Source: Phoenix dactylifera (Eukaryota > Streptophyta > Magnoliopsida > Arecales > Arecaceae). Taken from it: a stretch of 64,000 nt of DNA. The position numbers and the translations under genes are program-made. How positions within the stretch are numbered: position 1 is the first letter of the stretch; each line of letters opens with the position of its first letter. Below the pieces are notes generated by a model. That model had not been told where the DNA came from. It saw only the letters and a program-made list of their open reading frames with translations, and searched no databases. Location: the NCBI RefSeq assembly GCF_009389715.1, contig NC_052401.1:372001-436000 (forward strand). Reading direction: 5' to 3'. Below, one piece after another: positions 1-64,000 of the stretch.

Positions 1-472
1 GACAACTTCCTGGTTCCGGTCTGAGTCGGCCTTATTTTCCACTACGCCATTAATGGGCCAAATCGTGCCCAATTATTACAAAAGAGAACAAACTCCCTGT
101 CACCTCCCGGGCAACATAAAATCCCTCTATAAAAGGGACCCGGGGAGGAAAAAACTAGGAGGGGAAGACAAGTAAACAGCACAGACACAATTAAGCACAA
201 TATCCTCTTCATCTTCTTCACCCTCTGGCTTGCTTTCTCCACATATTTGCCCCCTCTGACTTAAGCATCGGAGGGCCGGCGCCGGGGAGCCCGGCCACCG
301 GCTTTTTTGCAGGACGGGACAGGACAGGACGCACTCTCCTCTCCGCTCTCTCACACCCCCAGGAGGGCACAGGAGGACGCAGCCGGCCGGCGCACCGCCG
401 TCCGCCCTCCCCGCGGCGGAGCTCCTCCTTCCCCGGCTTCGCGGCGGCCCCCGGGTCCAATTTCCAGCAACA
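1..472 (+). mobile_element. 5' LTR (3' portion) of outer Tat-lineage Ty3/gypsy element
   Basis: This stretch aligns with 11841-12314, the end of the 3' LTR, with about 7 substitutions and two 1-bp indels. It ends in AACA, which pairs with the TGTT start seen at 11160. The start of this LTR lies before the window. A TATA box (TATAAAAG) is at 128-135 and should drive element transcription on the plus strand. Immediately downstream, about 474-491, is the primer binding site region beginning TTGGCGCTAGAGG; I do not assign the tRNA. Confidence 0.93.
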
Positions 473-907
473 GTTGGCGCTAGAGGAAGGGACCGAGTTC
501 GCTGCCATGAAGCTAAGAAGCAAAGGGGCTTCCAACGCCTCTCGACGTCCTCCACCCAGCCCTGAGCATTCCGTCCGAAACTCACCACCTCCGGCTGAGC
601 CAGTTCATCAAGTTCGGCCGGAGCAGTTTGATGCCCTGGTGCAACAGGTGCAGGCCCTGGCTACCGCTGTCCAAAGCCTGCAGCCCAGGGGCATCCCAAC
701 GGCACCGCCTCCTCCGGCTCCAGTTCAACCGGAGCCCCCTACAAGCGGACTTCCCCTTCGAGGTCAGGACTCCCAAGTCCAGGCCTCCCTCTGGAGAGAG
801 CACCCAGCCAGGGGCTACGGAGGCTGGCCACAGCCGTCAGAAGCTGAGTCGGTTCCAGGGCAACCTGCGCTCGAACGAACCGCTGCAGCGATCTTCCAGA
901 GTGACGA

Positions 908-1320
908 TGATGGGGACATCAGAGCCCTTCATCCAGATGATCCTAAGCCTCCGGATTGAGCCAGACGCATTTATTTGCATATTTATTTTATTTTATTTCT
1001 GGGTTTATTTGCATTTAGGGATTTATTTGTGGTTTATTTTATTTCTGGGTTTATTTGCATTTTAGGACTTATTTGTGGTTTATTTGTGTTATTTGTGGGC
1101 TTATTAGGATTTATTGTTGTGTAAGGGGGTTTATGCAAATTGTGTATTTGGGCCCTATATAAAAGGGACTATTCTCATGATTAGGGTTAATGAAGAATTA
1201 AAGATTTCTTTCCCCCACGTTTCCTCTTCTTCTCTTCTCCTCCCTTCTCCTTCTTCTCTTCTTCTTCCTCATTCTCTTCCCCTCTTCTCCTTCTTCCATT
1301 TAAAATTTGGTCCGGCATCA
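908..1320 (+). mobile_element. 5' LTR of nested element
   Basis: It starts TG and ends CA and is preceded by the target duplication GACGA. It is T-rich, with TATA box TATATAAAAG at about 1156-1165, followed by a CT-rich stretch near 1210-1300. It differs from the 3' copy by about nine single-base changes. Confidence 0.95.
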
Positions 1321-3460
1321 ACTTGGTATCAGAGCCTCGGGTTTTGCCTCTGTGCCAAAGCCCCGGTCCCTAAACAGCGTCACTGCTTCTCCATCGACTT
1401 CCTACGGCCCACCACCCCTCTCCTCTCTCTCCCTCGGTGCTCATAAAAAAAAAAAAAAGGAATCTCTCTCTTTCTCTCTCGGTTCAAACCAGAGGAGAAA
1501 GGAAAACTCCTTTCCACCGTCGAGCCGCGCCGCCTCCATCCTCCGCCTGCGCCACCGCCAGACCTCACCTGAGCTCCAGACGTCACCCGAGCCCCATCAG
1601 CCAGGTTCCCATCTACTCGTTCCCCCTTTCCCCTTGCCACCAGTCATCACGCCCGTGCTCGCCTCCACCGCCGCCATCAGTCGCCGCCAGCAACGCCCAA
1701 ACCACCATAGGAAGATCTTCCCCACCTCTGCGTCGCGCCGCCTCCCCGCCGCCGAATTCCGCCGACGAGCAGACCGCCCGCAGCGCCACCCCCGCTTCCG
1801 CCTGCACCACCGGAAGCCGCCTTCGGCCGCCACCGTGACTGGCCATCCCTCTCCGGCCACCGTCCGTCGCCGCAGAGCCCCGCCGCAGCCCGTCCCTGCA
1901 GCCGCCGCCACAAGGAACGACCCGCCCTCCCGAACCGTCGGGAGGTTGAAGACCATCAGCCCTAACGGGTAAGAGCAAAACCCGTTAACCCACTCCCCAC
2001 TAGCCCGATCCGTTCCCCCTTCAAAAAAAAAAAAAAGAGAAAAAAAAGCTACGCATGTGACTTGCACGTGATGGACCCTTAATGGGTTTTCGGAGCGGGT
2101 CAAACCCGTTAACCCGAATCCTAACGGGTCTGAGTTAAAAAAAAAGGAAAAAAAAAAAACCTACCTCTGTTCGTCTTCTCCGGCCGCACGCCGCGCCGCC
2201 GCCCTTGAGCGCCGCTCCACCCGTGCCGCCGCCGAGTTCCGCCGCGCGCCGCCCACCCTTCGCCGCTTTCGCTCCACCGGCCGAAGCCACCATCCCCTTC
2301 TTTCTTCGCTATCTGCCTCCACCGCGCCGCCCAACCCCTCCTACCACCGTCGCAGTCCGCCTCCGCCGTCGCAGCAGCTCCGCCGCCACCCGCCTGCCGC
2401 TTACTCTGCTCCGCCGCTCCCTCTGCTCCGCCGCTCCGGCCGACCGCAGCGTCTCCTTGACTACGGCCACCGGCTTCGGCCTTCGCCGTCAACGCCGCCG
2501 AAGCTTCCGCCCTCGCGCTCCGCCCTCCCTTCACCGCCACTACGCCACCGTCGCCGCTGTAACAACCTCCTCCATCTTCCTCACCGGCCATCGCCCCTCA
2601 CCAAAAACCAACTCCCCGTTCACCCCACCGGAACCCCTCCTTTCCCCCTCTTTCTGACCTGCAGACAGAGGCCCTCGGGGCCATCACTTCAAGCCCATCC
2701 AGAGGCCCAAAGGCCAACCAGTCCCCACATCAACCCCAGCAGGCTCTTCATCAACCCGTGCGCCAGCAGCATCCCCTCTCCACAGCTTCAACCTCCAGCC
2801 GTTCATATCTCCTCGGCGTCCACTTCAATCGTGCAACAGTCTGGATTCAGCAATCAACACCACTGAGTTCCTGCATTGCATCCGACGACGTCTCCATTGC
2901 TTGAAAAGCCACGAGCGAATGACTCTGATCGCCTACTTCACGACAGGTAGTAAGGTTTCCACTTTTCTTGGGATTGCTCATTTAATTATGTTCTAGTTCT
3001 CTTGCATGATAGCCACATTTTGAAAACTTATATTGCTGTTATAATTCAGAACATTGAACCTTTCACTTCCGAACACGTCCTATTACCCTTTAAATCTTGA
3101 CATTAAATTAGCACACCCTAGTAACAGGACGTTTCTCAACATTATTCGATCAGATTGATTTAGGATCAGAACAACTGTACCACTTGATTGCAATCTAATT
3201 TCTTAAATTGAATAATCTTAATCCTTAATTCTGAATAACCGAAGTAAAAATCAGCAACATTTAAATTTTAAGTTATTATTGTGAAGACTTGCTGATTTCT
3301 GAAATCATAATAGATTGCATTAGTAGGTTGTCCTGCATCATAATTATTAGGGTTTCATTAGTGACACTGCATTTCACATCATCACCTAGTGTCATCATTG
3401 CATGTCAACCTGTAGTGATATGGAGTACTATTTCAGTCAACCAAAACCCCTGTAACTACC
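1321..3460 (+). other. Leader of nested element: primer site, GC-rich low-complexity blocks, AT-rich spacer
   Basis: After the primer site (1324-1335) come two GC-rich, C- and CCG-rich blocks (about 1490-1960 and 2165-2660). They are separated by A-runs (1446-1458, 2023-2046, 2137-2158) and by short motifs resembling acccgttaaccc near 1980 and 2105. Long frames cross these blocks in several phases on both strands and encode only Pro/Arg/Ala/Ser-rich sequence, so I read them as compositional, not as genes. From about 2950 to 3460 the DNA turns AT-rich with nothing recognised. The blocks may be captured sequence. Confidence 0.5.
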
Positions 3461-5005
3461 ATGAATTCCGACATTTTGAGGTCTATCAAGGAACAGATCA
3501 TTGCCATACGGGCTGGATACAAGGAATTCACACAAGAGATCCGTGAGCTCAGGCAAAATTCTAGGACCCCTACACCGCCAACCCCTGTTGCAGCCCAACC
3601 TAAAATCGGTTTGGTTGCACCACCTGTAATCCTTCCCCATTCTCTTGGGCACCAAACCCAATGCTCAATGTGTCAACAATTCGACCACATAGCATCCCAA
3701 TGTCCTATTAGAACCTACCTGATTACTGAACCAGAAGTTAGGAGCCAAGAGGTCGAATATGTTGAAGAAGTCTATGAACCAAATATAGAAGACTATGAAG
3801 AAGACTTTGAAGACGAACCTATAGAATTAGATTTTGTCCAAAATGATTCCCAAAGGGAGACTATTGATCTAAGTACAACCAAGTCATTTCACATCACTAC
3901 TGTGGAAGAGGTAGTGACAGATATTGAGAGCCAGTCACCTGAATTGGCACTTGTAGCTAAAGATACCCATGTGGAGTCCAATCTTGAATATTCCCCTATA
4001 GTAGTTTCCCTTCTAGAGGAGTTTAATGACGTAGTCCCTGATGATCTTCCGGATGCACTTTCTCCGATACATGATATCCAACACGCAATTGATCTAGTTC
4101 CCGGAGTATTTCTGCCCAACCTTCCACATCATAGGCTCAACCCAAATGCATATGCTAGGACCTGGGATTTAATATTATCGACAATTGAGTTTGCATATCA
4201 TAGTTCGGTTAACAAGTCCATAGGTATGAGTCCATTCGAAGTGGTGCATGATTACAAACCTAGGCAATCCATAGACTTGTCTTTCATGTCTCATCAGTAT
4301 AGAGTCGTTGAGTCTGCACAATCAATTGCATCACATCCATATTCATTGCATCAAGAAATCAGCAATTTTAGTCACTTTAATAACTTAAAATATAAATCCC
4401 TTGCTGATTTAACCAGACGTTATAATGAGTTAAGTGAAAGAGATTACGTCATGATAAGAATTAGGTTTGAACGACTATCTTCGGAAACGTTTAAGAAATT
4501 GCAAACTTGTAGTGCAGAACTGTTCAAAATCTTAAAAAAAATCAGTTCGAATGCATATGTTGTGGATCTTCCTGATGACTATGGGATTAGTGCGACATTT
4601 AATATTGAAGATTTAGTCCCATACAAAAAGTTAATATTCATGCCTTCTGACCCCTTTATTGATATACCTACCCATGTTGGACACCCTGACCTCTTACCTG
4701 CTGTTGAGCCACCACCTTCCAAATCTCATGCACGCAGAGAACAAATAGAACATATAATGGATGAGCAGGTTATTTCAACCAGGAATGGTAGTTACCAACA
4801 TTACCTTGTTCGGTGGAAAGGTCGACCAAAGTCTGATGTGACGTGGATTTCCAGAGCACAGTTGCAGCGCCTTGACCCCGATCTTATGGAGCAGTACGAC
4901 AGCCGGCCAGACTTGTACTCGACGGGGTCGAGTTTTTCTCACCCGGGAGGAGTTGATGGGGACATCAGAGCCCTTCATCCAGATGATCCTAAGCCTCCAG
5001 ATTGA
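3461..5005 (+). CDS. Fused Gag-knuckle / RT-start / integrase-end / chromodomain protein of nested element
   Basis: One uninterrupted frame of 514 codons starts at ATG 3461. Residues 68-81 form a CX2CX4HX4C zinc knuckle. An acidic linker follows. Residues 184-228 match the conserved protease-RT junction of chromoviruses (DIQHAIDLVPG). The sequence then jumps directly to the integrase C-terminal region (about 235-275, FAYHSSVNKS...MSPFEVV), a GPF/GPY-type module (about 327-388, with NAYVVDLP) and a chromodomain (about 427-480, with YLVRWKGRPKSDVTW). All catalytic cores are absent, yet every junction is in frame. The last residues are read from the 3' LTR. It may bind nucleic acid and chromatin; enzyme activity is not expected. 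Whether it is translated is unknown. Confidence 0.82.
   Translation: MNSDILRSIKEQIIAIRAGYKEFTQEIRELRQNSRTPTPPTPVAAQPKIGLVAPPVILPHSLGHQTQCSMCQQFDHIASQCPIRTYLITEPEVRSQEVEYVEEVYEPNIEDYEEDFEDEPIELDFVQNDSQRETIDLSTTKSFHITTVEEVVTDIESQSPELALVAKDTHVESNLEYSPIVVSLLEEFNDVVPDDLPDALSPIHDIQHAIDLVPGVFLPNLPHHRLNPNAYARTWDLILSTIEFAYHSSVNKSIGMSPFEVVHDYKPRQSIDLSFMSHQYRVVESAQSIASHPYSLHQEISNFSHFNNLKYKSLADLTRRYNELSERDYVMIRIRFERLSSETFKKLQTCSAELFKILKKISSNAYVVDLPDDYGISATFNIEDLVPYKKLIFMPSDPFIDIPTHVGHPDLLPAVEPPPSKSHARREQIEHIMDEQVISTRNGSYQHYLVRWKGRPKSDVTWISRAQLQRLDPDLMEQYDSRPDLYSTGSSFSHPGGVDGDIRALHPDDPKPPD
4945..4953 (+). promoter_or_regulatory. Polypurine tract of nested element
   Basis: The purine-rich GGGAGGAGT directly abuts the 3' LTR start (4954), where a plus-strand primer is expected in an LTR retrotransposon. 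Confidence 0.75.
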
Positions 5006-5366
5006 GCCAGACGCATTTATTTGCATATTTATTTTATTTTATTTCTGGGTTTATTTGCATTTAGGGATTTATTTGTAGTTTATTTTATTGCTGGGTTTAT
5101 TTGCATTTTAGGACTTATTTGTGGTTTATTTGTGTTATTTATGGGCTTATTAGGATTTATTGTTGTGTAAGGGGGTTTATGCAAATTGTGTATTTGGGCC
5201 CTATATAAAAGGGACTATTCTCGTGATTAGGATTAATGAAGAATTAAAGATTTCTTTTCCCCATGTTTCCTCTTCTTCTCTTCTCCTCCCTTCTCCTTCT
5301 TCTCTTCTTCTTCCTCCTTCTCTTCCCCTCTTCTCCTTCTTCCATTTAAAATTTGGTCCGGCATCA
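4954..5366 (+). mobile_element. 3' LTR of nested element
   Basis: This is the second 413-bp copy, followed by GACGA (5367-5371), which restores the host gag frame. Its TATA box is at about 5202-5211. The fused frame of the nested element reads into its first 52 bases before stopping at 5003-5005. Confidence 0.95.
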
Positions 5367-6023
5367 GACGAACTCGACAAGAAGGTCGAGAAGCTGGAGC
5401 GCCAAATCCAGGCACTCCACGGGAGAAAATCAGGACGTGACGGCGACTTCGAGTTCACTACGAAGTCTCCCTTCTCCCCGGAGATCGAAGATGAACCGGT
5501 TCCGCTACGGTTCAAGATGCCCCAGGTGGAGCCCTACAACGGCAAGGCTGATCCCCTTGACCACCTGGAAAGCTACCGGGTCTTAACAGCCCTACAAGGA
5601 GCCTCGGAGGCCATGATGTGCAAGGCTTTTCCGGCGACACTCCGAGGACCAGCCCGGCTGTGGTTTACCGGGCTGAAGCCGAGTACTGTCTCCTCCTTTG
5701 AGCAGCTCGGCAGACAGTTTGCCGGCAACTTTGCCGCCAGCCAGCCCCAGCGACGGACGTCCGACTCCCTCCTAGACATTAAGCAAAAGGAGGGAGAGTC
5801 CTTCAGGGAGTATTTGGACCGGTTTACCGCCGCAACATGGGAGGTCCGGGAGCTTGACCAGTCAATCGCCATGTCAGCGCTAAAGACTGGATCCCGGTCT
5901 TACAGGTTCCTCTTCTCAATCGAGAAGAGTTTCCCCTCGGACCTCACCGAAATGTTCGCTCGGGCGCGGAAGTACGCCAAGGCGGAAGAGGCCGTGGCAG
6001 TTAGGCGGGGCGGGACCGAGTAG

Positions 6024-6160
6024 AACCCCAAGGGGTCCCTCATTATTCAAATATTGAATTTCATTCTGTGGATTTCATTTCATAATAAACTTATGATCTG
6101 CATACTCATTTCAAGCTCACCGATTTTCCTGGTTATCTCATGATCCCAGGTTTATTTCTC
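6024..6160 (+). other. Short spacer after gag
   Basis: About 140 bp of AT-rich sequence separates the gag stop from the first hairpin. No protease or RT frame begins here, although that is where pol should lie in a full Tat element. Confidence 0.6.
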
Positions 6161-7440
6161 CTCCCCTGACTACGGTTGGGATGCCCCGATATCTCGGGAT
6201 GATAGAGTACCCACGTGGACTCCCTGAAGACGGTTCGTGAGTTCGTGATGCGCTCTCCATCGGCCAACGAGCTCGGCTCGTTCTCCTACCCTAACTACGG
6301 TTAGGATGCCCTGTCACAACGGGATGCCCCGATCCGTCGGGATGGCTCGAGACGTCGAGATACGGTCCTAAGTGACCGACGAGCTCGGCTCGTCCTCCAT
6401 CGACTTCCACCGACGAGCTCGGCTCGTGCTCCATCGGCCAACGAGCTCGGCTCGTTCTCCTACCCTGACCACGGTCAGGATGCCCCGAGACGTCGGGATG
6501 CCCCGATCCGTCGGGATGCCCTGAGACGTCAGGATGCCCCCAATATATTGGGATGCCCTGCCACAACGGGATGCCCCGATCCGTCGGGATGGCTCGAGAC
6601 GTCGAGATACGGTCTTAAGTGACCGACGAGCTCGGCTCGTCCTCCATCGACTTCCACCGACGAGCTCGGCTCGTGCTCCATCGGCCAACGAGCACGGCTC
6701 GTTCTCCTACCCTGACCACGGTCAGGATGCCCCGAGACGTCGGAATGCCCCGATCCGTCGGGATGCCCCGAGACGTCGGGATGCCCCGGCTATAGGGAAG
6801 CTCGAGACGTCGAGATATGAGTTGCGGTCCTCTCTGACCAGACGAGCTCGGCTCGTTCTCCATCGACTTCCACCGACGAGCTCGGCTCGTGCTCCATCAG
6901 CCAACGAGCTCGGCTCGTTCTCCTACCCTGGCCACGGTCAGGATGCCCCGAGACGTCGGGATGCCCCGGCTATAGGGAAGCTCGAGACGTCGAGATATGA
7001 GTTGCGGTCCTCTCTGACCAGACGAGCTCGGCTCGTTCTCCATCGACTTCCACCGACGAGCTCGGCTCGTGCTCCATCAGCCAACGAGCTCGGCTCGTGC
7101 TCCATCAGCCAACGAGCTCGGCTCATTCTCCTACCCTGGCCACGGTCAGGATGCCCCGAGACGTCGGGATGCCCCGGTTATAGGGAAGCTCGAGACGTCG
7201 AGATATGAGTTGCGGTCCTCTCTGACCAGACGAGCTCGGCTCGTTCTCCATCGACTTCTACCAACGAGCTCGGCTCGTGCTCCATCAGCCAACGAGCTCG
7301 GCTCGTTCTCCTACCCTGACCTCGGTCGGGATGCCTCGAGACGTCGAGATGCCCCGATTTATCGGGATGCCCCGATGCGTTGAGATGCGGTCTTCATTGA
7401 CCAAGACGAGCTCAGCTCGTTGTCCGCCGGCTTCAGCCAA
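6160..7440 (+). repeat. Array of short hairpin units in diverged tandem repeats
   Basis: The region is packed with short inverted repeats of four kinds. (A) 6-bp stems with a 4-base loop, for example 6290-6305 (CCTAAC/GGTTAGG) and 6464-6479 (CCTGAC/GGTCAGG). (B) 5-bp stems with a 4-base loop, at 6185-6198, 6328-6341, 6346-6359, 6484-6497, 6520-6533, 6539-6552 and 7353-7366. (C) ACGAGC-tcg-GCTCGT, many copies, first at 6267-6281. (D) CGGTC-6-GACCG, for example 6363-6378. Units are commonly linked by GATGCC. Longer tandem periods overlie this: about 248 bp (6363 to 6611) and exactly 180 bp (6821 to 7001), then 208 bp to 7209 owing to a 28-bp extra duplication. The frames across it are repeat artefacts. 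Confidence 0.9.
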
Positions 7441-7460
7441 CGAGCTCGGCTCGCTTTCTA

Positions 7461-7925
7461 TTCTTGGATTTCTCTGCCGACGTCCCCAAAAAATGGAGTC
7501 CGAGCAGAGAAGCGTCTTCAGTCGCCTCGGCGCAAGGACGCACACGGTACAAGGTACCCATTTATTTAATATTTTTACATTATCTTATCTATTCTTGGAT
7601 CTCTGCCGATGTCCTCAAAGAACGGACCCCGAGCAGAGGAGCATCTTCAGTCGCCTCGGCGCAAGGACGCACACGGTACAAGATACCCATTTATTTAATG
7701 TTTTTACATTATCTTATCTACTCTTGGATCTCTGCCGACGTCCTCAAAGAACGGACCCCGAGCAGAGGAGCGTCTTCAGTCGCCTCGGCACAAGGACGCA
7801 CATGGTATAAGGTACCCATTTACTTAATGTTTCTACATTATCTTATCTGTTTTGGATTTCTCTGCCGACGTCCTCAAAGAGTGGACTCCGAGCAGAATGT
7901 TTTAGTCGCCTCGGCGTGAAACACT
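7461..7925 (+). repeat. About 130-bp tandem repeat, four copies
   Basis: Copies begin near 7461, 7592, 7721 and 7850 with the motif CTTGGAT then TCTGCCGACGTCC. Each contains GAGCAGAG...GTCGCCTCGG, and the first three have a run resembling acccatttatttaat. The last copy is partial and diverged. Tandem repeats between the coding part and the 3' LTR are known in Tat-lineage elements and can seed satellites. Confidence 0.88.
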
Positions 7926-8428
7926 CACGATACCAACAAACTTGGTATAAACAGTCTGTTGAATCCCCGTCACGAGCTGACGAGCATTCGACCCATTCGT
8001 TGGAAAAGAATCCGGTTCGCCCCGACAACCCGAGGCTCGGATTCGAAGTTCACTACGCTAAAAAAGATCTGTCCTAGCGGCCGCCCCAGGGCTTGGTCGA
8101 ATTCTGGACTAGGCTCGAAAAAATTCTCCGAGCCCGAATCCCCTTGGTATAAGCATAAGCGTCGCTATACCACTGGTCGAAGGACCGAGCAATGGAGCTC
8201 GGCTAGCCAAACCTAAAACCAAACCCTGTGGCGGGTAAAGCTGAGGCCCTAGAGCCCATGTCCTCGGAACCTAAAATGGATCCGAGCAGAGAAACTTGGA
8301 CTACAACAGACGAGTTTCCAAAAAAGTATATTCATTTCAAAAAGCCCGTAGGCTGAGTACAAAAATTCGGGTTCGGCCCTTACAAGTATGGGGGGCCATC
8401 CCGACTTTACAAAATAACAAAAATTACA
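7926..8428 (+). other. Non-coding spacer of outer element
   Basis: About 500 bp lie between the tandem repeats and the stop of the antisense gene. I see no pol remnant and no convincing frame on either strand. It presumably holds the 3' end of the antisense transcript. Confidence 0.5.
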
Positions 8429-10648
8429 CTAAGGCTCGAGCTCGACCACTTCGGCTTCGGCAGTATCGAGAGCGGTAGGCTCAGCAGTCGGGGCTTCAGT
8501 AGCCTCGGCAGCAATGGGAGTAGCCTCAGGGGCGGCTTCGGGGGCGGCTTCGATCGCCTCGGCTGGATCTCCCTGGTCGGCCCCCGGAGTTTCTGCCTCC
8601 GCCTCCGGCCTCTCGACCCCTGCTCCCGGTTGGAGCAGGTTTACATCGAAATCCGGGAGAAGCCGCCGCAGTTGGTTGCGGAAGTCCCGGAAGCCCTGAA
8701 TTAGCCCGTTCACGCCCTCCTCTGCTAGGAGGTCGTGAAACTCCTCCGACTCGCGGAAGAGCCTTACCGCGTTCTGGGCTTGCTCCCGAGCCTCGAGCTC
8801 CCGAGCCTCGTGGTATGCGGCCTTCCGCTCGAGGGTTTTTATTTCCCGCTCGAGCTCCAAGTATCGGAGGCGGGCATTCCCCACCTCCTGCTCGCGGGAG
8901 GCCAACGCCAGCTCGGCTGTGGCCAAACGAGCCTCGGCGGCGCGCACTTCGGACCTTGTTAGTGTGTGCGCGCCCTTCTCTTCATCGAGCTCGGCGGTCG
9001 GAGCTCGAATTCTTTCCTCGGATGCTCCAATTCTCTCTTGGAGCACCTGACGTTCGGCCTCGGAGGCCTGGTACCTCGCCTCGGCGGCCAGGTACCTCGC
9101 CTGGGCCTCCTCGTAACCGCGCTGGCACCTCCGGGCCCGCTCCCGGTAGTCTTGGACTATGTGCATCAGCATTTCCGTCTCGTGCAAGTGCTGTAAAAGA
9201 GACGAAAAGAAAGACATAAGGCGCTGCGAGTAAAAATTTTTTTACAAATTACACAGACGAAAATTTTACTTACCCGGACGGCGTTGCAGCGGGTAGCGTC
9301 CATGAAGGCATTGTAGCTTATGGACTGTATCGTGGCCCGGTCGGCCGGGAGCAGCGCGACCCGGAATACTTCGCGCGCCACTCGAGGGTTTTCGAGGGCT
9401 GAATCGCCCTCGAATACCGACCAGGTGAGTGCAAGAGGCACTCGCTCCCCCGAGCCGGATGGGCCCGGAAGGCCAGCATCGGCTGGCCTAGAAGGAGCCG
9501 ACCCCGAGGCTCCGTGACTGCTCCCCGGCTCGGAGCTAGGGGGCTGGGGTCGGACAAGCGGCCGATCTGACTGCCGCACGATCGAGGCGGGGCGCGCAAG
9601 CGCGGGACCCGCGGAACTCCTCCCCTGGTCGGCAACTGAAGTATCCTGCCGACCAGGGATTTGTGCCAAGGGCACCGGGCATGGGAGCACCACCGAAGCT
9701 CCCCGGGAGCCCGAGCCCCTGGAATCCGCGCCCTCCCTCTGACCAGCATCGGAATGCGCGGGGCGAGAAGGACCCGCCTCGGCCACTGCTGTCGCCAGGG
9801 TCGCTGAGGTCGCCGAGACCTTCTGCTTCTTCCTCGGCTCGGCGGGCTCGCCCGAGAGCTCGGCTGCCCTCTTCTGGAAGCGAGCATAGAGGACTTCGCT
9901 TTTAGTCACCATCTTTGCGATATCTGCAAAGGCGAACAGGGTTAGAACATTAGAACAGTAAGGAAATAAAAAGAGACTAACTATCCTTACCATGGGGACG
10001 TGCCGAGCTCAAGCCCACGTTCACCAAAGCGTCCTCACATATGAGGCCGTTCAGTAAGATGCCGTCCCCGAGGCTGCGGATGGCGTCGAGGATCCCCTGC
10101 TCACGTGGAGAAAGTCTGGGGGATTTGTTGATGGACTTGAGCTGAGCCGGTCCCCACCTGGGGTCAAACCCCCAGGACTGTGCAGAACCAAGGAAGAAGA
10201 ATTTCTCCTTCCAGCCATGAATGGATGAGGGGGCACCATGAAAAAGTGGCCGACCCGCCCGAAGGGCGATATACAGCCACTCACCGTCTCCCGGATTCGA
10301 CTTAAAAATAAAAAGCCGTCGGAAAACGTTGACAGAGGTCGGAATTCCGTGCAGTAAGCATAGTGACAGGAAACCGATCACTGTCCTCCAGGCATTCGGA
10401 GCGAGTTGCGCCGGAACCAGCCGGTATACCATCAGCAACTCATTCATGAAGCCGTGAAGAGGAAATCGGAGACCGGCCCAGAGTGACTCTAGGTACACTC
10501 CAATCCGGCCTACCGGAGGATCGGTTACCCGATCCCCACGCCTGGCGGGTTCCAAGCGGAACCCGTGAAGAGGGAAAAACCACTCTTCGTTCATTTCGAC
10601 CTCCAGGACGCTCATGGTAGACTCGACCTCACTGGGGAGAGAACCCAT
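8429..10648 (-). CDS. Antisense three-exon gene of the outer retrotransposon (PF04195-like N-terminus, coiled-coil C-terminus)
   Basis: Exons on the minus strand are 10648-9991, 9923-9274 and 9190-8429. Donors are GTAAGG and GTAAGT, acceptors TTTGCAG and TTTTACAG. Phases match (658, 650 and 762 nt), giving 689 codons. Residues about 18-150 resemble the plant 'putative gypsy type transposon' domain (PF04195) with repeated FPLHGF motifs and QLAPNAWR. Residues 220-436 are Ser/Pro-rich with a basic PRKKQKV (249-255) that looks like a nuclear signal. Residues about 440-600 form a long Glu/Arg/Ala coiled coil; the tail is Ala/Glu/Pro-rich. Family function is unknown. A TATA-like site lies about 145 bp upstream. 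It is a retrotransposon accessory gene, not a host gene. The exact splicing is inferred. Confidence 0.8.
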
Positions 10649-10791
10649 TGTAAGGGAAGAAAGGGATTAAGAAAGAAAAAAGGACGACCTGGGGAAGACG
10701 CCGGAGAAAAGAACTTCAGACTGTGAAAAGCTGGGGGAAGAAAAGCTAGAAGCAGAAGGCAATAGGAAGGGGACGGAGGGCCAGGGGAGAG

Positions 10792-10801
10792 TTTATATAA
10801 A
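10792..10801 (-). promoter_or_regulatory. TATA-like box for the antisense gene
   Basis: TTTATATAAA is palindromic, so strand is set by context: it sits about 145 bp upstream of the minus-strand ATG at 10648 and nothing on the plus strand starts nearby. It suggests an independent promoter inside the retrotransposon. Confidence 0.5.
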
Positions 10802-11137
10802 CCTCCCCAACGGCCCCGATCGGCAAAAGAAAAGCCGCACCCCGTTGAGATGACCACACGTGTCGGTCCAAAAGACAGAACGACGCATTTAATTAGGGCT
10901 AACGCTTCGAACGCCGAAGCGCCCCATCGGATCGTGCGGCCCCATCATGAGCCCACGGCGCGAGGACGCCTCGCAAAAGGTGTCCCAATAATGAGGATTT
11001 TCGGAAAAGAAGAGACGCCGCCTATTAAAGGCATCTCGAAGTATCCGATAATTCAAAATGCGCAATAAATTAAAATTTTCGGAATTCGTAACGGCCCAAC
11101 TAAAGCTACTTCCCGCGCCCCAGCTGGTAGCCAACTG
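10802..11137 (-). other. Upstream region of the antisense gene
   Basis: About 340 bp lie between the TATA-like box and the polypurine tract of the outer element. No gene is seen. By position it would contain the upstream control region of the minus-strand gene. Confidence 0.4.
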
Positions 11138-11159
11138 GAACTCGGAAGTCGGGGGGTAG
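11138..11159 (+). promoter_or_regulatory. Polypurine tract of outer element
   Basis: A purine-rich stretch ending in GGGGGGTAG touches the 3' LTR start TGTTGGGGG at 11160, the expected plus-strand priming site. Confidence 0.65.
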
Positions 11160-12314
11160 TGTTGGGGGAAAAACCCCAAGTCATACCGCCACGGAGGCGC
11201 TCGGTCAAAAAACGCCGACCGGAAAGGCGCTCGGCCAAAGAGTGCCGACCAGAGAGCACCAACCAGAGGGGTGCTCGGCTAGAGAGCGCCGGTCCGAAAA
11301 GATGCTCGGCCGAAGAGAGCCGACCAGAGGACGCCGACCAGAAAAGCGCTCGATTAGAAGGCACTGACCAGAGAGGAAAGAGCGCGAAATAAAGGTGCTC
11401 GGCTAGAAGGCGCTCGACCAAAGGGCGCCGACCAGGAGCATTAGAAGCGACCCCGCCACAGGGCGCCCCATTGGGCGACCAGCTCGGCTCGGCACCCCTG
11501 CCGAGCCGATTGCCTTGACCAGATGTTCAACTCCTACCTAACCCCCTGAGGGACTTGACAACTCCACTACAACCTGCCGCTATCTCCAAGCCGTCAAGGC
11601 ATAAGATCTCCGCAGGTATTTGGCACGACCTGCCATTAATGCATGAGACCCCCTCAAGTCTCCGATGCGCTCAGTCATTTAATGAACACGGCTCAAGACG
11701 ATCTCCGGATCACTGAACCATCAAAGCGTATGGCTCTCCCTGATCGCCGGTTCATTCGGTAATAAATGCGCTTACCATCCATGGACCCCGGGCCTACCAC
11801 GGCCGGCGGTTCAACCACTCCAACAGGTCCGATCGACCGTGACAACTCCCTGGTTCCGGTCTGAGTCGGCCTTATTTTTCACTACGCCATTAATGGGCCA
11901 AATCGTGCCCAATTATTATAAAAGAGAACAAACTCCCTGTCACCTCCCGGGCAACATAAAATCCCTCTATAAAAGGGACCCGGGGAGGAAAAAACTAGGA
12001 GGGGAAGACAAGTAAACAGCACAGACACAATTAAGCACAATATCCTCTTTCATCTTCTTCACCCTCTGGCTTGCTCTCTCCACATATTTGCCCCCTCTGA
12101 CTTAAGCATCGGAGGGCCGGCGCCGGGAAGCCCGGCCACCGGCTTTTTTGCAGGACGGGACAGGACAGGACGCACTCTCCTCTCCGCTCTCTCACACCCC
12201 CTAGGAGGACACAGGAGGACGCAGCCGGCCGGCGCACCGCCGTCCGCCCTCCCCGCGGCAGAGCTCCTCCTTCCCCGGCTTCGCGGCGGCCCCCGGGTCC
12301 AATTTCCAGCAACA
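11160..12314 (+). mobile_element. 3' LTR of outer element (1155 bp)
   Basis: It begins TGTTGGGGGAAAAACCCC and ends CCAGCAACA; its last 474 bp match window positions 1-472. A TATA box (TATAAAAG) is at about 11968-11975. The 5' part (about 11190-11450) holds degenerate short repeats resembling GCGCTCGGCC-AAAGAG-GCCGACCAGA. It ends about 675 bp before the RAD5A start codon, in the same orientation. Confidence 0.93.
11190..11450 (+). repeat. Degenerate short repeats in the U3 part of the 3' LTR
   Basis: Alternating units resembling GGCGCTCGGC and GCCGACCAGAG recur every 15-25 bp with scattered changes. The two unit types are roughly complementary (CTCGGC/GCCGA), so the region can also fold. It may be a block of enhancer-like repeats, but that is not shown. 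Confidence 0.6.
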
Positions 12315-12989
12315 AAGTTTATTAAACTCGTGGCCACGTGGTTATTTGTGTAATGGAATTTATTTATTAAGAGAAAAGGTGTAAAATCCATGCATGTGAT
12401 AATTATCCAGATTCAAACTTTTGTAAAATGCCAATTAAATTAAATTTTTTTATTGATGAGCAAAAAAAAATTATTAGCGAAACAAGCCTCAGTTTGCATG
12501 GGGCACTTTCATATCATCTGAATAATGTTTACTTTTGTACTCAAAACTAAAATTTTAAGTTTCGGCACAATGGGATTATGGGGGTGTCCGGGTTATTTGG
12601 TCTTATTTCTATAAAAAAATGAGAGCGGGATGAAGCTCCATAACTCAATTATGAAAAAAATTTAAACCATGCTCAAATCAGCAAGGGGACTGTGACTTGA
12701 GAATTTTTTTTTTCCAAGTGCAAATTGGTAGCCGCGCGTTCGCGCCAAAACAGTGGCTTGCATATCGGCTGTAAAAGGGAAGGCGGGAAGTTCACTTCCT
12801 GCAAAGGCGGCGGCCCCTCCAACCCAAAAGCCCACCTCCCCTCTTTCAATCCTCATACGCGTATAATCCCCTGCTCTTCTCGCCTCTCCAGCTCCGACGT
12901 CTGGGCCCAATAGCGTAAATTGTCCAGGGTTAGGTTAGAGGGCTCAACTATACGGTACAGAATTAGGGTTCCTGATCGATGCTCGCCCG
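12315..12989 (+). promoter_or_regulatory. RAD5A upstream region with two E2F-like sites
   Basis: This 675-bp stretch separates the retrotransposon from the RAD5A ATG. It is AT-rich to about 12700 and then GC-richer. TTCGCGCCAAAA at 12739-12750 is the reverse of the E2F consensus TTTGGCGCGAA. GGCGGGAA at 12782-12789 is the reverse of TTCCCGCC, one base short of a full TTTCCCGCC. Both lie 200-250 bp before the ATG, which suits an S-phase repair gene. The transcription start is not identified. Confidence 0.55.
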
Positions 12990-15900
12990 ATGGGGAACAA
13001 GGCCACGGACGAGCAGATCGCCGTCGTCCGCTCCGTGGTTGGCCGGGATTTCTCGGACATTGACATAATCCGCGCCCTTCACATGGCCAACAACGATGTC
13101 GCCGCGGCCATCAACATCATCTTCGACACCCCGCACATCCGCCTCACCGGCGAACCCACCGCCTCCACTACCACTACCGCCGCCGCCGCCCGAAAGAAAA
13201 GCCTCACTCCCCCCGTGGCTCCAGATCGCAAAGGGCTCGTTCGGAGCACCAACATGGATCTGGCTGTGGACCGGAATCCCGACAATGGCGCGGTGCGGCC
13301 ATCCGGACCTGCTACCTCCAGGGCATCGGACAGCGACTGGTGGCTCGTCGGAAGCTCCGAGCTTGCTGGGCTGTCCACCTGCAAGGGGAGGCGGCTCAAG
13401 GCTGGCGACAAGGTCACCTTCTCCTTCCCTTCCGCAAATACCTCGACTTCTTCTTCTTCAACCGCAAGATTTCCTGGCCGAGGGCGGTCCCCGGCTTCTT
13501 GTTCTGAGATCGTGCGGTTCTCCACTCACGAACACGGAGAGGTCACTGCTCCTCTTGCTCTTTTTATCTCTTCGAGTCCTTCATACGTCTGCTATCTTGA
13601 GATCTTCCTTTTCCACCTCCCTTGACTGCATCCTGGGTGTTTGTAGATTGGTCGCATCCCAAACGAGTGGGCTCGTTGCCTTTTGCCTCTTGTGAGGGCG
13701 AATAAGATCAGGATCGAAGGTAGCTGTAAGTCTGCTCCAGATGCCCTTGGCATCATGGACACTATTCTCTTGTCAGTCAGGTATCACTTACACAATCGCA
13801 CCTTATATACAGATCTTGTTCACAAATTCTATCGGGGTCCTTGCCCGCCGTTCTTGGAGTCTTCTCGTTTATACATATAAATACATTTTTCTTTCTTTCT
13901 TTTTGTTGTTGTTTATCGTTATTTTTCATCATGCTTTCCTTTTGTATGAACGTGTTCTTCAGTGTATACATCAACAGTTCGATGTTCCGCAAGCACCATC
14001 AGACATCAGTGAAGCCTAGTCGTCCTGCCTCCGAGGAGTCTACAGTTCATGCACTTCCAAACCTGTTTAGATTGCTCGGGCTTACTCCTTTCAAGAAGGT
14101 GCTTTGCAGTGTTACAACTTCATTGCATGTGGCCCTGCTATCTAATTGTTCTCAAAGTGTTCTTCTATGCACCTGCTGCCGCTATTATTTGACCTCCGAA
14201 CAAGTGCCTCTTGAAGCTCATCAAAGCTTCTTTCATTTTTTTAAAAAGCATTTTAGTTGGCCCACAACTAATGCTTCCATCCATCATGCTGGAAGACACT
14301 ATTGTGTCTTAGATAGGGTCACTTGCTCTCTCTTAGATAGGGTCACTTCATTGCTTCGAGTACTCTGTTTAGCATTTGCGTGGTTGAAGTACGCTAATTC
14401 TAGCTGTTGTTTACCATGCTTTGCTATTGCTTCCATGACTGAAAAAATATCCCTGTGAAGGTCATGGATTCAAGTCTAGGGGTAAAAGGAAGGGGGAGGT
14501 TAAAAAAATGCATGGAGGTAGTGAAAAAAAATAATTTCCACTTTGGGGAAATTGAGCCTTATTGGATGAGACTCTTATTTTTTTAAAAGTGAGATCAAAT
14601 CAGACAGCTTAAGTACACGGGAGGAGGCTTGCCCCTCTGTTTATGATTATGTTGCTTATATTGTAGCTTAACTGCATTATTTTTATTATGTTCATTATAC
14701 AAAATTATCACTGTGTTTATTTTCCTCTTTTTTTTATATCTTTAAAACATAAACAGGCTGAGATCACTCCAGAGGACCTTTACGCTAGGAAACGGCCCAT
14801 GGCCTCCAAGGTAAATGCCAAATTCACTGTTTGTGTCCCATTTGTTTCTTGCTAGACTTTTGCTCATGATGATGCTTGAACAGGACAGCTCTGGAGTGCT
14901 TTCAGCAGTGTTACCTTCAGAAAAATGTAGAAAAGTATCTAGCAGTGGAAGTAAAATAGAAAATGATCAGGAGATTATTTCAGATCCTGATTTGGATAAT
15001 ATTGTCGGAATCTCAGACAGCTCCCTATTAGAGGTACCTATATATGTTTGAACCTTTGGTTGTGAGACATCTGACTTCATATTGTCTATGTATTTGTGAT
15101 GTTTTATCTCTCCCTTCTATCTCATTTTTCAGGAAATGGTGCCACCAGAAACTCTGCAATGCGAGCTACGTCCTTACCAAAAACAGGCTCTCCACTGGAT
15201 GGTGCAGATTGAGAAAGGAAGATGCTTTGAGGAGGCAGCAACAACTCTTCACCCATGTTGGGATGCGTACCGCCTTGTGGATAAGTATGATTATTATGTA
15301 TGCCTTTGCTTACCTTGATGAAATTCAAAATCATAAGCTGACTATCTATTTTTTGTTTGTAGGAGAGGACTTGTTGTTTACTTGAATGCATTTTCGGGTG
15401 ATGCTACTATTGAATTTCCTAGCACCCTCAAAATTGCGAGAGGAGGGGTATTAATCTATATTGACCGTGAAAAATTAGTTTCTAATCTTTCAGTTAATTG
15501 TATATTGACTCAGTTATGCAATTTAAGATGCTGGCAGATGCAATGGGACTAGGAAAGACAATTATGACAATAGCTCTTCTTCTTGCCCATCCTAATAAAG
15601 GGTGCTCACCCACTTCTCCCGCAAGTCAGGCCTCTCATGAAGCTAATGTAATGAGCCACATGTCTGATCAATCTCCAAATGATTCGAAGAAACTAACAGG
15701 CATTTCTGGCTTCAGCAAGCTGTTGAAACATAAGGCCACACTTGTAGGTGGCGGTAGTCTAATTGTTTGTCCTATGACATTGCTTGGCCAATGGAAGGTA
15801 AACCAGCTGATTACTTGATTTTTGGTTGTTCTATATGGTATTTCTTATACTGTGCTTACAGTAAAGTCTGTTGATTGTAACTTGCCCGGAAAAGTTATTG

Positions 15901-18900
15901 CATGAAGACATGCTGCTTACTTTATATGCAATTGCTGAGAAGCGAACAATTTGTTTCTGTCGAATGCCAGGCTGAGATTGAAGCGCATGTTCAGCCAGCT
16001 GCTCTCACTGTTTATGTTCACTATGGACAAAGCAGGCCGAAGGATGCAAAATATCTAGCACAGAGTGATGTTGTCCTGACCACCTATGGTGTGTTAGCAT
16101 CAGAATTTTCTGCTGAGGTAATTTGCGAATTTCTTATATTGGAATTTCTTTTATTTTGCATGTCTTGCAGATTTTACATTTGCTCATACTGACTCTGGGC
16201 TCCACCTCAATTCACTTCTCTCTACTTGTAGAATGCTGAAGATAATGGTGGGCTTTACTCTGTCCAGTGGTTCAGGATTGTGCTTGATGAAGCACATACT
16301 ATAAAATCATCTAAAAGCCAAATTTCAATGGCCGCTGCTGCTCTCACTGCTGATCGGCGGTGGTGTCTCACAGGCACACCTATTCAGGTGAATAATATTT
16401 AGAGCTATAATATTTTAGTACATGGCTGTTGTTCTGCTTTTTTGTTTTAAAAGGCTTGGTCCCCTATATCTGTAGATGTGTCTAACTTGAAACTTGGTAA
16501 TTTATACTTCATTTATACTAAAGTTGCTCGTTACTGATTTCTAGCTTTTGTGGCAGAACAACCTGGAGGATATATACAGTCTTCTTCGGTTTTTGAAAGT
16601 AGAGCCTTGGGGAAACTGGGGGCTGTAAGTCTGGCTATTGTTGGCATTGATACTTTGAGTATTAGCATATGTTTCTTTGCATAATGAAGTGCTATAAGGT
16701 TTTGTTGGCAACTGGTATTTTTGCTTTCACCTGTAGTCATGGTTGCAGTTTAATTTTATGCATTGTTTTTATCATCCTTGGCTGCAAATATTTTTGGTTG
16801 GTTATTCAAGGTTCAGCTTCTTACAGTTTTGTTTATAATGATTCTCAAGTTGTTTAAAATACCATATTTTAAAGAAAAATATTGTTTTGTACTGGGAACT
16901 CAATGTCCATACCCACGCAATATATTGAAGGAAGTGTTGAGTTCGATGCACGAAGAGTCACACTGAATGCATGCAGTACCGCGGTTACTTGTAACAGCTC
17001 ATTGTGCACAAACCCATTCAAAGAATGAGGGAGTACATTGTTGAAGGATGACACACTAGTACAATGTTTGGTTCATGTAATGAGCCTTGAGGTGGAATAG
17101 GAATTTTAGCTTTGAGCCCATTCCAAAGTTTCATTTGAAAAAAAAAAGATGTAATGGACTTGTGATTCTTTTGGATTCACCATTCACTAATAGACAAATT
17201 TCCACTCTTAAATGGGAGGAAGGGTTTCATTTTGCATGGTAATGGGAATGAATAGTCCTTTATATAAACTAATTGGAAGCATTTATGGTATTAACCAAGA
17301 ATAAGTGGTGTGTTTAGTATGAGAAAATTGGTGGCATTCATGTTTTGAAATGAGAATAAATGATTTGATTAATTTATGAATTTTAGAAATGTTTATTAGT
17401 TTAACAGTGAAAATGTTAAATAGTGACCATTATTTGTGTAATAGTTGTTACTTAAAATATTAAAAGACTTGAAGAACAATTATTATAGTCAATTCTAAAT
17501 TTGGTTCTGATATTAGAAATTAGATAAATTAGATATTAGAAATGGTAATGCCAATTCTTTATCATGCTTTTTTTTTTAAATTTTTTTTTTGCTTCCAAAC
17601 AATGTAATGGGAATGATGATTAGAAATGGTGATATTTGCATAATTAGCTAAATTTGATATTAGAAATGGTAATGCCAATTCTTTATCATGCTTTTTTTTT
17701 TTTGAAAAAAAATTTGCTTCCAAACAGTGTAATAGGAATGATGATTCTGATACCGTATCTTCAATTCCCATTTCTTTTTCCATTCAAATTCTTTTTGATG
17801 CCTGCACATCAAATGCAGCATAGGCATGTTAATGTATGTGCTATAAGATGTACTACCTCTAACATATTCCATATAATTCAGGTTGCAAAACACCTAGTTT
17901 TTGCCTTGAGAATGATTGTCTAATGTATGGAACTAGATGCCTTAATGGTATAAAAATGATGAATGAGGAATTTTTTATGAAACCTTAAGGATATCTTGCA
18001 ATAAAGGTGAATAGATAGATGTTGAAGCGAGGTTGAACTATTTTGAGAGGCCTTGAGTTGCAACGCTTATCACCATGTTGGATGATGAAGTTGTTGCTAG
18101 GTAATGACCTTGCAAAACCTAGATTTTTTTTTTATTTGCATGGGCCATGGGATGAGTTGGGTAAAGGGTTAATTAGTAGTGAATAAGGTCAAGGATGCAA
18201 CGGATGATGAAATTCACAAATGTAGAGCACTCCAAGGTCGGTACCAATGCGTACAAACCATAACGTACCATAACAGTACTAAACCGATGCACGGTATAGG
18301 CGTATGCTGAACTGACCTCTATACTAGATGTATGACACTATACCATGATAGTATCAGTACAGGGTTTGGTACCGAGATGGCGATCCTTGCCCCAAGTTTT
18401 GGATGTTGTGTTAAGGGTAGAATTTCTAGCTTAATTAGCAATTAAAAAATGAGTCACATGATCATACTATCTTCCGAGTATGCTAGGATGAAAAATAGAT
18501 AATTATATTATGTGCATGAGTCAGTTGAAAGTACATGGGCGAGACATGATTTTTGAACTTTGAGCTGGAGAAACCTAGAGTCCCAAAAAGACCTCTAGTA
18601 AAAGGTCTAGGGTTAGGGTTGCTTTCTTTGTTGGTTGAATTTGCCACTAGGTGAAATTAGACCTTCGGCTCTTGATTGCTGCATGATTACCTACTAGCAA
18701 CTAGGTCGGCTTCAAAAAGGGCTAGGGCTGCTTTGTTTGTGGTTGAATTTGCCACTATATGAAATCAGACCTTTGTCTCTCTATTGCTGCTTGATTACCT
18801 ATGTTGCTTGCATTAAGCTTGCTTTGCATTCGGTTCTGTACCAAATCATAGCAAAGCACAGATGTGGTAGCAATTTTTGAAAGCTGCCCGTTAGCTTAGT

Positions 18901-21900
18901 AGTAGAGAGACTTGTCAAGTTCCGCTCTTTCCACTTCATCCTTCCAGCCTATACATCTTGCTTTGATGGCTGTCATTGCAATTGTTGGAATTGGTGGGTC
19001 GCTTGTTTGATTGGAAGGACTGCCTCTTTTCTCTCTTCTCTTAGTTTGACTAATCATGGAGCAACAATCTGCTTTATGAACCACCACTGTTGACAAGTCT
19101 CTTTAACGAAATAGAAAAGGTCATCAAGGGTTCGAGCATGAGCTTCATCCGGAGCTTGACCAGGGGATGATTGAGTGCGCAAGAAAGGAATTAAAGCAGA
19201 AACCAAACCGATCCACCAATCAAACTAGTGAAAAGCACTCTACATTTTCACTTGGGTTGAAGGCCTAAAAAGTGAAAAAAAAGTTTTGACGGGACTGAAA
19301 GCACCAAGTTGGAAAGAAAGGAGCAAGTGTCATGTGCAAGTGTGGCTTTCAAGCTTGTCTTCCTATTGCCTCAAGCCTAGAGACTTGAAGTGCTTCGGAC
19401 GAGAGGTGCTTGCAAGCTGGACATTGCGGCAGCTTGCTTGCTAGGCCACGAACTAGTGCTGGTAAATCCTTGGTCCAAAATGGAAGGAACTAGAGAAATA
19501 AAAATGTAGGTTGGCTATATTGAGGATAATAGAAGCATCATCAAGAGAAACTAGGTCCAACCAGGCTTATTGATTCGATAAGAGTTAGTCAAAGAAAGTT
19601 GATCTTTATGCATTTGTGTGATGGGAAAAAGTAGTCATTAGAATTAAATGGAGTCAAATCTAATATGTGTTTCATATGTTTGCTAGGCAATGGCTCTGGG
19701 TCCTTCTAAACTTAAATGAAGGAAGAACTTTAAATAGTGGTGGCTAAAAAGGCAAACTGGTTGTATTGAGTCAAATAAAGGCTTAAGGTACTTATATCAG
19801 GATCAAAATGGCTTGAGGAAATTTGTTTAGTAACTTTAGTTTGCTGATAAATGTTCATGGGCGATGAATCTGATTAAATGATGGTCAAGATGATGATAAA
19901 TTACCAATTTCTAGCTGGATATGACTGATAATCGTCCAGGAAGATACAATGCACAATGAAAACAAATTTGTGAATTCTAAACTGAAATGGGTTTCATAGG
20001 TACTGGGATGATAAAAGGTGAAAGATTGTAAATTCCTAAAAGCTTCTACAAGGATCTTAAGGTTGCTTAGATAAACAAGAACGAGCTTGTGCAGGCATTC
20101 TTGTGAAGGGCATTAGTTTGTTGGTAGGTAAGAGTGGCTGAGAAAAAAACTGTTTGCAGCTGCTGTTTTCTTTGTGGCAAATGGAAACAGGAAAAAAAAG
20201 AGATTTGCTGTATTCTGAAATCCTACAATTAGATTTGAGATGCTAGTGACAATTTCTATAGTCTTAAAGATTTGTTGGTCTTGGACAATTTCTCCATGTG
20301 ACAGCGAACATTTTTTTTTTTTGACTTAGTGGCGCTCCAACAAGGTTGTTTAATGAAGTTGTGGCAACAAGGAACTTCTTGTTGAGTGATTGCAATTGTT
20401 GGTCCTATCTTCCATTGTTTGATTTTGGTGCTTGTGTTATAAATCATTGTTTTGTATTCCTTGTTGGATAATTTATGATTCTTATTTGGTTTCTTGTGTT
20501 CTGAAGGTGGCATAAACTCATACAAAGGCCATACGAGGAAGGTGATGAACGTGGATTAAAGCTGGTGCAGTCCATCTTAAAGCCAATAATGTTAAGGAGA
20601 ACGAAGTCCAGCACAGATAGAGATGGCAGGTGAGCCAGCATGCATAATATTTGGGCCTCATCTCAATTTATTGCTGAAGTGTTGTTTCTTCCTTGTATCA
20701 TTTGTTGCAGGCCAATCCTTGTTCTTCCTCCGGCAAATGTTGAAGTACTTTATTGCGAGATGTCAGCAGCCGAGAAGGACTTCTATGAGGCTCTGTTTAG
20801 AAGATCAAAGGTATATATTTGTTGTATGCTTTGAATGCCCAATGGTGCACTTCTATTTTACAGATAAGTCACATGGTATTTTGAAGTTTTCTTCAGGTAA
20901 AGTTTGATCAGTTTGTTGAGCAAGGGCGTGTTCTTCACAATTATGCTTCAATATTGGAGCTGCTTTTACGCCTTCGTCAATGTTGTGATCATCCATTCCT
21001 TGTAATGAGGTTAGCTTCTAAGGTTGTTATCAGATTCGTTAATGTCTACAATTTTGATAGTGTGCTCCTGAGAATTTTCCCATCCACAATTATTTCTTGT
21101 ATGCAGGTGCTGTCATCAATATTGTTCTCGTGGTCATCATACTTAACCAATCTAGAATTACCATTACACTCGTTCCTAATTGACTTATTTCGAGTCTTGA
21201 ATGAAGTACATGGTCATGGAACTTGTCAACTTTTCACTGTAATGCTGATGACCTATTCCTTATAAAATATGATGAATCAACACATGATCGCTACCTGAAA
21301 CAAGAAGACATGTCAGACCCTTGAAATTTTATATAGCAGAATGTAGTTACTTTTTAGGGAAGATAATTATGAATGATACATTGGAATACTTTTTTCATTC
21401 TAGAAAGTGCTAGTCACTTCCCTTCTTCATTTACACTTCTGCTAATATTTTTGTTTATAAATTATTTTTAATTCATATGATTGAAATGTCCTTTATATGG
21501 TTGAGTCCTTGAATCTTGATCATCATGCCTTTTCTTATTCTGATTTTCCATTGCCTATCTGAATCTGACTCACATTTCTGTGTGACCATGTCCATGGAAA
21601 ATGATCACTATGGATGTGAACTCTGTACAGCCTCAAAACTATGTCTTTAGTTCTTGTAGGATATAATTTTCAGTTCACTGAAAAAACACTAATTTCATAA
21701 ATTGGTTATGTTGGTTGGATGTTGCGTTTAATACAGTATATGGAGTTTTCACCAATTTTAATCTTGATTCCGAACTTGTTATTTGTAGTTTAAATGCTTG
21801 TTTACTTGCTACCTTTAACATAATTTGAAAGAAAAAAATGGGTTTAGAAGGGAGATTTTTCTTGCACACAAAGCCTTTTGGAGTTATCCCTCTTCACCGC

Positions 21901-22684
21901 CCAACATTTTGATCTGTATAACTAAACCAGCCCTATAGCTGTCTTGTGAAATTCATTTATGTGCTGGATATATTAAACTAGTAACACTCTTGACATGAAT
22001 CCCCACTTTACTGTTGAAACCCTAGGCCATCTATCCTACATTTTTTAGTAAATGAATTGGAAATCTCTCATTTCTGAACTTTAATTACAGTTCCAACTTG
22101 TAAATATTTACATAATTTTCCGATTTGATGTACACTGTTTTGGTCCAACTAATTTTAAAACATGTATACAATTGTAGATTCATCATCCAATGCTATTATT
22201 ATTTGCAAGTGACATGAGCCAATGGATGTGTTTCCTCCATATGCAATAGGTGCAACTTTATCAAATTGAAAAAGTCTATGTAAGATAAATGATGGTAACA
22301 TTTTATTTGGTGCTTGAGGATGTCCACATTTGGAGGGTCTAACTTAAAATTTGAGATATAGGATGCGTTACAAAATTTTGAAGAAGAAAAATAGATTGTG
22401 CTTTAATATATGATACATTGTAGCTGAGCATGGCGGATGCCAGATGTTGATTCATACTAGTATGTATGGTTGTTCAGGTTAATTATTGTTGATGCACATG
22501 CACTTTTGTTCGCATTATGCTATTAAGGACTTTATTAATTCAATAACGTCAGATAGATTCTTTTGTCATCTAATGTCATTCTAACGGAGTATCTTATCTG
22601 CGTCATTTTTCCACTCTCTTATCAATTTTATGCTAGGTGAGTTTTGCTATAGTTTTTCTGCTTTTTTAATTGCACACTCCCTCC

Positions 22685-22722
<38 letters not shown>

Positions 22723-24197
22723 AAAAAAAGGAAAAAGAAAAAAAAAACAATATCTATTGATTCTCTGCATGAGCATTGTATCTGATTATTTATGTTAACC
22801 AACCATACAGATTGTTTCATCTGTTTTATATGTACAACTGGTTGGGGTCTGTTTGGTTTTCATTTAGGAAATCTAATTTCTTAGATCTTTTATTTAAGGG
22901 TTTGTTTGGTATTGATCTCGTTTTTCATTTCTGTTGTTAAAAATCCAAGAAGAAAGAGAACTAGATTGAACAATATGTATGATTAAACTCCTTTTTTCTC
23001 AAAATCATTTGTAAGATCTTTAGAGTTTCTGGAAGCGAAGATTTATGCTTTCCAAAAAAGAGTGAAAATAAAAGCAACTGATAGTGGAAATCTTCTGTAA
23101 TTGTCATCTTCAACATCAATATCCATGTGGTATATCAGTATTCTGTAGATAAACAATAACAGAAAAGCAACAACGAGGCTAAACATGCCCTAGAATAGTC
23201 TATTACAATTGGTGACTGAAGCTGTGCTTTTGCCAGTCGAGGTGATACGCAAGAATACTCCAATCTCAACAAACTTGCAAAGCGGTTCCTTAAAGGTGGT
23301 AAGGATGCTGATAGCAGAGATTCTGGTGCTGTCCCTTCAAGGGCATACATTAAAGAGGTAGTGGAAGAGTTGCGTAAAGGCGAAGAAGGAGAGTGTCCAA
23401 TTTGCCTAGAAGCTTTTGAAGATGCAGTACTAACACCATGTGCTCACCGTTTATGCCGAGAATGCCTCTTGGCTAGCTGGCGGAGCACCACGAGTGGTCT
23501 ATGTCCTGTTTGTAGGTATCTTCCAGTTTCACTTTTTGTTTATTTTCTCAGGTATTGTTTGAGCTTGTACTTGCTTATCATGAACTTATTGCATAGTGCA
23601 ATTTTGTATCTGTTGTCTTACAGGAAGTCCATGAATAGGCAGGATCTTATAACTGCTCCAACTGATAATCGATTCCAAATAGATATTGAGAAGAATTGGG
23701 TAGAATCCTCCAAAGTTTCAGTTCTTCTTCGGGAACTGGAAAACCTTCGCAGTCTTGGTGCCAAAAGCATTGTTTTTAGCCAGTGGACTGCTTTTTTGGA
23801 TCTTCTCCAGATCCCTCTTTCTCGGTAATAATATTTGCTTCATGATGATGTTACTTTTGGAATGGTAGAATAGGGTGATATTTGGAAATGAAGGTTACAC
23901 ACAGTTAGGGAAAGACATGTAAAAGCCCCAATTGAGTGTTTGTAGCAGCAAATGAATAAATCAAAACAATATGCTGGAAATAAAGGAATTTATAGAGTCA
24001 AAACCATTATGTGTTCAATGGTTGATTTGAGATCTGTTCTTCCCAAACATAGTTTGTTTTATTGTGTTTAGTCAAAAACCCCTCATGCTCTTTCTTACCA
24101 AATATCATTCACTTGCATCTTATATGTAAAGTTCAGCATGTAGATTCATGTCTTGCAGCATGAAATCTCTTAAAAATATCTGACATTCTGAAATGTC

Positions 24198-24247
<50 letters not shown>

Positions 24248-27200
24248 ATGTATGTCAACTCCTCTGGTAGTTATGAAAACCTACTTTAGTCATCTGGCCA
24301 AGTACTTCGTTGATAGTTTTCTTTAAACCAGTTACTGCCATGTTCTAGGCATGAGAAGTTATGAGCTCATGATTCTAAATCATGATATGTTGTAGATATA
24401 GCTTAATAAGTAATAGATGTATTAAAACTTCACCACGTGATTGGTGTTGTGGCTCGAAGATCTTGTTCACATGACATGCTCCATACATTTTTGCAATTGG
24501 TTGAATACTAATGTGATCGCCACTCAATTTGCACCATAAAATTATGATTTTGTTTTTCATTTTCTGGTTCCAGATGTAATCTCACATTTGTTCGATTGGA
24601 TGGGACCTTAAATCAGCAGCAACGGGAAAAAGTAATAAACGACTTTTCAGAGGATGAGAACATATTGGTCTGTAATTTGTCAAACCCTTATCCCATGAGG
24701 TTTCCTGATTTAAAGCATTGTATGCTGCATTATGTGTATCTTGACTTAAAACTTTATGTATCCCAGGTATTACTTATGTCATTAAAGGCTGGTGGTGTTG
24801 GAATAAACCTTACTGCAGCATCTAATGCCTTTCTCATGGTATGTGAGTTTTCTGGAATTTTTTTGGCAGATCTGGAGTACTAAGGAAAATCTGCTTGCTG
24901 TAGTTAATTGTATCATCTCTTTCTTGGTCAAGGACAAGGATTTGCTTGCATATAATTTGATCTACTTGTATTTCCTTTCAGAGACAGAGACTTGAATGTT
25001 AATAGGAGTACCATTTTCAGATTTCAACTCTTCAGAAAGAGACTGCATCATATTTGAAATAGAAACATTTATGTGAACCTTTTTACTTTTTCATGGGAAG
25101 GTTTGAAGTGTTTAAATAACTATACAGATTTGAGAAGTCACCAGACAACAATATTTCCAATCATACTTCTTTTGATTGTTTTGGATTGACCCTAAGCAAA
25201 TACTCCAGCTTAAATAATGTCTCCGATGGGTACCTCACTAGGGGCACCTCATTTGTTTATGCCCAATCGTAATTGCCCAGCCATCTTACCTCTGCACGAG
25301 CCACAAGTTCTTACTATTGAGCTCTGCAAGCACAATGGCTTTGTGATCAAACTTGCATACATCAAATCAATGCACAGTTAAATAGAAGCATGACAATTTT
25401 CCTGTAACTTTTGATGTTGCAAATATGACCACAATGACATTATCGAACCTATAATTGGAATGACAGTTATAATCTTGCGTAGCACTTTAGCCTATCATGT
25501 TTTTGGTAATCACCTCAAATATGCTGGTTGCTTCTCCTACTTCATGCATATTAATGGACCATGTCTAGGATATTTTGTTGATACTGGTGCCTAAAGTTTC
25601 TATGACAGTGGTAGAGAATGTCTCCATTTCCATGCTATCACATGATTACATGGTTGGATTTCATCTAATGAAAACTTAATTTCCCAGGAACGAAGTCATA
25701 GACCATATGTTATCAGATCCTCTCTCTTAAAATGGTTCCATCTATGTCTCGATTCCAATCCAGAATTGTAGGCAACATTTTGACCAATATCTATATCAAT
25801 TCATGTAAATAATGGTCGTTGGAGAGAATTGTGTTAGATGTGATATTGTTGGCTTTTTAACAACAAAACATGAAATATAAATGTGATCAAAACATTTCCT
25901 AGCTACCTTCCAGTGGGAATCGCAAGTAGTAGTGAAGCCAAAGCATGTTATAATGGTAACAGCTGATGAGAATTTCTATCTGCATTGTTGAGTCATTTAT
26001 AGTTTTGACATGAATACCATTGAGTTATTTGTAGTTTTGACGCGAGTACTTTGCCCATCTATTTTCCTTTTAGGATCCCTGGTGGAACCCAGCTGTTGAG
26101 GAACAGGCTGTGATGCGCATTCATCGTATTGGTCAAACTAAGAATGTATTTATCAAAAGATTCATTGTAAAGGTAATATATTATTCTTAACCCTTTCTGT
26201 TTTGTTTTCTGAAAGCATCCTTCCAGGTAACTGAATGCCTTCTTTATCTCGTTGTTTTACTATTTACGGGATTCAATCAGGCTTATCTGAGTATCATTGC
26301 AGTTAGCACTTAGCTGTTTGTAAAATTGATTCTAATTGTGATAAATGGTGGTTGTTATCATATATTTTTTCACTGTGTGCACATGTGTAGTGTGTTTATT
26401 TAGAGGATTTTGGCCTGTTGAATGTGTAAACAGTGCAATCGTATAGGCCATTTTCACTCTATGGTGGATTAGTTACAATACAGCAACCATCAGATGTGCA
26501 TTTATGTGTTAACAAACCTTGAATCACCTTCTGGACTTTCTCCTTACTGTTTGAGAGACCTTGTTTGTGAATTGCTCTCAATTTTATTTTTCCAAATCTC
26601 TGTGCAAAATTGCTATAACTAACCATTACTAACATGTCAGTGAAACTTAATGACCTAATTGTCATCATCTGCATTGGAAAGTTCTCATATCTAACCAGAA
26701 CATAAAGCTTTTGTTTGCTTCCATAATGCTCCTTCAAATTGCTGTCTCAGGTGCCAATTTTGAAGAGATGCCTGGGGTTTCATCATTCTGGTTACCTTTT
26801 ACCTTTTTTTTAGAAAAAAGAAATTCAAGGCTCTCATCACCTACTCCTGCTCTATTATAGAGTTCCAACATCAGCTGCTTGCTTCCTGTCCTCTGCACCT
26901 GTTCTGTTGAACCAAACCAACACTCTTTTGTTTGATTCTTATTTATGTTACAAATTGTAAATGCATCTTAGTTGATTGTTCCGTTTTGTATTCTTTTTTC
27001 AAACAGTTCGAAAGTTGAATCTGAGTTTGCTTGGGCTCATCAATCATGCTGCATCCCTTCATTCATTTCTCTAGAGCTTTTATGTGCACTTTTCTTGTTG
27101 CCTTTATATCCCTGTACTTGGAGTCTTCAAGAGTTTCTTGCTTCCCATTTCTTTGGGATTCTGTAACTTGTTTTTGCTGACGTAGTTCATGAAATAAAGA

Positions 27201-27900
27201 TTATTTATGTTGTCAAGTTTATAGGACGCAAGGATTCACCTTTTTTTTTTTCAATGTTATAAATCTACTATCTTATGTCCTTTCTCTTTTGTGCCTTTAT
27301 CTCAAGCATTTCACTTCAAATTATTTGCCAGAGGCAGTTGCTCTAATATGCTATCTTGCTATTGCAAATTGGAATGCATCTGTTCTGCCACTCAGCTGGT
27401 AATTCCTCTACTTCAGCATATCTACAGATGGTGGTGGTTTTCATTTCTAGTTCTAGGGCACCCGTCAAAACCCATACGGCCCCCAGAGAGGCATGAGAGT
27501 TCCTTTTTAGTCCAAGACATGTTTGCATTAGTTTATGGGGGAACCACTAAGCATTTCATGCAGCCCTTGTTTATTCTTGTTCATCCTAACCTGTATTGAC
27601 TGCTGCCTGTAGCTTATGCTGTGAAAAACCTTAAAAGTTTCACTCTCATTGTGAATCTTGGCCTTTATACATTCATAAGACTTGCAGCACCTTTTGTATC
27701 TGCTTGACGTATTTGAAGGTCTTGATCATCCCTGAGCTGACTGCCAAGCATACTATTTTTGTATTGGCATTTTTTAGGGAACAGTGGAGGAAAGAATGGA
27801 AGCTGTGCAAGCACGAAAACAAAGGCTGATCTCTGGGGCCCTAACCGATCAGGAAGTTCGCACTGCACGCATAGAAGAACTGAAAATGCTCTTCACTTAG
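12990..27900 (+). CDS. RAD5A: DNA repair protein RAD5A (SWI/SNF-type ATPase with HIRAN and RING domains)
   Basis: There are 20 coding exons: 12990-13541, 13647-13780, 13963-14098, 14757-14810, 14884-15033, 15133-15284, 15363-15447, 15528-15797, 15971-16117, 16232-16387, 16557-16624, 20507-20629, 20711-20810, 20897-21009, 23237-23515, 23624-23824, 24574-24667, 24767-24838, 26074-26172, 27778-27900. All are GT-AG and phase-consistent, giving 1035 aa, close to Arabidopsis RAD5A. Order: N-terminal UBA-like segment (about 10-46), HIRAN (about 118-228), Walker A GLGKT (428-432), DEAH (579-582), LTGTP (606-610), C3HC4 RING (C800, C803, C815, H817, C820, C823, C836, C839), then the C-terminal helicase with MRIHRIGQT. 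The family is nuclear and acts in error-free damage tolerance: PCNA polyubiquitination and fork remodelling. All key residues are present. Introns 11 (3.9 kb) and 14 (2.2 kb) carry repeats. Confidence 0.96.
17530..17755 (+). repeat. Tandem duplication in RAD5A intron 11
   Basis: Two adjacent copies of a roughly 126-bp unit share gatattagaaatggtaatg, ccaattctttatcatgc, a T-run, and gcttccaaacaatgtaat. The second copy differs by small changes and an A-run. The unit may be a decayed MITE, since adjacent sequence (about 17060) reads like the terminal motif of such elements. Confidence 0.6.
18238..18375 (+). repeat. Small element with 10-bp terminal inverted repeats
   Basis: TCGGTACCAA (18238-18247) and TTGGTACCGA (18366-18375) are perfect inverted repeats enclosing 138 bp rich in GTAC-type motifs. 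No clear target duplication is visible, so it may be a foldback or a MITE remnant. Confidence 0.45.
18893..19135 (+). repeat. Possible tRNA-type SINE head split by an inverted-repeat insert
   Basis: TTAGCTTAGTAGTAGAG (from about 18893) resembles a Pol III A box and GGGTTCGAGC near 19128 resembles a B box, but they lie about 230 bp apart. Between them, AGAGACTTGTCAA (18906-18918) and TTGACAAGTCTCT (19090-19102) form a perfect 13-bp inverted repeat. A small insert into a SINE would explain this; chance is possible. Confidence 0.3.
22686..22729 (+). repeat. Poly-C tract in RAD5A intron 14
   Basis: A run of 35 C followed by 9 A lies in the 2.2-kb intron 14 (21010-23236). Runs of C this long are rare; it could be real and unstable, or a sequencing or assembly artefact. 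Confidence 0.9.
24202..24244 (+). repeat. (AT)n microsatellite in RAD5A intron 16
   Basis: About 21 AT units lie in intron 16 (23825-24573). No function is indicated. Confidence 0.95.
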
Positions 27901-29949
27901 AAGTTCAGAAGGAGATATTACCATCCTTCAGCATCTGAACATATTGTAGATGCTGAGCTGTTGTTTCTTTGATGGGTTCATAACTGCAGTACTGGTATAC
28001 AGCGATTGGTCATCAGGCAAGCTTGTGTGCAAGCTTTGTTGATAGATAGATATTGATGGGTGGTGGAGGCTAATGTGCGGGCTCCATAGCATCAGCATCC
28101 TGATTTTCTCAATCAGTTTAGTTGTTAGTGCTGTATGTGTTGCCTCCAGTCTTCTGCTTCCGGATTCCGCCATTGCCAACATGCATGGGCAAAGCACTGT
28201 GGCAGCCATTTGGTTTTGTAAAAAGCGCGAAATATCTGTGAAAGCTTTAGGCAAGTTTTGTATTATGAAATGCTTTTCCAAACACTTACAGGCAGGTTCC
28301 AGAGCCCCTGTAAACATGAATGACATCAATGGGGACAATTGGGTTGCAACTCCCTTGTTGCCAATTTACATGAACCGAGTAATTTGATAGAAATGGAAGT
28401 GGGCCAATACAATATCCTTTTAGTTGCTGAGACTTGAAATTGATATGGATGTTGGATGTATATGAAGCATATCTCTGTGCGAGTGCTTGTCTGATATTGG
28501 TGGTATATGAAAAAGTTTGATGGGGATTATTTTGTTGTTTGGTTGACCCCACAATAAGAATTTGGAGACAGGAATGGCTGGCGAAGGTGATTACATAGTA
28601 AAACGTCTCATGCTGGTAATCACGCAGAGCGGCCGACTTCGACTGTGGTGGTAGGCACAACAGGTGCATATGAACGAAAGGACGAGTTACATTTGTGAGT
28701 ACCACCGCATCCTGCTACCATCCACATTTTTCCTTTTGGAGGAGCCCGTTCTACTATCTATTAGCAGTTATACTTGGAAGATTTGGGTGGTCCCAATACG
28801 TGGCGCATGTCCAATGTGGGGCTGGACTCACCTCGCACGAGTTTGTCAGCTGTGTAGCTAACTCGAATTTAAATTTATGGTGTGACCGGAATTAGGCGCG
28901 TTCAGCTAATCTAGACTTGTTGGTTCGGGTTAGTTATAACTGACATAAAAAATCATCAATATTGAATATTTCAGGCAATTTTTGATTTATAAATTCTGTA
29001 GCAGATTTACACTGCACTTCTTCAGCGGCTGGTAAACACGCTCCTAAATTAACCTGGTATTGCTTTAAAGCAGATTACTTTAATCTGTCACCTTTCTAGG
29101 ACATCATTATTTATTAAATTTAATTTGGTCGGATAATTCTGTTAAAATATTTTGAAAATCTAGGAAGCATCCATTCAGCAACTTCCTCCCGTTTGAAAAT
29201 AAAGTTGTGGTAGTGCTTTTTTTTATTGGTTGCAGCAGGAGGTCGCAGGATTTCATTAACAAGGAAACATGCAACATAACAATTAGAGAGGAGAGAGCAA
29301 GGGAAGAATGGCTTGGGGTGAGTAAGTCCTTGTTCGCGCCTTTGCCGGCGAACTAGTCAGTCTAAAGAAAAGATGAGCTTTTAGAGATCTAGTGAGGAAA
29401 ATTATTCCAGAAGATAATTGAGTCTGCCTAAGAGTGGCAATTTACAGTATCCAGATTATGAGCAAGAGAAGCTTCGGCAGCGAGTATGAGGTCGTCAGCA
29501 AATAGGAGATTGGAAATAACAGGTGCATAGGTGTTTGTTTGTGCGATCATAACAAATATCAAACGTAAGATGCAGGCTGACTGCTTTGAGGGGATGACGC
29601 ATTAATCGGAGTGGGGGGAGGGCGAACAAAGGTGGAGCGAGCGCGCCATTTAGACGTCGATCCGCTCCCCAACGTTGATTGTGGGCAAGACGGGCCGGGT
29701 GGGGTCCTTGAGCCCTGCCCTTGTGTACGCGGCCAGCGAAAAGGGAGCCCACAAGCCCAGCCAGGCGCGGCGCTCCGCGCTCCTCCCTCTCAATTCCTAA
29801 TTCCTAATTCCTAAATTCTTGGTGGGACGGGAGACCCCAGCAGCCAGAGGCCTTTCGTTTCCGTCGTCGTCCTCTTTCCTCTCCTCCGCTGTTCCGCTTG
29901 GTTAGGTTTAGAGCCGCAATAGCAAACAGCTTGCGCTCCCTCGATTCAG
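27901..29949 (+). other. RAD5A 3' flank and spacer to next gene
   Basis: The RAD5A 3' untranslated region begins at 27901; its end is not determinable here. No coding frame of recognisable family lies in these 2 kb. From about 29580 the sequence becomes GC-rich, marking the promoter and 5' untranslated region of the next gene (ATG 29950). Confidence 0.6.
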
Positions 29950-32900
29950 ATGGATCATCCTCCCAAGGAGGCGGCGGCGGCGGCGGCGGCGGCGGCGGCC
30001 CCGGCACCGGCTCCGGCTCCTACCACCAACGTCAACAGTTCGAGTTCAGGTTTAGCAGCCCCCCAAGACCAGGTCCGGCGCGTCTCCTGCACCAAATGCT
30101 TCGACGCTCTCTGGTTCTGCTACTGTACGCACGCAATCTTCCTCCTGTTCCTTCTCTCCTCTCTCTCTTTCTTTCTCTCCGTATTTCTAGATCTCTGTCT
30201 GTCTGAATGCTTCTTCGCTGCTCGTTGGGCGGTTATATGCTTGTCCGTTCCCGATCCAATGGTTGTAGGAAAGAAAAAGAAGGGGGGGAGTTATTGGGAT
30301 GGCAGAGCGAAATCGCTGGATTCCATACATTGCTTTTTTACGTGTTAGTTCATCTCAAATCGACCGTCCGGATCTTGAAAAGAGACGAGGGCGAGCTATA
30401 ACAGCGCAGGCTTGTGATGGATGGATCGCATTGCCTGCTCTCTGTTGCAACTATACATGTTCCCGATTTGAGGTCCCCAAAGATGGTGGATGTCCCTAGA
30501 AATTGAGCGTCTATCTCTGACTCTGATATCAACATCTTTTGTCTGCCCCAGAGCTCAAGGTGGCGGTGCCCTTTTTCATTGCATCTGCTTCGGAACAACA
30601 ACTTATGTACCCATCTTTAGGCCCCCTCTCCAATTTCAATTTTCGACGATTGAGTAAGCAAGGATGCCGCTGCATGCCGCTCAACTATTTGTTTTATCTC
30701 TTCCTCCTATGCAATGGCGGCAGCGATGAGAATGAGGTGCTCGTAGCAGTTCTAGTGGGATCGGGCTGTATTGCATGCCTTAGCTGTTGCCTCATGGATT
30801 CCTTCTAGTGGTATGGAGCTTACATTGTAGTGGGGGCTGAGATCAAACCTCATCTCATGGATTCCTTCTGGTGGCCTGATTCTGATCTCTGCCTTTATAC
30901 TGCTTTGTATTCCTTTAGCTGTTGCCTTCGTCAACATTTCTGTCTCAGCTGACATGGGTACGAGATAAGTCCCATCGGGTTTATATCAATTTAGTTTCAG
31001 AATTTGGGATTGCCAAATGTGTTCCAGTTTGCATCAACTAACAAGTCACTCGTCGTAAACGGCCCATTTAGTCATGGATATGGAGCTGTGCCATGCTCAT
31101 GTGCTAAATGACAAAAGGGCCCGGTATTTCTTATGGATGGATATGCCAGGAAATAATCTTTTCTCAGTTTGCAGCCCCATGGTTGCTAGGGATTGAAAAC
31201 CTTATAACTTTAGTCAAGCAAAAACTTACATTACAAGCCTCAGAAATTTGGAACTGACTTGTAGCTACTACTGATTTTGACATTCTAATGAAACTGATGC
31301 ATTTCTATTACATCATCTTGGCAGAAACTGTACCCTTAAACAAGAAATAGTTCATAGAACATTCACTTCGTGATGACTTACATGTTTGTTTTACCTTTTT
31401 ATACAACACTATATACAAAATTTTTTTGATGGAATAATAGGAGGGTCTAATGATGACCCACCGTCCTTCCAAATTTTTTGACTATTTTTTCTTCTTCTGT
31501 ATTTTTGTTACTAATTTCTTTCTTACTTATGTTTTTGCTGTGGAAGGGAAAAAAAGGCAGGGCGGGGGCTGAGATTTGTAGGTAGTTAGCTTATGCGAAG
31601 AGCTTGTCATCTCTTAGCAGTTCATGATGGTCCAAACTATACTAGAAGTTTTCATTTGTGGATTTTTTTCTTTAGTTCATTTAGCAACACCCATGCTATA
31701 AATAGAATCATTGAAGTTTTCTGATACTCAGTTCTTACTCAGACACCTTTTTTGTTACTTTTGTCCTTTTAACTAGTTCAGACATGCGTGTATGCATGCA
31801 CAGAGAGGAGAGGGGGGGGGGGGCGCTAGATCCAAGCTTTGCTGGATTTGAGGATTCACTTCAATGACTTTGGCTATGATTAACTCGAGCTTTTTCCTAC
31901 GCTTTGCCCTAAATGGAATTTTGACTTCTGATTGATATCATCATAGATCAGATCTGCATTTTGTGGATTCAGAGTGCGTTGATAGTCATTCTTAGAACTT
32001 GGATCGAGTTCTTGTTCAATAAGATGTTGAATCAGTAAGATGTCCAAGAAGCCTTGGAACATGTAAAGAGGTTTCAACGAGCTAAATTTGCACTCATTGG
32101 TCTCCTGGGTGATTTTCATGAGAATTGAAGATGTTGGTTGATCTGATCAGACTATTTCTGAGCTATTTACCCTCCTGAAGAAGGATGGGATATGCTAACC
32201 ATCCTTAAATTTTTGGCAGTTGATGTAATGATCTTTTAAGTGCCAATTCTGAGAGATCATATGGTTATAACTTGAATACAACTACACAAGCACAGAAATC
32301 TGGTGATGCAATTGTTGCAAATTTGATCGAGGAAGATTCAAGAGGCATGCAAGTTTGCAGTGAGCAAAGCAAAGTGGACTGCTCATTATGTTTAAACTTG
32401 AGGACTGTGAACGAGTGCAATACTTTTTATGATGTTCTCATCAGTGATGATCCATTGCCTTATTGCATTAGATTGCTAATCTGATGCATCAATATCAATA
32501 GTTAAGGTCAGACAATGCCATGATTCAACAATCCAATTTCATGAACGCTTATTGTCGGTTTCCACCATCAAAACTAGGAGAGTCAATAATAGGATGAAAA
32601 AAATGTTTTTTGTCAGCTAGATCAAAATGTCAAGTCAAAACAAGTTGAGATAGCTAGTTTATGAAGCTTTGAGCATTTAATTTATTTCTCCAATATAATT
32701 TTCAATCGAGGATCACTTTTGTCTGTTATAAACGATTCTGCCATACCTTAATGAGATACAAGGTTGGAAGTGCTACAAAATGCTAATCTGTTTCACTGAA
32801 CCCTAGTTATAATAGCTTAGAGTGTTGTTGCAGGATTAGGAAATCATGTTTTTTTCCTCTTTAGTTGCTAGGTTTAGTTTGAGGGTTGTGGTTAATTTGG

Positions 32901-35900
32901 TTTAACCAATGCTTGTGACAAATCTGGATTTCTTATGTTTCTGTTCAAGGCATAGGACAATCCCCATTAATACAATTTAAAGCCTGCGAATGAAATCTTA
33001 CAAATCTTTATCTTTTCTTTTTCTTGGATACATGATGGATTACATGTCTAGATCTATGCGTTATGGTGTCATGGGCTTGACAATTCATCTCCTGCAGTAG
33101 TTGAACCTTGAACCAGTTGAGAAAAAACTTTTTGGTTTAAGATGTGGTTATGAACATGGGTCCTCTTCTCTTTAGATGCTTGTGTGAGTGTGGATTCGCT
33201 AAGTGAAGGGTGGTCTTAAGCTCAGTCCTTGTTATGAAAGTTTTTTTTTTTTAAAAGCTCAACATACCCCTATAAATTCTGTTCTGATCTTGGCTCAGAA
33301 TGTAATGAGAAATGCTCAAGCGATTGGGGCCAAATATTTGACTGGCTGTTTTTAACCTGACTTGGCTCAAATTATAAGATGATTTGGTATGCCTTGTAGT
33401 AAGAGCAAATAGAATAAAACATTACTTCTTTTTTATTTCCTGGGTTTGAGGTTGAGTTCGGTGAAATTTTTCCTTATGCACACACAGACATCCATACATG
33501 CACATGCGTAGGCCATATGCAGGTTAATTAGGAAAGCTTAATGTGCCAACATAATATTTGGTTTAAAGTTTAGTGTGTATTCAAGTTGTGCCAAAACTTT
33601 TTAAGCCCCCCAACAAAATTGTTATTTGGCTCAGCCCTTTAAGGCCAATGGTAAGGTTGCTCCATTGTGATCTAGAGGTCACAGGTTCGAAACACAGAAA
33701 CTGCTTTTCCGAACATGGAGTTAAGATTGCGTACTTCTAACCCTCCCCAGATTCCGCAATGGTGAGAGCCTTATGTACCAAGCCCCTCAGCCGTCTCAGG
33801 ATATAGTTTGGGTTGAGCACATCATATAGTGGCCCAGCCAAATATGCAGCCATGTAATTCAATGGCGTAAGGCGCAGATTTTCAAAAAAAGGCGTCTTTG
33901 GTTTCTGAATTTTATTTATGATATATAGTTTCAAAATGTTAGTGATTTAAGCATTATCAACTGCAGAAACGAAAAATGTGTCCATATTGACTGCATCAAA
34001 TCATGAAAACAAGGAAACTTCATTGCTTTGATTGGACACCTCATACTGATCTTTAAAGAAGGTGATATATGATTTACTTAAATGGAAATGAAGTGTTAGA
34101 CAGTAAAAGGTGAATGAGAAAATAAGCTCCAAAGTGACTCACTTGAAAAGTTGCATCTTGGAGGAGGTGTGTCTCTTCAAAAGAGATGCATCTATTCATT
34201 TGTAGGGATGCATCTTTTCATTTAAAAGATATGACTGTAACATGAAAGACATGACTATTCGTAGGGATGAATATATGCATTTGAATAGAAAAGACATGTC
34301 TCTTCACTTGGCGTCTATTCTGAATAGTTACTATGAACTCTAAAAATAGAGCCTTGCCCCAACCATTTTATATACAAAATTTTATTTAATTCATTTTGTT
34401 CTCTTATTCAAAGAGAGTACAAAAACTCAATTTTTGGTTCGCCGTACAAACAAATTGGTGTGCTCCTTTTGTTTGTGAAGATCATTGTATTCTGGGAGGC
34501 AGATGCTCAAGAGATCCAAAGCACCTGTGTAGAGGGCGAGATCTGTCTTAAGGGCATAGTGTCAAACACTAGCCTTGATCTTACATAGATGTGATAAATC
34601 TTCATTTGAGGCCAAATTTATTTATTGATCTATTTATTATTCAAGTTATTTCACAAATTCACAATACACACAAGCAACATGGAGAACTAAGGAATAAGCT
34701 GTAGTATAGAGCGATGTAGTACCTTGTTCATGTATATGCAAACCCTAAACAGATTGCACATTTTTTCGGCATGATGATTACACACATGATACAATTTTCA
34801 CATAATGCTATGTTTCAAGCATGTATCAAATAATTTTACATTCTGTTGCAAGGAATTTAGAGCTAACTTCTTAGTTTTTGCTGTGATGTAAATACTTATG
34901 GGATTAGTTTATGCTGTGAATGTATATACTTTATGCTGATGCTTGTGCACCATATGGCAGCTCCATTTCACCAGATGCAACAGTACTACAGATACGGAGA
35001 ATTTGACACTTGCTTCGGGAAGTGGAATGCACTCTTTGACTGTTTGAGCCTCAAAACCAAAAAGTCATCAGAAGTTCAGGTTTGGTATAATTCTAACCAT
35101 AGCTTATGTTAATTACCATTTGAAAAGCCTTGAAAACCTAGTTAACCACAAAACTGGAAGGTCATCAGAAGTTCAGGTTTGGCATAACTCTAACCATAGT
35201 CTATGTTTATTTCCATTTGAAAAGCCTTGAAAACCTAGTTAGCCACAAATGCGTCCTTGGGTAATTTAAGACTATTTTCTGTGGTTACTATTCAGAAATC
35301 AGTTTCCATCAAATTGGACGACTATGGTATCTTCTGGTTATCTTACGCAGAATTTTTTTTTCTATGTAAATTGTTACTAATTGGTGTTGCAACCATGCAT
35401 GTGAACTCTAATTGCGCGTTTGTGTTTGTTAGGTCAAGATTTCTGAACCTTTGTGGTTTATCCTTTATGCATCAACTCATTGTCTATTTAAAAGCAAGTC
35501 AATATCCTTTATTCATCAACGCATTTTCTATTTAAAAAGCAAGTCAGTATCCTTTCTCTCACTTCCTCCATCCATGTTACCTCGGTTTTCTCCTCATCTT
35601 TTTTGACTTTCAACATGGATCTGGGGCCTGGGCCTGTCTATTTCTAGAGACACCTGCATATCTTTTTCTGTTGTGAAAATATTAGGTCGAGATCTAATCA
35701 CCAGGTACCTGCATATCTTGGTTGTATCTACCCCCTTCCCAATCCGTATGAAGCTCATTTGGATTTTGCTCGGATTTTTCAAGATGGCAGCCTAGGATTG
35801 GAAAAGTGAGAAAACAATAACAAAAACAAGAAGAGTAGGGAGTAATGTATGCCGCTATTTATAGCTTTCTTGATATTGATTTAGATTCCTCCAAAACAAC

Positions 35901-36415
35901 CCCATGGCATCACATTCTGTATTGGGTTTGGTTTGTTCATTGCAAAATAGTTTTCGGGAACAACTGCTTGCCTCTGTGTTACTGGGGCATCTCCTAAAGG
36001 AGCCCAAAAAGTCTATGATTAGTCAACTGTTGATCTTGAAGGGCGTATATGAGTGGCTGCTGGACGCATCAAGGTGGTCATAGAAACGCATCGATAAAGT
36101 TCTCGTGTGTACCATCATGTTAAAGTTCTACTTTTGATCATTATTGATTTCTTTTCTTTTTTTTTTTAACTTTTGTCTCTTGGTTCTTTGGATGCGCTAT
36201 TTTCGACATCATGCATGTACGGGTTTCCAGTATGCATATGTTTTTTGTCAGTCTTAGCTTAAGGGCTTCGTCTCGTTTTGTTGCAGGAGATTTTAGAAGC
36301 TCGTGAGAAATCGAGGCCACATATCTGGGAATATCGGACGGTTGAGGAAGCCTCGGTGAATTGGTGGAGGATGTATGGCCATTTTTTCAAGTTCCCTCCT
36401 AAACCTGATTCGTAA
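29950..36415 (+). CDS. DUF3128 / EMI1-PANTS-like small twin-cysteine protein
   Basis: Three coding exons, 29950-30124, 34961-35079 and 36287-36415, keep phase and encode 140 aa. Residues 8-17 are a ten-alanine run from a GCG repeat, then a Pro/Ala/Ser linker. The conserved part begins with CTKCFDALWFCY (47-58), followed by HQMQQYYRYGE, DTCFGKWNALFDCLSLKTK and, in exon 3, EILEAREKSRPHIW. Paired cysteines and this order match the DUF3128 family (PF11326: yeast EMI1, animal C22orf39/PANTS). The molecular role in plants is not established. Intron 1 is 4.8 kb and contains a SINE. Exon 2 has its end and donor site duplicated downstream. Confidence 0.88.
29968..30000 (+). repeat. GCG trinucleotide repeat coding polyalanine
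   Basis: About ten GCG units in exon 1 of the DUF3128 gene encode alanines 8-17. Such repeats vary in length between individuals. Confidence 0.9.
33638..33795 (+). mobile_element. Au-like SINE
   Basis: The order matches the plant Au SINE as I recall it: a head AATGGTAAGGTTGCTCC, then GATCTAGAGGTCAC, then a Pol III B box GGTTCGAAA at 33684-33692, then ACAGAAACTGC, then TGCGTACTTCTAACCCTCCC and a tail with CCGCAATGGTGAGAGCC. It is diverged, so probably old. Plus orientation, same as the host intron. Confidence 0.7.
34095..34680 (+). mobile_element. Possible solo LTR
   Basis: A block starting TGTTAGACAG and ending near AAGCAACA contains imperfect repeats around 34160-34300 (mgacatg/gtagggatg-type), a TATA-like CTCTAAAAATAGAGCC near 34338 and a downstream leader-like stretch. 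This resembles a Copia-type LTR. I could not identify a target duplication, so boundaries are weak. Confidence 0.3.
35064..35255 (+). repeat. 97-bp tandem duplication covering an exon end and its splice donor
   Basis: The copy from 35064 includes the last 16 bases of exon 2 and the donor at 35080. The copy from 35161 repeats GTCATCAGAAGTTCAG followed by GTTTGG, so a second intact donor lies at 35177. Its use would add 97 nt and shift the frame. Confidence 0.85.
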
Positions 36416-39400
36416 ACTTACCCAGATTGCTCGGCTCTTTTCCCCCGAGCGCGCACATTACATTGCTTCGGTTAAGTCTTTGAGCTTATAGTTGTCTTCC
36501 GAAAAATAAAGACTCGAGGCGGGTAGTCCCATTAATTAGCCAGAGTGCGATGTATCTGAAAACACTCGAGCATCCGTTGAGCTGGAGGTTTAACCTTGAA
36601 AGAGGGCTGGAGGTCAGGAAAGAATCACACAATAGGTTTGGATGCTGTCTCCTGTTCTTCTTACTTTAATTATCACCTGGCAGCTTTATTTGTTGTTTTC
36701 TCCTTTAGTCGGTCGTATGCCTTATTAAAAGATGCAGGAATTGAAAGCTCTCACCAGAAAAGATGTTTGAACTCTCTCTCTCTCTCGGTTCTCCTTTTGT
36801 TTTATTTCTACAAGGCAACTGCGAAGAATCTAATATGAAAATGCCCACTTCGTAGATTATTATACAATCATATCTCTACCATCTAGGCTTTATCGGAAAA
36901 CCCAATCATTTTTTAAAGCCGGGGGAGGTGGGAAATGGTCTGTGATGCGAGTCATCTGTACGCAACCGCGAATATGTACGGGAAGGTCTTTTGACCGGAC
37001 TCTTGAATTTTGGCCGGAAAGCTGCGATGGAGCCCTGGGCATATTTGGTCGCTGCAAACCGTATCTGGCAAAGACCTTGCTGGTGGCGAGCTGGATCCAC
37101 TGGAATGGGTAGATGGTGGGTGATCTAAGTCTTGATAGAAGAGGAAGGAAATAAATGGAACGCACCGGCTTTGTTTTGCTCTTTTGTGGTGGAAATAGTC
37201 CTGCAGACGTTGCCGATCCAAATTAAACGGCCGAAATAATCTAATTGGAACAAATGCAATAGGGATCATAAAGAATCCCTGAGCCCGAGGGCAGCACCTC
37301 CGAAACGTCGGCGTTAATAGATTCCCTGTCCTTTCTTGTATATGCGAGTCACGCGGAGGAACTGTTCTCTAATCTGGGGTTTCGAAATTTTCAGTTTTTT
37401 CATAGGCAAATAATGATGGCCGTAATAAGCCCCTGGGAAGCTCGCTCGAGGTTGTTGGCTGCCCATGGAAAGAGAGGGCGGCAGGTAGGGAAAGAGGGAG
37501 CGCGTGACCGATGCATCACGTGCGTGTGGCTCGCTCCACTTCTCTCTCCGGGTGAATAGGAATGGGAAAAAGGTCGGCAGTGGTAGCAAGCGCGTCACCA
37601 TCGTCGGTCGAGCCCGCTGCCGTCCCGCATCGTTTTACTTGGGTTTCTCCGAAGCCTTGCTGCGGTTGCCTCCCACGGGAGAAGGACGCACGGATGGCAG
37701 AAAGAAGAGGGGGGCTCGATCGAGGTGATGGATTCTCGGGCTGCCTGGGCGTAGCCTCGGCTTTCCCTGTTCTTCTCACTTCTCACGCTGGGAGCTGGCC
37801 CACCTACGTCAAGTCGTTGATGATGGATTTTGGTCAAACTGGCACCATTTGCCCTTTCTCTGCCAGGTGGGTCATCCAAGGTCCCCAATGGACCAAGGCG
37901 GTCATCATCTCTTCCGTTGGCTCCTGCATGCGTTTACGACTCATTCTGATGCAATATTTTTGTGCTGCGCGAGGGACGGGGTTGTGTCTTTCGCGCGATT
38001 CACCTTACTTCGCGCGCGAGGCCACCGCTACCGTTGGATGATCACCCACGGATCATTTTGAGATCTGCGATTACTATAAGACCTGTGCAGATGAATGCAA
38101 GATGGAGTTCGGAGTGCTTTGACATCTGTGCAGGCATGATTCAACAACGGATCCCTGCCAAGAGAGATGAATCATTTTTTATTCGCGAAAGATACCGCTT
38201 CTATCCGGTAACCGATCACTGATGCACCAATAAAAAGGGTATCGTAGCATATAGTTTGTGGACTAGACGAGGCTAATAATATACGTACATAGTCTCATTC
38301 TCATGTGCATGGAGACTAATTTAGTATTTTGAACCAATAAAACCCAAACCACAATTAAACGTTGTTACTGTTGCACCAAGGCCGTCTTCTAAATTACTAG
38401 TGCAGCAACTAATTTGCAACTTAAATTAAAATGTTCCTATCACCAAGCTCCATTCACTTTTAAAGAATTGAAGACCGGTTAGATTGCGATATATGAGGAG
38501 CATTATTTGAAAAAAAAAATTACATAAGGGGTGCATGCTTCTAATAGAAAATCCGATCGGGATGTTGATTGCATATTATAATTACTATATAAAACAATCT
38601 AAATTATTTCTTACCAAATTATATGAAAGGTGAAATATCACTTTAACTTAATGGTAAGTCACTAATAATAGAAATAATCAAATTTACAACTTTAATAATT
38701 GCCGGTAAGAATTTTTTTTTGGCTTTGGTCAAGTAAGAATTTTTCATGCCATGTTTTGTTGCAGCGTAGCTCATAGTAATCAAATCCTAACACGTTCTTT
38801 AAATCACATGAAATGAAGAAGTGGATCATGGACACCAAAAATCCAGTGATGTACCTTACATCCTTTTTAGGAAAAGCCATAGCGTTGTCCCTCCAACTTT
38901 ACTTCAAACGGACTTCAACCCTAATTTTTTTTATAAAAGAAAAATAGTCCCTCAAAAATATTTTTTGTGTCAATGCAATCCAACTATCTATTTGTTCCCC
39001 CTAAATTTTGAGTGATTAATTAAAAAAAATTAAACTTCAGAGGGGAGATGTTTGTCAATAAAATTGGAAAGGATGTTGCCGTATTCTTTCCATCCACTTA
39101 TTTTAGGAAAAGTGACCATGCCTCCCGTGTGAAGAAAAGTCTTCACTTCTCCTTGCATGTTGAGGTTGACCGATGATTTGCATGACCAACCTCAGCCATA
39201 TATTCAAGATAGAGCGGTGGCGTGGCATGCCAACGTGAAAAAAATGTATGATGATGCCAAATAAAGAAAATCAATTTGTTGGTCTCTGAACAGTTTCATG
39301 GAGTTATCCACTGCCAACTAGTAAGATGGTGCGGACATAGTAGCGATCGAGGCTACCCAAGCTTAGGTGGATGATGTACTTTTGAAAGCTTTAGTTTCGA

Positions 39401-41829
39401 GGTGACCTCTCTGATATGAATGGAAAATTTTATTTTAACAGTTAAAATGGTTTGAGTTTTTGATAGTTCAAATTTAGATTTTTGGATCGAGCATATCAAG
39501 CAAGTATTGAGATTTATTGTCAAATTCCAATAATTCTATCAAGATCCAGATTCATATTAAATTAGACCGAGCTTTAGATCGACGTAATATAAAAGTTTTT
39601 TTTTTAGAGTAGGATGGTGATAATTTTATTTTTTGATAGAAGATGGTGATGTTTTTTTTATTGTACCAACGAGAGCGTATAGTTTTATTAAGAAGGGGAA
39701 AGAGTTATATGCGTCTTTTTTAAGAGAGCGAGAGAGGCAACTTGGAGAGGTGGGAGTGTGGTGGAGACGTCCCAGGGAAGTTTTAAGAGAGGAGAGGAAA
39801 CAAATAAGTATGATGACTCTGTTTGTGGATGGCTTCCTTGGGTGAGAGGGGGTCGAGTTTGGCTCTTTACAATTATTTTAATAAAAAAGCTTTTCTTCTC
39901 TTTTCGATTTTTTTTTTTCTTTCATGATTTCTTTTCTGTAGATGTTTGTTTGAATCCTTTCGGCATCTCTTTCTTGTTATTTTTTTAGATGTTTGTTTTG
40001 AATTTTGGGCCAGTGTATTTATTAATTTACACTGAGTATCATGCTGTTCTACGGCAATGGACGTCTAAAAAAATCCGCTTTTTTTTTCATTAAATAAAAA
40101 TCGGCATCTCTGGGCATTGGATTCCGGTGTCTTACAAATCGCAAGAGAAGGCACCATTCAGCTAATAAAATTAGGTAGTGCCGGTTGAACGTTTGAAAAA
40201 TCCAACTCAGCGCCCGTGAATAGCTCCCCCGTTCAAACTCCTAACGCCGAGGGGGGCCAGGTGACGTAGCCCATCTTAGATCAGCCGACAGGCCAGCAAG
40301 GCAGGGATGTTGGGTGCCCGGAAGAAGACAGCGGAGGGAGGCCTCCCCTTGGCGCCATTTGGTGGCGCGCCGGGGACCCAGGGGAAGCTCTCCCTCCCGA
40401 CGTAAGCTCGAGGATTCTGGAGGGTTTAAGGTAGGCCCACCGAGGGAAGGGAAGGAAGGCCAAGCTAACGTCGAACGAGTCCTCCGACAGCTTTTAAGCC
40501 TGCTGGTGCTTGTATTTTTTTTTTTTTTTTTTTTGCTTTGAAGGCGGAGAAGCCCCTCCACAGTTCTTTATTTCTCCCCTGCCATTCTTTTTTACAACTA
40601 TATTTATGTATATATTTATGCCGCCTGCCAGCTAGCTTCCTTTCTCCTTTCCCTCCCTCCCACTTCTCGCTCTTTCTTTAAAAGAGGAACTGCAAATGCG
40701 ACGCTCGGATTTCATTTGGTTTCAGAAACGGAGAGTGGTGTTGGGATTTGCACCCCCTCTCCCCAAATTCTTTATCATTAGGATATAAGTATTGATATAA
40801 TTCAGAGAGGGTTTTAGCTTTTACAGCGCAGCAACAGTTGACCGGATCAGATTAATCTCTTTTCCCATCCCCTTCCTCCCTCCATCGATGTCTGTGGAGG
40901 GGCGTCCTTCTTAATTTTTTTCTTTTCAAAAGTTTAAAGTTACATCTCGCTCCCAAGCGAAAACCGCCTTTTTTTTTTATTGCTATTTCTTTTTGTTCTG
41001 GGGTGGTGAAATAAATTAATAAAACCGCCTTCCTACTTATCTACGTATAGTGCGTGAAAGAGACATGCCGTAATTACTCAAAAGCCCCTGTTGTTGTGGC
41101 TTGCTTCCCATGGAGGCCACCACCTTTGCGGCTTTGCTCGAAATACTTCCTCCGTCCGTTCAGAGTGCGTATGATTTTCGGGTAAGAGTAAGGAGATGGA
41201 TGGAGATTTATTAGGGAAGAGTCTCCCCTAAATCTGCCAACTAGTCTACTAGATTTGCTTCTTTATTCCCAATCCTATAGTTTTCTGACGGGTAAAAACT
41301 CGGCGCTCGGCAGTATTATAAGGGGAGGGTCTCCCTTAAAGCTACCTACTACATATAATTCTTTATAATTCTTTAGTTCTAACGAGCAAAAGTTGGGGGC
41401 TTGGAATTTTGGTATCTACCGATTGGCCATTTATGGTTGAACGACTCGGAGTGGATTTCAAAATTTTTTTTTGAAAAAAAAGGAGAGAGAGAAAACAAGG
41501 AGGATCCAGGAAACCGCCCCGCCCTATAAATAAATGCATTGATTCGATCGCTTTCTTTTTTTATCGCCTTTTGTCCTCCATTTTTTTTCCGTGACAATAG
41601 CAAACCCCGACCCCCACCCTCCCTAAAAAAAAAAAAGAAGGAAAATTATGACAGGACCTCGCGCACTTGACTGTTCTGCTATCGTATCCTTTTTTTTTAA
41701 AAAATTAAAATTATAATATATTTTTTTAATTTTAAAAATTTTAAACGAATTTTCTGAGTTTTCGAACCATTCCAAACTTGCCCTTGGACTCTCTAACCTA
41801 TGAATGGCATTAGCCTATTCCAGTATTTT

Positions 41830-42905
41830 TTTAAGATCTATCCAGATGGATAAATAATCTAAATCATCTACATGGTCGCTTTGAGATCTATACAGGTAGA
41901 TGAATGAATAATCCTGGTCATCCATACAATCACTTTGAGATCCGTACAAGTGGATGACTATTTGGATCATTTATATGGTTGCTATAAGATCTATGTAGAC
42001 GGATGAATATTCGGATTATCTATGCAGTTGCTTGGATATCTGTGCACGTGAATGAACATTTGTATTGCTTCGAGATCTGTACAAAGAGATGGATAATTCT
42101 GATCATCTATTGATTGCTTTGAGATGTGTGCATATTGATAAATATCAGATCATCCACAATTGCTTTGAGAGATACACATGTGAATGAATATCTAAATCAT
42201 TTGCGGTTGTTTTGAGATCTATGCAGGCATCATCCTCTTCTTCCTCTCTAATCGTCTTTTCTCCTCTTCTTTTTTTCCCTCCACGTCGCTAGCGGTCAGA
42301 TGAAAGCATATGTGGCAACACCGGTGAGCCTCTCACAACAACATCGATACACCACTCCATCATTTTGTGGCGAATCTCTCTCTTCTCTCCAAAGTCTAGG
42401 GCTTCTGACTCCGCCTAAACCTTAATTTTCCCCAATTTCTTCTAATCTCTTGATTTCTGACTCCAAATTCTATTTCGATAATCTCAACCATAGCCTAGTT
42501 CCGACGTCTTTGATTATCTTGATCTATTCTCACCTCACCAAACCCCGATCTCTCAGGCTCAAACCATCCACCGCCTGCCCTCGTGCCCCACTACCAGTGT
42601 TGGGATCTTCAACAATCACAGCCCATGTTGAGGGAGCGGGTGGCGCCAATAGTGGCTGGTGTGGAGAAAGCCCTCCTCCCATATTTCCTTTCTTGCACGA
42701 ATTCGGATCATCCATTTGCCTTTGAGATTTGTGCAGATGGATAAATATCTAGGCTTTGAGATCTATGTAGATGGATGAATATCTGGATTATCTATACGGT
42801 CGCTTTGAGATTTTTGTAGGTGGGTGAATAATTTATATCATCCACTAGTCGCTTTGAGATCTATGTAGATGGATGATGATTCTGGTTGTGCTTTGAGATC
42901 TATAC
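41830..42905 (+). repeat. Diverged minisatellite (about 50-bp unit), interrupted
   Basis: The unit core is GCTTTGAGATCTATGTAGATGGATGAATA followed by a TGGATCATC-type stretch. Copies are seen near 41878, 41931, 41981, 42029, 42067, 42116, 42163 and 42209. After about 490 bp of unrelated sequence there are further copies near 42718, 42755, 42800, 42850 and 42890. The interruption (about 42225-42715) may be an insertion. Confidence 0.75.
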
Positions 42906-43579
42906 CCGACGAATGGGAGATTCAGCGTAGAACAATTTTATATTATAATACGATGGTCACATGATGTAATGGAGATGAGTCAACTTGGAATAATTTGCAA
43001 ATTTGGGTTTTTTTTTTTTTGAACTTCTTAAAGTTAAAAAAAAAAAGTTAACCAAGGTTGGCCTAAAATTAAGAGGGTATTGTCGTAATTTTAATTTAAT
43101 TAACTAACTGGATACGAACGAATTGCCGCTAGGTTTAGGTTCTGCAGAAGAAACACGGGCTGGACTATGTTTTCACCGTATTCCCAGATTCTCCAGCTCC
43201 ACTTTTCCCAGCCCAACTCCCCACGAGATAAAAAGAAAGCCCCTGGAGTCTGAGGGCACGCACCCTGCCCTGCTTGGTGGCATCGACGTCATTCCGAGTG
43301 GTTTCAAGGGGTTTAGAGGTCACTTAAAGAGAGGGAGGAAATTGCGTGTGAGAGAGAGATGAGGGGAAGTGGAACCCGCTCTTTCTATGTATTTGTCTCT
43401 CGCCTCACGGTTGCGGTAGCAGCAGCCGGAGGAGGAGCAGGCGAGGGAGAACAAAGAAAGGGAAAGGGAAAAAATAAAAAAAGAAGGCAAGGAAAGGAAG
43501 AAAGGGATAACCAGAGCAGCTTTTTTTTTTTTTTGTTCCTTTTCCTTTGTCCGTTTCTTTCTCTTTCTCAATCGACGAC

Positions 43580-43640
43580 GGACGGAGAGTAGAGTAGAGT
43601 AGAGGAGAGGAGAGGAGAGGAGAGGAAAGAGAGGAAGACT
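43580..43640 (+). repeat. GA-rich pentamer repeat upstream of AHL
   Basis: AGAGT units pass into AGAGG units about 210-260 bp before the AHL start codon. GA-rich 5' tracts are typical targets of plant GAGA-binding BPC factors; here this is inference only. Confidence 0.7.
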
Positions 43641-43846
43641 CGCTCGCCCTGCTCGTCGTCGCGTCTCATTCCAAAACCCAGAAAGGAAGAAGAGGAGAAG
43701 GAACGAAGAAAAAAGAAAGAAGGAGATCGAAACTTTATCCAACCACTCGATCGGGTTTTCTCTCTCCTTCCCTTTGCGCTGCTGCTGGTGTTCCTATTGT
43801 CCGTCTGTCCGTCTGTCGGCGTGTCGGATAGCTCGCTAGTATATGC

Positions 43847-46800
43847 ATGGAAGGGAGGGAGAGCGTCGTGGTGAGTGGTTCTCCTGAAGTTGGAGGAGGA
43901 GATGCGGGAGGGGCGGCGAAGGACTCTCCTTCTTCGACCCCATCGCCATCCCCGACTCCGTCCCCGCCTGCTGGTCCGGGAGCGGTGGTGCCGCCGGTGC
44001 CTGGCATAGGGATGGGGATAGCGACGGGCATGAGTACGGGCGTCGGGAGCGGCGGCGAGGATCTTGCGCGGAAGAAGCGGGGGAGGCCCCGCAAATACGG
44101 GCCCGACGGAAGCAGCATGGCCCTGGCGCTGTCCCCCACCACCTCCTCCTCCCCTTTCTCTCCCGTCGGCGGAGACTTTTCCAGCAAACGGGGTAGAGGG
44201 CGGCCACCAGGCTCCGGCAAGCGCCAGCTCCTTGCAGCTCTCGGTCGGTCCTCTCTCTCTTTCTCTCCCTCTTCTTCTAACCTCCCCTTCCAAGTTCCAA
44301 CCTTGACTCTCTCCTCTTTCCCTCCCTCGCTTGCAGACGCTTCTTCTTCTTTTCTATCGTTTTCCCTGCTACCCATTTTTATTTACGGTTCCGTGACTGT
44401 TTGAGTTGGTGGCAACTATTTCTTTTTTTTTCAGTGTCCTGATATCGAACAGTTAATAGTTTGGTCACAGTGGGGGGAAAAGAAAATCATTGGTAGATAA
44501 AGTTGCTAGCTTTTAGGAGAGCCGAGACCGTAATGCTACGAAAAAAAAAGGGGAAATCTCTCGTTTCTTTCATCTTGATTTCATAGATTATGGCAAGGAA
44601 CCCCCTTCTACTTCTGTTCTTCTTGGTGGGCTAACGCTGGTAGCGGGACAAAAGCCCTGCCTTTCAAGCGTTCCTTGTGAAGAAAATATTTTTGTGCTGT
44701 GCTACCGGGTTTATTTTCTTGTTTGGCATACACAAATCGGAAAATAAGACTGAAAAAAACCTAATATAATGACCCAGCTGCAGTGCTTCATCCGAACATC
44801 AACTCGCTATCATTTAGAGGGTGGATTGTTCGGTGCATAACCGTGCAATACTTGTCTCATCTCACGTCCCAAACTTTTGATTTTTGAAGGGGAGTGGTTT
44901 GCGTACTCAGCTGGAGGAAATTTCACACCACATGTTGTGACCATAGCCACAGGGGAGGTAACACATCGCAACTACAAAGCTGAAATTTTTGCTCCTCATC
45001 TCATTTGCTGTTCTGAATGCCTTCCCAAACTACTTTTTAAATTGCACCACACGACCGGAGATTGAATAAGTGGGACTTTATGCTGAAGAATTCCTTTGGC
45101 CTGGTAGGATGTTGCTGCGAGGATACTCTCCTTCTCCCAAAAGGGCCCGCGGGCAGTTTGCATTCTCTCTGCTAATGGAGCTATCTCCAATGTCACTCTA
45201 CGCCAGCCAGGTTCTTCTGGTGGCACCTTGACATATGAGGTACGAGCTGCGGCTTCTTATTTGCGGGCATTCAGGTTTATTTGCTTGTTGATGAGACGGC
45301 TAAGTTTTGTTAATGCGTCCTTATTACCTTGAGTGCCACTTATCTCCGCTCGACAGCTGCTTGGAATATGAACACTCAGGTTTTCAATTTTTGTCTCCAT
45401 GAAAGCATGCCATTACCAATTATCTTGATACTTAACCTTGGCATGTTATAATTAGATACTTAAGCCCTTAGGTTATTCCTCTATATCAAACTTAAACTTT
45501 TAAAACTCTTTCGGAGTGGTTTAGATTTGTACATGTCATCCATTCGGAGGATTGAAAAGCTAAAACCAAAATACGTTGAAGCTGACAAATACTATTTGTC
45601 TAGATAAGAAATTATGTAAAAGGCAAAGTTTTAACATCACTAAGAAGCATTATATGTATGGAAAGAGAAAGTAAAAAAAAATGTATGCTATGTCTTAGCA
45701 TGAGATAGGATTAATATTGTATTGAGGAACTTAGGTTATATCAATCATGTAATTTGATTAGATATATTGAAGTTCCGTGATGGACTGATGGTGCTACACC
45801 TCATATAAAACATAAGTAAAAATCCTTTTATTGGGTGGGTGAAGGGGTGGGGTTTGAGGGGCTCTTCCTTTCAATCATGTGATCCAGCAATGATCCATGG
45901 AGCCCCTACTCCAGACATTATGTATGAGATTCAACCAATTCCATCCAAAATCTGCTACTTTGTTCAATTTTTTAGGTCCGTGAATGAGAATCACCTGCAC
46001 CAGCCTTCTGCCTTGGTTAATAAACTACAAATAATAACTCTGGAATGATATCTTTCATCAGTTTCAGCATCAAAAAAAGAGAGATGACTCCTGACTGTTC
46101 CAGCTCAACCATCAAGCGACCAGATTTTACAAATTAAGCAAATTCCCTGTCCTTAGCATTTGTCATTTCCACAAGTTTTAGAGGCTACTTGAAGGTTGGT
46201 TATTTTGTTTTTTCACTGTCAAAAAAACTAGTATTCGACACTACACTACACTAGCTTCTTGTAGTTATAGTTTTGTTAAATCTACCTAGATGTCTAGTTT
46301 GTTGCTCTTGCATGTGGTTTAATCCAGTATAAGGCAGTTTATCTGGGAACTTGATAGTAAATGCTTAATGCTAAGTAGCTTTGTACATGCTAGTAATCTA
46401 CATTGAAAGGGGACAGGAGGTTCCTCATTTGATCCCAGAAGGTGGAATTCCCACCATGTTTCTCAAATTGAAAAAAAAAGAGATCAAGGAATAAAGAAAA
46501 GGAGAGGTAAAACCAGTATCTTTGAGGGGATCAGCCATCCTAAAATCACTTAGAGGGTGATTTTGCCTCCTGGTCAACAGTAAATTTGTTCTAGCATGCT
46601 GTGCCCATGCATCACAGTGCTTTATATTACTCACATTGCTGACCTTCATCCTAAGTGAGCACATTTAATTTGTGTCTTTGGCTCACTTTATTTTAAGGAT
46701 TCTTGTTTAGGAGACATATGGATCACCATCTCATGAGAGGGACTCTTCCAAGTATTCTCAGAGTTTTCTTCGCATGTAGGCTTTTTTTCTTCTTAACACT

Positions 46801-49800
46801 GCCTCCTTATATGCAACACTCAGCATCCCTTTGCGTTGGAGTCCCATTCCAAGCATTTATTGTAAGTAGGAAGCGCATTTCCTGTAGTGAGAAATGTACA
46901 GACACATGTCTTCATGCATAAAACATTGCAGCTAAATATCAAGGCCGATGATCATCAATTCCATTGCTTGTGTCTGAGTCTTCACAAGTCCTTTATTATA
47001 TATCAACTAGTATCTTTCCTGGAAGACCCATGAAGCTTGCAAACCTAATAATGTGGCTCTGAAGGTTGCATACAGCTGCATCTTAGACATCTTTTGAACT
47101 AGGGTTCCTTCTGCTCATGTCTACCTGCAGGAGCTCGTGTTCATCTTCACTGACTTTTGATTGTGCTTTCATCATGATGCTCGAGATAATTCAGGTCACA
47201 GGCTGAAAAATTTTGAGGTTGCCTAGGCGATTTAAAAGAACTTCCATTTGGCTTCATGTAATGTGCCAATGCGCTCTACTAGAAACAGTAAATGATGTTT
47301 CTGCTAAGGGTTAAATTTTTGTCATTGTTGCAGCCAATACGGCTTCATAGTCCATTATAAACAGGTGCTGAATTGTTGAATTTGCCTAAAGGCCAGTTAG
47401 TGCACATAGACATGCATCTCTGGGTGATAAGATGATAAATAAAATCGTAAATGCTATCAGATAAAAGCCAAGGTTGTATGTATATTAAAACATTTAATAA
47501 CTAGCAAGTCAGCACTCAGCAGTTGTACTGTAGGATCAAAAAACAATCTTTGTTCCACCTTCATGTTCATTTGCAATGTCTCTTCTCCTCTCTTTCTTCT
47601 GGGTTGTATTATCTATTTTATTTTTATCTTCCTTGAGAAGAAAAACAATACAATGGGTTCTAAGCTGTTCATTATGTTATTATGCAGGGCCGCTTTGAGA
47701 TTCTATCTTTATCTGGCTCCTTCACAATTACAGAGAATGGTGGCGTACGCAGTAGAACTGGCGGGATAAGTGTCTCACTTGCTGGCCCTGATGGTCGTGT
47801 GGTTGGTGGAGGAGTTGCTGGATTACTTCTTGCGGCCAGTCCAATTCAAGTAACATAAAACTTCTTTTGTCTGTTATAGAAATGTCTGACTTGTTCCTAT
47901 ATCTTACATGGTACACTCCACTATCATGTGGTGTACCGGGAAAGCTGTCCTGCATAAAACTACATGGGTCAGTTAATATTACTGGACTCTGACAAAGAGG
48001 GGATTACATATCAAACTAGGTGCTAATAAGTAAGCCTTCTATCAGCAACTTGGCTTAGGAAAAGGGCATTCATACACTATGCAACAGAAGTTTACTCCCC
48101 TATTACATAATAGTACAAAGTGTCTAGTTTGAACCGGTATGGGTTAGCATCATTCTGATACCTGGCAGAAATTTCATGTAGTTCTGTCTTCTGGACTACT
48201 ATGGCGTATGCAACATTATGATGTCTAACAGGAATTATATGAAACTTATGTTCTCTAGGTTTCGCTCCATGTAGAAATTAGTTATCAACCTTCTATGTGT
48301 GTTTTCAATTGTACCAGCTAAAGAAAGGCTATTTTATCGGGTCATAAGTGATGAATCAGGAGCATTGCGTAATGTGCTAGCATGATAGTGTTGTATATCA
48401 TGGACCTCTGTGCTTTGGGATCTTGCATGTTTTGCTATATAAACTGATAACTTACGAGATTTGAATCTCTGTTTGCAGTATAAACATCGTATTTTGAAGT
48501 CACTTACTATGTATCAGCTAATTAACCTCAGATAGATGGGATGAGGCCAGCTTCATTTACTATATAATCTGGAAAAGGGCCATGAAGATTAAGGAAGATA
48601 GTAGCACATACACCATTTGCTATTTTCTGTTATTTCTAAATGAATCATTACTATAGCATAGTTAGTTACAGTAATGTGTATTTTGATGCTTAAACAAGAA
48701 TCATCAGAATGAATGAAAAAAATCAACTCTGCCAAAGCTCAATTGTGCCAGTAAATTTCAAGTTGCCCTCTGCTAAAGAAAAAGGGAAAATTGAAAAATG
48801 CATAAGATCCAAGTCCTTGCTTTCTAAAACTTTTAGTATGCTAGAGTTCTGAAGTGGAAACCACTAAAAGCCAGCATTTTTGTGACATCTTGATTTCCGA
48901 GCACTTCCACTGTACTGAAAGTAATCATTGTGTATATTCTTGTGAACTTGCACTGATCCATGTGCAATCAGGCTATCTTATACAGTAAGGGGGTGCTGTC
49001 CTAGGACTGACTCCAAAGTTAGTGATGCTAATGAATTGCTGCCCTCTCAATTTTCAGACTCAATAAAGAAAGCCCGAGCCTTAGTCTAGCTCAGTCAGTG
49101 GAATGAGCCTGGACTAAGCTAGGTAAGCCTAAGCCAATAGTAACTATAATTGTTCCATACAGGATGAATAAGTTTTACGAGTTAGCTTGTTTTTCAAATA
49201 CTTTGTTATGTTTTCCCTGTATTTTTGGTCCCTGGGCGTCGAGGAAACGATCATGGTGTCTGAGTATTAACAAGGTATGATATGAACAAGCTGATCCAAA
49301 TTATGGTTTAGGAAAATTTCAAAAAATGCCATCCGTTCTGGAGGTCACGCCCTGGTCGGGCTGTTTCTGTCTTGGACTTTTGACATTCCTGTATGTATGA
49401 TGTAGAATATAGCGTATGGGAGTACTTTAACTTGAACGGTCATAGAAATGCATTTATCTTTCTATTCCGATGCTAAAGAAATAGTGTTTCTTCAGGTTTC
49501 TCGGATGTAAAAGATGCCCCGATGATGTGGTTTCTGTTGCTTTTGCAGGTGGTCGTTGGGAGTTTCTTACCAAACACTTTTAAGGAGCATAAAAGGAAGG
49601 CTATCCAGGAACCGACATACTCGCCAATTCCAACATCTACTGGAGTATTGACAACAGCAAGGCCCCTTTCTCAGGCAAATCCTGATGATGAATGTGAAAC
49701 CCCGGCCTCGACGATACCCGGGCAAAGCCATGGAGATGTGGAAAACAGCATGAGCAGCAACCCCCCAAATCTGAACTTCTCTTCTTTCCGGATGGCAGGT

Positions 49801-49869
49801 TGGAACGGTCAGCAATCATCGGAGCACAAACCTTCTCCTGATATTAACATATGCTTACCCGGGGAGTAG
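43847..49869 (+). CDS. AHL: AT-hook motif nuclear-localized (AHL) protein with PPC domain
   Basis: Five exons, 43847-44243, 44890-44957, 45108-45239, 47688-47849 and 49549-49869, are phase-consistent and encode 359 aa. Two AT-hooks are seen: RGRPRKYGPDG (78-88) and GRGRPPGSGKRQ (116-127). The PPC/DUF296 domain spans about 138-262, with VVTIATGEDVAARI, VCILSANGAISNVTLRQ and the core GRFEILSLSGSF (200-211). The C-terminal tail (263-359) is Pro/Ser/Asn-rich. AHLs bind AT-rich DNA in the minor groove, oligomerise through PPC and regulate growth and flowering genes in the nucleus. Two hooks with an intron-rich gene fit the intron-containing AHL clade. The exact orthologue is not assigned. Confidence 0.95.
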
Positions 49870-51656
49870 AATCAAGCTTCCTGTATTGCACTCCTAACCC
49901 TAGCGTACTATTCTAACATGAGCGATTCTCTTGGTTAGGTGTTAGGCTAGTGACGCTTCAGCGAGTGTAAGATGACGTGTGCTCTGATGATTGTTTGGGT
50001 TTTCTATATTATTCTGATGTCTCTGGAACCTTAGACCAAAAACTCTGGGTATCTTTGTTGTTCTTGTAGTAGTCGTCGTCGTCAGGTCTTTCGTTGTTTA
50101 TCTAATGACCAGTGTATTGTCCATGGATCTTCTTCTCAAGTGGTTCAAGCTTATGCATCAGGTGGAATTCAGTAATGCCTCTGTGATATTCATGTAGATC
50201 TATTGTTTTTTTTGGTTCTTCCCGTTACTTCTTCGTAGAAAGATCTTGGGTATTTTTGATGAATCTTTTTGGAGGTCGTCGCAAGCATGCGATTGGTCAA
50301 GCTGGATCGGATGACACCTTGACCATAACAAACGCAGAAACACATATCTGCTCGAAACAATCTCGGAACAAATTGCTATTTGTTAATGTTCTGTTCTTAT
50401 TTGAGCTACACAAGAGTAGGACTAGAGACCGCAACGTACCATCTTGCCGCCACGCTTGACATGAGTCTAATTTCCGTCGCAGAATAGAAAGAGGAGGGGG
50501 AGAGGAGCTTCAAGCTCTTCGCGGCTCGCCATGCTTTGCAGAGAAGAACGGCGTCGCATGCATGCCGTAGCCATACTCTTTCTGGTTTCAAGCATCGATT
50601 GGATGATCGCAGCCGTCCAATTGGGTGCTGGATATTCTGTACGCCCGTGATCTCTACTGTACGCCACTGACGCGAGATCACTAAGCCGGGCTATCGGAAT
50701 TTTACCTTTCCGTCGTCATCAACGGGAGGACATGATAGCCTTGCTGCCTGGCTTCGCCAGAATTTTACCTTGCGCGAATGCATTCTTATTTTTCCTCTTT
50801 ATTTTCAGCAGTGCCGGTGGACTTCAATCCTTTATAAGAGACCCTATCCTCAACATGATTTTAGGCACGGTCAGGTCCCAGATAAACGACGGATCGTATT
50901 TAGAGCTCTTTAACCTATTTGCATTGTTTGTCCTGATAAAACTATCAAAATTAGTTATTCTCTTTAGAAACTAATAATTATTTATCCTTACTAAGTTCTG
51001 CCAGAGTTTCAAGCATGTCCACTGTGACTGGGTGATGGCATTGCAATAGCAAAATATGCAGACACTTTGTTGCTCATCTGACCAATACTCTAACCAACGA
51101 GCAAGTAAAATATGTTTGAAGATAGAGTTAATTTGACCCTTCTGGTGTTTTTATATTGATTCTATATGCAGCTAGAATTAAGCATGCACATTGCATAGGA
51201 AAATCCGAAGGATGGATGTCCGTATCTACCAAAAAATATTGATATCAATTTTTTCATAACTAATAATTATATTCTCATTTATTCTATATCATTTTATTAT
51301 TTCTTCCATTTAATCTAGAAGATCTCTCTCTCTCTCTCTCTATTACACAAATAAAAAGAGATTTTCTTATTATTGAGCTAATCTTCGTTCACATCTAAAT
51401 CAGACCATACCATGAATATAAGCGATGTTTAAATGACAAAGTGACCATATATTTTGTTACAGTGGAGCACCACCACGATGTCGAAGTTCCAGTGGATGGA
51501 GGCTCGGGGAACGGCGAGACCAAGGCAAGGAGAGCGGCCTGGATGTGGATGGATTTAACACCAAGCCGCAGTAATGGAGGATCGAGCGAGCTCAGGGGTG
51601 AAAACAAGAGATAGGAGAGAGATTACCTTTGGAAGGAGCCATAAGAAAGGCATTTA

Positions 51657-52136
51657 GGGCTCGTTTGGTTCACGAAAAGTATTTTTCCTTCTAGGAATAT
51701 GATTCGTGGGAAACAAATTTCTAGAAAGAGGATGCCTAAAAAAGTACTTTTGGCATGTTTGGTTGACCATGAAAAAATAACAAATTTACAAAGTGTTTAT
51801 GCTTGGTTGGCAATCCACTTTTCTGAAAAAGTTATGTATAATTCCTATTATGCCCTTAATAAAAAATTAAATTTTTAATGTCTCTTTAATGCTTATTTAA
51901 TGCTGAAGAATTTTTTTGGAAAAAAAATAAAAATAAAGTGATTTCCGCCTCATGAGAGAGTAACTTTCCCATGTTTCTCATGGGAAAGACTTTTCATAAA
52001 ATGTAGGAATTATATTCTCATAAGAATACAACTTTTCCATCTCTCTTCTTTGAAAACTCCAACTAAACAAAAGGCATCTCATTATTTTTTCGTTGACTAT
52101 ATTTTTCTCCTCCTTTTTCCGCGAACCAAACGAGCC
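51657..52136 (+). mobile_element. Tourist-like (PIF/Harbinger) MITE
   Basis: The ends GGGCTCGTTTGGTTC and GAACCAAACGAGCC are terminal inverted repeats. The element is flanked by TTA at 51654-51656 and 52137-52139, the 3-bp duplication typical of PIF/Harbinger. It is about 480 bp, AT-rich, and has no transposase. Internal inverted segments (CCCATGTTTCTCATGGG near 51970) add foldback potential. Confidence 0.82.
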
Positions 52137-52442
52137 TTATGGTTTAAGGTGCACAGCATCACAAGTGGAGGAATCGCGATAACATGAGAAATCAAAATAA
52201 GGATTTACCATATGGGCTGACGCGCTTTCCATCTCAGCCGACATCAATCGACATTTCGTTTCATCTCCGTCTAGGGCCCGACCTAGATGTCAGATATATC
52301 GGAGTCCTAAAGCCCTGGGAACCGGATGCGTTGAGACTGTTCCAGAGCCATCATCCGAACTTCTCTTTTTTTTGCATTTTTTTTTTAAAATTTCATATTC
52401 TTGCCGATAGGACATTAGGTGAACGGTCGGATAGCGCCCGCT

Positions 52443-52554
52443 GATAAGGACACGCGTGGCGTAGACGAACACGTGGCGGAACCATCCACCAGCTTCCATC
52501 CCCTTCCAGACCCCTCGAGCCGGGAAACCTTTCCTCTTCCGCCGCATATAAAAT
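52443..52554 (+). promoter_or_regulatory. Stress-type promoter elements and TATA box
   Basis: Within 110 bp are GATAAGG (52443-52449, I-box-like), ACACGCGTGGC (about 52450-52460, resembling coupling element CE3 in reverse), AACACGTGGCG (52469-52478, a G-box/ABRE) and CATATAAAAT (52545-52554, TATA). The TATA box is about 140 bp before the ATG at 52692. An ABRE next to a CE3-like motif suggests abscisic-acid or dehydration response; this is inferred from motifs only. Confidence 0.6.
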
Positions 52555-52691
52555 TCCCTCTCTAGCTTTGGAACCCCTCGCCGGAAGAAATGCAGTATTT
52601 CTTTCAGCAAGCAAACGCCCGTCGAATCCCAAGCAGACACCCCAGGCAGAAGAGATACTAATACATAAGAGAGAGGGACGAGTGCCGGTGG

Positions 52692-53159
52692 ATGATGGAG
52701 ATCAGAGGGGAGAGCCGTGACGAGGAAGGGAAGAAGAAAGTGGAGAAGGTGGAGGTGCCCCGGACGCAGCGGCCGGACACCATCCGCTACTTCGAGAAGA
52801 AGATGGTGGACAAGGGGGTCCACCGCATGGACCGCCATCCCGTGGATGGCCTCGGCGGCCTCCACCAGGTCCCCAAGTCCGGCCACGGCGGGAAGTTCAC
52901 CTGGGAGGGCCCCGCCGACGAGGCCTACAACGAGCTCGAGCCCCTTCCGCCCGCCATCGACCCGAACGATCCCAACTACGTCGAGGAAGAAGAGGAAGAG
53001 CCCACCGGAGGCAGAGGAGGACAAGATGACGAAGCGGAGGAGGACGTGATGACGAAGCCCAGCGATGCGGTCGTCGTTGGAGAAGTGGAGGTGGCCAAAG
53101 TGGCGGAGGCCAAGCAAGGGGTCTCCAGGGTCGAAGTCCTCCCTCCCCTCCAGCCCTAA
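52692..53159 (+). CDS. Small acidic plant-specific protein, probably stress-related
   Basis: Single exon, 155 aa, starting with two Met codons. It is highly charged and has no signal peptide or membrane segment. A Lys/Glu-rich start leads to RPDTIRYFEKKMVDKG, then SGHGGKFTWEGPADEAYNE, then PAIDPNDPNYVEEEEEEP; the tail is Glu/Val-rich. I recall plant proteins of unknown function with the GHGGK(F/Y)TWEGP and DPNYV motifs, some stress- or hypoxia-induced, but I am not certain of the family name. The promoter carries ABRE-like motifs, consistent with this. A 275-codon minus-strand frame across it is a GC-rich shadow. Confidence 0.8.
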   Translation: MMEIRGESRDEEGKKKVEKVEVPRTQRPDTIRYFEKKMVDKGVHRMDRHPVDGLGGLHQVPKSGHGGKFTWEGPADEAYNELEPLPPAIDPNDPNYVEEEEEEPTGGRGGQDDEAEEDVMTKPSDAVVVGEVEVAKVAEAKQGVSRVEVLPPLQP

Positions 53160-54057
53160 ATAAAGAGATGGAGGACCCTTCTCCCTCGCTTGGCGGTCGC
53201 CCCGGCGGGTTGGAGTTGGCTTCTTGAAGCTGCTTCCCTTCTATTTTCCTCTACTTCTTAATGTTTACCGTAGCAAGCCTGCACCAGGTTGCGATGTAAT
53301 GTATGGCTGAAGTTTGTAAGCTGCGATGCGTGGTTTTCGCGTCCCACGATCGCCACTTTATATGGATGAATAGAAAAATATTTCTATCACTACGCTTTTT
53401 TTTTGACTAATTAATGTAACTCAGTTTATCGGTTTTACTCGGTACCTGAAGAGTATTGAATAAGAAGCTGCTACAAAAATTAGAAGAACAACTTACGTTC
53501 TCGCTGCCTCGTGTCCGAATCCCACCACATCCTCGGCTAGCGATGTCTCGAGTAGAAGACGATCATTATTAACATGGCTGCAAAAATCTCGCAAACCTAC
53601 AATTAGATGCACCTTCTACAAAACAAAACAGTCGGAATAGCAACTTACAATAACGGATCAAGATGTTGCACCCCACTCGGTTCCGTCAAAAGTAAGACAT
53701 CATATAACAAGGGTAGGTAAAGAATCTTCCCATGCTCAAGCCTTGCACAAAGCCAAATATTCGGCCGAAATCATTATGTAACATATAAAGGAATGGGAGA
53801 ATTACGGTTCATAAGCTTGGCAGCAGAAACTGCGGTGAAACCAACTGCCTCAGTTAATTTTGTACATGCACCAATTGAAAGCATTACTACCATACAAGGC
53901 CGGTTCGGTCCAAGCGCAGCATCACACAGTCGAAGCCATGTCCGGGACGCCTCAGAGGACGCGGCCCTTCAGATGGCAAAATTATATTTCAGCATGCAGA
54001 CGACCATCAGATGGGTGCAGAAAAATTCAGAGGTGGATGAAAAAAAATCAGCATTGT
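53160..54057 (+). other. Convergent gene spacer
   Basis: About 900 bp lie between the stop of the acidic-protein gene (plus) and the stop of the cyclophilin gene (minus). It must contain both 3' untranslated regions. Nothing else was recognised. Confidence 0.6.
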
Positions 54058-57000
54058 TCAAAGCTCCTGCTTTAGCGTAACGTCAATGATCCCTACAGGG
54101 GACTTGGGCCGGTAATGTTCATCCGTGTCAACTTCCTCAATTTCCTGGACAGCATTAAAGACAAGCATTCATGGTATCAGCAACAAAAGATTTTTGGTGA
54201 CACATGAACAAAATTAACTTGTTAATGAGTTTAGTTTACAATAGGTCAGGAATCATCTCCATTCCTGAAATTTCCACCACAAGATACTCTAGGCACCCAT
54301 TATGAAGATAAAAAAAGGGGGCACCCATTAGTGCTTTGCACAAAAGCGCACACAACAATGATTCTGTTACTTGTAAGAGAAAGCATGATCCAACTAGATA
54401 AACAAAATAATAAAGAGCCTCCGACACTTCGGGATAATCCAAGAGCTCCTGCCAGAAGTTTGGGAAAGAAAGCAAACCAGTAATATTTTCTTACGAGTCG
54501 GTCAGTGCTAGCTGATTGTGGCATATCTAATATAAATATCATCAATTATTGCACCCTAGCAAAGTCAAAAGATACGAGGTATGAGGCCAAGTTAAAGCTT
54601 AACCACTGGTGCATGATACATTAAAACACCACACATCCATCATTGCCTTGTCCGCATCACCAATAAGCTGCAAGTGTCATCTTTGCTACATCCAGAATAT
54701 ATAACATCATATGTTTCCTGAAGAAGAACCTGAATAGCTAGTGTTAGTGGCAAAGATCCAAAAGCAGGTTCTTTTTTGGCACGTAAAAGCAGGTTCTTCA
54801 TAGGTCATGCCCCTGACAGTTCTGTTAAGTTTGAGTGATTCTAGACAAGCTTGTGCAAGAGAGTGCCCACCGTTCAACAGTTGAGATCATCAAGGCCACT
54901 TAAACATGGTGACAATATATACTAGTATGAATTATTTGTATATGGCGCCTATTACAGATTGTATGACACTTAAAAAAAAAGGAATATAAATATTAAATTA
55001 GTAAGAAGCATAAACTTGTATGAACACTTAGTACCACACTCAAAATGGAAAAGCTGCAACAATACTGTTTCTAAAAAGGATCAACATGTTCCTAAGCAGT
55101 GAACCTTATCCAAATAATTCACAGTTTGCTTGCTCCTACCACAAGTCATTAGCCATATAGAAAGATGTGAGGCACAGCAAATTCACTTAACCTCTAAATA
55201 AGGTGATGCCCAACGTAAGGATACCAGCTTATGGATAGGTAACTAGATCTGTTAAGGTTTTCATTTCACAAATGGTTAGAAGGATGAAATTCCTTTCACA
55301 TTAATACAACAGTCAGCAATAATATTCTGGCAATAGTTTGGTAGTTGTCGCAAGATTCTCCTAACAGTGAGTCTTTCTATGGGAAAAAATGAACACGGTA
55401 TCAATATATTAATCCTTGCAATGGTGGTGGGGATGGGTTGGGGAGGGAGAGGGAGAGAGAGAGCACTTAGTTGGCTACCTGGACCACATCCTCCCCCTTG
55501 ATGACTCGTCCAAACACAAGAAGCTTGTCACTTAAGTCTGGAATTGGTGCTGTCGTAATAAAAAGCTCGAATCCTTTATCATCTGAATTAGCCACTGTCG
55601 TCCCAATCATGAATGCTTCATGCTTTGGACTGCATGTATCAGATAAGAGGGTTCGGATAAAACAAAAGCATCAACAATTTTAAAACAAAAAGAAAAAAGC
55701 AGCACACAATTACATGTGACACATCATAATCTATTTCTGCATTGCAAGAGAATATGAAACATAAAACAAAATATCATCCAGCACCATAATAGCAAGCTAG
55801 TAAACCTTATAGCAAGTTGACTGTGGGACTTTCTTTTCAATATCCAGTCTTCTGCAGCTCCAATTCTTTGAGAATGACCTCCTTGAATCACATAGTTCTT
55901 TATCACATGATGAAAAGGCATCGTTTTGAAATAACCCTTTTGACTGCATCATAGATTGTTTGTCAGTCATTATTTTGACAAAAAGAAAAAAAAGTAATCC
56001 AAGCTGATTGATATTTTTAACTGTTGAGCTGTTTAAGAATATATGTCCAAATTTTGCTGTTACTAAATTTTATGTTCACCATAAGTGCTGACACAGGTTA
56101 ATGTAGTTTAGCAACTCTCATCCATTAAAAAACAAGGAGAAAAATTTTCTCTTGCAGGACAACTACGATAATTATAAGCCTCTGGACTCCAGGAATCAAA
56201 TAATCAATCAGATCGCAAAAGGTTCATAGACGTGTCAAAATAAACTTCATAAAAACAAATTAGATACAGTGACTGCTAAATAATTGCTAAAAAGAAAGGA
56301 GCAGGTGTCCACACATATATTCAGCAATACTTTCAAATGCTCACCATAACTCAACAAACTTGCCCACAACATCAGGAGAGGCATCCTTGTCGAGCTCCAT
56401 AGTTATTGAACCTTTGGCAGTATTCAAAATCTATTCCAACAATACAACAATTTAGCGTGATTCAACTCAAAAGAATATTTAGATAAGCACATTCCACAGT
56501 ACGTGCTGACCTACAATCATGTGCAGCAAAGTGTCAATTATAATGAATTTTAGTTTTAATACAATGACAAAGGTTGAATTGTTAGTTAAGCATGATATGA
56601 GATGCAATATTGGCCATTGTGTTTCAAACATTAAGGAAAAAAAGCAAAGGAACATACACGGTATCAAGAACAACGTTTTCTCTGCTATTAATTGTAGCAC
56701 CAAATCCACAAAATAGCATATTATTTTTCTAATATAAACCTTCACGGGTAATGGTCAGTGTGTCTGTATATGTATGTATATGTATGTATATATATATATA
56801 TGTATATATATCTGTCTGCGCGCGTGCGCTAAGAAGCACAGACACTATGGGATACAGATACCACCAGAAATGGATACGTCCATGGATATATCTGTGTATG
56901 CGCATGCACACACGTGTGCATGTGCATGTGCATGTGCATGCGTATGACTATATACATTAGTTACACACATGCGTGCACACACACACACACACATATCCTT

Positions 57001-58595
57001 ATGTGCATGTGTGTACATGTATACACATATACATATACATAAGTGCGTACGTGCATGTGCGATGCTACAATAGAGAGGAATTGTTGGCAACATGATGGAC
57101 AAAACTAGGATCAACAAGTATAACCAGGGTCTGAGAAGCAAACGACCAAAAAGGTATAAAAAGTCTTGCCAAATAGCTGCAGTCTAAAAGAAACGCGAAG
57201 TTGTTAAGAAGAAAAATTGTGATGCTACAAAAGAGACGAATTATTCGCAATATAATGGACAAAACTTGGATCGATAAGCATATCCAGCATCTGAGAAGCA
57301 AACAACCAAAAAGGTATAAAAGTAAAGAATGTCTAAGATTACAACTATTTAAGGAAGTTGTCAATCTTTAAAGGTTCAGGCGGTCTGCTAGTTGCAAATA
57401 ATGACAGCATGGATAAAACCATTAAATTATCTTAAGTTTACTAACTGAAGGCTCAAAGGTTGATCCCATATCTCAATTGATTTTGCTGATTGCAAAGACA
57501 CGAGGTTATGCAATCATTATTATCTCAATTATCAGAGAAATACTATTTATTTAATTTTCCTTAAAACTTGATTCATAGACTGCTTTAAAACTAGTAATTG
57601 AATTTTTGAAAATAATCAACAACAGAATTGGTGTCCTGCAGTCTCATAAAAACTCAGGTCCTTGTTCAAAATAACATAGTTGATAAAGCCATGGGCTCAA
57701 CTAGAGGATAATCAGCAGAAATAAATTTGATCATGAAACTAACAGTTTGATTTGATTAAATTGTTATAAGTTCAACAAAGGTAGGAAATCAGTGAAATCA
57801 CAAACCAATTTCTGAAAGAATTATGGTAAAAGAATTTAATATTAAACTTGAAAACCTAAAGGCAGAGAAACTTACCGCATAACTTGGAAGATTGTATTTC
57901 TTTGATTCTCCAAAGGCTTCTGAGTGCTTTACCACATAAACAAATGAAAAAGAAAAAGGAACTGTCAAAAAAAGATAATGAATTTAAGTAGTTGCATCTT
58001 CTTTTAGCAAAAGTACCAGTGGAATAGAATGGAAGGGATATCTTAAAAAATAAACACAGGAAAACATCCTTTGTGATACACCTAGCTGTTGTAGGTAAAT
58101 GAATTTCCTTTCTTCATAAAATTGGCAAAACTGAAAGAGAAGTTGAGAAAAGGGTAAGATTAAAATATGTGTACCTCAAAATTGTGCAAGTCAAGCCTTA
58201 GTTCATCGCTTGACCTACAATGAAGTGAATCAACTTTTGATATCAAAATGAATACCAACAAGACAAATAAGCTGTCAAAATATTAAATAATAAACCATGA
58301 CTTGATAGTTATCATGCAGTCTGGAGATAATTTTAGATTCCAAATTGTGCATTCATATAATTAAATGATGAGTGTGAGTATAGATTTAATCATATATAGT
58401 TCGATATATGGTTTGAATTTAATGGCACATAACAGATGCTAACCTTCGATACCAGTGCTTGTAAGTCGCATATAGGGATAACACAATCAAGATGACAACA
58501 AGTTTGCAAGTAAGAACAGTAGTCAAACATATTCGAGTTGGCCCCTTCTTCCTTTTGCTTTGTTGTAACAATGCTTGTGGTTTGATTCTTGCCAT
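54058..58595 (-). CDS. CYP21-4: Membrane-anchored cyclophilin (peptidyl-prolyl isomerase), CYP21-4 type
   Basis: Seven coding exons on the minus strand: 58595-58444, 58214-58175, 57926-57876, 56430-56345, 55943-55806, 55629-55479, 54144-54058. All joins keep phase and encode 234 aa, close to Arabidopsis CYP21-4. The start is [18 protein letters not shown], then one membrane segment (about residues 24-45), a type II topology. The cyclophilin domain begins near [15 protein letters not shown] and includes [37 protein letters not shown] and [14 protein letters not shown], ending [11 protein letters not shown]...LKQEL. The usual catalytic F-H-R-type residues are only partly kept (FHHVI), as in this subfamily, so isomerase activity is uncertain. 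Arabidopsis CYP21-4 is Golgi-located and linked to oxidative stress tolerance. Confidence 0.93.
56750..57060 (-). repeat. Alternating purine-pyrimidine repeat tract in CYP21-4 intron
   Basis: About 300 bp of TATG, TATA, CATG, GCGCGTGC and CACA repeats, almost all alternating purine and pyrimidine, lie in the intron between exons 57926-57876 and 56430-56345. The many short frames across it are artefacts. Confidence 0.85.
57061..57380 (-). repeat. 160-bp tandem duplication in CYP21-4 intron
   Basis: Two copies start at 57061 and 57221 with GATGCTACAA and share GACAAAACT, CTGAGAAGCAAAC and CCAAAAAGGTATAAAA. They differ by many point changes, so the duplication is old. Confidence 0.75.
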
Positions 58596-60020
58596 GAGGT
58601 GCTTTTACTAAATGACAATCTCCAACAACAGCTCCCTCTATGAAAAACAAGAAAGAAACAAAGGCAAACAATGAACAATCCTGAAACATTCAAGCCAGTC
58701 AATGATCAATGACAGATAAGCATACATCCATATCACGGCTCAAAGGTTTTTAGCCTAGGAAATATCGCTTCCATCATCAGCTAAATTTAAAGCTTCTTGC
58801 AATTAATGATTTCAACATCGAAAATTCATAGTAGTAATGACTCCATCATCCAAAGATTCTATCACTAGAGGTGTTTTCAGGTCAAAAATGAATTACCACA
58901 TGCCCCCAAGCAAGACTTTCAACATGTTATTATGGATCCTTAGTAGCTTAGATAGAAGATACAAACAATTTACAGGGGAACCAAAGTTGTCAAAAGATTT
59001 AAGATGTGGAATAAACTACTCTACCATGCAGGGTGAAGTAGTTTATTCCAAGTGAAAAAGTAGTTTATTCCAAGCAGGAGATATTTCTGACATTCGGAAC
59101 CATAAATCTGTAAATTTTATTTATTACTCTTCCTTAATAATTAATTATAAACTTATGAGAATTTTAGATTTTCCTTTTGAAGATCAATCACATATAATTC
59201 TTGAATACCAGCATATTTGATAACCAAAAAAAAAAACACTAACTAGCCATGATTTTCATAAATTGATAATGAATCTAAGCTCTTGTTGAATTTTGTTTTG
59301 TAATTGGTCACTTTTAAATCCCAACGGAGAACGGCAAAAGTTTCTCAAATCTCAAGTGAAGGTGTATCCTCTCACAAAGATAGGTCCAGAGGAAGCAGAT
59401 GGTATACTGGACAGGTCGATCGGTCGTTCTGGGGATGCTACAACCCTTGACAACAAAGGTTGAAAGTGAAACTACGAAAGGTTATCCGTCAAACCTTTCA
59501 CATCTCCCGCTACAAGACCTGAAGAATGCGCTCGATTTCCTCGATTGGGGAAGGGGCATGCAGATCTAACAGATAGGGAACAGATTGAGCTAAATTTCGA
59601 GGGTTTAGAAGATATCATCGTCGTGGATTGGAAGCGTCCATAAGGTCATCAGGTCATCTCAGAAATCAAGAAAATATGGCATCGATCAAGCGCACAGATG
59701 CGGGAAAGCCAAAAAAAAAAGATAGAAAAAAAAACAAAATTCAAAGAAGCAATGATCGATTGCAATTCAGACGCATCGCAGCAAGGCAAGCCGCGAGGAG
59801 CAGCGGGAGGAGGAACCGGAAGCGAGGTTTTTTTTTGGGGGGGGGAAAGGAAAAAAAAGTTATGTCTCCCGCGGGGAGCTGCGGCTACGGGGAAACGACG
59901 AAGAGAAACCGAGGAGAGACTTACGGCCAGGATAGCCTCCTCTGCCGGGGCTTGCCTCACCGCATGCCCGCTTGCTTGTTGCTCCTCCGCCTGATTCGCG
60001 CCGTTTGGATGGAAAAAACC
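58596..60020 (-). other. Probable 5' untranslated exons and leader intron of CYP21-4
   Basis: On the minus strand a donor GTAAGT follows GGCC (exon end at 59925), and an acceptor TTTTCATAG precedes 58637. This suggests a non-coding first exon joined to 58637-58596 just before the ATG. If transcribed, exon 1 holds a two-codon upstream frame, ATG CGG TGA, at 59965-59957. T and G runs near 59829-59847 lie in the leader intron. Confidence 0.5.
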
Positions 60021-60159
60021 CACCGCTGCTTCGACGACGCGTCGAGGGAGGGAGGCCAGAAGAAGAACAAGGCAGGCAGAGGGAGGAAGACGAAGTTGAG
60101 TCGCTGCGCCGTTGACCTGCCTATCTCGGTCTGTTGTTCGGATCTCGGTCTCTAAGCCG

Positions 60160-60511
60160 ATCTCATCGCATCTACCTGCCCCTCGTCGCTACCGCCTCGT
60201 CTCCGTCCGGCATCGAGGTGGCGCGTGCAAGTCCACGTGATCGTTAGGAAACCCCTCTCTCGGGCTGTGGATCTGTAATAGGCCGCATGACTGTCAACGG
60301 GCCTATAAGTCATGGGCCTTCAAGTCGCCAAATATACCTAAGCGTCTAATAATATAAAATCTTTAAAAAAACGGAAATATTCGTGGCTGCCCCTAGGTTT
60401 TGATCGATTCGTATGTAGCCCTTTATTCGCCTCTCCCACGGACTCGCGCCGTTACTCGGAAAGCTTCGTCTTGTGCTGCTCTGGTGAGGCGAAGGAGGGC
60501 CTGGGGAGGGC
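60160..60511 (+). promoter_or_regulatory. Shared divergent promoter between CYP21-4 and helicase-like gene
   Basis: The likely CYP21-4 first exon (minus, at or above 59925) and the helicase-like ATG (plus, 60512) face away from each other within about 0.6 kb. Between them are ACGGGCC (about 60297-60303) and TGGGCC (60313-60318), site II-type elements common in promoters of housekeeping and translation-related genes. Confidence 0.5.
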
Positions 60512-63500
60512 ATGGCGAAAGGAGACGACGCGGTGAGGAGGAAGAGGAACAAGACCCAGCGCAAGCGGATGGGGAAGAGCGACTCCGCCGTCTCCGCTCG
60601 CATCGCCTCCATCATCGCCGCCAAGCATCGCCGCAAGGCCGGCAAGCGCCGCATCTGCGAGGTTTCGCCTTCACATCTCCTCTCTTTCCCTCTCCTCTTG
60701 TCTTCATCAGTTCTTTTCTTTTCTTTCTTTCCTCTCTTTTCCGCCCTTCCCCGAATCCGTGTTCTCCCGACTCCGCGTCCTTCTGAAGCAGGGGCTATGA
60801 GTAGGTTGGCTATATATATATATATATATTAATCCTCGATTTCTTTGGATACACATGAATGAATTGGATACACATGAATGCATGAACATATGATTTCTTT
60901 TGGATACACACTAATGAATGCGCGAATCGAAACTACGGCCATTCTTATCGCCGTCCGTCGGGCCGGAGTTCGTTCTGTTTGCTTCTCCCCTTGTTGATCT
61001 CAAGAAGAGGGATAGAGAGAGTCTTCTGTTATAACTTTATTAATCAATATATGTTTTGAGTTCCAACCGCGCGTGGGCTTCTTTTTCGTTTCCTTGGTCA
61101 GAAAACGGCGGCATTGTTCTGAGCTTTCTTCCCTTTCTCCTGCAGGGGATGTGCTTCAGCCTCCCGAGTCCCGACGATCCCTTCAATGATCGGCATGGCA
61201 AGAAGCGCGCCGCTCGGAGGGCCAACAAGAAACCCAAGGAGGTCCCTACTCCTGGTCCAGCCGCCGAGAACGAGGGAAAGGCCGAGAACGAGCGGCATCC
61301 CGGAGGGAAGGGTGGTGGAGATAGTGGCTACTCGGACTACAGCAGCCCCTCCAAGTTTCTTATCCTCTGCCTGAACGCCATACAGGATGCTTGGGTCGAG
61401 GAAGGGATATCCGATGGAAGTGTGGAGGGGAATCTATTGGCCAGCACCTGGGGTGTGGAGTTCTGGAGGTGCTGCTCTGCCGGATTGAATGTATTGGACA
61501 CGAGTGGGGGTTGTGCTAGCAGAGAGCAGATCGCTTGGCTGGTTTCCACGGCTTCTGATATTGTTGCACAGAAGGAGAAGCAGGGGATTTTCGTGACCAG
61601 CCCCCTCCTTGTATACCTCGTGCCATCTCAAGAGAAGGCTGTTCAGGTCCACTCGTTCTGCTGTTTATGAATTTATCCATCACATCATCTTCTATTATCT
61701 AATCTTGAACTAAAGATCAAGGACATGAGATACTACACCATAATTTGGTCTCTTCTTCGGTGGAATTCAAGTTCAAACGTGCCTGCTTCCTATCTACTTT
61801 TTTGTCATTTTGCACTTAAGCAATAGGTATCTTGATGTTATGATTGACTAATGCCTCTCCCTCGAATCCATGCTCAGGTTAGATCACTGTGCAAACCACT
61901 CAAGGCTCTCGGAATCCACACAGTAAGCTTGCATCCTGGTGCATTTATAGATCACCAGGTTCACGGGTGAGTGGATGCTCGGGTTTTTTCTGCCTAGCAG
62001 TTCCTTCATGCAAAAAACTGTCTGTGCCAAACATGAGACAGGCTAAAAGCTATTGTAATATAGATAGTAAGGATGCTGCATATATATAAGCTAAGTTCAG
62101 AAAAGAGAATATTTATTATTAGTCTCCTCTATTCAAGAAAGCAATTGTTGAAGTGCTGTTGTGCATCAACGGAACACAGAAAATGTCTACCTTTTGGTGA
62201 ATCTTACCAAACTCCTAGTATCTGGTCAAAAATAGAATTAAACATTGAAGCATGATATATTTAGTATGCAGGCTGCTATTTCAAAATGCTTAAAAAAATA
62301 CAGTATGATATAGATTATTTGTCGAAGACTCTAAGGCAAAGTGTATTCTGCACCCAATTCAAACACTCTCCCACCTCCCTTCAAAAAAGGAAAAAGCCCC
62401 AAATGACTGATTTTTGTCAACATTCTATTACCTTCCACTTTCATCTCATCCTTTCCTTCAAACTAGAGTTTAGCAGACCCATCTTATTGATTATGGCTTA
62501 ACCTCATGCACCAATGGAGGAAACTCTTTGAACTTTTTGTAGACCAAGGCTTTAAGAGCCGATATCTTAGCCAACTTTGTGGGTTGCCGGTAATGAGATG
62601 AGTGAAGGTTTAGATCTTTCTTGGCCTAGATGAAAAGTTGGGAGAATTTAGAACCAAAATATTCTGAGATCTTGATTGCGATATAGTAACCAAGATATTC
62701 TAAGGACCTTCCTTGATACATGGGAATTGAGATATTGAATTATCAACCAATATATGAAAACCGAGATTAATTGTATCATTTGTGGTATTCTTTTAGGGTC
62801 AGGTTCAAGTTACACCTTGTGTAATCCTTATAGAGTTATACCTTTTTTGAATTGAATGATGGGATCCCACATCGATGATTTGAGCTGTTGGATGTGGTCT
62901 ATCACCTGTAAATTACTTACACATCAAAAATCATGTGATTTGGAGACCTCTAGAGACAATTTAAGTAACGCAAAACAGTTGACCACTAGTAGTCTAGAGG
63001 TAGTAGATTATATCCAACAGCTTGGAATATCATGTGAGATTCCTATCATTCCATTCAAAAAAAAGGTGTAACGCTTAGGTGTAACTTGATCCTAACCCAT
63101 TCTTTTAATATTAATAATTAAAAATCATTTAAGGTTGTTATGTAAAGTTGAAAGATCTTGGTTGATTTGTTGGTGCTCTATGGTCGATGTCTTAGGGTAT
63201 ATTGATTTACATTAGTTGAGATAAAGGCCAGGATTTTATACATATCATATGAGTGAGTGCCTAATACTAATACATGCTGATAGCTTAAGCAAGATCTCGG
63301 ATTAGATGAAAACCTTGGTCAAGACTAAAAAATATATATATAGATGATGAGGGATATACAAGTTTTAAGTAGGAAATTATGTCCATCTTTGGCATCCAAA
63401 TAAAAATTACAGTCCATTAATTATAGTGCAATTCTTTTACAAAGGCATATTTTTAGTATATCCATCCTTTATGGTCCTTTCAAGTAATGCTTTTTGTTTA

Positions 63501-63725
63501 TGTGCGTATCATTTGGCAAAATTTCTGGTTGCACTGCTCACCCTTCTATGGGTAAGTATATTGTCAATTATGTTATGTAGCTTCTCTTTCTCTATGGCCC
63601 TTAACACTTGCTATTTCTTAAGCAGTTTAAAAAGCTGTGAGCCCGAGTTCGTTGTATCCACCCCAGACAGGCTTCTTGATCTTGTTTCCCTAAGGGCCAT
63701 TGACATATCTAGTACATCGTTATTG
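60512..63725 (+). CDS. DEAD-box-helicase-like protein with degenerate Walker A (5' part; gene continues past window)
   Basis: Exons 60512-60661, 61146-61646, 61878-61966 and 63626-63725 are phase-consistent and give the first 280 codons; the rest is outside. The N-terminus (1-80) is strongly basic (RRKRNKTQRKR, KHRRKAGKRR), suggesting nuclear or nucleolar location. Residues about 118-280 follow a RecA-like helicase domain: LYLVPSQEKAVQVRSL-type motif Ia region (about 204-221), ALGIHTVSLHPG, and EFVVSTPDRLLDLV (motif Ib, 254-267). At the Walker A position, about 164-176, I read LNVLDTSGGCAS with no GKT. Motif II should lie in the next exon. Plant homologues are annotated as P-loop/DEAD-box helicase-like proteins. 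The role is unknown; ribosome biogenesis is a guess. Confidence 0.82.
60811..60831 (+). repeat. (TA)n microsatellite in intron 1 of helicase-like gene
   Basis: A short TATA dinucleotide run lies in intron 1 (60662-61145). Downstream, GGATACACATGAATGA-type units repeat near 60848-60920. Confidence 0.8.
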
Positions 63726-64000
63726 GTAAGGCATATGTAGTATTTCTCAGAAACACTTGTTGTACAATTGCACAGATTTCATGTTCTGCAATTTTTTCTC
63801 TTTTGCATAAAATAGTTCTCATAAATCTGAGTTTAGTAGCTCATTTGTTCCCATTGGAATATTTTGCAGAGATCATGCTCCTAAAATCATGCCTGCCAAC
63901 CTTTCTCCTCAACATTGTAGATGTTTTACTTTGTTTATGAAGTTTAGATGGATGCCATTTTTTTTTCATAATACTTGAAAACATGAACTCCATTCACTGA
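63726..64000 (+). other. Intron 4 (start) of helicase-like gene
   Basis: A donor GTAAGG follows the exon ending at 63725. No further exon was recognised before the window ends. Confidence 0.6.

Follow-up and report, generated by a model that had tools for sequence, protein, structure and literature searches.

Why should a stretch of plant DNA carry dozens of short hairpins whose stems differ from one another in sequence and still pair, and what kind of element carries them? The question is raised by 64,000 nucleotides of the date palm Phoenix dactylifera (NC_052401.1, positions 372,001 to 436,000 of the forward strand), referred to here as the window. A sequence-only reading of the window had proposed that in one array stems change while pairing is kept, that a fold in RNA or single-stranded DNA or else a templated process accounts for this, and that the array lies where pol is missing.

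The array within its element

Positions 1–12314 of the window form a single LTR retrotransposon, the 5′ LTR of which begins to the left of the window (Table 1). The start of gag was inferred by eye at 507, and the closest relative of the gag sequence is from Phoenix dactylifera itself (86% identity). The Ty3 element nested in gag has LTR-like ends (908–1320 and 4954–5366) with 97.8% identity, and Chromo (1.8e-9) and SH3_Tf2-1 (2.2e-12) domains were detected within 3461–5005. Its coding part is apparently much reduced; SH3 and Chromo were the sole domains in the single ORF scanned.

Table 1. Features of the retrotransposon and its hairpin array, in coordinates of the window.
Feature	Position	Strand	Basis
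5′ LTR, right part	1–472	+	98.1% identity with 11841–12314
Region of the primer-binding site, with gag as far as the nested element	473–907	+	follows immediately on the LTR
Ty3 element with a chromodomain, nested in gag	908–5366	+	Chromo, SH3_Tf2-1, LTR-like ends
Remaining gag, up to the deletion junction	5367–6023	+	Retrotrans_gag, 1.6e-12
Post-pol leader of other copies, here fused directly to gag	6024–6159	+	comparison with L004
Hairpin array	6160–7453	+	shuffle test, named stems, higher-order repeats
Class B unit CCTGAC tacg GTTGGG with two G.T pairs	6165–6180	+	
Four class A units in succession: CCCGA/TCGGG, CCCGA/TCGGG, CCTGA/TCAGG, CCCAA/TTGGG	6484–6552	+	
129-bp tandem repeats, adjoining the 3′ side of the array	7454–7916	+	repeat analysis
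Antisense ORFs	8429–10648	-	ORF list
3′ LTR	11160–12314	+	start by eye from TGTTGG, end from CAACA

Further copies were collected from the same genome. A search in which 40 of 734 candidates were scored gave at least 58 matches, and for a second query 40 of 566 candidates were scored. The linker pattern GATGCC N12 GATGCC, which takes no account of pairing, occurs 3264 times in the genome, and its reversed form 52 times. The resulting set comprises 61 loci (the window and 39, 11 and 10 others), which are not all independent insertions, some having a near-identical order of units (for example L050 and L051); 10 of the 61 were chosen by position on one chromosome and not by similarity.

Comparison of these copies places the array behind pol. 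The leader in the window shares 99.3% identity with the 136 bases behind the pol end of a relative, L004, which has integrase domains upstream (rve, 8e-15; Integrase_H2C2, 1.4e-10). A pol end was found just upstream of the array in 48 of the 61 loci, and in 36 of these 48 the first unit begins 160–162 bases past it. Among 46 loci with the post-pol leader, the window is the sole one without a pol end, and its copy is internally deleted, with pol lost. The proposal that the array lies where pol is missing does not extend to the family. Replacement of pol by the array was rejected on the same count of 48 loci, and a non-autonomous TR-GAG-like family was rejected for the family as a whole, 45 of the 46 leader loci keeping the pol end.

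The region between pol and the 3′ LTR (6024–11159 in the window, about 5.1 kb) holds the hairpin array and the 129-bp repeats, which are matched by the right flank of other loci. The antisense ORF at 9977–10648 (minus strand) matches Transposase_28 (PF04195; Pfam, 2.9e-14), which the likeness of the names leads us to equate with TRP28 of Retand elements; 97% of Retand clusters carry TRP28 according to the part of PMC11963269 consulted. The family has an LTR pair, Retrotrans_gag, a Ty3-type integrase (from L004), an antisense TRP28 ORF between pol and the 3′ LTR, and a long pol–3′ LTR region with tandem repeats. The array is the pol–3′ LTR tandem-repeat region of a Retand-like Ty3 family in date palm. 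The sections of PMC11963269 at hand describe for the Retand lineage the same long region, antisense Transposase_28/TRP28 ORF and tandem repeats, as well as deleted non-autonomous copies; origin and function of the repeats are stated there to be unknown.

Some further observations concern the surroundings. The 3′ LTR contains a perfect 10-bp hairpin at 11485–11508, CGGCTCGGCA cccc TGCCGAGCCG, adjoined by sequence resembling one of the array's unit classes (class C, below), and its left part (11180–11460) has imperfect GCGCTCGG.../...CCGACC repeats that by eye resemble decayed dyads. At 12990–13625, some 0.7 kb away from the retrotransposon, lies the beginning of a gene that has a UBA domain of the RAD5A type (2e-26). 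Two public protein records, P0015 and P0016, are translated copies of such an array, the latter reaching into the 129-bp repeats as judged by eye. Rfam 15 gave no matches at gathering scores over the whole window, no tRNA genes were found in positions 1–14000, and a DNA pattern search of viral and prokaryote collections returned no relatives.

Hairpin units and their density

The units of the array are joined by a constant linker of the GATGC type. They comprise 14-mers with a 5-bp stem and a 4-base loop (class A), 16-mers with a 6-bp stem and a 4-base loop (class B) and 15-mers with a 6-bp stem and a 3-base loop (class C; ACGAGC tcg GCTCGT); a further kind has the form GGTC-N6-GACC. The individual stems named in the sequence-only reading were placed correctly: CCCGA/TCGGG at 6484–6497, CTCGA/TCGAG at 6346–6359, CCTGA/TCAGG at 6520–6533 and CCCAA/TTGGG at 6539–6552, and among the longer stems CCTAAC/GTTAGG at 6290–6305, CCTGAC/GTCAGG at 6464–6479 and the G.T unit CCTGAC/GTTGGG (Table 1). 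Spacing is regular when pairing is ignored: in sums made by hand over the 61 loci, 901 of the 1035 intervals between successive ATG[CG] linkers that do not exceed 30 bp measure 18 bp, and CCTAC is followed by ATG[CG] at a distance of 16 bp in 300 of 313 cases.

Within 6160–7453 we counted 39 non-overlapping perfect hairpins (stem of at least 5, loop of 3–6) covering 45% of the sequence, a number that overstates the independent evidence, since many units are duplicated via higher-order repeats of 180–247 bp which distribute them across the array. In 300 dinucleotide shuffles of this interval the mean was 6.6 (sd 2.3) and the maximum 14; this comparison had been set beforehand as one on which the proposal could fail, and it withstood it. 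RNA folding against shuffled controls, suggested at the same time, gave z = −4.9 for 6160–7100 (20 shuffles). Hairpin-dense arrays were found in all 60 loci tested, at 32.4 against 5.3 per kb, each locus lying above all of its 10 shuffles; one of the 61 was excluded for having too few class C motifs. Density alone is weak evidence, because a single palindrome inside a repeat yields many hairpins.

The sense strand is predicted to fold no better than the antisense strand (−575.6 versus −590.4 globally, −510.8 versus −514.7 at span 60). With the span limited to 60, a median pair probability of at least 0.5 was obtained for 10 of 22 class A, all seven class B and 4 of 19 class C units; with no span limit these numbers were 8 of 22, 2 of 7 and 1 of 19. 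In these predictions the majority of class C units, and many of class A, have their partners outside their own hairpin.

Stem changes in old and young types

In the window, the 22 class A units (11 distinct) show double changes at four of the five pairs, which none of 500 shuffles reached, and the seven class B units (5 distinct) gave no significant covariation (reached by 189 of 500 shuffles). For the 61 loci, units were taken by linkers and length alone. This yielded 1063 instances (120 distinct) of class A and, with a loose anchor, 401 instances (56 distinct) of class B. A class A non-unit type (TTCGT gagt TCGTG), AAATTG-type rows among class B (by eye) and four young class A variants at a distance above 4 were dropped.

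The established class A stems are CCCGA/TCGGG, with many different loops, CTCGA/TCGAG (54 loci), CCCAA/TTGGG (46 loci), CCTGA/TCAGG (40 loci) and the wobble form CCCGA/TTGGG (28 loci); in a group with the loop caca (35, 19 and 8 loci) the closing pairs are T.G and in part broken. Class B comprises CCTGAC/GTCAGG (57 loci), the double wobble CCTGAC/GTTGGG with loop cacg (35 of 61 loci), CCTGGC/GTCAGG (11 loci) and CCCGAC/GTCGGG (10 and 7 loci, split by loop). Established exceptions containing A.C or A.A are CCTGC caca ACGGG (35 loci), CCCGA caca ACGGG (8 loci) and, in class B, CCCGAC ctcg GCCGGG, which has an A.C pair (35 loci). Class C has a near-invariant core, the same 15 bases being present in 602 of 688 instances from 41 loci. 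The class B stem CCTAAC/GTTAGG was seen in one of 40 loci and is counted as young (at most two of 61 loci), so it may reflect chance decay. An earlier count over 40 loci and the window skipped far variants, among them this stem of the window, which the 61-locus count includes.

For class A, the claim that stems change while pairing is kept holds far beyond the window. Among the 30 types found in at least three loci, eight pairs are double-changed as against 1.7 in shuffled data, and none of 20000 shuffles reached this value, nor did any of 20000 in which whole arms were shuffled, although these controls leave the relatedness of the types partly in. The check across many copies that the sequence-only reading had called for, made here with shuffles, did not refute it. 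The same claim cannot be carried over to class B alone, for which arm shuffles over the 61 loci were non-significant (1473 and 3928 of 20000).

Types present in at least six loci were regarded as old, and variants in at most two loci as young, the latter being a stand-in for change after insertion. In four of the five old stem types that lie exactly two changes from the commonest type, both changes fall in one pair and are complementary, while 2 of 12 such young variants are compensated (Fisher p about 0.03, by hand), a comparison in which locus count is a mere proxy for age, independent old events are few and the direction of change is undefined. Random placing would put both changes in one pair in about 1/9 to 1/11 of cases; against an expectation of about 1/9, four of five has P about 7e-4 (by hand). 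A minimum spanning tree of the 16 old class A types contains 16 loop changes, 3 broken pairs, 3 wobbles and 2 compensated changes, CCCAA tata TTGGG being linked in via the wobble type CCCGA tacg TTGGG. The corresponding numbers for the young variants are 40, 40, 37 and 0. Relative to loop changes, broken pairs are rarer in the old types (Fisher p = 0.009), and the proportion of compensated to other stem changes is higher in them (Fisher p = 0.008). Since old two-change types are mostly compensated and stem-breaking changes are depleted in old types compared with young ones, pairing persisted through the multiplication of the copies, and decay sets in after insertion. The joint change of the class A arms points to a fold that was of consequence during the multiplication of the elements.

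A second family, F2, has a related pol and a different array. In one batch of 20 loci, 10 carry other arrays; eight of these and 39 more constitute F2 (47 loci), L072 and L077 being excluded. The pol of F2 is 74–82% identical to that of L004 (four loci compared), and the blastn alignment between them ends just past pol, leaving the arrays unaligned. Each F2 repeat unit contains a single hairpin of class B design, with pairs 1 and 2 occurring as C-G, as T.G (13 and 12 loci) and as T-A (3 and 8 loci). When the arms of all 87 distinct types were shuffled, the observed values were reached in 45 and 83 of 20000 cases; for types in at least two loci the result was non-significant (1743 and 1485 of 20000). 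F2 was rejected as a second dense hairpin array, as none of eight loci exceeded all 60 shuffles. The excluded locus L077 has a third kind of array, made of CCGA ccaagt TCGG units, and this adjoins an apparent reverse complement of an LTR start and not pol.

The common class B loops of the window and the F2 loci (cacg, ctcg, taag, caag) all fit YNMG, a stable tetraloop motif, on the sense strand as judged by eye. This bias was set aside as an argument, the independent changes being too few.

What may keep the units paired

The reading we favour, with a confidence a little short of even, is that the folded unit is constrained as long as copies multiply, probably at the level of RNA; it ranks above templated correction, chance combined with copying, and DNA dyads, in that order. 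The array is built of short hairpin modules (5–6 bp stems, mainly 4-base loops) on the GATGC-type linker, and expands and contracts through tandem duplications, either of one unit or of a block of 180–247 bp. In multiplying elements, one-arm changes would be retained mainly when pairing is preserved or the other arm is matched. The likeliest cause would be use of the folded module in genomic RNA, for example as a repeated Gag site for packaging or dimerization, and after chromosomal insertion this constraint would be gone and the hairpins would decay. The analysis demonstrates the architecture, the place behind pol, the density across the family, the covariation of class A and the difference between old and young types; we infer selection as the cause, RNA as the folding molecule and a role of Gag. 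A more far-reaching version, in which the post-pol array of covarying tetraloop hairpins serves as a multivalent RNA platform in genomic RNA (for Gag binding or packaging, for instance), its design held by compensatory change through the gain, loss and shuffling of units, in versions proper to each family and its constraint ending at insertion, seems to us unlikely as a whole.

The sequence-only reading had named RNA, single-stranded DNA or a templated process. The range was well chosen, and the comparison of G.T with A.C pairs picks none of the three. G.T variants have no significant advantage in spread (Mann–Whitney p 0.16–0.28); 16 of 74 G.T and 10 of 48 A.C variants reach three loci. Young variants are balanced, with 32 G.T and 33 A.C in class A and 12 and 13 in class B. 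The excess of 74 over 48 distinct variants was set aside because many G.T variants derive from few G.T parents. A strand asymmetry as proof of RNA is not supported and, given this lack of a significant advantage, neither is selection on sense RNA.

The absence of a significant asymmetry is what a strand-symmetric DNA process predicts, and a polymerase switching to the other arm during reverse transcription or DNA synthesis would keep pairing by mutation and not by selection. According to the accessible part of PMC8794818, template switching is able to create and repair stems, and two private class B double changes, CCTAAC/GTTAGG and CTTGAC/GTCAAG, also fit such correction. We nevertheless consider it somewhat unlikely: young class A variants have 77 single-armed stem-pair changes and none that is compensated, and correction that is unseen in chromosomal copies would need to act in replicating copies only. 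Loops, moreover, retain their orientation in the unit lists (by eye), whereas spacer inversion is given as an expected by-product of template switching in the portion of PMC8604942 at hand.

Coincidence would dispense with both selection and correction, methylated C turning to T on either strand in stems rich in CpG and CNG, and a few matched pairs arisen by chance being spread, as entire units, by tandem duplication. The stem changes of young class A variants are mostly of this kind, C>T and G>A making up 51 of 61 (40 loci and the window), and CTCGA/TCGAG, CCTGA/TCAGG, CCCAA/TTGGG and CCTGAC/CCCGAC are all such transitions. Independent old double changes number about four or five, and young two-change units are compensated at near the chance rate. 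This explanation is rendered quite improbable by the concentration of both changes in one pair in the established two-change types, by the depletion of broken pairs against loop changes in old types and by the arm shuffles, though their controls do not fully remove relatedness. Yet more doubtful is a role of the units as double-stranded DNA, in which a dimeric DNA-binding protein would use their arms as inverted half-sites; the antisense TRP28, which is predicted to bind DNA in the sections of PMC11963269 consulted, might be that protein. The near-invariant class C core resembles a binding site; a fixed site should, however, hold its letters and not just its symmetry, and the letters of classes A and B change in both arms together.

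For the favoured constraint on a folded RNA unit, retroviruses offer a comparison. Their packaging and dimerization stem-loops are few and lie at the 5′ end; murine leukaemia virus reportedly has GACG tetraloops, and Ty1 is said to have kissing loops. By analogy, the palm array would share with them short stem-loops in the RNA of the element, some with a GACG loop; unlike them it lies near the 3′ end, and we treat this as a likeness only.

Hypervariable tandem repeats in the 3′ UTR of Tat/Ogre elements, a source of satellites, were reportedly described by Macas et al. in 2009. The accessible part of PMC7004042 likewise gives tandem repeats for Ogre 3′ regions, so that in both the palm family and Tat/Ogre this portion of the element holds family-specific repeats; neither hairpin nor palindrome occurs in that part. 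In the palm, unlike Tat/Ogre, the unit design is kept in two families though the surrounding sequence cannot be aligned. Retand repeats are treated as tandem arrays in the available part of PMC11963269, in the main text of which ‘hairpin’ does not occur and ‘palindrom’ is confined to the reference list, whereas the palm units are hairpins with matched changes in their arms. The RNA hairpins of PMC8794818 likewise stay paired through matched changes; as far as the part consulted goes, they are those of single RNA genes, whereas the palm element, a mobile one, has dozens of tandem modules and its inserted copies stay uncorrected. Tandem repeats in post-pol position are thus already known; for a covarying hairpin array in LTR retrotransposons, no account was found in the literature searched, which was made up mostly of papers outside subscription and seen in part.

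It is common for Tat/Retand elements to carry tandem repeats between pol and the 3′ LTR, and plant satellites arise from them. Should compensatory change keep their units in hairpin form, at least some of these arrays would be functional RNA modules and not mere by-products. The inserted copies provide a natural contrast between constrained, multiplying copies and unconstrained ones, by which selection can be distinguished from templated correction.
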